A stretch of 41,419 nucleotides of DNA, from the NCBI GenBank assembly GCA_035945995.1, contig DASYZR010000056.1:1-41419 (forward strand), read 5' to 3'. Below the pieces are notes generated by a model. The model was not told the DNA's origin. It did no database searches and worked only from the letters and a program-made list of their open reading frames with translations. The position numbers were made by a program, and so were the translations under genes. Shown piece by piece: positions 1 to 41,419 of the stretch. The stretch comes from a bacterium. GTDB taxonomy: Bacteria; Sysuimicrobiota; Sysuimicrobiia; Sysuimicrobiales; Segetimicrobiaceae. Numbering within the stretch: position 1 is the first letter of the stretch; each line of letters opens with the position of its first letter.

Positions 1-1083
1 AAGCATCGCCTTGAGCGCCCCGTAAGTCGCCGCGCCCTCCGGACAGGCGAAGACCCCGTCTTCCCGCGCGAGTTCCCGCATGTCGCCGAGAATCGCACCG
101 TCCGTCACGCTGTAGGCGGTTCCGCCGCTCTCGCGCACGGCGCGGAGGATGAGGTAGTCACCGATCGCCTCGGGCACCCGGAGCCCCGCGGCGATCGTTT
201 GCGCGTCGCGCCACGGCTCCGCCTTCTCCTTCCCTTCCTGGTAGGCGCGCACCATCGGCGCGCACCCCGCGGCCTGCACGACGATCATGCGCGGCCGCTG
301 CGGACCGATCCAGCCGAGCGCTTCCATCTCCGCGAACGCCTTCCACATGCCGACGATCCCCGTTCCCCCGCCGGTGGGATAGATGATCACGTCCGGCAGC
401 CGCCAGTCGAGCTGCTCCGCGAGCTCGTAGCCGAGCGTCTTCTTGCCCTCCACGCGGTACGGTTCGCGGAGGGTCGACATGTCGAACCACCCGCGTCCGC
501 CGCCGGCCTGCCGCAGCACGCGGCCGGCGTCGGTAATGAGGCCGTGGATCAGATACGTGTGGGCGCCGTACGCGGCGCACTCCGCCTTGTTGGTCTGCGG
601 CGCGTCCACCGGCATCACCAGGTAGAGATCGAGGTGGGCACGCGCGCAATAGGCCGCCGCCGCCGAGGCCGCGTTTCCCGCCGACGGCATCGCAATGGTC
701 CGCACGCCGAGTTCCATCGCTCTGCTGATCGCCGCGGAGAGGCCGCGGGCCTTGAACGACCCGGTCGGATTGAGGCCTTCCTCCTTGCAGAACACGTGCC
801 GGAGGCCGAGCTTCCGGCGGATTCCCGGCATGGGCAGGAGCGGCGTCATGCCCTCGCCGAGGGTCACGATGTTCGCCGGATCCCGCACGGGCATCAGCTC
901 ATGATATCGCCACATCGACGCCGGCCGCCCGCTCAGCGCGTCCCGGGAGAGCTCTCCCCGGGCGCGCTCCAGATCGTACCGCGGGTACAACACCTTGCCG
1001 CAGGCCGGGCACACCGTGTGCAGCTCGTCCGCGGAGTACGTGGCGCCGCAGGCCGTGCATTCGAGGTGATGCAGGTAATTCAT
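1..1083 (-). CDS. thrC: Threonine synthase, 3' end outside window
   Basis: PLP-dependent enzyme that converts O-phosphohomoserine to threonine in the cytoplasm. The ATG at 1083 is preceded by GGGGGG five bases upstream. The N-terminus carries a zinc-ribbon-like pair CTAC (Cys9, Cys12) and CPAC (Cys25, Cys28), common in long threonine synthases of Gram-positives and archaea. The PLP lysine is Lys111 in NPTGSFKARG, and the phosphate-binding loop is GGGTGIVG. About 360 residues are visible and the C-terminus lies beyond position 1. A promoter and a hairpin lie upstream. A related PLP beta-family lyase cannot be fully excluded, but the zinc ribbon plus the SFKARG motif fits threonine synthase well. 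Confidence 0.9.
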   Translation of the reverse strand, partial: MNYLHHLECTACGATYSADELHTVCPACGKVLYPRYDLERARGELSRDALSGRPASMWRYHELMPVRDPANIVTLGEGMTPLLPMPGIRRKLGLRHVFCKEEGLNPTGSFKARGLSAAISRAMELGVRTIAMPSAGNAASAAAAYCARAHLDLYLVMPVDAPQTNKAECAAYGAHTYLIHGLITDAGRVLRQAGGGRGWFDMSTLREPYRVEGKKTLGYELAEQLDWRLPDVIIYPTGGGTGIVGMWKAFAEMEALGWIGPQRPRMIVVQAAGCAPMVRAYQEGKEKAEPWRDAQTIAAGLRVPEAIGDYLILRAVRESGGTAYSVTDGAILGDMRELAREDGVFACPEGAATYGALKAML

Positions 1084-1161
1084 GGATGCCCCCCTGACGC
1101 CTCCCGTCCTTCCCGGACAAGACGCCGTAGTCGATCCTTTGTACGCTTCGCGGAGAGAACG

Positions 1162-1187
1162 AAAAAGGCCCGCGCGATCCGCGGACC
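1162..1187 (-). terminator. Rho-independent terminator or early attenuator hairpin
   Basis: On the minus strand GGTCCGCG and CGCGGGCC form an 8-bp stem around the loop GATCG, followed directly by TTTTT. It lies between the methyltransferase (ending at 1355) and threonine synthase, downstream of a good promoter at 1201-1228. It could end read-through from the methyltransferase or act as an attenuator in the thrC leader. Only about seven transcribed bases precede the stem, so there is little room for an upstream antiterminator. Confidence 0.6.
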
Positions 1188-1200
1188 TTAAACAAGCCGT

Positions 1201-1228
1201 ATTATACCATATTCCGGCCAAATGCGAA
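1201..1228 (-). promoter_or_regulatory. Promoter for threonine synthase
   Basis: Minus-strand -35 TTCGCA (1223-1228), 16-bp spacer and perfect -10 TATAAT (1201-1206). Predicted transcription start is near 1194, giving a leader of about 110 nt that contains the 1162-1187 hairpin. Confidence 0.6.
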
Positions 1229-1354
1229 AGAGGCAGAATGAATCTATGGATGCCATAGAAACGGTTCGTTTGCAGGCATTTTTGCGACGGGTGCGGTTTC
1301 CCGTGGGATAGACCGGCTACCGGGTGAAGCCGCCGAGGTTGGCCGGCCGAATCC

Positions 1355-2236
1355 TCAGGCGGGCGCCCGTGCGATGAACTGCAGCCAGTACCGGGGCACT
1401 CCGCCGGTCAGTCCTGCGTCCCCCATCGCGGCCCGGACCGTGCGCTTGAGGGCGTTGGCGCCGGCATCGAGCGGCACGCCGGGCAGCGCGCCCTCGATAA
1501 ACATCGAAAATTGGCCGATGTCCTCGAGGCTCTCCGGCGACAGTTCGACTTCCTGGAGTTGCCACGAGGCGTCGACGAACCCCGCCTCCGTCACCAGCCC
1601 CGCGTACTCCGTCGGCGTCCACCACCGCATTGCGGCCGGGCGATCGGCGTGGCTGTGTGCGACGCTGACGCCGTGCTGCTGGAGCAGCCGGGCCGCGCGG
1701 ACGACCCACGACCGCCAAAACCGCTCCGTGCCCGGGACGTAACATCCTTTGAAGTACGTCGTGTTGAACCCGAGGACTCCCCCGGGACCCAAGACCGACC
1801 GGATCTCGCCGATGACCCGCTGCTTGTCGCCGATCAGGTGAATCGCATTGCAGAACACGACCACGTCTACCTGCGGAACGAGCCGGCTGAGGTTTTCGGC
1901 GCTCCCGTGGACGAACCGGACAAGGCTCGAGGCGATCCGCCGGCGCGCGCGATCAAGCTCCACAAGCGACGGATCCACGGCGTAGATGATCCCCCGCGTA
2001 TGCTCGCGCATGCGGGCCAGCAACAACTCCGTGATCGCCCCCGGGCCGGACGCGAGGTCGACGATGCGCGGTCCCAGGGGGGCCAAGCGGTCGACGAGCC
2101 AACGATTGACGTCGGTGAAGAACGGATGGCGGGCAAACCGCCAAAATCCGAAACGGTCCTCGGGGGAAAACATGTCGGCGGAGCGCTGGGGATCGGAACT
2201 CGACATGTCCGCGGCTACATCAGGCCGGCTGCTCAC
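1355..2236 (-). CDS. Class I SAM-dependent methyltransferase
   Basis: A Rossmann-fold methyltransferase of about 293 residues. The SAM-binding motif I is VDLASGPGA near residues 59-67; a later VVFCNAIHLIG stretch fits motifs II and post-II. The substrate is not evident. The start is taken as GTG at 2236 because GGGGGAGG lies four bases upstream. The in-frame ATG at 2266 overlaps the -10 hexamer of the promoter and would not be transcribed. The gene is monocistronic, with a promoter just upstream and a possible terminator at 1162-1187. No neighbour suggests a pathway. Confidence 0.8.
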   Translation of the reverse strand: MSSRPDVAADMSSSDPQRSADMFSPEDRFGFWRFARHPFFTDVNRWLVDRLAPLGPRIVDLASGPGAITELLLARMREHTRGIIYAVDPSLVELDRARRRIASSLVRFVHGSAENLSRLVPQVDVVVFCNAIHLIGDKQRVIGEIRSVLGPGGVLGFNTTYFKGCYVPGTERFWRSWVVRAARLLQQHGVSVAHSHADRPAAMRWWTPTEYAGLVTEAGFVDASWQLQEVELSPESLEDIGQFSMFIEGALPGVPLDAGANALKRTVRAAMGDAGLTGGVPRYWLQFIARAPA

Positions 2237-2264
2237 AGGGCCTCCCCCGTGCGGCGTCCCCCCC

Positions 2265-2294
2265 ATTATACCCCTGTGCCGCCCGCGGTGTCAC
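2265..2294 (-). promoter_or_regulatory. Promoter for the methyltransferase
   Basis: Minus-strand -35 GTGACA (2289-2294), 18-bp spacer and -10 TATAAT (2265-2270). The short distance to the GTG at 2236 supports that start over the upstream ATG embedded in the -10. Confidence 0.6.
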
Positions 2295-2319
2295 GACCCG
2301 GCGGGACGTCCCGGCCGGT

Positions 2320-2988
2320 TCAGGCCCGCTGCCCGGCGGTGAGCGTCTGCACCGGGGCGGTCGTCACCCAGATCGGGTTCCGCAGGTACCGGCTCACCAT
2401 CGCGCGGATCGGTTCCGGCAGCGTCGACGAGAACAGCACGGTCTGACGCGTGGACGGCGTGCGCACGAGAATCTGCTCCACGTCGGTGCGCAGACCCATC
2501 TTGAGCATGCGGTCGGCGTCATCGAGCACCAGCATGTGCACGCTGCGCAGCGTCAGCGTGGCTTTGCCGAGGTGCTCCAGGACGCGCGACGGCGTGCCGA
2601 CGACGATGTGCGGTTTCTCGCGCAGCCGGGCCACCTGCCGCGCCAGCGGCTCGCCCGTGGAAATCGACACGATGCGCAGGCGGGTGTGCGCGCCGAGACG
2701 CCCGAGATCCCCCGTGATCTGGCGAACCGCATCCCGGGTCGGCGCGAGCACGAGGCCCTGCACGGCCTTGCTCCGCGGATCCAACCGCTGCAGCATCGGG
2801 ATGCCGAACGCCGCCGTCGTCCGCGGCGCCGGGTCGGCCTGAGCGACGAGATCCCGCCCGATCGCCAGCGACGGAATCACCCGCGTCTGAATCGGCGTAG
2901 GCGAGGCCCACCCGAGTTCCTGAAGCGCCCGCTGGATACGGGGGTCCGCCAGGCCGTTGAATCCGTTGGTGTGGCTTTCCACTGCCAT
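2320..2988 (-). CDS. DEAD-box-like single RecA domain, probably inactive
   Basis: A 222-residue protein that matches only the first RecA domain of DEAD-box RNA helicases. The Q motif (GWASPTPIQ, residues 26-34), motif Ia (LAPTRDAV), Ib (GTPSRV), motif II (DDAD at 156-159 instead of DEAD) and motif III (SST at 187-189) are recognisable. Walker A is lost: between AQ50 and AAF the sequence reads ADPAPRTT, two residues longer than the usual TGTGKT, with no GKT. The second helicase domain is absent because the gene stops in the interdomain region. The ATG at 2988 has GAGGGG seven bases upstream. It may be an RNA-binding relic or a regulatory helicase fragment; ATP hydrolysis is unlikely. Confidence 0.75.
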   Translation of the reverse strand: MAVESHTNGFNGLADPRIQRALQELGWASPTPIQTRVIPSLAIGRDLVAQADPAPRTTAAFGIPMLQRLDPRSKAVQGLVLAPTRDAVRQITGDLGRLGAHTRLRIVSISTGEPLARQVARLREKPHIVVGTPSRVLEHLGKATLTLRSVHMLVLDDADRMLKMGLRTDVEQILVRTPSTRQTVLFSSTLPEPIRAMVSRYLRNPIWVTTAPVQTLTAGQRA

Positions 2989-3145
2989 GTGCACGCCCCT
3001 CGCATCAGGTTCCGCGCCGTGCACCCGCATGCACCCGACCGGGAGATGCCGGGTACACAGAACACGACAGGGAGACGTCGCCTCTCCCCATCCATTGGAA
3101 GTTACGTCATGCGCAGCGCCGAGGTTTGAGTTGGTCGGTGCGCTT

Positions 3146-3174
3146 ATTGTATCATGACCGTACGCGACGTTCAA
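3146..3174 (-). promoter_or_regulatory. Promoter for the DEAD-box-like gene
   Basis: Minus-strand -35 TTGAAC (3169-3174), exact 17-bp spacer and -10 TACAAT (3146-3151). Predicted start near 3139 leaves a 150-nt leader before the ATG at 2988, long for this genome and reminiscent of helicase genes with regulated leaders. No known riboswitch was recognised in it. Confidence 0.65.
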
Positions 3175-3197
3175 CCGAACCGAGGTGGCGAACACAC

Positions 3198-3686
3198 GTG
3201 CGAGCCTCTCCCGATGCGGCGCCAGATCCCGGCGTGACGGCCCCCGAGGCCCCGGCCGCCCAACCGGTGACAGCCGGAATCGACGGCGACCACACGCCCG
3301 GCCCCGTCGCCCTCGACATCCGGCCCGCGGACGCCGTTCGCGCCGACGTGCTCGACACGTTCCCCTACGAGTATCCCGGATCGCCGGCCGTCGTGGAGAT
3401 CGATACGGAGGAGTTCACGGCCGTCTGTCCATGGTCGGGACTGCCGGACTTCGGCCGCCTCGTGGTCCGGTATCTGCCGCGGGAACGCGTGCTCGAACTG
3501 CGGTCGTTCAAGTACTACCTGCTGTCGTACCGCGCCGTCGGGATTTTCCAGGAGCACGCGGCCAACCGCATTCTGAACGACCTGGTCCGCGCCTGCGCCC
3601 CGGCGTGGGTGGAGCTCGAGCTCGACTACCGCGTCCGCGGAGGCATCCACACGGTCGTTCGGGTGCGGTGGGCGGACTCGGGTTGA
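3198..3686 (+). CDS. queF: NADPH-dependent 7-cyano-7-deazaguanine reductase
   Basis: QueF reduces preQ0 to preQ1 in queuosine synthesis. The protein has 162 residues, close to the short (type I) QueF length. The nucleophile is Cys77 in TAVCPWSGLPDFG with the conserved acid Asp84. The family signature appears as ELRSFKYYLLSYR (100-112), followed by a conserved Glu119. The GTG at 3198 is chosen because GAGGTGG lies about nine bases upstream. The first 40 residues are Ala/Pro-rich and poorly conserved, so the exact start is uncertain. The stop overlaps the start of queT, so the two are one transcription unit. Confidence 0.9.
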   Translation: MRASPDAAPDPGVTAPEAPAAQPVTAGIDGDHTPGPVALDIRPADAVRADVLDTFPYEYPGSPAVVEIDTEEFTAVCPWSGLPDFGRLVVRYLPRERVLELRSFKYYLLSYRAVGIFQEHAANRILNDLVRACAPAWVELELDYRVRGGIHTVVRVRWADSG

Positions 3687-4228
3687 GCCGGCCCGCATCC
3701 GCACCGCCCCCGGCCGGGCCGGCCGGCGGCTCCGCCCGACAGCGAGCCGCCGTACGCGTGGCCGAGGGCGCCGTCATCGCGGCCGCGTATGCCGCGCTCA
3801 CCATCTATCTCGCGCCGGTGGCCTACGGCCCGTATCAACTGCGGCTGTCCGAGACCCTCAAGCCACTGGTGATCTGGGAGCCCGATCTCATCCCGGCGTT
3901 CGTCGTCGGCAATTTTCTCGGCAACCTGACGAGCCCGTTTGTCGGGCCGTGGGAATTGATCTGGATGCCTTTCGCGAACCTCGTCGGCGGGTGGGCGTGC
4001 TGGCGCCTCGGCCGGGTGAACGCCTACCTCGGCGCCGCCGCGTATGCGGTCATCATCGCGGTGGCGGTGTCGGTGATGCTGTCCGTTTTGCTCCGGGCGC
4101 CGCTCCGGGCGCTGCTTCCGCCGCTGTTGGTCAGCGAAGTGCTCCTGATCGTGCTCGGCGTCCCGGTGATGCAGCCGGTGCACGCGGCGCTCCGGCGGGT
4201 CTTCGGGCCGCCGCGCGTTCCTCGATGA
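3683..4228 (+). CDS. queT: QueT-family ECF transporter S component
   Basis: An integral membrane protein of 181 residues with about five or six hydrophobic segments, matching the QueT family of substrate-binding subunits for queuosine precursors in energy-coupling-factor transporters. Segments such as YGPYQLRLSETLKPL and FVVGNFLGNL are typical. The start is taken as TTG at 3683, which overlaps the queF stop as TTGA; a GTG at 3758 would remove the Ala/Pro-rich leader and is possible. Pairing with queF supports preQ0 or preQ1 as the ligand. It has no ATPase of its own nearby and presumably uses EcfA1/A2/T encoded at 7494-10224. Confidence 0.85.
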   Translation: MSRPASAPPPAGPAGGSARQRAAVRVAEGAVIAAAYAALTIYLAPVAYGPYQLRLSETLKPLVIWEPDLIPAFVVGNFLGNLTSPFVGPWELIWMPFANLVGGWACWRLGRVNAYLGAAAYAVIIAVAVSVMLSVLLRAPLRALLPPLLVSEVLLIVLGVPVMQPVHAALRRVFGPPRVPR

Positions 4229-4234
4229 TGCCGG

Positions 4235-5641
4235 TCACTCCGGCTCCGGCGGGCGGCGGGTATGCCATGGGTTTGCGCGTTCGAACGCCGCCCCGATCGC
4301 GATCACGGTCTCCTCGTCCATCGGCCGGCCGGCGATCTGCAGCCCCACCGGCAGACCATCGCCAAACCCGCACGGCACCGACAGCGCCGGGGCGCCGACG
4401 AAGTTGAACAGCCGGCTGAACCGGGTCAGTTGCGCGCGCGTGTCGACGGTCCGGCCGCCGAACTCCACGGTGGTCTGCCCGATGCCGGGCGCGACGATGG
4501 GCGTGCTCGGCAACACAAGCGCGTCCACGCGCCTCAGGAGCTCGGTGAACTCCTCGAGCATGAGTCCGCGCGCCTTCTGGGCCCGCAGGTATTGGGTCCC
4601 CGTCACGAAGTAGCCCTGCCGCAGCCGCTCGAGGGTCTCCGGACCGTAGTCCTGGGGGCGCTCCGCCAGCCAGCGCTCGTGCACGCTCGTGGCCTCCACC
4701 TGGAGGATCGCGAGCTGCGCCGTGAACGCCTCGGCGGCATGGGGAACGGCGATCGGCGCGAGCCGCAGGCCGAGGCCGCGCAGCACGTCGAGCGCCGCGT
4801 CGAACGCGATGCGAACCCGCGGCTCCACCTCACGGTGGTACGGATCGTCGAGCACGCCGACCCGGAGGCCGCGCACCTCGCGCCGGACGGCCGCCCGGAA
4901 GTCGGGAACGGTATGCCCGGCCGTCGTGGGATCGCGCGGGTCGGGCCCGGCGATCGCCTGCAGGACGATCGCCGCGTCCTCGACGGTACGGGTCAACGGT
5001 CCGGGATGGTCGAGGCTCCATGAGAGCGGAAAGACGCCGTAGCGGCTGACGCGGCCGTAGGACGGCTTGAGCCCGACGACGCCGCACAGGGACGCGGGGA
5101 TCCGGATGCTCCCGCCGGTATCCGTGCCGATCGATGCGTATCCCAGTCCCGCCGCCACCGCCGCCCCGCTGCCGCCGCTCGACCCGCCCGGAATGTGGTC
5201 GAGCGCCCAGGGATTGCCGGTCGGGCCGAAGTGCGGGTTGTTGGTCGTGACGCCGTAGGCGAACTCGTGGAGGGCCGCCTTGCCGAGCAGCACCGCCCCC
5301 GCCTCGCGGAGGCGTGCCGTGACGGTGGCATCGTAGGCCGGCACATGGTCGGTGAGGATGCGGGACCCGCACGTCGTGCGGATGCCCCGCGTCTCGATCA
5401 GGTCCTTCAGGGATACCGGCACGCCGTGGAGCGGTCCGCGGTACCGCCCGGCGGCGATCTCGCGCGCGGCCTCTTCGGCCTGCGCGCGCGCCGCGTTGGC
5501 CGTCACGGTGATGAAGGCGTTGAGCGGGCGCCAGCGCTCGATCCGGTCGAGCAGCAACTCGACGAGCGCCGGGGGCCGGACCTCGCCGTCCTGCAGGCGC
5601 GCGGCGATCCCGGCGATCGTTTCGTACGCCAGTTCGGTCAG
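4235..5641 (-). CDS. Amidase (GatA/AtzF-type amidase signature family)
   Basis: Amidase-signature hydrolase with the Lys-cisSer-Ser triad: Lys in VSLKDL, the Ser of PGGSSGGSGAAV and the nucleophilic Ser of GTDTGGSIRIPAS. The longest reading with a standard start begins at TTG 5557 (440 residues). However, conserved amidase N-terminal sequence (TELAYETIAGIAARLQDG) continues in frame upstream to a CTG at 5641, which overlaps the preceding stop as CTGA. I place the start there by inference. It is the last gene of the run that includes the ECF transporter. As no GatB is present, a small-molecule amide is a likelier substrate than Glu-tRNA. Confidence 0.85.
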   Translation of the reverse strand: MTELAYETIAGIAARLQDGEVRPPALVELLLDRIERWRPLNAFITVTANAARAQAEEAAREIAAGRYRGPLHGVPVSLKDLIETRGIRTTCGSRILTDHVPAYDATVTARLREAGAVLLGKAALHEFAYGVTTNNPHFGPTGNPWALDHIPGGSSGGSGAAVAAGLGYASIGTDTGGSIRIPASLCGVVGLKPSYGRVSRYGVFPLSWSLDHPGPLTRTVEDAAIVLQAIAGPDPRDPTTAGHTVPDFRAAVRREVRGLRVGVLDDPYHREVEPRVRIAFDAALDVLRGLGLRLAPIAVPHAAEAFTAQLAILQVEATSVHERWLAERPQDYGPETLERLRQGYFVTGTQYLRAQKARGLMLEEFTELLRRVDALVLPSTPIVAPGIGQTTVEFGGRTVDTRAQLTRFSRLFNFVGAPALSVPCGFGDGLPVGLQIAGRPMDEETVIAIGAAFERANPWHTRRPPEPE

Positions 5642-5796
5642 CGGGTCTGCTCCGGGCGCGCCGGTGAAAGCGGCGGCAGCGCGGGCTCGCGTCCGTCGAT
5701 CGGCAGGGCGCGAAGCCGCTCGAGATCCGCGTACATCTTCGCAACGGCCGGCGCCAGGCGCTCCAGCGCGTCTTGCGGGAGGGCCAGGCCGAGCAT
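5638..5796 (-). CDS. GatC/AtzG-like small amidase partner
   Basis: A short helical protein directly before the amidase, stopping inside its start. The stretch ALPQDALERLAPAVAKMYAD followed by LPIDGREPA resembles GatC-type subunits, which stabilise amidases of the GatA family. The only standard start is ATG 5796 (52 residues) and it lacks a Shine-Dalgarno site. Family-like sequence (ESADLAVFAR) continues upstream in frame to about 5829, behind GAGG, where only ATC or ACG could start. The true start is therefore unsettled. Confidence 0.55.
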   Translation of the reverse strand: MLGLALPQDALERLAPAVAKMYADLERLRALPIDGREPALPPLSPARPEQTR

Positions 5797-5843
5797 TCGG
5801 GCGAAGACGGCGAGGTCCGCGGACTCGATCGTGGAGGACCTCG

Positions 5844-6389
5844 CTAGACGCGCGCGCGGGCTTCCGGCCGCTGCACGCGCTTCCAGCCGAGGAGCACCGC
5901 GAGCGAGATGATGACCGCGACGATGGCCTCGAGGCTGCCGTGGCTCACCGCGACCACCGCGGCGGCCTTGAGGGGCAGATAGTGGCGCAGCACGCCGAAG
6001 CCGAGCACGAGGACGGTGTTGGTCGCCGTGCCGACGATGGCGGCCACCGTGATCGCCGTCGCCTCCCCGCTCCGCCGGAACGCGACGTAGGCCCACGCGG
6101 CGAAGATGCCGATGAAGATCCTCGGCACAATGGCGACGATCGGATCTTTGAACATCGGGATCGTCGCGTAGAAGAAGCTGTACAGTCCGAAGATGATCCC
6201 GATGATCGCGCCCACGACCGGCCCTTCGAGGATGCCGCCGATGATCGCCGGCACGTGCATGATCGTCGCCGCAATACCGGTCGGCGTCGGAATGAATCCG
6301 AGCCGCGTTGCGCCGAGAAAGATCGCGATGGCCCCAAGCACCGCCGACATCACGATGCCGCGCGTCGAGAGTCCCCCCTGCCCCTGCAT
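5844..6389 (-). CDS. ECF transporter S component (PF12822-like)
   Basis: A 181-residue membrane protein with five to six transmembrane segments. The first half reads like the PF12822 family of ECF substrate-binding subunits: LGFIPTPTGIAATIMHVPAI and ILEGPVVGAIIGIIFGLYSF are characteristic. It should bind a vitamin or small metabolite and dock on EcfT/EcfA1/EcfA2, encoded just upstream in the same run. The ATG at 6389 has GGGAGGGG four bases upstream. Ligand identity cannot be read from the sequence; the neighbouring amidase, M20 hydrolase and aldehyde dehydrogenase hint at an N-acylated or amide-bearing compound. Confidence 0.85.
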   Translation of the reverse strand: MQGQGGLSTRGIVMSAVLGAIAIFLGATRLGFIPTPTGIAATIMHVPAIIGGILEGPVVGAIIGIIFGLYSFFYATIPMFKDPIVAIVPRIFIGIFAAWAYVAFRRSGEATAITVAAIVGTATNTVLVLGFGVLRHYLPLKAAAVVAVSHGSLEAIVAVIISLAVLLGWKRVQRPEARARV

Positions 6390-6496
6390 CGGTCCCCTCC
6401 CGTGGTCGTCGTAGGCCGCCGGCCCGTCCCCGGTAGGGGGCGCCGAAGCCGGACCACCTCGGTGAATCCGCGGGCACATTCCCCCGCGCGCCACGG

Positions 6497-6552
6497 TCCT
6501 CCTGCCGCGCGGGACAGGCCCCGCACGCCGGGATCCTCCTGCCGCGCGGGAC
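6497..6552. repeat. Pair of 19-bp direct repeats
   Basis: TCCTCCTGCCGCGCGGGAC occurs at 6497-6515 and again at 6534-6552, 37 bp apart, in the 173-bp gap between the GNAT gene and the S component. Each copy contains the self-complementary core CCGCGCGG, so each could fold or bind a dimeric protein. Confidence 0.8.
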
Positions 6553-6562
6553 GCGCCGCCCG

Positions 6563-7471
6563 CTACATCAAACCCGGAGAATGGCATAGGTAGCGGTCCC
6601 AGTGCCCAAACGGCTTCTCGGACATCAACACGTATGGAAATGTCAGGCGAAGACCGCGCTCGAGCGCCAGCGACACCGCGTCGGCGTTGGCGCCGGGGAC
6701 GACGGTAGAGATCTGCCGCGACCCGCCGCCTGCGGCGAGCGAGAGCGCACCGTCCATGACGGCGCGGACCTGCGATCCATCGATCGCCGCCAGCGGTCCG
6801 ACGCGCCCGTTCGTCCAGGCGTAGGCGTACCCGATCGGACACCCGTCCCGCAGGCACAGGTAGCACGCCGCGCCGGGGGCGTTGAGAAGATAGGCGTGGA
6901 CGCCGTCCCGGGCAAATCCGAGGACCGCCCTGTCGATGGGGGCGAGCACCGCGAGCGCTGCCTGATCGGCCGGGAGTCGCTCGTAATCGACGGCCGCACG
7001 CGCCGGCCGGGCGGGCGGCGCGCCATGACTCGGCCCCGCCATCCAATATATCGACTCGCGCGGATACATCCCGTGCTTCAGATAGAGGGAGATCGACGAG
7101 GGATTGTAGGCAAAAGTGATGAGGGCCCGATTCGTGATCGCCGGCCCCCCGTGTGCGGCCGCGCGCGACAGGAGTTCCCGCCCGATCCCCCGTCCCTGAT
7201 GGCCGGGCGCAACGAACAGAAAGGCGAGAAACCACATCTCGCCGAGGACGCGGCTGAGGGCGAACCCGATCACGTCGCCGCCGTCCTCGGCGACCCAAAA
7301 GCCTTCCGGTTGATCGCGAAGACAGAAGGCGAAGAATGGGTTCGGCGGCAGCGGCCGGAGCGGCGGCGCCGCCAATCCGTGCCGTGCGGAGAGATCGTTG
7401 ACCGCCGCGGCAAAGATGGCCGTCGCCGGGGCGGCGTCGTCCGCGCGCGCGGGCCGGTATACGAGGCTCAC
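6563..7471 (-). CDS. Tandem GNAT-fold N-acetyltransferase
   Basis: A 302-residue protein with an N-terminal GNAT domain whose acetyl-CoA loop is HQGRGIG (residues 91-97), and a second half (from about 160) with a degenerate GNAT-like fold that lacks a clear pyrophosphate loop. The arrangement fits two-domain GNAT enzymes in which only one half is catalytic. The GTG at 7471 follows GGGGG about nine bases upstream. It begins 22 bases after ecfT and belongs to the same run. The acetyl acceptor is unknown. Confidence 0.75.
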   Translation of the reverse strand: MSLVYRPARADDAAPATAIFAAAVNDLSARHGLAAPPLRPLPPNPFFAFCLRDQPEGFWVAEDGGDVIGFALSRVLGEMWFLAFLFVAPGHQGRGIGRELLSRAAAHGGPAITNRALITFAYNPSSISLYLKHGMYPRESIYWMAGPSHGAPPARPARAAVDYERLPADQAALAVLAPIDRAVLGFARDGVHAYLLNAPGAACYLCLRDGCPIGYAYAWTNGRVGPLAAIDGSQVRAVMDGALSLAAGGGSRQISTVVPGANADAVSLALERGLRLTFPYVLMSEKPFGHWDRYLCHSPGLM

Positions 7472-7493
7472 CGGAGGCCCCCGGTCAGGCCCG

Positions 7494-8333
7494 TCACGTC
7501 GGGAACCGCGCCCACAGCATCACCACGAAAAATGCGAGCGCGCCGGCCGGGACCAGCCAGTCGCGGAGATGGCCCTCCAGGGCGGTGTAGGCGGTGCGCC
7601 CGGCGCCTCCGGTGTACGCCCGCGCCTCCATCGCGACGATCAACTCCTCGCCGCGCCGCAGCGCGAACGTAAACAGCGGGACCAGGATCGGCACAAGCTG
7701 GCGCGTGCGCTCGATGACGCGCCACCGACTCCCGCCGATGCGCCCGCCGCGGGAGGCCTGTGCCTTCATCAGCCGCTCGGCCTCCAGGGCCAGCGTGGGC
7801 ACGAACCGGATCGCGATCGTCACGACGAGCGCGAGTTCGTGACCCGGCACCCGGAGCCGCCGAAACGGGCGCAGCAGGCTCTCAATCCCGTGGGTCAATT
7901 CGGTCGTGCGGGTCGACAGGGTGAAGACGCTGGTCACGAAGAGCAACTCCACGAACCGCGCGGCCGACACGATGACGAGCCGGACGACGGCGGCGGTCAC
8001 GGTCACCCAGCCCCACTGGAACACCACCGGGCTCGACGGATCGTAGGCCCGGCCGAAGAACGCGAGCTGCATCACGGCGAGCACGACGAGCACGGGGATC
8101 GCCGGCAGCAGTCCGCGGAGCGCGTAGCCGAGCGGGATGCGGCCGAGCGCCACGATGAGCAGGCACACCGCGATGAGGACCGCGTTCCCGATGAGCGTCG
8201 GCGTGAAACTCACCGCCCCCGTCACCAGGATCGTGGCGACGATCTTGGCGCGGGGATCCATCCGATGAAGGTACGACCCGGTCGGCAGGTATTGCCCGAG
8301 CGTGATGTTGCGCAGCAGCTCGAATTCACTCAT
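7494..8333 (-). CDS. ecfT: ECF transporter transmembrane coupling protein EcfT
   Basis: A 279-residue integral membrane protein, the scaffold that connects S components to the two ATPases. It has about five hydrophobic segments in the first half and C-terminal coupling helices. The two short Ala-Arg type motifs that sit in the ATPase grooves appear as AQASRGG (191-197) and MEARAY (235-240). The start ATG overlaps the ecfA2 stop as ATGA, implying translational coupling. The order A1-A2-T is the usual one for group II ECF modules. Confidence 0.92.
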   Translation of the reverse strand: MSEFELLRNITLGQYLPTGSYLHRMDPRAKIVATILVTGAVSFTPTLIGNAVLIAVCLLIVALGRIPLGYALRGLLPAIPVLVVLAVMQLAFFGRAYDPSSPVVFQWGWVTVTAAVVRLVIVSAARFVELLFVTSVFTLSTRTTELTHGIESLLRPFRRLRVPGHELALVVTIAIRFVPTLALEAERLMKAQASRGGRIGGSRWRVIERTRQLVPILVPLFTFALRRGEELIVAMEARAYTGGAGRTAYTALEGHLRDWLVPAGALAFFVVMLWARFPT

Positions 8334-9289
8334 GGGACGCCGAGCAGCGCCGCGACCGCGTCGGCCGCCTCTTCCACGGTCAGCGCGTCCCCCGGCACGT
8401 CCAGCCCCAGCGCGCGCAGCCGCTGCACCACCTGCACCGGCTCCGGCGGGACCAGCCCGAGGGCCGCGAGGCGCGCGGGGTCGCTGAACACCTCGCGCGG
8501 CGGCCCCTCCGCGGCGACCCGGCCGTCCTGCAGCACGTAGAGACGGTCGCTCAGGCGCGCCACGTCCTCCATGTCGTGCGAGACGAGGACGAGCGTCAGG
8601 CCGTCGCGGTCGCGCAGATCCTGAATCCGCCGGCGCAGCTCGGCACGCGAGGCCGGATCGAGCCCGGACGTCGGCTCGTCCAGCACCAGCACGCGCGGCC
8701 GGATCGCCAGCACGCCGGCCAGCGCCGCCTTGCGCATCTCGCCGCCGCTCAATGAGAAGGTGTAGCGGTCTTTGAACCGCTCGAACGGCAGGCCGACGGC
8801 GTCCATGGCCCACCGTACGCGCGCGCGGATCTCCTCCATCGAGAGGTTCAGTTGCCGCGGACCGTAGGCGACGTCGTCCCCGACCAGCGGCTCGAACATC
8901 TGCGTCTCGGGATCCTGGAAGACGAGACCGACGAGCCGGCGCACGGCGCGGAGATCGGTCCGCGGGCTCGCCAGATCGTGCCCCGCGACAATCACCCGTC
9001 CGCGCCGCGGGCGAAACAGTCCGTTCAGGTACTGAATCAGGGTGGACTTGCCGGAGCCGGTACGGCCGAGGATGCCCACCACTTCCCCCTCGCGCACCTC
9101 GATGGCGACCCCCCGGAGGGCCAGTTGCTCGAACGGGGTGCCGGCCATGTAGGTGTGCCAGAGATCCGCGACCTGAATGATCGGACGGCCGCCGCCGGGG
9201 GCCGCGGCGACGCCACCCGGGAGCGGCGGGCCGGCGCTCACGCGCGCCGGCCCGCCCCTGACGAGGGGCCCGCCCCCCCTCCCCCTCAT
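8330..9289 (-). CDS. ecfA2: ECF transporter ATPase EcfA2
   Basis: ABC ATPase of 319 residues. Walker A GRTGSGKST (75-83), Q-loop VFQDPETQ, signature LSGGEMRKAALAG (180-192), Walker B VLVLDE (200-205) and the switch His238 are all present. The LSGGEMRK form and the second position match EcfA2. The ATG at 9289 overlaps the ecfA1 stop. The first 35 residues are Gly/Pro/Arg-rich and encoded by the GC repeat at 9247-9319; a GTG at 9241 is an alternative start that would remove most of them. Confidence 0.92.
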   Translation of the reverse strand: MRGRGGGPLVRGGPARVSAGPPLPGGVAAAPGGGRPIIQVADLWHTYMAGTPFEQLALRGVAIEVREGEVVGILGRTGSGKSTLIQYLNGLFRPRRGRVIVAGHDLASPRTDLRAVRRLVGLVFQDPETQMFEPLVGDDVAYGPRQLNLSMEEIRARVRWAMDAVGLPFERFKDRYTFSLSGGEMRKAALAGVLAIRPRVLVLDEPTSGLDPASRAELRRRIQDLRDRDGLTLVLVSHDMEDVARLSDRLYVLQDGRVAAEGPPREVFSDPARLAALGLVPPEPVQVVQRLRALGLDVPGDALTVEEAADAVAALLGVP

Positions 9290-9319
9290 AGGGGGGACGA
9301 GGGGCCCGCCCCTGACGAG
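9247..9319. repeat. GC-rich repeats at the ecfA1-ecfA2 junction
   Basis: GGCCCGCCCCTGACGAG occurs at 9247-9263 and 9303-9319, and a related GACGAGGGGCCCGCC unit overlaps these copies. The block spans the end of ecfA1 and the start of ecfA2, so it codes for low-complexity Gly/Pro/Ser tails on both proteins. Coordinates inside this C/G run are good to within a base or two. Confidence 0.7.
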
Positions 9320-10224
9320 CCCCCGTGTGGGGAGGAGCGGGGACCCGTCCGGGCCGCCACCGCGGCGGCGAGTTCGTCGACCGAGAGGACATCCACGGGA
9401 AAGGCCGGGACGCGCGCCCGCACGCGCAGCGCGACGTCGGTGATCGGAGGAAGATCGAGCCCCACGTCGCGCAGGCGTTCCGCCTGCGCGAAGACGTGAC
9501 GCGGGGAGCCTTGGAGGACCACGGCGCCGCCGGCCAGCACGATGATCCGATCCGCCCGCGCGGCCTCGCTCATGAGATGCGTGATCGCCACGACGGCGGT
9601 CCCCCGCCCCCGCAGCTCCGCGACGATGCGGGCCACCGCCTCGCGGCCCTCGGGATCGAGCATCGAGGTGGCCTCGTCGAGCACGAGACACGCCGGCCGC
9701 ATCGCCAGCACCGCCGCGATCGCCACTCGCTGCTTCTGCCCGGCGGACAGGAGGTGCGGCGGGCGGTCCCGGTGGGTCCACATGTCCACGAGTTCGAGCG
9801 CCTCGCGGACGCGGGCCCGCAGGTCCGCGCGCGGGACGCCGAGGTTCTCCGGGCCGAAGGCCACGTCTTCCTCGACGATGGTCGCCACCATCTGGCTCTC
9901 CGGGTGCTGAAACACCATGCCGACCGTGCCGCGAATGGCGCGCGTGTGGCCGGGATCGCGCGTGTCGAGACCGGCAACGACGACGCGTCCCGCAGTCGGC
10001 CGAAGGAGCGCGTTCAGGTGGCGGGCGAGAGTCGATTTGCCGGATCCGTTGGCCCCGACGATCGCGACCACCTCGCCGGGGTCGATGTTGACCGACACGC
10101 CGCGCAGCACGAACGGCGCCGCGGGAGACGCCGCGGCGGGACGGGAGCGCAGATCCCCGCCCGTGGGGGGCGCGGCGTACGAAAACTCGATGTTCTCGCA
10201 GACGATCAAGGGCTGCGGCGGCAT
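9286..10224 (-). CDS. ecfA1: ECF transporter ATPase EcfA1
   Basis: ABC ATPase of 312 residues. Walker A GANGSGKST (57-65), Q-loop VFQHPES (104-110), signature LSAGQKQRVAIA (159-170), Walker B CLVLDE (179-184) and the switch His216 are intact. Note LSAGQ instead of the canonical LSGGQ and DEATS instead of DEPTS, both tolerated in EcfA1 proteins. Pro/Gly-rich insertions follow the first strand and end the protein. It starts 55 bases after the M20 gene, and its stop is part of an ATGA overlap with ecfA2. Confidence 0.92.
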   Translation of the reverse strand: MPPQPLIVCENIEFSYAAPPTGGDLRSRPAAASPAAPFVLRGVSVNIDPGEVVAIVGANGSGKSTLARHLNALLRPTAGRVVVAGLDTRDPGHTRAIRGTVGMVFQHPESQMVATIVEEDVAFGPENLGVPRADLRARVREALELVDMWTHRDRPPHLLSAGQKQRVAIAAVLAMRPACLVLDEATSMLDPEGREAVARIVAELRGRGTAVVAITHLMSEAARADRIIVLAGGAVVLQGSPRHVFAQAERLRDVGLDLPPITDVALRVRARVPAFPVDVLSVDELAAAVAARTGPRSSPHGGSSGAGPSSPL

Positions 10225-10279
10225 CAGCCCCCGGCGCTACAGCGGAGCGGATCGCACCGCTGATCGCGGCGGCATTCGA

Positions 10280-11488
10280 TCACGAGGCGCCGGTGAGAAA
10301 GTACCACGCCGCCGCGGCGTAAATACGGCAGGCTTGGGCCACGTCGGCGACGCGGACGAACTCGTCAACCTGATGCGGGATGGTGACGTCGCCGGGGCCG
10401 ATCGTGACGATCGGAACGTGCGCCCACGCGTGGAGGAACGTCCCGTCGGTGGCGCCCGGCACGCCGGCGAAGCGCGGCGCCCGGCCCTGCACGCGGCGGC
10501 ACGCTGCGGCCACCGCGACCGCGATCGCCGCGTGCGGATCCGTCTCGGTCCAGGGGCGCGTTTCGATGACCTCGACTTCGCTCCGGCATCCCGGCGTGGC
10601 CGCGGCGGCGGACGCCGCCGCGGCCACGAGGTCCGCCCGGATCGCCGCGTCGGCCTGCCCCGGGATCGTCCGGATGTCGAGACCGACCACCGCGTCGGCG
10701 TGCATCACGTTGAGCTGCGCCGGCTCTCCGGCGCGCAGCAACGTCGGGGTAATGCTCGGCTCCCCGAGCAGCGCGTGGCGGCCGTGGCGCGCCACGTAGC
10801 GGGCCTCGAGGGCGCCGGCCTCGCGGACGAACGCGGCGGCGGCGGGAATCGGATTGCGGCCGCTCTTCGGCATCGCCCCGTGGGCCATGCGCCCCTCGAA
10901 GCGTGCGAGCGCCCGCATGGCGCCCTTTTGCACGAGGCAGATCGCGTTGTCTTCGGGTTCGCACACGATCGCGCCGGCGGCACCCTCGGCCCAGCCGTTG
11001 CCGATGAACGACTTGATCCCGAGCATCATCCCCTCTTCATCGGCCACGATCGCCAGACGCACGGTGCCGGCCAGCCGTACGCCGGCGTCGCGCAGCGCGC
11101 GGACCGCGCCGATCGCGGCCGCGATCCCGGCCTTCATGTCCGCGGCGCCGCGCCCGTACAGCCGGCCGTCCCGGATCTCGCCGCCGAAGGGCGGAACCGA
11201 CCAGGCGGCCGCGTTGCCCTCGGTCACGACATCCGTGTGGCCCTCGAAGATCAACACGGGACCGGGACCGCCCGGCAGATCGGCGATGACGTTCGGCCGG
11301 CCCGGGCCGGCGTCTTCGACGTGAACCGCGAGGTCGAGCCGGCGGAGCTCCTCGGCCAGCAGGGCCGCCGAGGCGGCCTCGGTCGCCTCGGGGATTCCCG
11401 GCCGGTACACGCTCGGAACCCGGACCAGCCGGCGCGCGAGGTCGAGCGTGTAGCCGTCGTCGACGGCGCGCAACACCGCGTCGAGCAT
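10280..11488 (-). CDS. M20-family metal-dependent amidohydrolase (ArgE/DapE type)
   Basis: A 402-residue dizinc hydrolase. Metal ligands and catalytic residues appear in order: HTD (His84, Asp86), AADMKAG (Asp118), ADEEG (Glu151, Glu152) and a C-terminal His in IPHQVDEF. Family members release an amine from N-acyl substrates, for example acetylornithine, succinyl-diaminopimelate, or formylaminopyrimidine (YlmB). The ATG at 11488 directly follows the TAG of the aldehyde dehydrogenase. Linkage with an ECF module makes a role in vitamin or precursor salvage attractive, but the substrate is inferred, not shown. Confidence 0.85.
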   Translation of the reverse strand: MLDAVLRAVDDGYTLDLARRLVRVPSVYRPGIPEATEAASAALLAEELRRLDLAVHVEDAGPGRPNVIADLPGGPGPVLIFEGHTDVVTEGNAAAWSVPPFGGEIRDGRLYGRGAADMKAGIAAAIGAVRALRDAGVRLAGTVRLAIVADEEGMMLGIKSFIGNGWAEGAAGAIVCEPEDNAICLVQKGAMRALARFEGRMAHGAMPKSGRNPIPAAAAFVREAGALEARYVARHGRHALLGEPSITPTLLRAGEPAQLNVMHADAVVGLDIRTIPGQADAAIRADLVAAAASAAAATPGCRSEVEVIETRPWTETDPHAAIAVAVAAACRRVQGRAPRFAGVPGATDGTFLHAWAHVPIVTIGPGDVTIPHQVDEFVRVADVAQACRIYAAAAWYFLTGAS

Positions 11489-12934
11489 CTAATAGATCTT
11501 CGTGTCGCGGACGCGCCCGGTGTAGTCGAAAAACACGCTCTTGAGTTCCGTGAAGAACTCGAGCCCCTCCTCGGCCATCTCGCGGCCGCCGGCGCCGCTC
11601 CACTTGATGCCGCCGAAGGGAATCTGCGCTTCGCCGCCGACCGTCGGCGAGTTGACGTGCACCATCCCCGTCTCGACACGGTCGACAAACTGCATGATCG
11701 CGGCGGCGTCACGCGCGTAAATGGAGGAGCTCAACCCGTACCGCACCCCGTTCGTCACCCGCAGCGCTTCGTCGAGCGATCCGACGGTCACCACGGACAG
11801 GACCGGGCCGAAGATCTCCTCCTGCGCCAGGCGGGACGACGGCGCGACGTCGACGAACACCGTCGGCTCGACGAAGAAGCCCCCGGCGCAGGCGCCGTCC
11901 GCGAGCCGCCGCCCGCCGGTGGCGAGCCCCGCGCCTTCCGCGCGGCCGGCATCGATGTACCCGAGAACTGTCTCGAGCTGGTGCGCGTCGACGAGCGGTC
12001 CCAAGTCGACGCCCGCCTCGAGCCCGTTGCCCACCCGGAGCGCCCGCGCCCGCGCCACGACGCGGTCGACGATCTCCCGGACGACGTCGCGGTGTGCAAC
12101 GCATAGGCTGGTCGCCGTGCACCGCTGGCCGGTGCTGCCGAAGGCCCCCTGCGCGATCCCCGCCGCGGCCAACTCGAGGTCGGCGTCCGGCATGACGACG
12201 ACCGCGTTCTTCCCGCCCATCTCGCACGTCACCTTGGCCAGCCGCCGGGCCGCCCGCGCGTAGACGTCACCCCCGATCTCGCACGATCCGGTGAAGGACA
12301 CCGCTCGGATCTCGGGATGCCGCACAAGCGCATCCCCGACGTCCGCGCCGCCGCCGACGAGCACGGTGAGCACCCCGTCGGGCAGCCCCGCTTCGCGCAG
12401 GATCTCGGCGTACCGCTGCGCGACGAGAGGGGTGAGGGACGCGGGCTTGAGGATCACCGCGTTGCCGGCCACCAGGGCCGGCGCCACCTTCCAGGCCGGC
12501 TCGGCCCACGGGAAGTTCCACGGGGTGATGACCGCCACGACGCCGACCGGCTGCCTGAGCGAAAACAGCAGGGTCGACGGCATCTCGGACGGCCGCGTCC
12601 GGCCGCCCATCCGAAACCCCTCGCCGGCGTACCATTCGAGCAGCGCGATGCCCTTCAGGACCTCGCCGCGCGCCTCCGGCAGGACCTTGCCTTCCTCGCG
12701 GGTCAGGAGGTCCGAGAGTTCGTCGAGCCGGCGGCGCGCGATCTCCGCGGCGCGTGCCAGCACGCGGCCCCGCTCGGGGGCCGGGGTGTCCCGCCACACG
12801 CGGAAGGCCGCGCCGGCCCGCGCGACGGCGGGCTCGACGTCGGCGGCCGACGCCAGCGGAACTTCGGCGAGCACCTCGGCGGTGTTCGCGGGGTTCACAT
12901 CGAGCAGGGTGCGCGCGCGCGAGGTTGTACTCAT
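11489..12934 (-). CDS. NAD(P)-dependent aldehyde dehydrogenase
   Basis: A 481-residue ALDH-superfamily enzyme that oxidises an aldehyde to a carboxylate. The oxyanion Asn140 (ITPWNFPWA), general base Glu238 (TCEMGGKN) and nucleophile Cys272 (GSTGQRCTA) are in place. The C-terminal pattern SGAGGREMAEEGLEFFTELK resembles semialdehyde and ketoglutarate-semialdehyde dehydrogenases. The start is ATG 12934 with only a weak purine-rich stretch upstream. It heads the nine-gene minus-strand run and is divergent from the amidohydrolase at 13078; the 143-bp intergenic region should hold both promoters, but neither is convincing. Confidence 0.9.
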   Translation of the reverse strand: MSTTSRARTLLDVNPANTAEVLAEVPLASAADVEPAVARAGAAFRVWRDTPAPERGRVLARAAEIARRRLDELSDLLTREEGKVLPEARGEVLKGIALLEWYAGEGFRMGGRTRPSEMPSTLLFSLRQPVGVVAVITPWNFPWAEPAWKVAPALVAGNAVILKPASLTPLVAQRYAEILREAGLPDGVLTVLVGGGADVGDALVRHPEIRAVSFTGSCEIGGDVYARAARRLAKVTCEMGGKNAVVVMPDADLELAAAGIAQGAFGSTGQRCTATSLCVAHRDVVREIVDRVVARARALRVGNGLEAGVDLGPLVDAHQLETVLGYIDAGRAEGAGLATGGRRLADGACAGGFFVEPTVFVDVAPSSRLAQEEIFGPVLSVVTVGSLDEALRVTNGVRYGLSSSIYARDAAAIMQFVDRVETGMVHVNSPTVGGEAQIPFGGIKWSGAGGREMAEEGLEFFTELKSVFFDYTGRVRDTKIY

Positions 12935-13077
12935 GGGCGCGCTGTTCCGTCTCGCAAGAACCGACTCCTGCCGTCGGAAGCGCCGGGGCATTGGGCGCGT
13001 TCTACGATGTGAAAGGCTGCGCCGTGCAGCGCGATACGGTACATTGAAGGCGAGACCCAGCCTCAGGAGCCGCCCGA

Positions 13078-14106
13078 ATGCAGGGACAGCCGCTCGACGA
13101 AGCGCGAGCCCACGGCTTTGCCACCCCGCCCCCGCGCGCCGTCTCGTGCCCCATCGCCGACATGCACACGCACATGACCGACCCGGCGACGAATCACGAG
13201 CTCCTCGAGGCCGCGCGCCGCTACGGCGTCACGCGCGTCGTCGCGATCACCCCGCTCGACGACGGGCTCGCGCTGCAGCGCCGCTATCCTGGGGAGATCG
13301 AAGTGGCGGCCCGGGCCCTCGTGACGGCACCGGCGGGCGCCGCGGCCGGCGGACCGGGCCGGCCGCCGGAAGACCGCACGCTCGAGATGATCCCGCGGGC
13401 CCACGCCGCCGGCGTGCGGATCATCAAGTTCTGGTTCGCGCCGCGCATTCGTGACCGGCTGGACTTCCTGCTCGATTCGCCGCGGCTCGACGGGGTGTTC
13501 CGGGCGATCGCCGAGCACGGCCTCGGAGTGCTGGTGCATGTGAGCGATCCGGATCGTTGGTTCGCGCACAAATACCCCCCCGCCAAGTACGGCACGAAGG
13601 CCGACCAGTATCCGATGCTGGAGCGCCGGCTGCGGGACTTTCCCACGGTACCGTTTCTGGCCGCGCACATGGGCGGCGACCCCGAGCATCTCGACCACCT
13701 CGCCGAGCTGCTGACGCGGCATCCGAATCTCTACCTCGACACGAGCGCGACGAAATGGATCGTGCGTGAGCTGGGCCGGCAGCGGGAGGCCGCGCGGGAG
13801 TTCTTCCGGCGCTGGGCGCACCGGATCTGTTTCGGCACCGACCAGGTCGTCCTGAAAGATCCCGATCCCGTGCGGTACCTCGTCCGGTACTGGGTCCACC
13901 AGATGTTCTGGGAGACGGATCTCGTCTGCCCGTCGCCGATCCCCGACCCGGACGCCGACGGAACGCCGATGCTACGGGGGCTCGATCTTCCGGGGGATGT
14001 CCTCGAGCAGATCTACTGGAAAACCGCCGGGCGGGCGTTTACGATCAACGCCCGCCCGACAGTTCATTTGGGCCTGGAACCCGGAACCGGAACCGCTAAC
14101 GGATGA
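13078..14106 (+). CDS. Amidohydrolase-2 family metal-dependent hydrolase
   Basis: A 342-residue TIM-barrel hydrolase or decarboxylase of the PF04909 type. The metal-binding DMHTHM (Asp28, His30, His32), a mid-protein His in GVLVHVSD, AAHMGGDPEHLD and the late FGTDQ Asp follow the family order. AGGAG lies eight bases before the ATG. A segment around WETDLVCPSPIP is unusual and may shape the substrate pocket. The substrate is unknown. Its 3' end overlaps an antisense small ORF by 11 bp and contains a strong hairpin. Confidence 0.85.
   Translation: MQGQPLDEARAHGFATPPPRAVSCPIADMHTHMTDPATNHELLEAARRYGVTRVVAITPLDDGLALQRRYPGEIEVAARALVTAPAGAAAGGPGRPPEDRTLEMIPRAHAAGVRIIKFWFAPRIRDRLDFLLDSPRLDGVFRAIAEHGLGVLVHVSDPDRWFAHKYPPAKYGTKADQYPMLERRLRDFPTVPFLAAHMGGDPEHLDHLAELLTRHPNLYLDTSATKWIVRELGRQREAAREFFRRWAHRICFGTDQVVLKDPDPVRYLVRYWVHQMFWETDLVCPSPIPDPDADGTPMLRGLDLPGDVLEQIYWKTAGRAFTINARPTVHLGLEPGTGTANG
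14020..14058 (-). terminator. 12-bp hairpin with short T-run
   Basis: CGGGCGGGCGTT (14028-14039) pairs perfectly with AACGCCCGCCCG (14047-14058) around a 7-nt loop. On the minus strand it is followed by GCGGTTTT, so it fits a terminator for the small membrane ORF at 14096-14167, embedded in the last codons of the amidohydrolase. On the plus strand no T-run follows. Confidence 0.6.
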
Positions 14107-14167
14107 TCAGGTGTCCGGTGGCCCAGAGCGCCAGACCGATAAGCAACAGCAATCCGGCCAGCAGCAT
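14096..14167 (-). CDS. 23-residue single-span membrane peptide
   Basis: A very short gene found by its signals. A near-consensus promoter (14203-14231) is followed by AGGAGGTGG, eight bases of spacing from AGGAGG, an ATG and 23 codons ending in TAG. Nearly the whole product is hydrophobic (Leu/Ile/Ala/Gly, one Trp) and ends in HLIIR, so it should be one membrane helix. A terminator-like hairpin follows at 14020-14058. The sequence does not match KdpF or another named small protein that I recognise. Function unknown; it could be a regulator or stabiliser of a membrane partner. Confidence 0.6.
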   Translation of the reverse strand: MLLAGLLLLIGLALWATGHLIIR

Positions 14168-14202
14168 CCCTTCCACCTCCTGTTCATCCCGAACTTCGTT
14201 CC

Positions 14203-14231
14203 TATATATGCCCCGCGCGCCGCTCGGTCAA
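14203..14231 (-). promoter_or_regulatory. Promoter for the 23-residue peptide
   Basis: Minus-strand -35 TTGACC (14226-14231), 17-bp spacer and -10 TATATA (14203-14208). Among the best promoter matches in the window. Predicted start near 14196 gives a leader of about 28 nt that holds the Shine-Dalgarno site. It lies between the small ORF and the stop of the DUF4189 gene. Confidence 0.7.
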
Positions 14232-14252
14232 ACCCGCGCCGGCCGCCGGGGC

Positions 14253-14750
14253 CTACGAGTGATCGCCGCCGCTATTTTGCCGGTACATGTTGGCGTCGCA
14301 GATCGAACCCGCAATCTTGCAATACGACGCGCGGTCGCCCGCCGTGTCATGGCACTTCTGCAGGGCCTGAGTTTCCGCCGCCTTCTTGACGTCGGCCACC
14401 GCCCATCCCACGCCGGGGGTCCCCTTCGCGGGATCTATCGCGACCGCGGCGCATTGCTCGTGAAGCGTCTGGATCACCTTGCAGGCCGCTTTCGCGGAGT
14501 CGGACGCGCCCTTCGCCGTCTGGCAGCTCTTGAGCGCCCTGCTGGACGCCTGATCGGTGGTGGACAAGTCGCCCACCATGCCGTAGGCGAACCCCTGCGT
14601 TGCCACGTCGGCGGGTTGACCGACCGCGATCGCCCCTTCGGCGCTCGCGGCACTCGGCCACACCGCGGCGGCCGCGGAGACCGACGTCAGGAGGGCCGCC
14701 GCTACGAGCACGGCTCCTCCGGCCTGGCCCATCGAACGACGCTCTCGCAT
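14253..14750 (-). CDS. Secreted DUF4189-domain protein
   Basis: A 165-residue protein with a Sec signal peptide (basic MRERR start, hydrophobic GGAVLVAAALLTSVSAAAA, probable cleavage near ASA). The mature part matches DUF4189: GAIAVGQPADVATQGFAYG, repeated small-residue stretches and about six cysteines (CQ, CKV, QCAAVAI, KCHD, YCKI, ICDA) that could form disulfides outside the membrane. GGAGGTGG lies just before the ATG at 14750. The domain occurs in secreted proteins of mycobacteria and xanthomonads and has no known activity. Confidence 0.75.
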   Translation of the reverse strand: MRERRSMGQAGGAVLVAAALLTSVSAAAAVWPSAASAEGAIAVGQPADVATQGFAYGMVGDLSTTDQASSRALKSCQTAKGASDSAKAACKVIQTLHEQCAAVAIDPAKGTPGVGWAVADVKKAAETQALQKCHDTAGDRASYCKIAGSICDANMYRQNSGGDHS

Positions 14751-14860
14751 CTAACCACCTCCGGAATGCTGTACGGGAGAGCGGCGGACGTGGTTCGCGG
14801 AGCTTCCCGGCGCCCGCCGCTGCCTCTGCTCTTGTCATACCCTTGTACGCTCAATGAATA

Positions 14861-14940
14861 CGCCGGCGCCCACCGGGCGCCGGCGCGATGACTCCGGCGG
14901 CTTCTCCCCTCGCAGGGCCTGCCCCGCGCTTTGCGCGGGG
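14861..14940. terminator. Two tandem GC hairpins
   Basis: CGCCGGCGCCC and GGGCGCCGGCG (14861-14871, 14875-14885) form an 11-bp stem with a 3-nt loop, and CCCCGCGC and GCGCGGGG (922-929, 933-940 of the 14 kb block) form an 8-bp stem with a 3-nt loop. They lie in the 200-bp gap between the DUF4189 gene and the next minus-strand gene. Neither has a clear T-run, so intrinsic termination is possible but unproven. Confidence 0.4.
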
Positions 14941-14951
14941 GAGGACCGCGG

Positions 14952-15242
14952 CTAGTCGATCGCCTTCTCGACGTCCTCCCGGGTCAGCGTCTCCCCCAGT
15001 TCCGCCGACCACCGCAGCACGGCCGCGATCACGTCGTCGCGCGACATCCCGAGGGTCGACGTCATCTCCTGCACGCACATCTCCACGACATACTCGAGAC
15101 GGCCGCTCCACCCGGCGTCCTTCGCTTCCGCGATCAACGACACGACGACGCCGGCGAGCAGCGGCTCCGCCCACTCCCGACGTTCGGCCTGGACCTCAGG
15201 GGACACCGCGGCCCCTGTTCCCGGCCCCGATTGGTTGTCCAC
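14952..15242 (-). CDS. Hypothetical helical protein
   Basis: A 96-residue soluble protein with no family I recognise. The body (AEPLLAGVVVSLIAEAKDAG onward) looks all-helical and ends LTREDVEKAID. The start is taken as GTG 15242 because GGAGGTG lies six bases upstream; a TTG at 15257 overlaps that site. It sits between dacF and the DUF4189 gene on the same strand, with tandem hairpins downstream. Codon use is like its neighbours, which supports a real gene. Confidence 0.6.
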   Translation of the reverse strand: MDNQSGPGTGAAVSPEVQAERREWAEPLLAGVVVSLIAEAKDAGWSGRLEYVVEMCVQEMTSTLGMSRDDVIAAVLRWSAELGETLTREDVEKAID

Positions 15243-15384
15243 ACCGCACCTCCACAACGTAGCCCCCGCGGCACTCGCGCGCCGCGCGGCGGCGGAGCGC
15301 CGTCACAGAGCGCCGCGACCTGATCGCCTTCTGTACCGTACGCGGGGCTTCCTGCGCCGCGGCGTTGCGTGCGCCGCCGCGGCG

Positions 15385-16644
15385 TTAACTTGCGGGGACG
15401 GGCGGGGAATAGGTGCCGCGCGTCATCTGAGGATGCCGGTGCAGCAGCGACGCCGCCGCGTAGCGGACGGCGCCCCACACGCGGCCGAACAACCCGCTGC
15501 GGTCGACCGCGGTCCCGGCCAGCAGCGGCACCGTCTGCATGACGCGGCCGCCACGGCCGACGGTGATCAGGCCGACCTGCTGCCCCTGTCCGATCGGCGC
15601 GAACGGACGCACAGTGATCTGCTCCGTCACGTCGAAGTCTCCGCGCGAGCCCCGGGCGATCAGCACCTGCACGGGATGCGCCGGCTGCAGCGGCACGGCG
15701 GGGGCGCGCCCGCCGTACACCCGCAGAGATGCCGGCACGATGGTCTGCCAAGGGACCGCGACGACGGTGTAGTGGGCGAAGCCCGCCGCCAGCATGCCTT
15801 CGGCGAGCGCGGTCCGCCGGCGAACCGTCGGCGCGCCGAGCACGACTGCGACCAGCCGGAGTTGGCCGTCGCGCGCGGTCGCGACGATGCTGTAGCCGGA
15901 CTCCGCGGTGTGCCCGGTCTTCAGGCCGTCCACGCGCGGGTCACGAAAGACCAGGTTGTTCCAGTTGGCTTGCCGGATGCCGGCGTACGATTCGTACTGC
16001 GGGCTGCTGTAGCGGGTCGCATCCGGAAACTCGAGCAGGAGCTGCCGGGCGAGGAGCGCCATGTCCCAGGCGCTCACGTGCTCCCCGGGCGCGGGCAGCC
16101 CGTGGGGGGTGACAAAGTGCGTGTCGTGCATCCCGAGCCGCGCGGCGGTAGCGTTCATGTCGTCGACGAACCGCTCCGCCGATCCCCCGACCGTCTCGGC
16201 GAGCGCCTCGGCGGCATCGTTGCCGGATGCCACCATCAGGCCCTCCAGCAGCTGCCCCACCGTCACCGTGTCCCCCACGTTCAGGAACATGCGGCTGCTG
16301 CCGGGGACGCGGCCGATGCGCCAGGCGTCCGTGCTCACCGTCACGTTCGTGTCCGGCGTGAGCCGCCCCGCGTGGATTGCCCGCAGCGTCAGATAGAGCG
16401 TCATCAACTTGTCGAGACTGGCCGGCGCCCGCTGGACGTGGGGGTGCGTACTCTCCAGCACGTCGCCGCTGCCGACCTCCATGAGCAGCATCGAGGCGGT
16501 CTCGACCGGGCCGGCGCGGGAAACCGGGGTGTGGGGCCGCGGCGCCGCCCAGGCGGCGGGCGCGCTCCATGGCTGGAGCGGCAGGAGACCGCAGACCACG
16601 AGCATCCACGTACGAAACGTCGTTGCGTGCAGTCGATGCCGCAT
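15385..16644 (-). CDS. dacF: D-alanyl-D-alanine carboxypeptidase (S11 family)
   Basis: A 419-residue low-molecular-mass penicillin-binding protein that trims peptidoglycan stem peptides outside the membrane. A signal peptide spans about residues 1-34. The serine protease motifs are SLDK (Ser76, Lys79), SGN (140-142) and KTG (242-244). A C-terminal beta domain follows, then a basic amphipathic tail (RVWGAVRYAAASLLHR) that probably anchors it to the membrane. The ATG shares a base with the stop of the alcohol dehydrogenase (TGATG), an odd functional pairing. The dacA/dacF distinction is not secure. Confidence 0.88.
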   Translation of the reverse strand: MRHRLHATTFRTWMLVVCGLLPLQPWSAPAAWAAPRPHTPVSRAGPVETASMLLMEVGSGDVLESTHPHVQRAPASLDKLMTLYLTLRAIHAGRLTPDTNVTVSTDAWRIGRVPGSSRMFLNVGDTVTVGQLLEGLMVASGNDAAEALAETVGGSAERFVDDMNATAARLGMHDTHFVTPHGLPAPGEHVSAWDMALLARQLLLEFPDATRYSSPQYESYAGIRQANWNNLVFRDPRVDGLKTGHTAESGYSIVATARDGQLRLVAVVLGAPTVRRRTALAEGMLAAGFAHYTVVAVPWQTIVPASLRVYGGRAPAVPLQPAHPVQVLIARGSRGDFDVTEQITVRPFAPIGQGQQVGLITVGRGGRVMQTVPLLAGTAVDRSGLFGRVWGAVRYAAASLLHRHPQMTRGTYSPPVPAS

Positions 16645-17744
16645 CACGCCGCCGACACCTGCAGGATCGTCCGCAGGCCCTCCCCTCGCTCCAGGACCTC
16701 CACTGCCTCGTTCACCCGCTCGAGGGGAAACGACGCGGTCACGAGCTCGTCGAGCATGAGGTGCCGGCCATAGTACAACCGCAGCAGCCGCGGAATGTCG
16801 TCCCGCAGGCGGGAGGATCCGTAGAAACAGCCCTTCAGCGTCTTTTCGTTCAGCACGAGCGCCGGGCCCCCGACCGCCAGCTCTGCCTTCGCCGGCGGGA
16901 TGCCGACCGCCACCGCGACGCCGCCGCGCGCCGCCGCGTCGACCGCCTGGCGCACCGTCTCGGGCCGGCCGATCACCTCGAAGGTGTAATCGGCGCCGCC
17001 GCCCGTCAGGTCGCGGATGGCGGCCACCGCGTCGTCGCGCTTGGCGTTCACGACGTGCGTGGCGCCGAACTGCCGCGCCGCCTCGAGGCGGTGATCGAGA
17101 AGGTCCACGCCGATGATCGTCGCGGCGCCGGCAATCCGGGCGCCCTGCACCACGTTGAGCCCGACCCCGCCGAGCCCGATGACCGCGACGCTGGATCCCG
17201 GCGCCACGCGCGCGGTGTTGACCACGGCGCCGACGCCCGTCGTCACGGCGCAGCCGAGCAGGGCCGCGACCGACAGCGGGAGATCGCGGTCGATGCGCAG
17301 CACGCCGGACGCCGGCACGACCGCCTGCTCCGCCCACGATGAGACACAGGTGAAATGGTTGATTTCCTCGCCGCGCAGCCTGAGGCGAGTCGTACCGTCC
17401 GGCATCCGTCCGCGGACGCGGTAGCGCATTTCGCAGAGATGCGGCCGGCCGCTGTCGCAGTACCGGCACGCCCCGCAGGCGGGGGCGAAGAGCAGGACCA
17501 CGTGATCGCCCGGCCGCACCGAATCGACGCCGGCGCCCACGGACGCCACGATCCCCGACGCCTCGTGGCCGAGCACCACCGGCAGCGGCATCGTCAGGTC
17601 GCCCTTGATGTAGTGCAGATCGCTGTGGCACACGCCGGTGGCGACGATGCGGACGAGGACCTCTCCGGGGCGCGGCGGCTCGAGTTCGACGTCCTCGACG
17701 ACCAGAGGCTTACCGACTTCGTAGAAGACCGCGGCGCGCACCAC
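16644..17744 (-). CDS. Zinc-dependent alcohol dehydrogenase (class III-like MDR)
   Basis: A 366-residue medium-chain dehydrogenase. Catalytic zinc ligands are Cys39, His60 and the Cys of LLGCAVTTG. Structural zinc Cys90, Cys93, Cys96 and Cys104 lie in CGACRYCDSGRPHLC. The Rossmann motif is GLGGVG. Length and motifs resemble class III / formaldehyde-type or NDMA-dependent alcohol dehydrogenases. The start is GTG 17744 with AGGAGG six bases upstream; the longer in-frame opening to 17873 has no site and runs into the divergent promoter region. Coupled to dacF. Confidence 0.85.
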   Translation of the reverse strand: MVRAAVFYEVGKPLVVEDVELEPPRPGEVLVRIVATGVCHSDLHYIKGDLTMPLPVVLGHEASGIVASVGAGVDSVRPGDHVVLLFAPACGACRYCDSGRPHLCEMRYRVRGRMPDGTTRLRLRGEEINHFTCVSSWAEQAVVPASGVLRIDRDLPLSVAALLGCAVTTGVGAVVNTARVAPGSSVAVIGLGGVGLNVVQGARIAGAATIIGVDLLDHRLEAARQFGATHVVNAKRDDAVAAIRDLTGGGADYTFEVIGRPETVRQAVDAAARGGVAVAVGIPPAKAELAVGGPALVLNEKTLKGCFYGSSRLRDDIPRLLRLYYGRHLMLDELVTASFPLERVNEAVEVLERGEGLRTILQVSAA

Positions 17745-17862
17745 TCCGGTCCTCCTCTCGAGGAACTGCCACGCGCCTCGCGGACGCCATTCGCGGATGA
17801 CGCCGGGGGTGGTGACGCGAACGGCGGAGGCTTTCCCTTCGACCGGCGGCGAATCCTCTCCC

Positions 17863-18750
17863 ATGCAGGACAAACGCGCGGCCGCGCCCGCCGCCGATGC
17901 GGTGTTCTACGTGTACGTTCCCCTGGTGTGGGGACTCAACTACATCGTAATCAAAGCGGCGCTACCCGCCTTTGACTCGCCGCTGGCCTTCAACGCGCTG
18001 CGGTGGGCGCTGGCCGCGGCGCTGCTTCTCGCCTTGGTGCTCGTCCGGCGCGACCGCCTCTGGATCGCGCCGCGCGACCGGCCGCGGATCCTGGCCCTCT
18101 CGCTGCTCGGCAACGTGCTCCAGCAGGTCACGTTCGTGGAGGGCATCCGGCTGACCACCGCGGGCCAGGCGGCCCTGTTCATGAGCCTCACCCCGGTAAT
18201 GGTCGCGGCCGCCAGCGCCGCGCTGCGGCTGGAGCGGGTCGGGCGACGAACCTGGGCGGGGATCGTCTTATCGGTGCTCGGACTTGCGGCGATCCTGCAT
18301 CCCGGCGCGGCGACCGGGCCGGCGACCGCGCCGTGGGGCGATCTTTTGGTGCTCGCGTCGGCGGCTTGCTGGGCCTACTACACCATCGCCTGCCGGCCGC
18401 TCACCGAGCGTTACGCGCCGTCCGTCGTCGCAACCGTGCCGGTACTGGTGGCGGCCGCAGCACTCGCGCTGATCGGGATTCCGGCGCTGCGCCGGCAGTC
18501 GTGGACGGCCGTCGGGGCCGCCGCCTGGGCCGGCATCGCCTATTCCGGCGGCCTCCTGATCGCCCTCGGCTACGTCGCCTGGTCGGTCGCGATTCGCCGA
18601 ATCGGCGCGTCGCGCACCGCGGTGCTCACGAATCTGAATCCCGTGGTGGCGCTGATCGCGGCCTGGCTCCTGCTCGGCGAGCGCCTGGATCCGCTCCAGG
18701 CCGCCGGCGCCGTCCTCGTGATCGCGGGCGTCGTGCTCACGCGCGGCTGA
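17863..18750 (+). CDS. EamA-family (DMT) exporter
   Basis: A 295-residue membrane protein with about ten transmembrane helices in two EamA repeats; the repeat starts are marked by VWGLNYIVIKAALPAF and ASAACWAYYTIACRPL, and the second repeat ends LLGERLDPLQAAGAVLVIAG. Members export amino acids and other metabolites; the substrate here is unknown. ATG 17863 is chosen by fit to the first helix, although no clear Shine-Dalgarno site precedes it. The 3' end overlaps ada by 14 bp in convergent orientation. Confidence 0.85.
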   Translation: MQDKRAAAPAADAVFYVYVPLVWGLNYIVIKAALPAFDSPLAFNALRWALAAALLLALVLVRRDRLWIAPRDRPRILALSLLGNVLQQVTFVEGIRLTTAGQAALFMSLTPVMVAAASAALRLERVGRRTWAGIVLSVLGLAAILHPGAATGPATAPWGDLLVLASAACWAYYTIACRPLTERYAPSVVATVPVLVAAAALALIGIPALRRQSWTAVGAAAWAGIAYSGGLLIALGYVAWSVAIRRIGASRTAVLTNLNPVVALIAAWLLLGERLDPLQAAGAVLVIAGVVLTRG

Positions 18751-19900
18751 CCGCCCGGACCGGCCGTGCCGCCGCGGCCCGCCGTTCCCGCTCGAGCAGC
18801 GCGCGCTTGCGTTCCAGGCCCCAGCGGTACCCGCCGAGACCGCCGTTCTTCCGGATCACCCGATGGCAGGGAATGAGGAGCGAGACCGGGTTCGCCGCGC
18901 ACGCCGCGGCGACGGCGCGGACGGCCGCCGGCCGGCCGATCGCCCGCGCCACGTCCTCGTAGGAGCGCGTGGCGCCGAACGGGATTGCACGGAGGGCGTC
19001 CCAGACGCGTCCCTGAAACGCGGTGGCCCGCACGTCGAGCGGCAGATCGAGGTGCGGCCGCCGGCCGTCGAGATATGCCAGAATGGCCTGCACGGGAGCC
19101 GCGAGGCCGGCATCGTCGCGCGCGAGCCGCGCGGCCGGGTACTCGTCCCGCAGGTTATCGAGCAACCGCGCCTCGGCGTCGCCGAGCGCGACCGCGCAGA
19201 CGCCGCGGTCTGTCCCGCCGACCAGCAGGCGCCCGAGCGGGGTGGCCGCCGTCGTGTACCGGATCGTGGTGCCGGCGCCCCCGCGGCGGTACGCCGCGGG
19301 GGTCATGCCGAGGCGCGACGCCGCCCGCTCGTAGAGCCGGCTGCTCGAGCCGTAGCCCGCGTCATACAACGCGGCCGTCACCGCCGCCCGCGCCCGCAGC
19401 CGCGCCTTGACCAGATCGAGCCGGCAGGCGTCCACATACCGCTTCGGTGAGAGCCCGAGAATACGGGTGAACGCGTGGCGGATCTGCCGAGGCGTGCGGC
19501 CGAGCGCCGCCGCCAGGGCCGGGAGCCGCAGAGGCTCGTCGAGGTGTGTTTCGATGTACCGGCAGGCGCTCCGCGTCAGACCGACCAGGTCGTCGGTGGC
19601 GGCCGGGCCGTCGGGCCGGCACCGCCGGCACGGCCGATACCCGGCCGCCGCCGCTTCGCGAGGGCCGGGGAAAAACTCCACCCGATCGCGCCGCGGCCGC
19701 CGCGCCGCGCAGGAAGGCCGGCAGTAGACGCCGGTCGAGCGCACCGCGAACACGAATACCCCGTCGGCCGCGGGATCGCGGGCGAGTACGGCGTGCCACC
19801 GCCGGTCGTCGGCGTCCCCCCCGCTCGGGGTCAGGCCGCCGCCACCACCGCTGCCGTTGCTCCGGCCGTTCAGCACCGCGGCCTCCTGTGTCGTCAACAT
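18737..19900 (-). CDS. ada: Ada: adaptive-response activator and methylated-DNA methyltransferase
   Basis: Three-part Ada protein of 387 residues. The N-terminal zinc domain has Cys60, Cys64, Cys91 and Cys94 (YCRPSC, CRRC), where Cys60 should accept methyl from phosphotriesters. An AraC-type helix-turn-helix region follows (about 108-205). The C-terminal domain carries the O6-methylguanine acceptor Cys345 in IPCHRV. The start is ATG 19900, behind GGAGGTGAT at ideal spacing; the GTG three bases upstream lies too close. No AlkA or AlkB is next to it. A Gly-rich 20-residue leader precedes the zinc domain. Confidence 0.92.
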   Translation of the reverse strand: MLTTQEAAVLNGRSNGSGGGGGLTPSGGDADDRRWHAVLARDPAADGVFVFAVRSTGVYCRPSCAARRPRRDRVEFFPGPREAAAAGYRPCRRCRPDGPAATDDLVGLTRSACRYIETHLDEPLRLPALAAALGRTPRQIRHAFTRILGLSPKRYVDACRLDLVKARLRARAAVTAALYDAGYGSSSRLYERAASRLGMTPAAYRRGGAGTTIRYTTAATPLGRLLVGGTDRGVCAVALGDAEARLLDNLRDEYPAARLARDDAGLAAPVQAILAYLDGRRPHLDLPLDVRATAFQGRVWDALRAIPFGATRSYEDVARAIGRPAAVRAVAAACAANPVSLLIPCHRVIRKNGGLGGYRWGLERKRALLERERRAAAARPVRAVSRA

Positions 19901-20033
19901 CACATCACCTCCGGCGTCGTCGTCCCGATCCTACGCCGGCGGCCCCGGACGTTCTATCCGATTCTGCGCGCCAAAACCAGTGTACTCCTGCGGCACGGCT
20001 GGAGAAGGTCCGCCGCCGCCGCGACGGAACAGC

Positions 20034-20062
20034 GGGGCCGCGGCGCGCTGCGCCGCGGCCCC
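20034..20062. terminator. 13-bp GC hairpin without T-run
   Basis: GGGGCCGCGGCGC pairs perfectly with GCGCCGCGGCCCC around the loop GCT. It lies 36 bases downstream of the minus-strand gene ending at 20098. Neither strand has a following T-run, so it may slow polymerase or protect an RNA end rather than terminate alone. Confidence 0.45.
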
Positions 20063-20097
20063 AACGGTCCACCAATTCACGCGACGCGCCGGAGGCG

Positions 20098-20373
20098 TCA
20101 GTGCGGGTGCGTCGCGTCCCAGTTGATCGCCAGCGAGATGTCGCCGCGTGCCTGCTGCATCACGGCGATGGCCCGCACGCGGTACCCGCCGTAATCGTGC
20201 TGGTCCCGCTGCAGTTGATCGATGAGCCCGTCGAGTGCCGTGCGGACGTGCACGAGATTGCGCGCGCTGCCGATCTCACCCCGCGGCGGCGGCGTCTGCG
20301 CCATCGCGGCGCCCGCGGCAACCACCGTCGCCGCCATGCCGGCGGCGCCGGCGAGAAATTCCTTGCGCGTCAC
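20098..20373 (-). CDS. Small exported protein of unknown function
   Basis: A 91-residue precursor. GTG 20373 follows GGAGGTGAT. The N-terminus MTRKEF-LAGAAGMAATVVAAGAAMAQ is a signal peptide with probable cleavage after AMA; the RK pair is a weak Tat-like feature. The mature domain of about 65 residues is helical (VRTALDGLIDQLQRDQHDYG, AIAVMQQARGDISLAI) and has no cysteine. I do not recognise the family. The gene stands alone between ada and the phosphorylase fragment. Confidence 0.65.
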   Translation of the reverse strand: MTRKEFLAGAAGMAATVVAAGAAMAQTPPPRGEIGSARNLVHVRTALDGLIDQLQRDQHDYGGYRVRAIAVMQQARGDISLAINWDATHPH

Positions 20374-20525
20374 GGCTGGATCACCTCCCGATCGTTTTCG
20401 CGCTCGAATCCGCCTGCAGGCAGTACTGGCGATAGCGCCGGCTGCGGCCGCTAAGTTCCCTGCGGCGGCGGCATCTCGCGACGGCCTCGAAAGCGTTCGC
20501 CGCCTCCGCGTCGAACGAACGGTAG

Positions 20526-21107
20526 GGACGGGTACACCTGTACGAGGGCTATACGCCTCAACAAGTGGTCTTCCCGGTCCGGTTGGGCTACTACTTGGGC
20601 GCCGCGACGTTCGTGGTGACCTCCGCCGCCGGCGGGCTTAGCCCCGGGTTCGCCGCAGGCGAGATCATGATGCATGTCGACTACATCAACATGGCCGGAG
20701 CGAACCCCCTCACCGGTCCCAACGACGACCGCTTGGGGCCGCGCTTCCCCGTCATGTTCGATCCGTACGACGGGGCGTTGCGGGCGCTCGCCGCCCGCGT
20801 CGCCCGTTCCCGCGACCTAACCCTGCGTGAGGGCACGTACGCGTGGATCGCGGGGCCGGCGTTCGCCAGCCGCGCCGAATTGCGCCTCCTGCGCGGTCTG
20901 GGGGCCGATGCGATCGGCATGTCGACCGTGCCGGAAGTCATCGCGCTGCGCCATCTCGGCGCCAGGGTGCTCGGTCTTTCCATTATCAGCGACATGGCCC
21001 TTCCCGATCGTCAGCATCACGCCACCGAGCAAGACGTGCGCGAGGTCGCCGCCCGGAGCGGCCCGCAGTTCCGCGGCTTCCTGCGCGGCCTCCTCGCCGC
21101 GATGTGA
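20526..21107 (+). pseudogene. 5'-truncated purine nucleoside phosphorylase
   Basis: Homology to trimeric purine nucleoside phosphorylase (PNP) starts at GRVHLYEGYTPQQVVFPV directly after a TAG at 20523-20525, and continues to the normal end (TSAAGGLSPGF, NPLTGPND, GADAIGMSTVPEVIALRHLG). The N-terminal 70-80 residues with the phosphate-binding loop are missing, and no match occurs in the 150 bp upstream. A GTG at 20565 would give 180 residues. The base-binding motif usually GPSFET or GPSYET reads GPAFAS, so the purine-contacting Glu is gone; the later conserved Asn is replaced by Asp (IISDMA). Likely a decayed gene. Confidence 0.75.
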
Positions 21108-21149
21108 GCAGGCCCGCCTCGGTGCGGCCGGCCGGAGTCGCGTTGCGTC

Positions 21150-21177
21150 TTGACTTATTCTCATATAGGAATAAAAT
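21150..21177 (+). promoter_or_regulatory. Promoter with overlapping ArsR-type operator
   Basis: -35 TTGACT (21150-21155), 16-bp spacer and -10 TAAAAT (21172-21177). The palindrome TTATTC-N8-GAATAA (21155-21174) fills the spacer and overlaps both elements, as expected for an autoregulated ArsR gene. The -10 ends seven bases before the ATG at 21185, so the transcript probably starts at or next to the start codon. Confidence 0.65.
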
Positions 21178-21184
21178 GTAGACG

Positions 21185-21562
21185 ATGCCACGGGCTGCGA
21201 CCACCACGGATGTCTTCAACGCGATCGCGGAGTCCCGCCGGCGGGCGATCATCGATGTGCTCGTGGACGGCCGCGCGCACGCCGTGGGAGACGTGGTCGC
21301 GAGGCTGCGGATGCCGCAGCCGGCGGTGTCGAAGCACCTCGGCGTCCTGCGCGAGGTCGGGATCGTCTCGGTGAGCCGGCACGGCCGGCGCCGCCTGTAC
21401 CGCCTCAACGCGGAAGGGTTGAGACCGGTGCACGACTGGGTGAAGACGTATGAACGCTTCTGGACCCATCAGCTCCGGCGGATCAAGGAGCGGGCCGAGC
21501 GCACCGTGACGGACCGGTCGGCCCGCAGGCACGGACACCCCAAGGACGAGGAGGCCGGATGA
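21185..21562 (+). CDS. ArsR-family transcriptional repressor
   Basis: A 125-residue winged helix protein. The family core is clear: FNAIAESRRRAIIDVLVDG, the recognition helix in MPQPAVSKHLGVLREVGIV and the wing SRHGRRRLYRLN. No metal-binding ELCVCDL-type Cys motif is present, so it belongs to the metal-independent group usually paired with SRPBCC proteins. There is no Shine-Dalgarno site and the promoter abuts the ATG, so a leaderless mRNA is likely. Its stop overlaps the next start as ATGATG. Confidence 0.88.
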   Translation: MPRAATTTDVFNAIAESRRRAIIDVLVDGRAHAVGDVVARLRMPQPAVSKHLGVLREVGIVSVSRHGRRRLYRLNAEGLRPVHDWVKTYERFWTHQLRRIKERAERTVTDRSARRHGHPKDEEAG

Positions 21563-22026
21563 TGCCGACGAGCACGCCAGAACAGAATGTTCGCACGCTC
21601 GAGGTCAGCCAGGAGGAGACGATCGCGGCGCCGATCGACGTCGTGTTCGAGACGCTGCTGGAACAGCTCGGTCCGCTCAATGAGACGGAGCCGGGGTCAC
21701 CGCTGCCCATGACACTCGAGCCGTGGCCGGGCGGCCGATGGTACCGCGACTTGGGGAACAACGCGGGCCACCTGTGGGGCCACGTGCAGGTGATCAAGCC
21801 CCCCACCCTCCTCGAGATCCACGGGCCGCTGTTCATGTCCTACGCGGCGGTGTCGCACGTGCAGTACAGGCTGACGGCCGAAGGCGGCGCCACGCGCCTC
21901 GCGCTCCTCCATCGCGCGATCGGGCAGATTACCCCCGAGCATCACGAGGGTGTGGCGCATGGCTGGGGCTACATTCTCGCGCGGATTCGGGAACGGGCAG
22001 AACATCGCGAAGGCGCGCCGCGGTGA
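21559..22026 (+). CDS. AHSA1/SRPBCC-domain protein
   Basis: A 155-residue START-like fold protein related to the activator of Hsp90 ATPase homolog 1 group. It begins with a typical IAAPIDVVFETLLEQLG strand-helix and contains the LEPWPGGRWYRD and GHLWGHVQVIKPPTLLEI pattern. It binds an unknown hydrophobic ligand in its cavity. The ArsR gene upstream overlaps it by four bases, a frequent pairing in which the repressor controls the ligand-binding protein. It converges on the hxlR gene at 22068. Confidence 0.82.
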   Translation: MMPTSTPEQNVRTLEVSQEETIAAPIDVVFETLLEQLGPLNETEPGSPLPMTLEPWPGGRWYRDLGNNAGHLWGHVQVIKPPTLLEIHGPLFMSYAAVSHVQYRLTAEGGATRLALLHRAIGQITPEHHEGVAHGWGYILARIRERAEHREGAPR

Positions 22027-22067
22027 AAGCCATCAAGTGACCGCGTAGCTCCCGCGCTCGGCCTCCG

Positions 22068-22541
22068 TTATCCTTGCATCGACCGCGGCCGCCTCCTTCG
22101 AAGAGGACGGCCTTGTCGAGCGGCGCCGGGGCCGTCGAGTCCTTCGAACTGGACCCGTATCTGCCTCAAGAACCCCTCCTTGCCCGCCTTCATCCGCAGG
22201 AAAAACGGATTCGTCACGTCCGTTCCGGGATCGTACTTCGCGCTCCAACGCCCCATTTCGAAGATGATCGGCAGCAGATCCAGCGCCTTCTGTGTCGGAG
22301 AGTACCGAAACTGCCGCTTGTCGTCCGGATCGTCGGACTTGGTGAGCAGACTCTGCTGCTCGAGCCGGACGAGTCGATCGGCCAGGATATTCGTCGAAAT
22401 TCCTTCTTCCGAGTTCAAAAATTCCTGATAGCGGGTCTTCCCCCGCACGATCACATCCCGGAGGATCAGCAGGCTCCACCGATCGCCGATGGCTTCCAGC
22501 GCCAGCGAAATTGGGCAGTGAGACCGCGGACCTCTCCCCAT
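22068..22541 (-). CDS. HxlR-family transcriptional regulator
   Basis: A 157-residue winged-helix regulator. It has the typical CPISLALEAIGDRWSLLILR opening (Cys9), then RYQEFLNSEEGISTNILADR and a wing around KRQFRYSPTQKALDLLP. The ATG at 22541 lies seven bases past its -10 element, so its mRNA is probably leaderless; an upstream TTG at 22577 falls inside the promoter. It is divergent from emrA and emrB, with two matching palindromes between them, and most likely represses that efflux operon and itself. The Arg-rich C-terminal tail (RQGRPLRRRRPRS) is unusual. Confidence 0.88.
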   Translation of the reverse strand: MGRGPRSHCPISLALEAIGDRWSLLILRDVIVRGKTRYQEFLNSEEGISTNILADRLVRLEQQSLLTKSDDPDDKRQFRYSPTQKALDLLPIIFEMGRWSAKYDPGTDVTNPFFLRMKAGKEGFLRQIRVQFEGLDGPGAARQGRPLRRRRPRSMQG

Positions 22542-22548
22542 AGATCCT

Positions 22549-22577
22549 AGTATGCACAAAAGACTTGCAAAATGCAA
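22549..22577 (-). promoter_or_regulatory. Promoter for hxlR
   Basis: Minus-strand -35 TTGCAT (22572-22577), 17-bp spacer and -10 CATACT (22549-22554). The -35 lies inside the first palindromic operator, which supports autorepression. The start codon is seven bases beyond the -10. Confidence 0.5.
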
Positions 22578-22578
22578 G
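22564..22578. promoter_or_regulatory. HxlR operator copy 1
   Basis: CTTGCAAAATGCAAG is a palindrome with 6-bp arms around AAA. It covers the -35 of hxlR and a possible weak emrA promoter (TTGCAA, 17 bp, TACCGT). Thirteen of its fifteen bases match copy 2. Confidence 0.7.
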
Positions 22579-22600
22579 CGCTTGTGTTACCGTCGACACG

Positions 22601-22615
22601 CTTGCAAAGCGCAAG
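22601..22615. promoter_or_regulatory. HxlR operator copy 2
   Basis: CTTGCAAAGCGCAAG, with perfect 5-bp arms extendable to GCTTGC/GCAAGC. It starts 37 bp after copy 1 and lies 27 bp before the emrA start codon, where bound repressor would block transcription of the efflux genes. Confidence 0.7.
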
Positions 22616-22642
22616 CGACAGTCCCGGGAGAGGAGCCTACCG

Positions 22643-24079
22643 ATGGCGGACACCGAGCCGGCCAACCTGGACGCAACAAGCGCCACTCCACCACGCGCCA
22701 CGGAAGTGGCGATGGGCGGCCAACGCGGTACAGGAGATGCGCCCTCCGCCGGTACGGGAAGCCGTCCCCGTCGCCGGGCGCGCTGGTGGCTGCTCGGGAT
22801 GATCCTGGTGGTAATCGCCGCCGGGGTACGCTACACCGTTCATTACTTCGGCTACGCCGGAACCCATCCCAGCACCGATGATGCGTACGTGCAGGGTGAC
22901 ACCGCGATCATCAGCGCCAAGGTCTTTGGCCGGGTCAGCCGTGTGTTCATACGAGGCTACGAGTTGGTCCACAAGGGTGAGCCGCTCGTCGAGCTCGACC
23001 CCGTGGACGCCCGGATCGCGGCACAGCAGGCGCAGGCCGCGCTTGAAGCCGCGCAGACCCGTGTCCACCAAGCGGAAGCGGCCCTCGTTGCGCAGCAGCA
23101 CGAAGCGAGTGCCGCGTTTGCCCAGGCCCGGGCCGCCCGGGCCGCGGCGGACGCGCACGTCCCGCAGAGTCAGACCGCGGTCACGCTGGAAGACCAGACC
23201 GTCCACGACTCGATCTCGATGGCGCAAGCGCAACTCAGCGCCGCCACGGCGCAGGTCACCGCGGCGCGCTCCAATCTCGACAAGGCCCGCAACGATCTCG
23301 CGCGGGCACGGGAGCTGTTTTCGGAAGGCGCGATTGCCTCGCAGCAGGTGGACCAGGCCCAGGCCGCGTACGATGCCGCCGCCGCGGCGGAGCACGGCGC
23401 TGTCGATGCCGTGAGCCAGGCCCGGGCATCGCTCGCGCAGGCGCAGGCCGCGCAACTCCGGGTCCCGATCCGGCGGCTCGACGTCGCCGCCGCGATCGCG
23501 CAGCAAGACCAAGCCACGGCGGGGCTCGAGACCGCACGTGCGGGATTCGACGTGGTGACGCAGCGGGAGGCGGAAGTCGCCACCGCCCGCGCTCAGGTGG
23601 CGCAGGCCGAGGCCCAACTCGCCGCGCTGCGTCAGCAGCTGGACTACACAACGATCTTCGCTCCCGACGACGCGCTCGTGGGGAGCGACGTCCCCGTGCA
23701 ACCCGGCCAGGTCGTCCAGCCCGGTCAGACGCTGCTGACGCTCGTGTTCTCGTCGCGCAAGTGGGTACAGGCCAACTTCAAGGAAACCCAGCTCGGCGGC
23801 GTCCGGATCGGTCAACCCGTCACGGTCCGGGTCGATCTCCTGCGCCGGACCTTCCACGGCCACGTCGAGCAGCTCGGGCCGGCCACCGGCGGAGCCCTCT
23901 CGGTCCTGCCGGCGCAGAACGCCACCGGAAACTTCACCAAGGTCGTCCAGCGGGTGCCCGTGCGCATCGCCCTCGACGACGCACCCGATGACCTCCAGGT
24001 CGGGCTCTCGGTCGAGGCGACGGTCGACACGACACGGCGGCCGGCACTCGCTCGACGTGCCGTCACCGGCGGACGGTGA
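22643..24079 (+). CDS. emrA: EmrA/HlyD-type membrane fusion protein
   Basis: A 478-residue periplasmic-adaptor-type protein. A basic N-terminus and one transmembrane helix (WWLLGMILVVIAAGV, about 48-62) are followed by the biotinyl-lipoyl half-motif STDDAYVQGDTAIISAKVFG, a long Ala/Gln-rich alpha-helical hairpin (about 110-330) and the second lipoyl half and beta-barrel (FAPDDALVGSDVPVQPGQVV). GAGAGGAG precedes the ATG by seven bases. It partners the EmrB permease with which it overlaps. It suggests drug export across a cell envelope with an outer layer, although EmrA homologues also occur in monoderms. Confidence 0.9.
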   Translation: MADTEPANLDATSATPPRATEVAMGGQRGTGDAPSAGTGSRPRRRARWWLLGMILVVIAAGVRYTVHYFGYAGTHPSTDDAYVQGDTAIISAKVFGRVSRVFIRGYELVHKGEPLVELDPVDARIAAQQAQAALEAAQTRVHQAEAALVAQQHEASAAFAQARAARAAADAHVPQSQTAVTLEDQTVHDSISMAQAQLSAATAQVTAARSNLDKARNDLARARELFSEGAIASQQVDQAQAAYDAAAAAEHGAVDAVSQARASLAQAQAAQLRVPIRRLDVAAAIAQQDQATAGLETARAGFDVVTQREAEVATARAQVAQAEAQLAALRQQLDYTTIFAPDDALVGSDVPVQPGQVVQPGQTLLTLVFSSRKWVQANFKETQLGGVRIGQPVTVRVDLLRRTFHGHVEQLGPATGGALSVLPAQNATGNFTKVVQRVPVRIALDDAPDDLQVGLSVEATVDTTRRPALARRAVTGGR

Positions 24080-25683
24080 TGGACGCGCTGCCCGCAGGCG
24101 CGAGGATGGGAGCCGACCCCGGGAGCGGCCTCTCGGCCGCTCCGAATAAGTGGCTGGTTACCGCGGCGATCTCGCTCGGCACTCTGATGGGGACGATCGA
24201 CACGTCGATCGTCAATGTCGCGCTGCCCCACGTGCAGGCCACCTTTGGGGTTGCGGTGACCGAAGCCACCTGGATCACCACGGCGTACCTGGTGGCGATT
24301 GTGGTGATGTTGCCGCTCACCGGATGGCTCGGCCCCACCGTCGGACGCAAGCGGGTTTACCAGACCGGGCTCCTCGTCTTCATCAGCGCGTCGTTCCTGG
24401 CCGGGATCGCACCGTCGCTCCCTGTCCTGATCGCGGCCCGCGTGCTGCAGGGACTTGGCGCGGCGGTCCTCGGGCCGACCGAGCAGGCGATCTTGCGAGA
24501 GACGTTCCCGCCGCATCAGCAGGGGCTCGGGGCCGGTCTCTACGGCCTGGTCCTGCTGGTGGGACCGACCATCGGTCCCCTGCTCGGCGGCTTCATCACC
24601 GACAGTTACACGTGGCGCTGGATCTTCTTCATCAACCTTCCGGTAGGTCTGCTCGGTTTCGCCATGGTCGCCGCCATCATCCGCGAAGCCCCCCGGCACG
24701 AGGGGCCGGTGCGGTTCGACTTTGTGGGAGTCGGGCTCATGGCCGTCGGGCTGTCGAGCCTCGTGGTCGTCCTGGAGCAGGGCAACCGGTGGGAGTGGTT
24801 CGACTCCCCGCTCGTCTGGGGACTCGCTCTGACCGCCGGGTCCGGCCTGCTGTTGTTCGTCTTCTGGGAATTGATCGGGACGGAGACGCCCGCCGTCGAT
24901 CTGCGCATCCTCGGCAACCGTGCGTTTACCGCCATCTGGCTCAGCGTTGGAGCCGTCGGCTTCGGCCTGTTCGGCGGTCTGGTACTCGTCTCGCTGTTCC
25001 TGCAGGAGGGCCTGGGCTATACGGCCCTCCAGACGGGCGTCCAGTTTTTCCCCCGCGGTCTTGTGTCGATGGCCGTCTCACCGATCGGAGGGATGATCGC
25101 CGGCCTCCTCGGGCCTCGGTTTGTCGTCGGACCCGGGCTCGTGCTCGCCGGGTTATCGATGTCCCTGATGTCCCGCTGGACACTCGACGCGGGACCGGAG
25201 CAGGTCCTGCTCCCGATGCTGATCCTCGGATTTGCATTTCCGATGATGATCGTCCCGCTCTTCTCGGCGGGGCTCAACGCCGTCGAACGGCCCAAAGCGA
25301 TCAAAGCGGCGAGCCTGATGAACCTGATGCTCCAGTTGGGAGGCGCGTTTGGGACCGCCGTGATCGCAACGATGCTGGAGCGCGGCACGACGCTGTTCCA
25401 CGCACGCCTCGTCGAGCAGGCGCGACCCGACCATCCGGCGTGGGCGGAAGCCACGCGCCAGGTCACCGCATTGATGATACGCGGGGGCAGCAATGCCACA
25501 ACGGCCCAACAGCAGGCCCTCGCCCTCCTCGACCGCATCATCACCGGGCAGGCCACGGTCCTGTCGTTCGAGCACGCGTTCATGATCATCGCCTTGGTGT
25601 TCTTCGGCGCGCTGGTCGCGACGCCGTTTCTCGCGGGAAAGGGCCAGCCGGCACCCGGAGCCGCTGTGGCGGTCGAGCACTAG
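24079..25683 (+). CDS. emrB: EmrB-type multidrug MFS transporter (DHA2, 14 TM)
   Basis: A 534-residue drug:proton antiporter with about 14 transmembrane helices. The family motif MGTIDTSIVNVALPHVQATF lies in the first helix, followed by TTAYLVAIVVMLPLTGWL, GRKR at the 2-3 loop, and the motif C-like GPTIGPLLGGFITD in helix 5. The start ATG shares a base with the emrA stop (TGATG); GTG 24076 is an alternative. Together with EmrA and the divergent HxlR regulator it forms an inducible efflux system. Confidence 0.93.
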   Translation: MDALPAGARMGADPGSGLSAAPNKWLVTAAISLGTLMGTIDTSIVNVALPHVQATFGVAVTEATWITTAYLVAIVVMLPLTGWLGPTVGRKRVYQTGLLVFISASFLAGIAPSLPVLIAARVLQGLGAAVLGPTEQAILRETFPPHQQGLGAGLYGLVLLVGPTIGPLLGGFITDSYTWRWIFFINLPVGLLGFAMVAAIIREAPRHEGPVRFDFVGVGLMAVGLSSLVVVLEQGNRWEWFDSPLVWGLALTAGSGLLLFVFWELIGTETPAVDLRILGNRAFTAIWLSVGAVGFGLFGGLVLVSLFLQEGLGYTALQTGVQFFPRGLVSMAVSPIGGMIAGLLGPRFVVGPGLVLAGLSMSLMSRWTLDAGPEQVLLPMLILGFAFPMMIVPLFSAGLNAVERPKAIKAASLMNLMLQLGGAFGTAVIATMLERGTTLFHARLVEQARPDHPAWAEATRQVTALMIRGGSNATTAQQQALALLDRIITGQATVLSFEHAFMIIALVFFGALVATPFLAGKGQPAPGAAVAVEH

Positions 25684-25727
25684 AGATGCCGACAGGAGCA
25701 GAGACAACGGTTGGGGAGGCAGGCCTG

Positions 25728-26549
25728 ATGGAGGACTCGCAAGGTCGTTTCACCCTGACAGCGATCCGCATCCGAAACGCGCGCGACGGCGATCGCGACG
25801 CGATTCGGGATGTCACCCTGGCTGCGTATCAGGAGTACGCCGCGGTCGTGCCCGAGCCGTTCTGGATGGCCTACCGGCGCACGATGCTCGAGACGCTTGA
25901 CGGGAACGGACCGGCCGAGCCGATCGTGGCCGAGCGGCAGGGCACCATCCTCGGCAGCGTCCTCCTCTTTCCGCCCAATGCGAATGCGTACGGTCGCTCC
26001 GCCACCGGCGGAGAGGGCCCCGAGGTGCGGCTGCTCGCCGTGCCGCCAGCCGCGCGTGGGCAGGGTGTCGGGACCGCGGTCATGGCGGAATGCGTGCGGC
26101 GGGCGCGCCACGCCGGCGCTCGAGCACTCGGCCTGCACACGATGGACTTCATGGAAACCGCCGTGCGCATGTACGCGCGCATGGGCTTCGTGCGCGCGCC
26201 CGATCTGGATTTCAGTCCGGTTCAGGGCGTGGTCGTCAAGGGGTATCGCCTGAATCTGACGTCGACGCCCGCCACTCCCACACGACGCGCAGTCCAGGCC
26301 GAGCGTAAGGGTCAGCCGCCGCCGCCTCGCGATTGCGTCAGCGCCGGCCGGCGCCGGCCGGCTCGGGCAGCGTCTCGGGAAGGCCCGGCGGCACGGCCTC
26401 CGGCGCGGACTCGAGCATCTCGCGCAGAGCCTTCGCGAACGCCGCCGCGGGCGGGGCGAGAAACATCCCCATCAGGCCGAAGAACGCGTTGCCGATCAAG
26501 AGGGCCAGCAGGATCGTGGCCGCGTGCAGCTTCAGTTCGTGCCCGATGA
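25728..26549 (+). CDS. GNAT N-acetyltransferase with antisense-encoded tail
   Basis: GNAT enzyme in the emrAB operon. The acetyl-CoA loop is ARGQGVG in LAVPPAARGQGVGTAVMAEC, and the last strand has YARMGFVRAP. The start is ATG 25728, behind GGGGAGG; ATG 25686 lacks a site. The GNAT domain ends near 26265, but no in-frame stop occurs until 26549. The last 95 residues or so are Arg/Pro-rich, and the final 212 bases are antisense to the AI-2E gene. That tail is probably junk from a lost stop. The acetyl acceptor may be a drug, given the neighbours. Confidence 0.75.
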   Translation: MEDSQGRFTLTAIRIRNARDGDRDAIRDVTLAAYQEYAAVVPEPFWMAYRRTMLETLDGNGPAEPIVAERQGTILGSVLLFPPNANAYGRSATGGEGPEVRLLAVPPAARGQGVGTAVMAECVRRARHAGARALGLHTMDFMETAVRMYARMGFVRAPDLDFSPVQGVVVKGYRLNLTSTPATPTRRAVQAERKGQPPPPRDCVSAGRRRPARAASREGPAARPPARTRASRAEPSRTPPRAGRETSPSGRRTRCRSRGPAGSWPRAASVRAR

Positions 26550-27399
26550 CGTTGGGCAGCAAGATCTGCGACTCCGCCAGTTGCAGCAGGACGAAGAACA
26601 CCAGCACGGTCACCGCGGTGCCCGGCGACTGGAGGGCGGCGATGCCGACGATCGGGATCGCGCCGAGCACCGGGCCGATGATCGGGATCGCGCGCGTGAG
26701 CCCCGCGACAATGCCGAGCAGCAGCGGGTACCGGACGCCGATGATCGCGAGCCCAACGCCCACGGCCACCCCCGAGACCAGCATCAGGATGAGCTGGGCG
26801 CGCACGTAGCCGGCGACGATGCGATCGGCACGCCGGCCGGCCGCCACCACCACCCGCCGCGTGCCGCCGGGGAGAAAGCCCAGCAGCTCGTCACGGAGCA
26901 CCGGGAGGTCCAGCAGGAAATAAAACGCGAGAATCGGGATCAGCAGCACCTCGAAGCCTTTGGAGATCCAGCGGGCGGTGCTGCGGAGGGCGCCCGTCGC
27001 CGCGCCGAGGGCGATCGTCTCGGCCTGGTCGAGCGCCCGGTTCACCGGAGGCACCAGCGGCGCGGGGATGTTTCGCTGCAGCCCGATCTGCATTTGGGTC
27101 AGCGCCCCCGCGACCCGGTCCCGGTACTGTTCGAGATTCTGCCCGAACAACCGGGCTTCGGTGGCGACGGGCTGCACGGCCAACCGGGCTGCGAACGCAA
27201 GCAGGAGGGCAGCGGCGAGGAATACGGCGAGGACCGCCAGGAGCCGCGGCACCGGCCGTCCCCAGGGCCGCAGTCCGGCGGCGCGGTCGACGAACGGCAT
27301 CAGCGCGTACGCCAGCATCGCGCCGAGCGCGACCGTCACAAGGACGAAACGCAGCCGGAACAGGAGGTAAGCGGACGCCGCCGCCACGATGAGGGCCAT
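26338..27399 (-). CDS. AI-2E family membrane transporter
   Basis: A protein of about 353 residues with seven or eight transmembrane helices and the PF01594 layout: two N-terminal helices, a soluble region (about 80-150), then LLIPILAFYFLLDLP, GLTRAIPIIGPVLGAIP and LLPNVIGHELKLHAATILLALLIG. The family includes TqsA, which exports AI-2, and Na+/H+ antiporters; the substrate cannot be assigned. ATG 27399 fits the first helix; GTG 27447 or TTG 27465 would add a basic leader, but TTG 27465 sits in a palindrome. The 3' end is overlapped by the GNAT reading frame. Confidence 0.85.
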   Translation of the reverse strand: MALIVAAASAYLLFRLRFVLVTVALGAMLAYALMPFVDRAAGLRPWGRPVPRLLAVLAVFLAAALLLAFAARLAVQPVATEARLFGQNLEQYRDRVAGALTQMQIGLQRNIPAPLVPPVNRALDQAETIALGAATGALRSTARWISKGFEVLLIPILAFYFLLDLPVLRDELLGFLPGGTRRVVVAAGRRADRIVAGYVRAQLILMLVSGVAVGVGLAIIGVRYPLLLGIVAGLTRAIPIIGPVLGAIPIVGIAALQSPGTAVTVLVFFVLLQLAESQILLPNVIGHELKLHAATILLALLIGNAFFGLMGMFLAPPAAAFAKALREMLESAPEAVPPGLPETLPEPAGAGRR

Positions 27400-27449
27400 T
27401 GTGGCGCGGCCCCAACGATCAAGCGTGCTTATGTGCCGTCCCCCCACGG

Positions 27450-27464
27450 TGTCCCAATGGGACA
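27450..27464. promoter_or_regulatory. 15-bp palindrome in the AI-2E gene leader
   Basis: TGTCCCA-A-TGGGACA is a perfect palindrome with 7-bp arms and a single central base, about 15 bp downstream of the -10 at 27480-27485 and 50 bp before the ATG. Position and symmetry fit a repressor operator. No regulator gene is adjacent. Confidence 0.55.
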
Positions 27465-27479
27465 AAATGCCGACGCATT

Positions 27480-27485
27480 ATTATA
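27480..27485 (-). promoter_or_regulatory. -10 element for the AI-2E gene
   Basis: A perfect minus-strand TATAAT in an AT-rich patch. No good -35 lies 16-18 bp upstream, so activation or an extended contact may be needed. Predicted start is near 27473, just before the palindrome. Confidence 0.5.
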
Positions 27486-27515
27486 CACCTCCGCCTAGAG
27501 AACAGGACACCCCGC

Positions 27516-28472
27516 CTAGTCCGGCGCCACGAGTTCCCGCGCCAGCCGCACCCACCCGCCGGGCGGCCGCCGGGCGGCGGCCTCGGGATGCAGAATCGCG
27601 GCCATGATCTCCAGACCGTCGACGATCCGCGGGCCCGACCGGCTGAAGAACGCACTGCCGTCGGTTGCGTAGACGCGGCCGGCGGCGACGGCGGGGAGGC
27701 CGCGCCATTCGGGACGGCCGGTCACGGCCGGCAGTTCGGCGACGGTGCGGCCCACGTCAAACCCGCACACCGTGAGCACAACCACGTCCGGCGCCGCCGC
27801 GGCGATCGCGTCCCACTCGACGCGATACGACGGCCGCGCGTGCCGCCCGATCATTTCGCGGCCGCCCGCGCGCTCCACGATCTCGGGCATCCAATGGCCG
27901 CTGCAAAACGGCGGATCGAGCCACTCCATACAGAAGACGCGCGGCGTTCCCTCCTCGCCCGGCCGGCCGGGCCGGCGGCGCAGGACGGTCTCGACCCCCG
28001 CGACGCGGGCTTCGAGCGCCGCGACGACGCGGCGCGCCTCGTCCCCGCGGCCGGCCGCCTCCCCGACCCGCAGCACGTCGGCGAGGATGTCGGCCAGTGT
28101 GTGGGGGTGGAGCCGAAGCACGCGAGGCGCCCCGGGCAGACGTGCCGCGATCCCTTCGACGTCGAGGCTCGGCAGCGCGCAGACCTCACATAGATCCTGC
28201 GTCACGATGAGATCCGGCCGGGCGGCCGAAAGCGCCTCGACGTCGAGCCGGTAGAGACTCTCTCCGCGGCGCAGAGTACTCTCCACCTCCGCGTCGATGG
28301 CCGCGCTGCCGAGGCTGGAATCCACGCGCGGACGCACGACCACCGGCCGGCCGCGGATCGCCGGCGGATAGTCGCACTCATGAGTGACGGCCACGATCTC
28401 GTCGGCCAGCCCCAGGGCGCAGACGATCTCGGTGGCGCTCGGTACCAGCGTGGCAATACGCGTCGTAGACAC
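27516..28472 (-). CDS. BtuF-like cobalamin/siderophore-binding protein, no signal peptide
   Basis: A 318-residue periplasmic-binding-fold protein of the BtuF/FepB group: RIATLVPSATEIVCALGL at the start, VTHECDYP, RPDLIVTQDLCEVC and a C-terminal RSGPRIVDGLEIMA. The form lacking a signal peptide is known in soil bacteria and is usually called a cobalamin-binding protein. No ABC permease or ATPase lies alongside. GTG 28472 is inside GGAGGTG, so the true start could be an ACG directly before RIATL. A hairpin (GGGGC-AAA-GCCCC, 28504-28516) lies upstream. Its role as a transporter part is doubtful. Confidence 0.8.
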   Translation of the reverse strand: MSTTRIATLVPSATEIVCALGLADEIVAVTHECDYPPAIRGRPVVVRPRVDSSLGSAAIDAEVESTLRRGESLYRLDVEALSAARPDLIVTQDLCEVCALPSLDVEGIAARLPGAPRVLRLHPHTLADILADVLRVGEAAGRGDEARRVVAALEARVAGVETVLRRRPGRPGEEGTPRVFCMEWLDPPFCSGHWMPEIVERAGGREMIGRHARPSYRVEWDAIAAAAPDVVVLTVCGFDVGRTVAELPAVTGRPEWRGLPAVAAGRVYATDGSAFFSRSGPRIVDGLEIMAAILHPEAAARRPPGGWVRLARELVAPD

Positions 28473-28568
28473 CTCCGCGTCCAGAGCCGAGTTCGCGCCC
28501 GGGGGGGCAAAGCCCCGCCGCCGGCGTTACGGAGGCGTTGCAGGGTGGGCGCATAATACAGGCCTTGA

Positions 28569-29336
28569 ATGAACGCGGGGTCCCGTTCCGACAGGTCTGT
28601 GCCGCCGCCTGACGGCGTGATTGGCGGCCTTCGGCCGTCCGCGGCCGTCCACGAATTGATGGACGATCCGGCGTGCACCGCGGAGATGCTGCGCCCGAAT
28701 CTCGAGGAATTGGCCCGCATCAATCGACTCACCGGCTCCGTCCGTCTCGTATGCCGGTACCTCGACAGGCTTCTCCCGCTCTGGCGCGGCCGGCGGTCCC
28801 CGGGGGCGCCGCTTCTGGTGCTCGACGTCGCGACCGGGGGCGCGGACATCCCGCGCGCGGTGGCGCGCTGGGCCCGGCGCCGCGACGTCCCGATCCGCAT
28901 CGTCGCGGTCGAGGGGCATCCGGTGACGGCGGCGCTCGCCGCCGAGGCGTCGGCGGCCTTTCCGCAGATCACCGTCGTCCGGGCCGACGCGCGGGCACTC
29001 CCCTTCCCCGACCGGTCCTTCGACGCGTGCCTCTGCTCGATCTCGCTTCACCACCTCGACCCGGGGGAACGCCCCGCGCTCGTGCGGCGCCTCGACGGGC
29101 TCGCACGCCTCGGATTCCTGGTGGTCGATCTGGTGCGCTCGCCCGCGGCCTATGCCGGCGTGTGGCTGCTGACGCGCGGTTTTCGGAGCCCCCTGATCCG
29201 CACCGACGGACCCCGCTCCGTCCGCCGCGCCTATTCATGGGCGGAATACCGCGCGGTGGCCGCGGCGGCCGGGGTTCCCACCCTTGCCCTGCGGCGGGTG
29301 CCGATGTTTCGCGCGGCGCTGGAACGGGTCGGGTGA
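28569..29336 (+). CDS. Class I SAM methyltransferase, polyketide-tailoring type
   Basis: A 255-residue methyltransferase. It begins with the family pre-domain ELMDDPACTAEMLRPNLEEL, then motif I VLDVATGGADIP, an acidic motif II (VEGHP) and FDACLCSISLHHLDP. Proteins with this LMDDP head are commonly found next to type III polyketide synthases and flavin reductases, where they methylate aromatic or lipid products. A CATAAT -10 lies about 15 bp upstream. The next gene starts five bases after its stop. First gene of a three-gene unit. Confidence 0.83.
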   Translation: MNAGSRSDRSVPPPDGVIGGLRPSAAVHELMDDPACTAEMLRPNLEELARINRLTGSVRLVCRYLDRLLPLWRGRRSPGAPLLVLDVATGGADIPRAVARWARRRDVPIRIVAVEGHPVTAALAAEASAAFPQITVVRADARALPFPDRSFDACLCSISLHHLDPGERPALVRRLDGLARLGFLVVDLVRSPAAYAGVWLLTRGFRSPLIRTDGPRSVRRAYSWAEYRAVAAAAGVPTLALRRVPMFRAALERVG

Positions 29337-29340
29337 CGTG

Positions 29341-30525
29341 GTGATCGACGTGCTCGTGGCGGGCGGCGGGCCTGCCGGCAGCGCGACCGCGGCGCTGCTC
29401 GCGCAGCGCGGCTGCCGCGTGCTCGTCGTGGACCGCGCCGCGTTTCCCCGGCCGAAGGCCTGCGGCGACTACCTCAACCCGGGGTGCGATGAGATTCTCG
29501 ACCGCCTGGGCGCCCGCGACGCCGTCGCGCGGGCCGGCGCGCCGATTCGCGGCATGCGCTGCGTCACGCCGGACGGCGCGGTGATCGCGCTGCCCTTCCC
29601 GCGCCGCAACGGCTGGACCGTGCCGCGGCGCGACCTCGATCAGATCCTCCTCGAACACGCGGAGCGCGCCGGCGCGGAGATCCTCGACGCGCACCGAATC
29701 GTCGCGCTCGACAGGCAGTCTCGCGGCGTGCGGGTGATCCTGGACGGCCGGCGCGGGCGCGACGACCGGCTGGCGCGCCTGGTCGTCGGCGCGGACGGGC
29801 TGCGTTCCACGGTCGCGCGCGCCGCGGGGATGGGCGGCGTGGCCCGGCGCGGACGCTACACCGTCGGCGCATATCTGGCCGGCCTCGAGGCCGCCGATCC
29901 CGGCGCGCGTCGCTGGGGCGAACTCCATCTCCGGCGCGACGGCTATTGCGGGATCGCCCACCTGCCGAACGGACTCGCAAACGTCACGATCGCGGTCCCG
30001 CGCTCCACGATCCGGGCCTGGCGGGGGGATCTCGAGGCAGGGTACTGGTCGTGGCTGCGCCGGTGCCTCGGGCTGCGCGACCGGCTGGACGGCGTGGTGC
30101 GCGCGGGCCCCTTCAGCGCGGTGGGCCCGCTCGGGTACCACCGCCGCCTCGCCGGCCGCGGACGGGTGCTGCTGGTCGGGGACGCGGCCGCCCACCTCGA
30201 TCCCATGACCGGCCAGGGCGTGTACCTCGCCCTCCGGGGCGCCGAACTGTGCGCGGAGGCCGCCGCCGCCGCGCTCGAGGGCACCGGCGCCTCGGCCGTC
30301 CGCGGCTACGCGCGCGCGCGGCAGCGCGAATTCGGCCTGGTCTTCGCCGCCTCGCGGCTCGTCCAAAGCCTGGCCTTCCGCCCCTGGATCGTGCGCCGGG
30401 CCGCCGGCCGGCTCGGCCGGCATACCGATCTCCGGGCGCGGCTCATCGGCGCGATCGGCAACACCGAGGCCATGAGCACGATCCTCCGGCCGGCCTTTCT
30501 CGCACGCCTCTTGGGCGCCGCCTAA
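29341..30525 (+). CDS. FAD-dependent oxidoreductase (geranylgeranyl reductase/halogenase-like)
   Basis: A 394-residue group A flavoprotein-like enzyme. The FAD dinucleotide motif is VAGGGPAGSATAALLAQRG, followed by PRPKACGDYLNPG, the VVGADGLRSTVAR motif and the second FAD motif VGDAAAHLDPMTGQGVYLAL. This subclass includes geranylgeranyl reductases and hydroxylases of polyketide pathways. GTG 29341 starts right after the methyltransferase stop. It probably reduces or hydroxylates the product of a polyketide or lipid pathway; substrate unknown. Confidence 0.85.
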   Translation: MIDVLVAGGGPAGSATAALLAQRGCRVLVVDRAAFPRPKACGDYLNPGCDEILDRLGARDAVARAGAPIRGMRCVTPDGAVIALPFPRRNGWTVPRRDLDQILLEHAERAGAEILDAHRIVALDRQSRGVRVILDGRRGRDDRLARLVVGADGLRSTVARAAGMGGVARRGRYTVGAYLAGLEAADPGARRWGELHLRRDGYCGIAHLPNGLANVTIAVPRSTIRAWRGDLEAGYWSWLRRCLGLRDRLDGVVRAGPFSAVGPLGYHRRLAGRGRVLLVGDAAAHLDPMTGQGVYLALRGAELCAEAAAAALEGTGASAVRGYARARQREFGLVFAASRLVQSLAFRPWIVRRAAGRLGRHTDLRARLIGAIGNTEAMSTILRPAFLARLLGAA

Positions 30526-30527
30526 GC

Positions 30528-30998
30528 GTGCACACGGAGACCGCCGTTCGCATTCGCGGCCCCATCGAAGTGATCTTCGGCTACGCGGCCCGGGTCGAGG
30601 ACTGGCCCCGCCTCTTGCCGCACTATCGCGACGTGCGCGTGCTGGAAGACGAGGGCCGCATCCGGCTCGTCGAGATGAAGGCCCGGCGCGGGTGGATTCC
30701 CCTCTCGTGGCGGGCGCGGCAAACGGTGGTCCCGGAAAGACACAGCATCCGCTTCACCCACGTCGGCGGCGTCACCCGGACGATGGAGGTCGAATGGCGC
30801 CTCGACCCCGCCGCCGACGGCGAGGTGGCCGTGACGATTCTCCACGACCTGCTTCTGTCGTGGCCGCTGATCGGCCGCGCCGTGGCCGGCTGGATCATCG
30901 GCCCGATGTTCGTCGAGCCGACGGCGAGAGCGACCCTGCGGCGGATCAAGCGTCTCGTCGAGACCGAGCACCCGGCGCCGGCTCGGCGTGGATGTTGA
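30528..30998 (+). CDS. SRPBCC-family cyclase/dehydrase-like protein
   Basis: A 156-residue START-like protein (polyketide cyclase/dehydrase, COQ10-type). It shows the IRGPIEVIFGYAARVEDWPR strand-helix-helix opening, a buried beta sheet and a long C-terminal helix with ARATLRRIKRLVE. GTG 30528 follows two bases after the reductase stop, so the methyltransferase, reductase and this gene form one tailoring unit. It could shape or carry the hydrophobic intermediate. The last 53 bases overlap the convergent cation transporter gene. Confidence 0.82.
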   Translation: MHTETAVRIRGPIEVIFGYAARVEDWPRLLPHYRDVRVLEDEGRIRLVEMKARRGWIPLSWRARQTVVPERHSIRFTHVGGVTRTMEVEWRLDPAADGEVAVTILHDLLLSWPLIGRAVAGWIIGPMFVEPTARATLRRIKRLVETEHPAPARRGC

Positions 30999-32376
30999 CG
31001 TTGGTGATGTCCGGAAACGCCTGGCGCAGGTTCATCTCCAGCCGCTCGGTGATGTCGTGGACTTCCGTGACCGACCGGCCGGCGGGCACGACGCAATGGA
31101 CCGTGACGGCCACCCGGTCCTCCACGCGGTGCACGTCCAGCGCGTGACATTCCAGGATCTCCGGGGTCCCGCGCACGATCTCGCGGAGCTTCGCCTCCAT
31201 GTCGGCCCGCAGCCCGCGCGCCGCGGCGCCGGCGGGGACCGCGCGGCGGAGGGGTTCCATGTGGATGTTGACGTCGCGCACCTCGGGGAGTGCCTGGCGG
31301 ATGGCCCGCTCCAGCCGCGTCGCCCGGTCGTGGGCGGCCTCCAGCGGCAGGGCGGGGTCGAGTTCCAAATCGAGTTCGACGTTGATCCGCCGCCCGATGC
31401 GATAGGCCGTGACGTCGTGAATCTCGAAGTTGTCGGTGTGCGCCACGGCGCGGACCCGCTCGATGACGTCGGCCGCGGCCGGCTCCTGCGGCGCCGCGTC
31501 GACGACGAGGTCGGCGGTCGGGTAGAGGCGGCGGACCTCGGACTCGACGTTGCGCTCGAGCACCTTGGCGTGTTCGAGCGGGATGTTGCTCGGCAGCCGC
31601 AACCGGAGGTCGACAAAGAGGGTCCCGCCGCTCCGGCGCACCCGAATACGTTCCCGCCCGAGCACGCCGGGCACGCGGGAGACCGCCGCCGCGATCTGTT
31701 CCGCCACGCCCGGCGGCGCCGCGTCGAGCAGCGCGCCGACCGTCCGGTTGCCGAGTTTGAACCCGATGTAGAGGCTCACCGCGGCCACGACCAGGGCGGC
31801 GACCGAGTCGGCATCGCGCAACCACGGGACGTGGGTGTCGCGGGAGACATAGATGAGCACGAGCCCCAGGATGACGACGCCGCTGCTGTACACGTCCGTG
31901 GAAAAGTGCAGGGCGTCGGCCTCGAGGGCCTGGCTGTCGTACCGGCGCGCGGCGCGGAAGAGCGCGCGGGACCGCGCAAAGTCGATCGTCATCGACACGA
32001 ACAGGACCGCGAACGCCCAGACGGAGGGATCCACGTGGACGCCGCCGACCACGAGCCGGCGGATTGCCTCCCAGGTGATCCAGCCGCTGGTGGCGAGCAG
32101 CAGCGCGGTCTGGACAAACGCCGACAGGTTCTCGATTTTCCCGTGCCCGAACGGATGGGAGGGATCGGCCGGGCGGGCGGCCGCCCGCACGGAGACGTAC
32201 GTGACGAGGGCCGCCAGCAGATCGAGCCCGGAGTGCGCGGACTCCGCCAGCAGGCCGAGGCTGCCGGTCAGAATCGCCACCGTCGCTTTGAGCGCAGTGA
32301 GCAGGGCCGCGGCCAGCACGGAGGTTCCCGCGACGGACCGTTTGTCCCATTCCGCAGCCGGCGACAAGGATGCCAT
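30946..32376 (-). CDS. Cation diffusion facilitator with three C-terminal domains
   Basis: A divalent-metal:proton antiporter of about 476 residues, much longer than the usual 300. Six transmembrane helices carry the metal ligands: SAHSGLD in helix 2 and HFSTD in helix 5. After helix 6 (KLGNRTVGALLDAAP) come three successive ZT_dimer-like domains of about 75-80 residues, each with an HIP-like basic start and ending in a (V/N)VNIH-type strand: VVDAAP, VRDVNIHMEP and ITNVNIHAEP. ATG 32376 is chosen by fit to the first helix; in-frame ATG 32391 and TTG 32418 are alternatives. Confidence 0.87.
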   Translation of the reverse strand: MASLSPAAEWDKRSVAGTSVLAAALLTALKATVAILTGSLGLLAESAHSGLDLLAALVTYVSVRAAARPADPSHPFGHGKIENLSAFVQTALLLATSGWITWEAIRRLVVGGVHVDPSVWAFAVLFVSMTIDFARSRALFRAARRYDSQALEADALHFSTDVYSSGVVILGLVLIYVSRDTHVPWLRDADSVAALVVAAVSLYIGFKLGNRTVGALLDAAPPGVAEQIAAAVSRVPGVLGRERIRVRRSGGTLFVDLRLRLPSNIPLEHAKVLERNVESEVRRLYPTADLVVDAAPQEPAAADVIERVRAVAHTDNFEIHDVTAYRIGRRINVELDLELDPALPLEAAHDRATRLERAIRQALPEVRDVNIHMEPLRRAVPAGAAARGLRADMEAKLREIVRGTPEILECHALDVHRVEDRVAVTVHCVVPAGRSVTEVHDITERLEMNLRQAFPDITNVNIHAEPAPGARSRRDA

Positions 32377-32567
32377 GCGTGTCCGCACCATGATGGCGCA
32401 GCCCGGGCGCGGGGTCAAGCGCCCGGCCCAACCGCGTGACGATCTCGTGATCTGTTCCCGACCGAGCCGTGACCCGCAAGGCGGATGATGATGGGAGCGG
32501 GGTCTGTGACACGGCAGGGAAAATACGCGCGGAGGGGACCCGCGCCGGCGGTACTGGGAGGTCCATC

Positions 32568-33812
32568 ATGAATGACGGGAAGCGCCGGGTGGTCGTGACC
32601 GGCATCGGAGCCGTCACGCCGATCGGCTGCGGCGTCCGGGGGCTCTCGGAGGGGGTGCGACGCGAACGCTCCGCGATCGGCCGGATCACGCGATTTGACC
32701 CGTCGCCGTTTGGCTGCCGCGTGGCCGGCGAGGTGCCGGAGTTCGATCCGTCGGCGTACGTGGAACCGCGCCGGCTCCGCCGTCTCGACCGCTACTCGCA
32801 GTTCGCCGTGGCGTGCGCCCGCATGGCGATCGATGACGCGGGACTGCGGCTCGAAGACGAGGACCGCGACGCGATCGGCTGCTTCGTCGGCTCGGCGCTC
32901 GGCGGCGCGGCGTTCGCGGAGGAGCAGCACGCGGTGTTCCTGGCCCAAGGCGCCCGGCGGATCCGGCCGACGCTCGCCCTCTCGGTCTTCTGCGGCGCGG
33001 CGTCCTGCAACATCGCGATCGAACACGATCTCCGCGGCCCCAGCAGCGGCAACTCCGACAGCTGCTCGAGCGGCGCGATCGCGATCGGCCAGGCGTTCCG
33101 CACGGTCCGGGACGGGTACGCGGACGTGATGCTCGCGGGCGGCGTCGAGGTGCCGCTCACCCCCCTCATCTTCGGCGCGTTCGACATCATCCGGGCGATG
33201 ACGACGTACAACGAGGAGCCCGAACGCGCGTGCCGGCCGTTCGACCGGACGCGCGACGGCTTCGTGATGGCCGAGGGCGGCGCGGTGCTGGTGCTCGAGG
33301 ACTTCGAGCACGCCCGCCGCCGGGGGGCGGCGATCTACGGCACGGTGCTCGGCTTCGGCGCCTCCAACGACGCGCACCACATGACGGCCCCCCTGCCCTC
33401 CGGGGCGCAGGCGGCCCGGGCGATGCGGCTGGCCCTCGCCGAGGCCCGCGTCGCCGCGGAAGAGGTCGACCACGTCAACGCCCACGGCAGCGGCACCCCG
33501 CTCAACGACTCGGCGGAGACACTGGCGATCAAGCAAGTGCTGGGGACGCACGCGTACCGGATTCCGGTGAGCGGCACCAAGGCCATGCACGGCCACGCCC
33601 TCGGCGCGACGGGCGCCATCGAGGCGGCCATCTGCCTGCTCAGCCTGCGGGACCGCTACGTCCCGGCGACGCTCAATCTGGAAACGCCGGACGAGGCCTG
33701 TGACCTCGACTACGTGCGCGACGGCGGCCGCGAGATGCCGCTGCGGTACGTGCTCAGCAATTCGTTCGGGTTCGGCGGCATCAATGCGTCGCTGGTCTTC
33801 GGCGCGGCGTAG
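32568..33812 (+). CDS. Beta-ketoacyl-ACP synthase (FabF-like, KAS II family)
   Basis: A 414-residue thiolase-fold condensing enzyme. The Cys-His-His triad is complete: Cys166 (SDSCSSG, unusual next to the common TACAS), His306 (NAHGSGTPLND) and His343 (MHGHALGATGA). GGGAGGT lies five bases before the ATG. No acyl carrier protein, FabD or FabG is adjacent, which argues against housekeeping fatty acid synthesis and for specialised elongation, possibly with the tailoring genes at 28569-30998. It is divergent from the cation transporter and followed by a secreted-protein gene. Confidence 0.85.
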   Translation: MNDGKRRVVVTGIGAVTPIGCGVRGLSEGVRRERSAIGRITRFDPSPFGCRVAGEVPEFDPSAYVEPRRLRRLDRYSQFAVACARMAIDDAGLRLEDEDRDAIGCFVGSALGGAAFAEEQHAVFLAQGARRIRPTLALSVFCGAASCNIAIEHDLRGPSSGNSDSCSSGAIAIGQAFRTVRDGYADVMLAGGVEVPLTPLIFGAFDIIRAMTTYNEEPERACRPFDRTRDGFVMAEGGAVLVLEDFEHARRRGAAIYGTVLGFGASNDAHHMTAPLPSGAQAARAMRLALAEARVAAEEVDHVNAHGSGTPLNDSAETLAIKQVLGTHAYRIPVSGTKAMHGHALGATGAIEAAICLLSLRDRYVPATLNLETPDEACDLDYVRDGGREMPLRYVLSNSFGFGGINASLVFGAA

Positions 33813-33879
33813 CCGCGGCGCGCCGAGGCATTGGTCCACCGCCCGTCGAAGAGTGACGGCGGCAATGGGGGTGAGAACG

Positions 33880-34590
33880 ATGACGTGGCGGATCGGCGGC
33901 CTGGTACTCGCGTTGGCCCTGCTCGGCGTGGGCGCGCGTCCCGTCTCCGCCGTCGCGCAGACGGCGTGCCGGCAGATACAGATTGCGACGAGCCGGACGG
34001 CGAGCCCGGTCACGGTGACTCCGCTCGATGCGATCGCCTTCCCCGTCCCGTTGACGCCGGCGACGTCGACCGTGGTCCGGCAGGTCCTCATCTGTCCGCC
34101 GGGGAGCCCGCTCCTGCCGGCGATCTCACCCGTACCAACCGTGATCGGGACGCCGGTCCTGGGCGCGCCGATCTTCGCGGCGCCGGTGTTTGAGGCGCCG
34201 GTCTTCCAGATCCCGGCGGTCGTGGTCGGACCGACCGTTACATCGCCCTCGGCGCCCTCCCCGGCGGCGCCGGCCGTCGTGGGTGCCGCCCCCGTGGACA
34301 CCGTGCGCGATCTCGCCACCCGAAGCGCGGCGTACGATCGGATGGTCGTCACGGTCACCGGCACCGCGGCGGACGTGGAGCCGACGGTGGACCTGTACGG
34401 CACACCCATCACGGCGTTTCGTCTCGAGGCGCAGGGGACCTCGATCGGAGTCCTGGTCTGGGGGCATCCCGCGCTGCGGGCGGGCCAACCGGTCCGCGCG
34501 AGCGGATCGTTCTATGCCTCGACGCCGTTTCTCGGTCCGTCGGGGCAACCCTGGCACAACGTACTCCAGGCCGACTTCCTGGAGCGATAA
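33880..34590 (+). CDS. Secreted protein with hydrophobic Pro-repeat and C-terminal beta domain
   Basis: A 236-residue exported protein. GGGGGTGAG precedes ATG 33880; the first 27 residues (WRIGGLVLALALLGVGARP) are a signal peptide. Residues about 70-105 contain short repeats of the type AP(I/V)F-x-APVF-xx-P, then an Ala/Pro/Ser linker. The last 95 residues (MVVTVTGTAADVEPTVDLYG, AFRLEAQGTSIGVLVWG) look like a small OB-type beta barrel, similar to other bacterial envelope OB domains. I do not recognise a named family. Confidence 0.65.
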   Translation: MTWRIGGLVLALALLGVGARPVSAVAQTACRQIQIATSRTASPVTVTPLDAIAFPVPLTPATSTVVRQVLICPPGSPLLPAISPVPTVIGTPVLGAPIFAAPVFEAPVFQIPAVVVGPTVTSPSAPSPAAPAVVGAAPVDTVRDLATRSAAYDRMVVTVTGTAADVEPTVDLYGTPITAFRLEAQGTSIGVLVWGHPALRAGQPVRASGSFYASTPFLGPSGQPWHNVLQADFLER

Positions 34591-34610
34591 GGGCTCGAGC
34601 GCCGCCGGCC

Positions 34611-35936
34611 TTACCCCCGCGGCCGCTCGTCGACGACCCGGCGGAGCTTGCCGCCCTCGCTCCGCGGCAGGCCGCCCGGCGCCACGAGCGTCAGCCGGGC
34701 CTGAATCCCGATCACGCCCCGCAGCCGTTCGAGGATCCGCCGCCGGAGGTCTGTGACCGCCGGTCCGTCGCCGTCGAGCGTTCCGAGGAGTGCGGCCGCG
34801 CCCGGCGCGGCTTCCACCCGCACCTCGAGAGAATCCAGCGTATGTTCGCGCGCGACGACGACCTGATAGTGGGGGGACAGCTCGGAAAATTCCACGACCA
34901 CCGCCTCGATCTGCGACGGGAAGACGTTGATGCCGCGGATGATCAACATGTCGTCGGTGCGGCCGACGACGAGCGACATCCGGACGTGCGTGCGCCCGCA
35001 GACGCAGGGCGACGGGTCGAGCGAGGCCAGGTCGCCGGTGCGGTAGCGCACGACCGGCAGGGCCTCTTTGGTCAGCGTCGTGAACACCAACTCGCCAACC
35101 TCCCCCGGCGGCACGGGCTCGCCGGTGCGCGGATCGACGGTCTCGACGAGGAACTGGTCTTCGAAGACGTGGGACCCGCGCTGCGCCTCGACGCACTCGT
35201 TGCTGACGCCCGGCCCGATGACCTCGCTCAGCCCGTAGATGTTCACGGCCCGGACCGGCACCATGCGCTCGATCTGACGCCGCATCGCTTCGGTCCACGG
35301 CTCCGCGCCGAGAACGGCGCACCGCAGCGCGAGCCGCGACGTGTCGACGCCGCGCGCCGCGGCCGCCTCGGCAAGCGTCAGCAGGTACGAGGGCGTGCAG
35401 GCGATCACGCGCGGCCGGAAGTCCTGGATCAGCAGCAGCTGCCGCTCGGTGTTGCCGCCTGAGACCGGCACGACGACGAGCCCCATCAGCTCGGCGCCGT
35501 AATGCATGCCGAGCCCGCCCGTAAACAACCCGTACCCGTAGGCGTTGTGAAAGACATCGCCGGGGCGGGCGCCGCTCGCGGCCAGACAGCGGGCGCACAC
35601 CTCCGCCCACAGCGCGAGGTCGGCCCGAGTATACCCGACGACGGTCGGCTTTCCGGTCGTGCCCGAGGACGCGTGGAGACGCACCGTCTGGTCGAGCGGC
35701 ACGGCGAACAGCCCGAAGGGATAGTGATCGCGGAGGTCGCTTTTGCGCGTAAATGGGAGCCGGCGGAGGTCGTCGAGCGACCGCACCTGCCCGGGTCGGA
35801 CCGCTGCGCGATCGAAGGCCTCGCGGTAGAACGGCACCCGCGCGTACACCCGTGCGACGAGGTCCGCGAGGCGGGCGCGCTGCAGCGCCGCCAGTTCGGC
35901 GCGTGGCATCGTCTCCGCGGCGGGATTCCAGATCAT
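34611..35936 (-). CDS. paaK: Phenylacetate-CoA ligase-type adenylate-forming enzyme
   Basis: A 441-residue member of the PaaK family, which activates aryl acids with ATP and CoA. The ATP loop is HASSGTTGKPTV, with YGLSEV and RYRTGDL as later adenylation motifs and the CoA-half hinge VVGRTDDMLIIRGINVFP. GGGGGAGGGAG precedes the ATG by four bases. No other phenylacetate pathway genes are nearby, so another aromatic or small acid is possible. A start unit supplier for the nearby ketosynthase is an attractive but unproven alternative. Confidence 0.9.
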   Translation of the reverse strand: MIWNPAAETMPRAELAALQRARLADLVARVYARVPFYREAFDRAAVRPGQVRSLDDLRRLPFTRKSDLRDHYPFGLFAVPLDQTVRLHASSGTTGKPTVVGYTRADLALWAEVCARCLAASGARPGDVFHNAYGYGLFTGGLGMHYGAELMGLVVVPVSGGNTERQLLLIQDFRPRVIACTPSYLLTLAEAAAARGVDTSRLALRCAVLGAEPWTEAMRRQIERMVPVRAVNIYGLSEVIGPGVSNECVEAQRGSHVFEDQFLVETVDPRTGEPVPPGEVGELVFTTLTKEALPVVRYRTGDLASLDPSPCVCGRTHVRMSLVVGRTDDMLIIRGINVFPSQIEAVVVEFSELSPHYQVVVAREHTLDSLEVRVEAAPGAAALLGTLDGDGPAVTDLRRRILERLRGVIGIQARLTLVAPGGLPRSEGGKLRRVVDERPRG

Positions 35937-36042
35937 CCGGCTCCCTCCCCCGGCCCGCGGCGTGAGCCGGGACCCCTCGCCCCAAGAATTCGCTGCGCCG
36001 ACGGGAATCCTTGGGGACCCCGTGTCCGCCGCCGACGCGCGT

Positions 36043-37275
36043 TCACGACCCTCCGGAAGCCAGCCCCGCGCGCGGGGGCAGTGCCGAGGCGGCCGCGAAG
36101 GCGGTGGCGGCTCCGGCGAACGCCGGCAGGAATGCGCTCACCGGGACGTGGCTCAGGTCCCACACCATGCCGCCGAGCAGGGGCAGCAGAAACGAATAGC
36201 CGTAGCCGACCGCGAACATGCCGGCGGAGAGCCGATGGACGTCCCGGGACGGGACTGTGAGTGGAGGCAGCGCGAGGGCGAGCACGAGCCCGAGCGCGGC
36301 CGAGAACCCGATCAACCCCGCCCCGAGCACGCGAAGGGCCGGCGGGCCGATGAGAAAGACCGCGAGGCTTGCCGCGGCCGACACCGGCACGGCCAGCAGC
36401 GGCGCGCGCCGTCCGGTGATGCGCGGTGCGAGGATGAGTGCCAGCAGGGAGGCCGGCAACTGTCCGGCGTTGAGCGCGGCGAGGCATGGTCCGATGAGCC
36501 CGGCCTGTCCCACGGTGTGCAGGTAATCCGGGAGAAACGCGTTGGTCCCGAAATACGCGGTGCTGATCCCGCCGAGTAAGAGGCCGAGCCGCCACACGAG
36601 CGCGCCGCGCCACTCGGGCCGCCACGGCGCGGTCGGGCCGGCGGCCGCGTCCGGGAGCCGGGACCGAAGCGCCAGCATGAGAACCCCGGTTCCCAGCGGC
36701 ACGAGGGCCCAGACGGCCAGCGTGGACGGCCAGGCCCCCCGCACGAGCGGCAGCACAAGCGGGAGCGTCAACGCCGCGCTCAGCGTCTCACCGACCAGCA
36801 GTCCGTTGACGTAGGCGGCGGTCGCAAGGCCGACGCGGTCGGCGCACCACCGCGCCACGAGCGACGGGACGGCCGGCTGGGTGACGGCCACGCCGACGCC
36901 CATCACAAACGTCATCGCGAACAGCATCGCAACCGACGGCCCCGCGCCTCGAAGCCCGGAGGAGATTGCGACGACCATGATTCCGGCGATCGCGGCGCGG
37001 CGGGCCCCGGCGCGCGCGATCAGCAGCGAGCCGGGGACCGCCGCGGCGGCCATAAGCAGCACGGGCAGGCTGGTCAGAACGCCCACCCCGGTCTCGCTGA
37101 GACGAAGATCGCGGTGGATTAGGGTCAGCACCGGCGGGACCGCGAGGAGCGTCACCCGCATGTCGATGCCGGCGAGCCAGAGCACGGCGAGACGCAGAAG
37201 CGTGGCACGGTCCGAGACCGTCCCCGCCGCCGTGCCCCGCGGGGCGGCCGCCGCCGGGCGGCCGTCCGGCGTCAA
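36043..37275 (-). CDS. MFS transporter (CynX/NimT type)
   Basis: A 410-residue major facilitator with about 12 helices. The LSETGVGVLTSLPVLLMAAAA loop-helix and AGIDMRVTLLAVPPVLTLI first helix are typical of the cyanate/nitroimidazole permease subfamily. TTG 37275 is the only start that keeps the whole first helix; ATG 37161 would cut it. It lies 61 bases after the molybdoenzyme gene in the same direction and before paaK. Substrate unknown. Confidence 0.8.
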   Translation of the reverse strand: MTPDGRPAAAAPRGTAAGTVSDRATLLRLAVLWLAGIDMRVTLLAVPPVLTLIHRDLRLSETGVGVLTSLPVLLMAAAAVPGSLLIARAGARRAAIAGIMVVAISSGLRGAGPSVAMLFAMTFVMGVGVAVTQPAVPSLVARWCADRVGLATAAYVNGLLVGETLSAALTLPLVLPLVRGAWPSTLAVWALVPLGTGVLMLALRSRLPDAAAGPTAPWRPEWRGALVWRLGLLLGGISTAYFGTNAFLPDYLHTVGQAGLIGPCLAALNAGQLPASLLALILAPRITGRRAPLLAVPVSAAASLAVFLIGPPALRVLGAGLIGFSAALGLVLALALPPLTVPSRDVHRLSAGMFAVGYGYSFLLPLLGGMVWDLSHVPVSAFLPAFAGAATAFAAASALPPRAGLASGGS

Positions 37276-37336
37276 GACGCGTCGGGCCGCCGCGCCTCGA
37301 GGTCCCGCACCACTCGGATCGACGGCGCGGTGGGTC

Positions 37337-37906
37337 CTACCATGGATCCGAGTAGCGCTCTTCCTTCCAGGGGTCGCCGCGGATATTGTAGCCGTTCTGT
37401 TCCCAGAAGCCGGGACGCTCCTCGCGCAGCAGTTCCAACCCGCGCACCCACTTGGCGCTCTTCCAGAAGTACAGGTGCGGCACGACCAGCCGGCACGGGC
37501 CGCCGTGCTCGGCCGCAAGCGGGCGGCTGTCGTGGGTGAACGCGAACACGTTGTCGTCCCGCGCGAGGTCGTCGAGCCGGAGGTTCGTCGTGTACCCGCC
37601 GTACGAGTGGACCATGACGAACGACGCGCCGGGACGCGGCCGCGCGCGGTCGAGCACCTCCCGCACGGAGACGCCCTCGAAGACGTTGTCGTACCGGGAC
37701 CAGGCGGTCACGCAGTGGATGTCGCACGGGACGCGGGTGCGCGGGAGGGTGCCGAACTCCTCCCACGTCCAGCGGCGGGGCGTCTCGACGTCGCCTTCAA
37801 CCGTGAAGACCCAGGTCGCGAGGTCGATGCGCGGAATGCCCCCGTAGTGGAGGACCGGCCACTTCTGGGTCACCGACTGACCAGGCGGCAGTCGCGGAGT
37901 GTCCAT
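37337..37906 (-). CDS. Sulfite-oxidase-fold molybdopterin enzyme
   Basis: A 189-residue protein of the oxidoreductase molybdopterin-binding (PF00174) family, related to MsrP/YedY and short sulfite oxidase-like proteins. The molybdenum ligand is Cys65 in CDIHCVTAWSRYDN, and the substrate region ends WKSAKWVRGLELL. No signal peptide is present, so it is cytoplasmic unless carried with a partner. AAGGA lies before ATG 37906. It follows the secreted flavoprotein gene by 78 bases in the same run. Substrate unknown. Confidence 0.85.
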   Translation of the reverse strand: MDTPRLPPGQSVTQKWPVLHYGGIPRIDLATWVFTVEGDVETPRRWTWEEFGTLPRTRVPCDIHCVTAWSRYDNVFEGVSVREVLDRARPRPGASFVMVHSYGGYTTNLRLDDLARDDNVFAFTHDSRPLAAEHGGPCRLVVPHLYFWKSAKWVRGLELLREERPGFWEQNGYNIRGDPWKEERYSDPW

Positions 37907-37984
37907 GCCACGTCCTTCGTCTTGGGCCGCGGCCGCCCCTGGGGAGCCCGCCGGCCGTCGGGAGCGCCTCAGGAACCGGTCGGC

Positions 37985-39556
37985 TTACGGTTTCGGGTGC
38001 TGCACGCCCTCCAGTTGGGTCGGCGCTGCGGGAGCAGGGAGCACCGGGGTTGCGGCGCGCTCGGGCGACGACGGGATGGCATGGCCGGTCGAGGCGAGGG
38101 TCTCGGGCAGCAGGAATGCGCCCTGTGCGTGCAGGCCGGCCTGCAACTCGTGGATCATCGCCGGCTGATCGGCGAGCTGCCGGACGGACACCCGCCGCTC
38201 GAGCGACAGGACCGCGGCGAGGCCGGCGGCCTGGCCCTCCTCCATGGTCGTCGGCGCCACGCGGCAGGACGCCGCCGCGGCGTAGGTCGCCGAGATGGCC
38301 CGGCTGGCCATGATCAGGTTGGCCGTCCCGAACGGCACGAGCGAGCGGAACGGGATCGTGTAGACGAACCGCTTCGGCGCGTACGGGTTCAACTCGCCGG
38401 GCTTGTACGGGTGAATGTCGATCGGGTAGCTCGCGACGCCGACGGCGTCCCAGAACACGCGGCTATTGACGATGTCCGAAGCCGTCAGCGTGTACAGTCC
38501 GCGGATGTGCCGCGTCTCACGAATGTACAGGTAGTCCGCCGTGCGCACGAGCGTCGCCTTCCCGAACCCCGGCGCGGTCTCGCGCAGGAACGCCACGAGC
38601 GAGGGCAGCTCGGCCTTGGCCCGCCGCATGCCGTCGGCGACCGACGCCGGATCGGTGCCGTCGACGTCGAAGACGAGGAGCCCGTTGATCAGGACCGTGT
38701 GGTTGTTCTGCAGGCCGAGGTTGAGGTCGTAGACCCCGATGTTCGGCTCGATCGGCTTGTACATCCGCATGATCGGACCGTAGCCCCACACGTTTCCCCG
38801 GTACACGCCGCCGCGGCGCATGTGCTGCTCGCGCACACCGGTGACGTACGTCACGACCTGGTGCCAGTTGACTCCGCCCAGCTCGAACACCAGAGTGGCG
38901 GACATCATGGCCCGGTCGATGCCGGAGTCTTCCCGCCCTATCGTGAACGGCGCCCCGGCCATCGCCGCGATGTCGCCGTCGTCGGTGGCGTCGATCACGC
39001 GTTTGGCGCAGACGGTCACCCGGCCGCGGTGCGGATCCTCGAAGACGACGCCCGTCACCCACGGACCGCGCATCATCACCTCGACGGGCCTGCGGTGCAG
39101 CTCGAGCGTGATGAGGGGCTCCTGCCGGACCGCGTCCATGAACACGCGCTTGGCGGCGTCGACGTCGAACGTCATGCCGAGCCGGTTGAAGATCTCCCCG
39201 AAGATGCCCTGCGCCAGCTGCTGCCCGCCCAGGCCGAAATCCATGTCGAGCATGTTGAGCATGGGGCCGGTGAGGTCGCCGCCGAGGTACGGCCTCTCCT
39301 CGGTCATCAGCACCGGCGTCCCGGTTCGCGCGGCGGCGACGGCGGCTGCGACGCCGGCGGGCGTGCCGCCGACGACGAGCACGGGCGTGCGCGTGTCACA
39401 AGACTCCGAGGCGGCGGGGAGAGAGGATGACCCCACCGGGGCGGAAGCAGAGGCCGCCGGCCCGAGCCACAGCGGTAGCCCGGCGCACAGCACCAAGACC
39501 GCGGCCGCGACGCTCTGCGGCCTGCGCCGCGGCCGTGCCGGTTTTCCGGTGTTCAT
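37985..39556 (-). CDS. Exported FAD-dependent oxidoreductase (PF12831 type)
   Basis: A 523-residue flavoprotein. Residues 1-38 form a signal peptide with a basic PRRRPQS segment and a hydrophobic core (AAAVLVLCAGLPLWLGPA). The FAD motif is VLVVGGTPAGVAAAVAAA, followed by MTEERPYLGGDLTGP and KRVIDATDDGDIAAMAGAPF, both typical of the FAD_oxidored family. The end is Ala/Pro-rich. ATG 39556 has GGGGGG four bases upstream. A folded flavoprotein would need Tat export; the RRR segment is compatible and tatC is the next gene upstream. Substrate unknown. Confidence 0.82.
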   Translation of the reverse strand: MNTGKPARPRRRPQSVAAAVLVLCAGLPLWLGPAASASAPVGSSSLPAASESCDTRTPVLVVGGTPAGVAAAVAAARTGTPVLMTEERPYLGGDLTGPMLNMLDMDFGLGGQQLAQGIFGEIFNRLGMTFDVDAAKRVFMDAVRQEPLITLELHRRPVEVMMRGPWVTGVVFEDPHRGRVTVCAKRVIDATDDGDIAAMAGAPFTIGREDSGIDRAMMSATLVFELGGVNWHQVVTYVTGVREQHMRRGGVYRGNVWGYGPIMRMYKPIEPNIGVYDLNLGLQNNHTVLINGLLVFDVDGTDPASVADGMRRAKAELPSLVAFLRETAPGFGKATLVRTADYLYIRETRHIRGLYTLTASDIVNSRVFWDAVGVASYPIDIHPYKPGELNPYAPKRFVYTIPFRSLVPFGTANLIMASRAISATYAAAASCRVAPTTMEEGQAAGLAAVLSLERRVSVRQLADQPAMIHELQAGLHAQGAFLLPETLASTGHAIPSSPERAATPVLPAPAAPTQLEGVQHPKP

Positions 39557-39619
39557 GCGTCCCCCCGACGCCACGGCGGGCGGTTCGCCATAGCCACCCC
39601 TCACGTTGCCTAGTACGCC

Positions 39620-39647
39620 ATTATAGCAACCGCCGTTCCATTCGCAA
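39620..39647 (-). promoter_or_regulatory. Promoter for the exported flavoprotein gene
   Basis: Minus-strand -35 TTGCGA (39642-39647), 16-bp spacer and perfect -10 TATAAT (39620-39625). It separates the flavoprotein run from tatC, whose stop is at 39796. Confidence 0.65.
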
Positions 39648-39795
39648 TACTGCGGCAAACCGATGACGCAGGTTGGGACTGGGTGGGCGACCGGTCCGCT
39701 CCCAGTTTACACTACTCGGAACTTACCCCCACATCGGACTTACCGCACCTCAAGGGGCCGGCGGCGCCTCCGACGGGGCGGCTGCCGATGACCGC

Positions 39796-40596
39796 CTACG
39801 CCGGGGGGGACGACGCGGCGGTCCGCGGCGACGGGGGGCGGATGAAAATGCGGCAGAGGATGATGCTGAATTCGTACAGCAGCGCCATCGGAATCGCGAC
39901 CAGCAGCATCGTCACCGGGCTCCAATCCGGGGTCCCGAAGACGGCGATCGCGGCGATGATCATGTAGGCGATGCGCCACTCCCGCCGGAGGGTCTGCGGA
40001 CTGACCAGGCCGAGCATCGCGAGCGAGAGGATGACGAGCGGCGTCTCGAACGTCGCGCCGACGATCAGCAGGAAAAATAGGACGTACGAGATGTAGGCGT
40101 TCGCGGTAAGCAGCATGTTGAACTGGCCGCGGCCCTGCTGCAGCAGCCAGTGCGTGCTGATCGGCATGACGAAGCGGTACCCGAAGATGATCCCGATCGC
40201 GAAGAGGAGGCCGGCGAGCAGCGCGAGCGGCACGGTCCGCCGGCGCTCCCGATCGGTCAGCGCCGGCGCGATGAACGCATAGACCTGGTACATGATCCAC
40301 GGCATGCTGACCGCGAGCCCGAAGAGGAAGGCCACTTTGACCTTGACGAGAAACGGCTCCAACACGGTCAGGGTCGTCAGCTTCATCCCGCCGGTCGGTC
40401 GCAGCAGCAGGGCAAGCAACGGATCCACGAAGACGAAGCCGCCGAGGGTCGCGATGAGGAGGCCGAGAACGGCACGGGTGAGGTGAACCCGGAGCTCCTC
40501 CAGATGCTCGACGAGCGTCATGGGCGTGTCGCGCGGGGTGTCGGATCGCTCGTCCATCATCGCACCTAAGTCTTCGCCGCGGGAGCCCGCGCTCAT
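39796..40596 (-). CDS. tatC: Sec-independent protein translocase TatC
   Basis: A 266-residue membrane protein with six helices, the receptor for twin-arginine signal peptides. The N-terminal signature TLVEHLEELRVHLTRA and the FVFVDPLLALLLRP, ETPLVILSLAMLGLVSP and TPDWSPVTMLLVAIPMALLYE segments are diagnostic. ATG 40596 overlaps the stop of the deacetylase as ATGA with AGGA upstream; ATG 40560 or 40557, behind AGGTG, would give a more usual length. No TatA or TatB lies next to it in the window. Confidence 0.93.
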   Translation of the reverse strand: MSAGSRGEDLGAMMDERSDTPRDTPMTLVEHLEELRVHLTRAVLGLLIATLGGFVFVDPLLALLLRPTGGMKLTTLTVLEPFLVKVKVAFLFGLAVSMPWIMYQVYAFIAPALTDRERRRTVPLALLAGLLFAIGIIFGYRFVMPISTHWLLQQGRGQFNMLLTANAYISYVLFFLLIVGATFETPLVILSLAMLGLVSPQTLRREWRIAYMIIAAIAVFGTPDWSPVTMLLVAIPMALLYEFSIILCRIFIRPPSPRTAASSPPA

Positions 40597-41419
40597 TCGG
40601 CGTCCTGCGCGAGCTGGGAGACAGTCACGAGCGCATACCCGCGCCGCCGCAGTTCGGCGATGATGGCCGGCAACGCCCGCACGGTGTTCAGCGTGCCGTT
40701 GTGCATGAGGACGACGGCGCCGGGCTCGGCGCGCGCGAGCACCCGCTCGACGAGAATCTTCGCCGGCGGGAGCGCCCAATCGCCGGAGTTTTCGGTCCAC
40801 ATGGCGAGGCCGAGGCCGAGCCGCTGCGATTCCTCCGCGACCGCCGCCGTGTAGTCGCCGCCGGGCGGCCGGAACCAGCGGGCGGGCCGGCCGGCCGCGC
40901 GGTCGATCACGGCCGCCGCGCTGGCGATCTCGCTGGCGGCAACGCCCGGGTCCACGGTTGTCATGTTCGGATGATGAAACGTGTGGTCGCCCACCTCGTG
41001 CCCGCCCGCCGCCATCTCCGCCAGGAGGTACGGGTACGCGCGCGCGTGCTCCCCGATCACAAAGAACGTGGCGTGCGCGCCGTACCGGCGGAGGACCGCG
41101 AGCAGGAGCGGCGTCGCGAGCGGGCTCGGCCCGTCGTCGAACGTCAGCGCGATCTCCCGGCGGCGCGGGTTGCCCCGCCACAACCGCCCGCCGCTCACCG
41201 CGCCGAACAGCAGCCCTTCGAGCCGGAGCTTGGTATCGATGATGCGCTGCGTGAGGCTGCCTTGAAACCGGTCGGCCGCCTCATACGTGCGGGCGCCCGG
41301 GAGCACGGGGCCCCGCACGCCGGGCGGGAGGTGCGGATCGTGCGCGAGCGGCGGCGCCGGGACGAGGGCGCCCTCCAGCAGCTCGGGGGCGAACCAGACG
41401 TCGCCGGCTCCGGCGAGCG
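40593..41419 (-). CDS. Polysaccharide deacetylase (NodB homology), N-terminus cut by window
   Basis: A zinc-dependent carbohydrate esterase 4 domain. The TFDDGPS aspartates, the HTFHHP metal histidines, RPPGGDYT and the late AVVLMHNGT (catalytic His) are in order. Such enzymes remove N-acetyl groups from peptidoglycan or other glycans outside the membrane. The reading frame continues past the right edge with no stop (WFAPELLEGALV and so on), so the start and any export signal are missing; GTG 41318 is only the first start codon seen. It overlaps tatC by four bases. Confidence 0.85.
   Translation of the reverse strand, partial: LAGAGDVWFAPELLEGALVPAPPLAHDPHLPPGVRGPVLPGARTYEAADRFQGSLTQRIIDTKLRLEGLLFGAVSGGRLWRGNPRRREIALTFDDGPSPLATPLLLAVLRRYGAHATFFVIGEHARAYPYLLAEMAAGGHEVGDHTFHHPNMTTVDPGVAASEIASAAAVIDRAAGRPARWFRPPGGDYTAAVAEESQRLGLGLAMWTENSGDWALPPAKILVERVLARAEPGAVVLMHNGTLNTVRALPAIIAELRRRGYALVTVSQLAQDAE

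Follow-up and report, generated by a model that had tools for sequence, protein, structure and literature searches.

The window considered here is a stretch of 41,419 nucleotides from contig DASYZR010000056.1 of a Segetimicrobiaceae genome. Its minus strand carries a small peptide gene unit spanning 14233–14020, in which the elements, from promoter-like boxes to hairpin, follow one another in order (Table 1). The initial annotation of this region had described a Shine–Dalgarno (SD) sequence, an ATG, 23 hydrophobic codons and a TAG, and each of these is found on the minus strand. The 12-bp hairpin with TTTT described downstream is likewise present: flanking A-U and G-U pairs lengthen its stem to 19 pairs, the TTTT follows at 14023–14020, and the 80 nt 3′ of the TAG fold with an energy of −43.8 kcal/mol (z = −4.55 versus shuffles). 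The surrounding gap had been described as apparently empty, which is not fully the case. An amidohydrolase reading frame on the plus strand reaches 14106, such that the final 11 nt of the peptide ORF and the entire hairpin overlap the 3′ end of this convergent gene. Because the hairpin lies inside the amidohydrolase coding sequence, its conservation is not creditable to the peptide alone. An Rfam scan of the window matched no family, and a tRNA/tmRNA scan found no gene.

Table 1. Features of the peptide locus and its neighbours in the window
Feature	Coordinates	Strand	Basis
Micropeptide ORF MLLAGLLLLIGLALWATGHLIIR, 23 aa	14096–14167	minus	ATG 14167–14165, TAG 14098–14096; intact orthologues; family profile
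Shine–Dalgarno sequence AGGAGGTGG	14173–14181	minus	Sequence; AGGAGGTG kept in 8/8 syntenic orthologues
Probable sigma-B/F-type promoter, GTTTGA (14233–14228)-N14-GGGCAT (14213–14208)	14208–14233	minus	Sequence; motif common to paralogues
Terminator-like hairpin with U-rich 3′ arm	14021–14065	minus	Perfect 12-bp GC stem, 14058–14028; about 19 pairs in total
Amidohydrolase (Amidohydro_2), convergent to the peptide	13078–14106	plus	PF04909, E 3.6e-16
Secreted DUF4189 protein; gene upstream of the peptide, with c8 on its far side	14253–14750	minus	Gene neighbourhood comparison
Orphan protein of about 96–101 aa, cluster c8	14952–15257	minus	Conserved neighbour of the peptide in most relatives

The neighbourhood of the peptide is partly variable. 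Among the genomes examined, the DUF4189 gene occupies its position only in the window's own genus. The orphan c8 protein, for which Pfam gave nothing above cut-off, bears a conserved VSLIAEAKDAGWSGRLEYVVEMCVQEMTS block. In two relatives (G008 and G010) the peptide sits away from the amidohydrolase, which is elsewhere, and remains linked to the c8 gene and the carboxypeptidase gene (PF00768) upstream of it; the amidohydrolase locus itself is without the peptide in G003 and G008. Genomes from other families of the order (G013 L043, G014 L044 and G034 L045) have, downstream of the amidohydrolase and on its strand, a gene for another small membrane protein.

Relatives of the locus were sought by comparing the surrounding DNA with 41 genomes and the amidohydrolase protein with 61. 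The peptide occurs at the same position in eight genomes from four genera, with the SD kept throughout and the start codon replaced by GTG in one orthologue (G006). Stops and frameshifts in close relatives, which the initial annotation had named as evidence against a gene, were sought among these eight syntenic orthologues, and none was found. Their consensus reads M[LVF]LA[GA][LI]L[LAV]L[IVL]G[LI]ALWATGHLI[IL]R. Pooled over the eight, pN/pS is 0.22 in the peptide frame and 0.43 to 6.95 in the other five frames, four of which exceed 1 and two of which contain stops in most sequences. By this comparison of sequences, the ORF is conserved under purifying selection that is specific to its reading frame. 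Short hydrophobic ORFs are common, and an untranslated chance ORF on a hairpin-rich strand had to be considered on that account; conservation across genera refutes it for practical purposes, and frame-specific selection, dozens of paralogues, the SD and the promoter all stand against it as well. Eight intact syntenic orthologues and these paralogues lend strong support to the proposal that this is a complete transcription unit encoding an unrecognised membrane peptide of 23 residues.

The peptide has sister copies, in a multicopy family confined to one lineage; this had escaped the initial annotation, as had the position of the hairpin within the neighbour's coding sequence. Genomes were searched with a profile of the orthologues and then with a profile of 38 members; starts were assigned by SD, and only copies with a readable start were counted. 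Every one of the 12 genomes of Ca. Segetimicrobiaceae (family f1), a family of uncultured soil bacteria, has such copies: 67 in total, which amount to 57 distinct peptides. Copy number ranges from 3 to 13 per genome, with 6 in the window's genome (G000), 9 in G001, 13 in G004 and 3–8 in the others, a few weak matches included. Most members are 19–23 aa long; the single 16-aa copy probably has a misassigned start. Members combine a hydrophobic, uncharged N-terminal part (a charged residue anywhere in positions 2–10 occurs in just 5 of the 57 distinct peptides) with an almost invariant C-terminus, [A]TGH[LM][IL]x[R/Q/H]. The T and the G of the TGH motif are present in 57/57 distinct peptides and the H in 56/57, and the last residue is R in 47, H in 5 and Q in 5. 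The window peptide conforms to the family definition (19–23 aa, hydrophobic N-terminal part, TGH[LM]xx[RQH] directly followed by the stop codon) and matches the family profile with E-values of 3e-12 to 1e-7. Other locus groups are under similar purifying selection, with pN/pS of 0.04–0.22. A strong hairpin 3′ of the stop, defined as one equalled by at most 1 of 30 shuffles, accompanies 28 of the 67 copies.

The genes next to the copies are diverse. Upstream genes are on the same strand in 37 cases and divergent in 29, downstream genes on the same strand in 40 and convergent in 25, and tRNA or tmRNA genes did not emerge as a common theme of the copies' loci. With neighbours and orientations thus mixed, most copies appear to be independent units. 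Tandem pairs of two different members, about 200–260 nt apart, occur in four genomes (G007:C92, G009:C97, G005:C90 and G004:C80); a strong hairpin follows the first member, and the second precedes the gene for a secreted TPR protein by 77–171 nt, start to start. An attenuation or operon arrangement is possible at these sites. The diversity of neighbours also bears on the idea that the peptide serves, like KdpF or CydX, as a small accessory subunit in a single large membrane complex. A single helix with one almost invariant motif does suggest one conserved partner surface; however, the copies do not lie beside a common membrane complex, and KdpF, CydX and other curated families went unmatched above cut-off, which makes such a subunit improbable. 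Still less probable, indeed very unlikely, is a role as precursor of a hydrophobic, secreted pheromone conserved at its C-terminus, akin to the SHP peptides of Rgg systems. The length of 20–23 residues and the conserved C-terminal stretch with its small paralogue-specific differences would suit a pheromone, but the lack of N-terminal positive charge together with the C-terminal Arg predicts the opposite topology, with the C-terminus inside, and no peptide-sensing regulator recurs among the copies' neighbours.

Searches beyond family f1 gave nothing convincing. The order's 31 other genomes had no family match at E ≤ 0.02, and 343 more distant genomes gave no convincing one; three matches there were marginal (E 0.003–0.02), and the sole one examined, in G221, was rejected as not being a family-like ORF. 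In a scan of 84,980 species, each represented by one genome, a strict coding pattern returned 15 matches, 15/15 of them in Segetimicrobiaceae metagenome-assembled genomes (MAGs) labelled either Terrabacteria group bacterium ANGP1 or Centralia MAGs assigned to Bacillota. ANGP1 is Ca. Segetimicrobium, of the phylum Ca. Sysuimicrobiota, and several of the 15 matches are family f1 genomes of our own set (G005 and G007–G011). At the group B locus, the full-length neighbour was not found outside family f1. Phages, plasmids and viral contigs gave no match, so the peptide is not a recognised mobile or phage gene. The initial annotation did not recognise the peptide, and neither do the databases: Pfam, NCBIfam and PDB offer no family that it matches above a curated cut-off. 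PHROGs sets no such cut-offs; there, phrog_22548, a family of unknown function, is matched by 10 of 38 members with a best E of 0.00027, and the window peptide is not one of them. A sub-threshold Pfam resemblance to Bombesin (E about 0.02), in which LWATGHLI (14128–14105, minus strand) recalls the core WAVGHLM, was set aside as almost certainly chance.

Copies at unrelated loci share an upstream motif, GTTTG[GA]CC-N12/13-GGG[TA]AAAAT, mostly ending 27–63 nt before the start codon. The motif was seeded by eye, then refined and tested by leave-out; in its refined form it reaches a leave-out p ≤ 0.04 in 36 of 67 copies, against 2.7 expected. Across 372 kb, 46 hits score at least 15 bits, and 42 of these fall immediately before a member, some overlapping alignments of a single site included; the shared motif GTTTGACC-N12-GGGTAAAAT scores 20.5 bits at the window copy. 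The strict pattern GTTTGRCC-N12..13-GGGTAWAAT has no genome match, because real sites vary; with a looser pattern, 6 of 11 matches in family f1 are at a member. The motif has the layout of the Bacillus subtilis sigma-B consensus, GTTTAA-N14-GGGTAT, for which a spacing of 14 is reported to be apparently optimal (PMC9847131). In an independent test, the published sigma-B core, GTTT-N15..18-GGG[TA]A, stands upstream of 23 of the 67 copies and of 0 of 277 other genes; these 23 copies come from 5 of 25 locus groups, orthologues are not independent, so that the P value is only nominal, and the other 44 copies are without the strict core. The window copy itself, with GGGCA in place of the strict [TA] form, has the relaxed core GTTT-N16-GGG, and in the window's genome the GTTT/GGG spacing is found in only two of six copies, C56 and C30.

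These boxes overlap the sigma-70 promoter originally read at this site, TTGACC (14231–14226) and TATATA (14208–14203) separated by 17 nt. The bases are indeed present; the sigma-70 reading is probably wrong, and we rejected it, since a strict sigma-70 scan found no promoter on either strand of the window, in a phylum whose promoters are uncharacterised, and the GTTT/GGG reading is common to the paralogues. Judged by its sequence, the window promoter thus probably fits the sigma-B/F class better than sigma-70. A further element occurs in group C (L113, L114, L116, L121, L125, L128 and L133), in which a conserved TTCACAACATTCAC-like box lies about 75–95 nt before the start, suggesting a second regulatory input. 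Since group C has a different upstream box, inputs would differ between copies. The box is a possible direct repeat, and most group C copies end in Gln.

The window's genome encodes a candidate regulator for this promoter class. At another locus (L213, contig C43), genes for YtxH, an RsbW-like protein and a SigBFG factor lie in a row. The SigBFG factor scores 283.7 bits against TIGR02980, above the cut-off of 234.35, and the RsbW-like protein has a HATPase_c_2 domain and matches RsbW models below their own cut-offs. In G003 the motif recurs ahead of the sigB operon start, with a score of 20.3 bits. In the window's genome GTTACT-N15-GGGTAT, a weak site of 11.2 bits, stands before ytxH; sites before sigB operons are consistent with autoregulation. 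The arrangement resembles the Bacillus sigma-B regulon in promoter core and spacing, in the placement of SigBFG beside RsbW and in the YtxH/DUF948 genes beside the sigma gene, but differs in its −35 element, here mainly GTTTGG or GTTTGA, and its −10 element, GGGTAAAA. Two group C copies (L116 and L121) are each convergent to the gene for a protein of one cluster. The L121 protein combines PAS, GAF, SpoIIE phosphatase, HATPase_c_2 and STAS domains, so that a single polypeptide holds a whole partner-switch module, and at L116 a relative occupies the same place. SigBFG relatives above cut-off are also encoded in some other families of the order that are without the peptide; having the sigma factor is therefore not enough to predict the peptide. 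To our knowledge, the micropeptide family is absent from known sigma-B regulons.

The main rival to a stress-induced regulator is a type I toxin-like peptide, that is, a membrane-depolarising, stress-expressed peptide restrained by an antisense RNA, as are Ibs, ShoB and TisB. Type I toxins such as IbsC (19 aa) and ShoB (26 aa) span a similar length (PMC8309996). Like the family described here, IbsC, ShoB, LdrD and TisB are short hydrophobic helices, mostly with C-terminal positive charges and some of them multicopy, so that size, hydrophobicity, a positive C-terminus and many copies per genome all match, and the tandem pairs in four genomes are in keeping with a toxin as well. Against this, the C-terminal motif is almost invariant, compared with type I toxins described as without sequence conservation (PMC8309996). 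Orthologues and most paralogues have very strong, exposed SDs near the start, which is atypical of silenced toxins, and individual loci are stable, being kept across genera under purifying selection. No antisense RNA was found by Rfam or by the strict sigma-70 scan of both strands, the latter in a phylum of uncharacterised promoters. We therefore consider a toxin unlikely, and of the two possibilities originally offered, a small membrane regulator or a toxin-like peptide, the evidence leans toward the former, in the form of a stress-induced membrane regulator.

Two described peptides illustrate what such a regulator may look like. Prli42 is a membrane miniprotein of the Listeria stressosome, an anchor acting upstream of sigma-B. 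Compared by description, and with no evident sequence relation, it too is a membrane miniprotein tied to the sigma-B stress response; unlike Prli42, the peptides here look like downstream targets. YohP of E. coli is 27 aa long, stress-linked and oriented C-in/N-out, and lowers membrane potential and metabolism (PMC7549839, PMC12719787). By analogy, YohP is the closest work-alike, unrelated in sequence, and homology is not claimed: both are tiny single-helix membrane peptides with a stress link and a C-in/N-out orientation, shown for YohP and predicted here. In contrast to the dispersed family in Segetimicrobiaceae, YohP is encoded by one gene, in E. coli, which is not a sigma-B bacterium. We know of no TGH motif in YohP.

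Together, these observations make it reasonably probable, as judged from sequence, that the window holds a real micropeptide gene of a Segetimicrobiaceae-specific multicopy family, switched by a sigma-B/F-type factor and encoding a single membrane helix that tunes a membrane partner or state under stress. Stress would activate the lineage's SigB-like factor, which would in turn switch on the peptide genes, whose strong SDs would drive peptide synthesis. The 23-mer would insert as one membrane helix, N-terminus out and C-terminus in, a topology predicted because the N-terminal part is uncharged and the last residue is Arg, Gln or His. The TGH motif would then sit at the cytoplasmic interface, and a Gly/Ala stripe spaced by seven, with Gly at C-terminal positions −6 and −13, may pack against itself or against a membrane protein, whereby the membrane partner or the membrane state would be tuned for survival, a mode of action also proposed for YohP. 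With several paralogues, each under its own promoter, the family would be able to respond to different stress inputs. In this model the genetic parts alone are read directly from the sequence; expression, topology, partner and stress role we infer. We give an even chance to a broader proposal: that these peptides of 19–23 aa form a multicopy family, not described before, of effectors that span the membrane once and are under the control of a general-stress sigma factor, and that the TGH motif lets each paralogue connect its own stress input to one shared membrane target.

The original observation was right and understated, and requires correction only in the promoter class and in the description of the gap as empty. 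Gene callers miss proteins of this length, so that whole families of them go unseen. Here, a gap that looked empty led to a peptide family with 57 distinct members, fixed across a whole bacterial family; its motif is nearly invariant, and a regulator in common is predicted for it. The find is probably a lineage-restricted version of a known kind, stress-induced membrane micropeptides. It suggests that membrane micropeptides can be numerous in the general-stress regulons of uncultured bacteria, and the TGH motif and the promoter offer concrete handles on how micropeptides may protect or silence membranes under stress.
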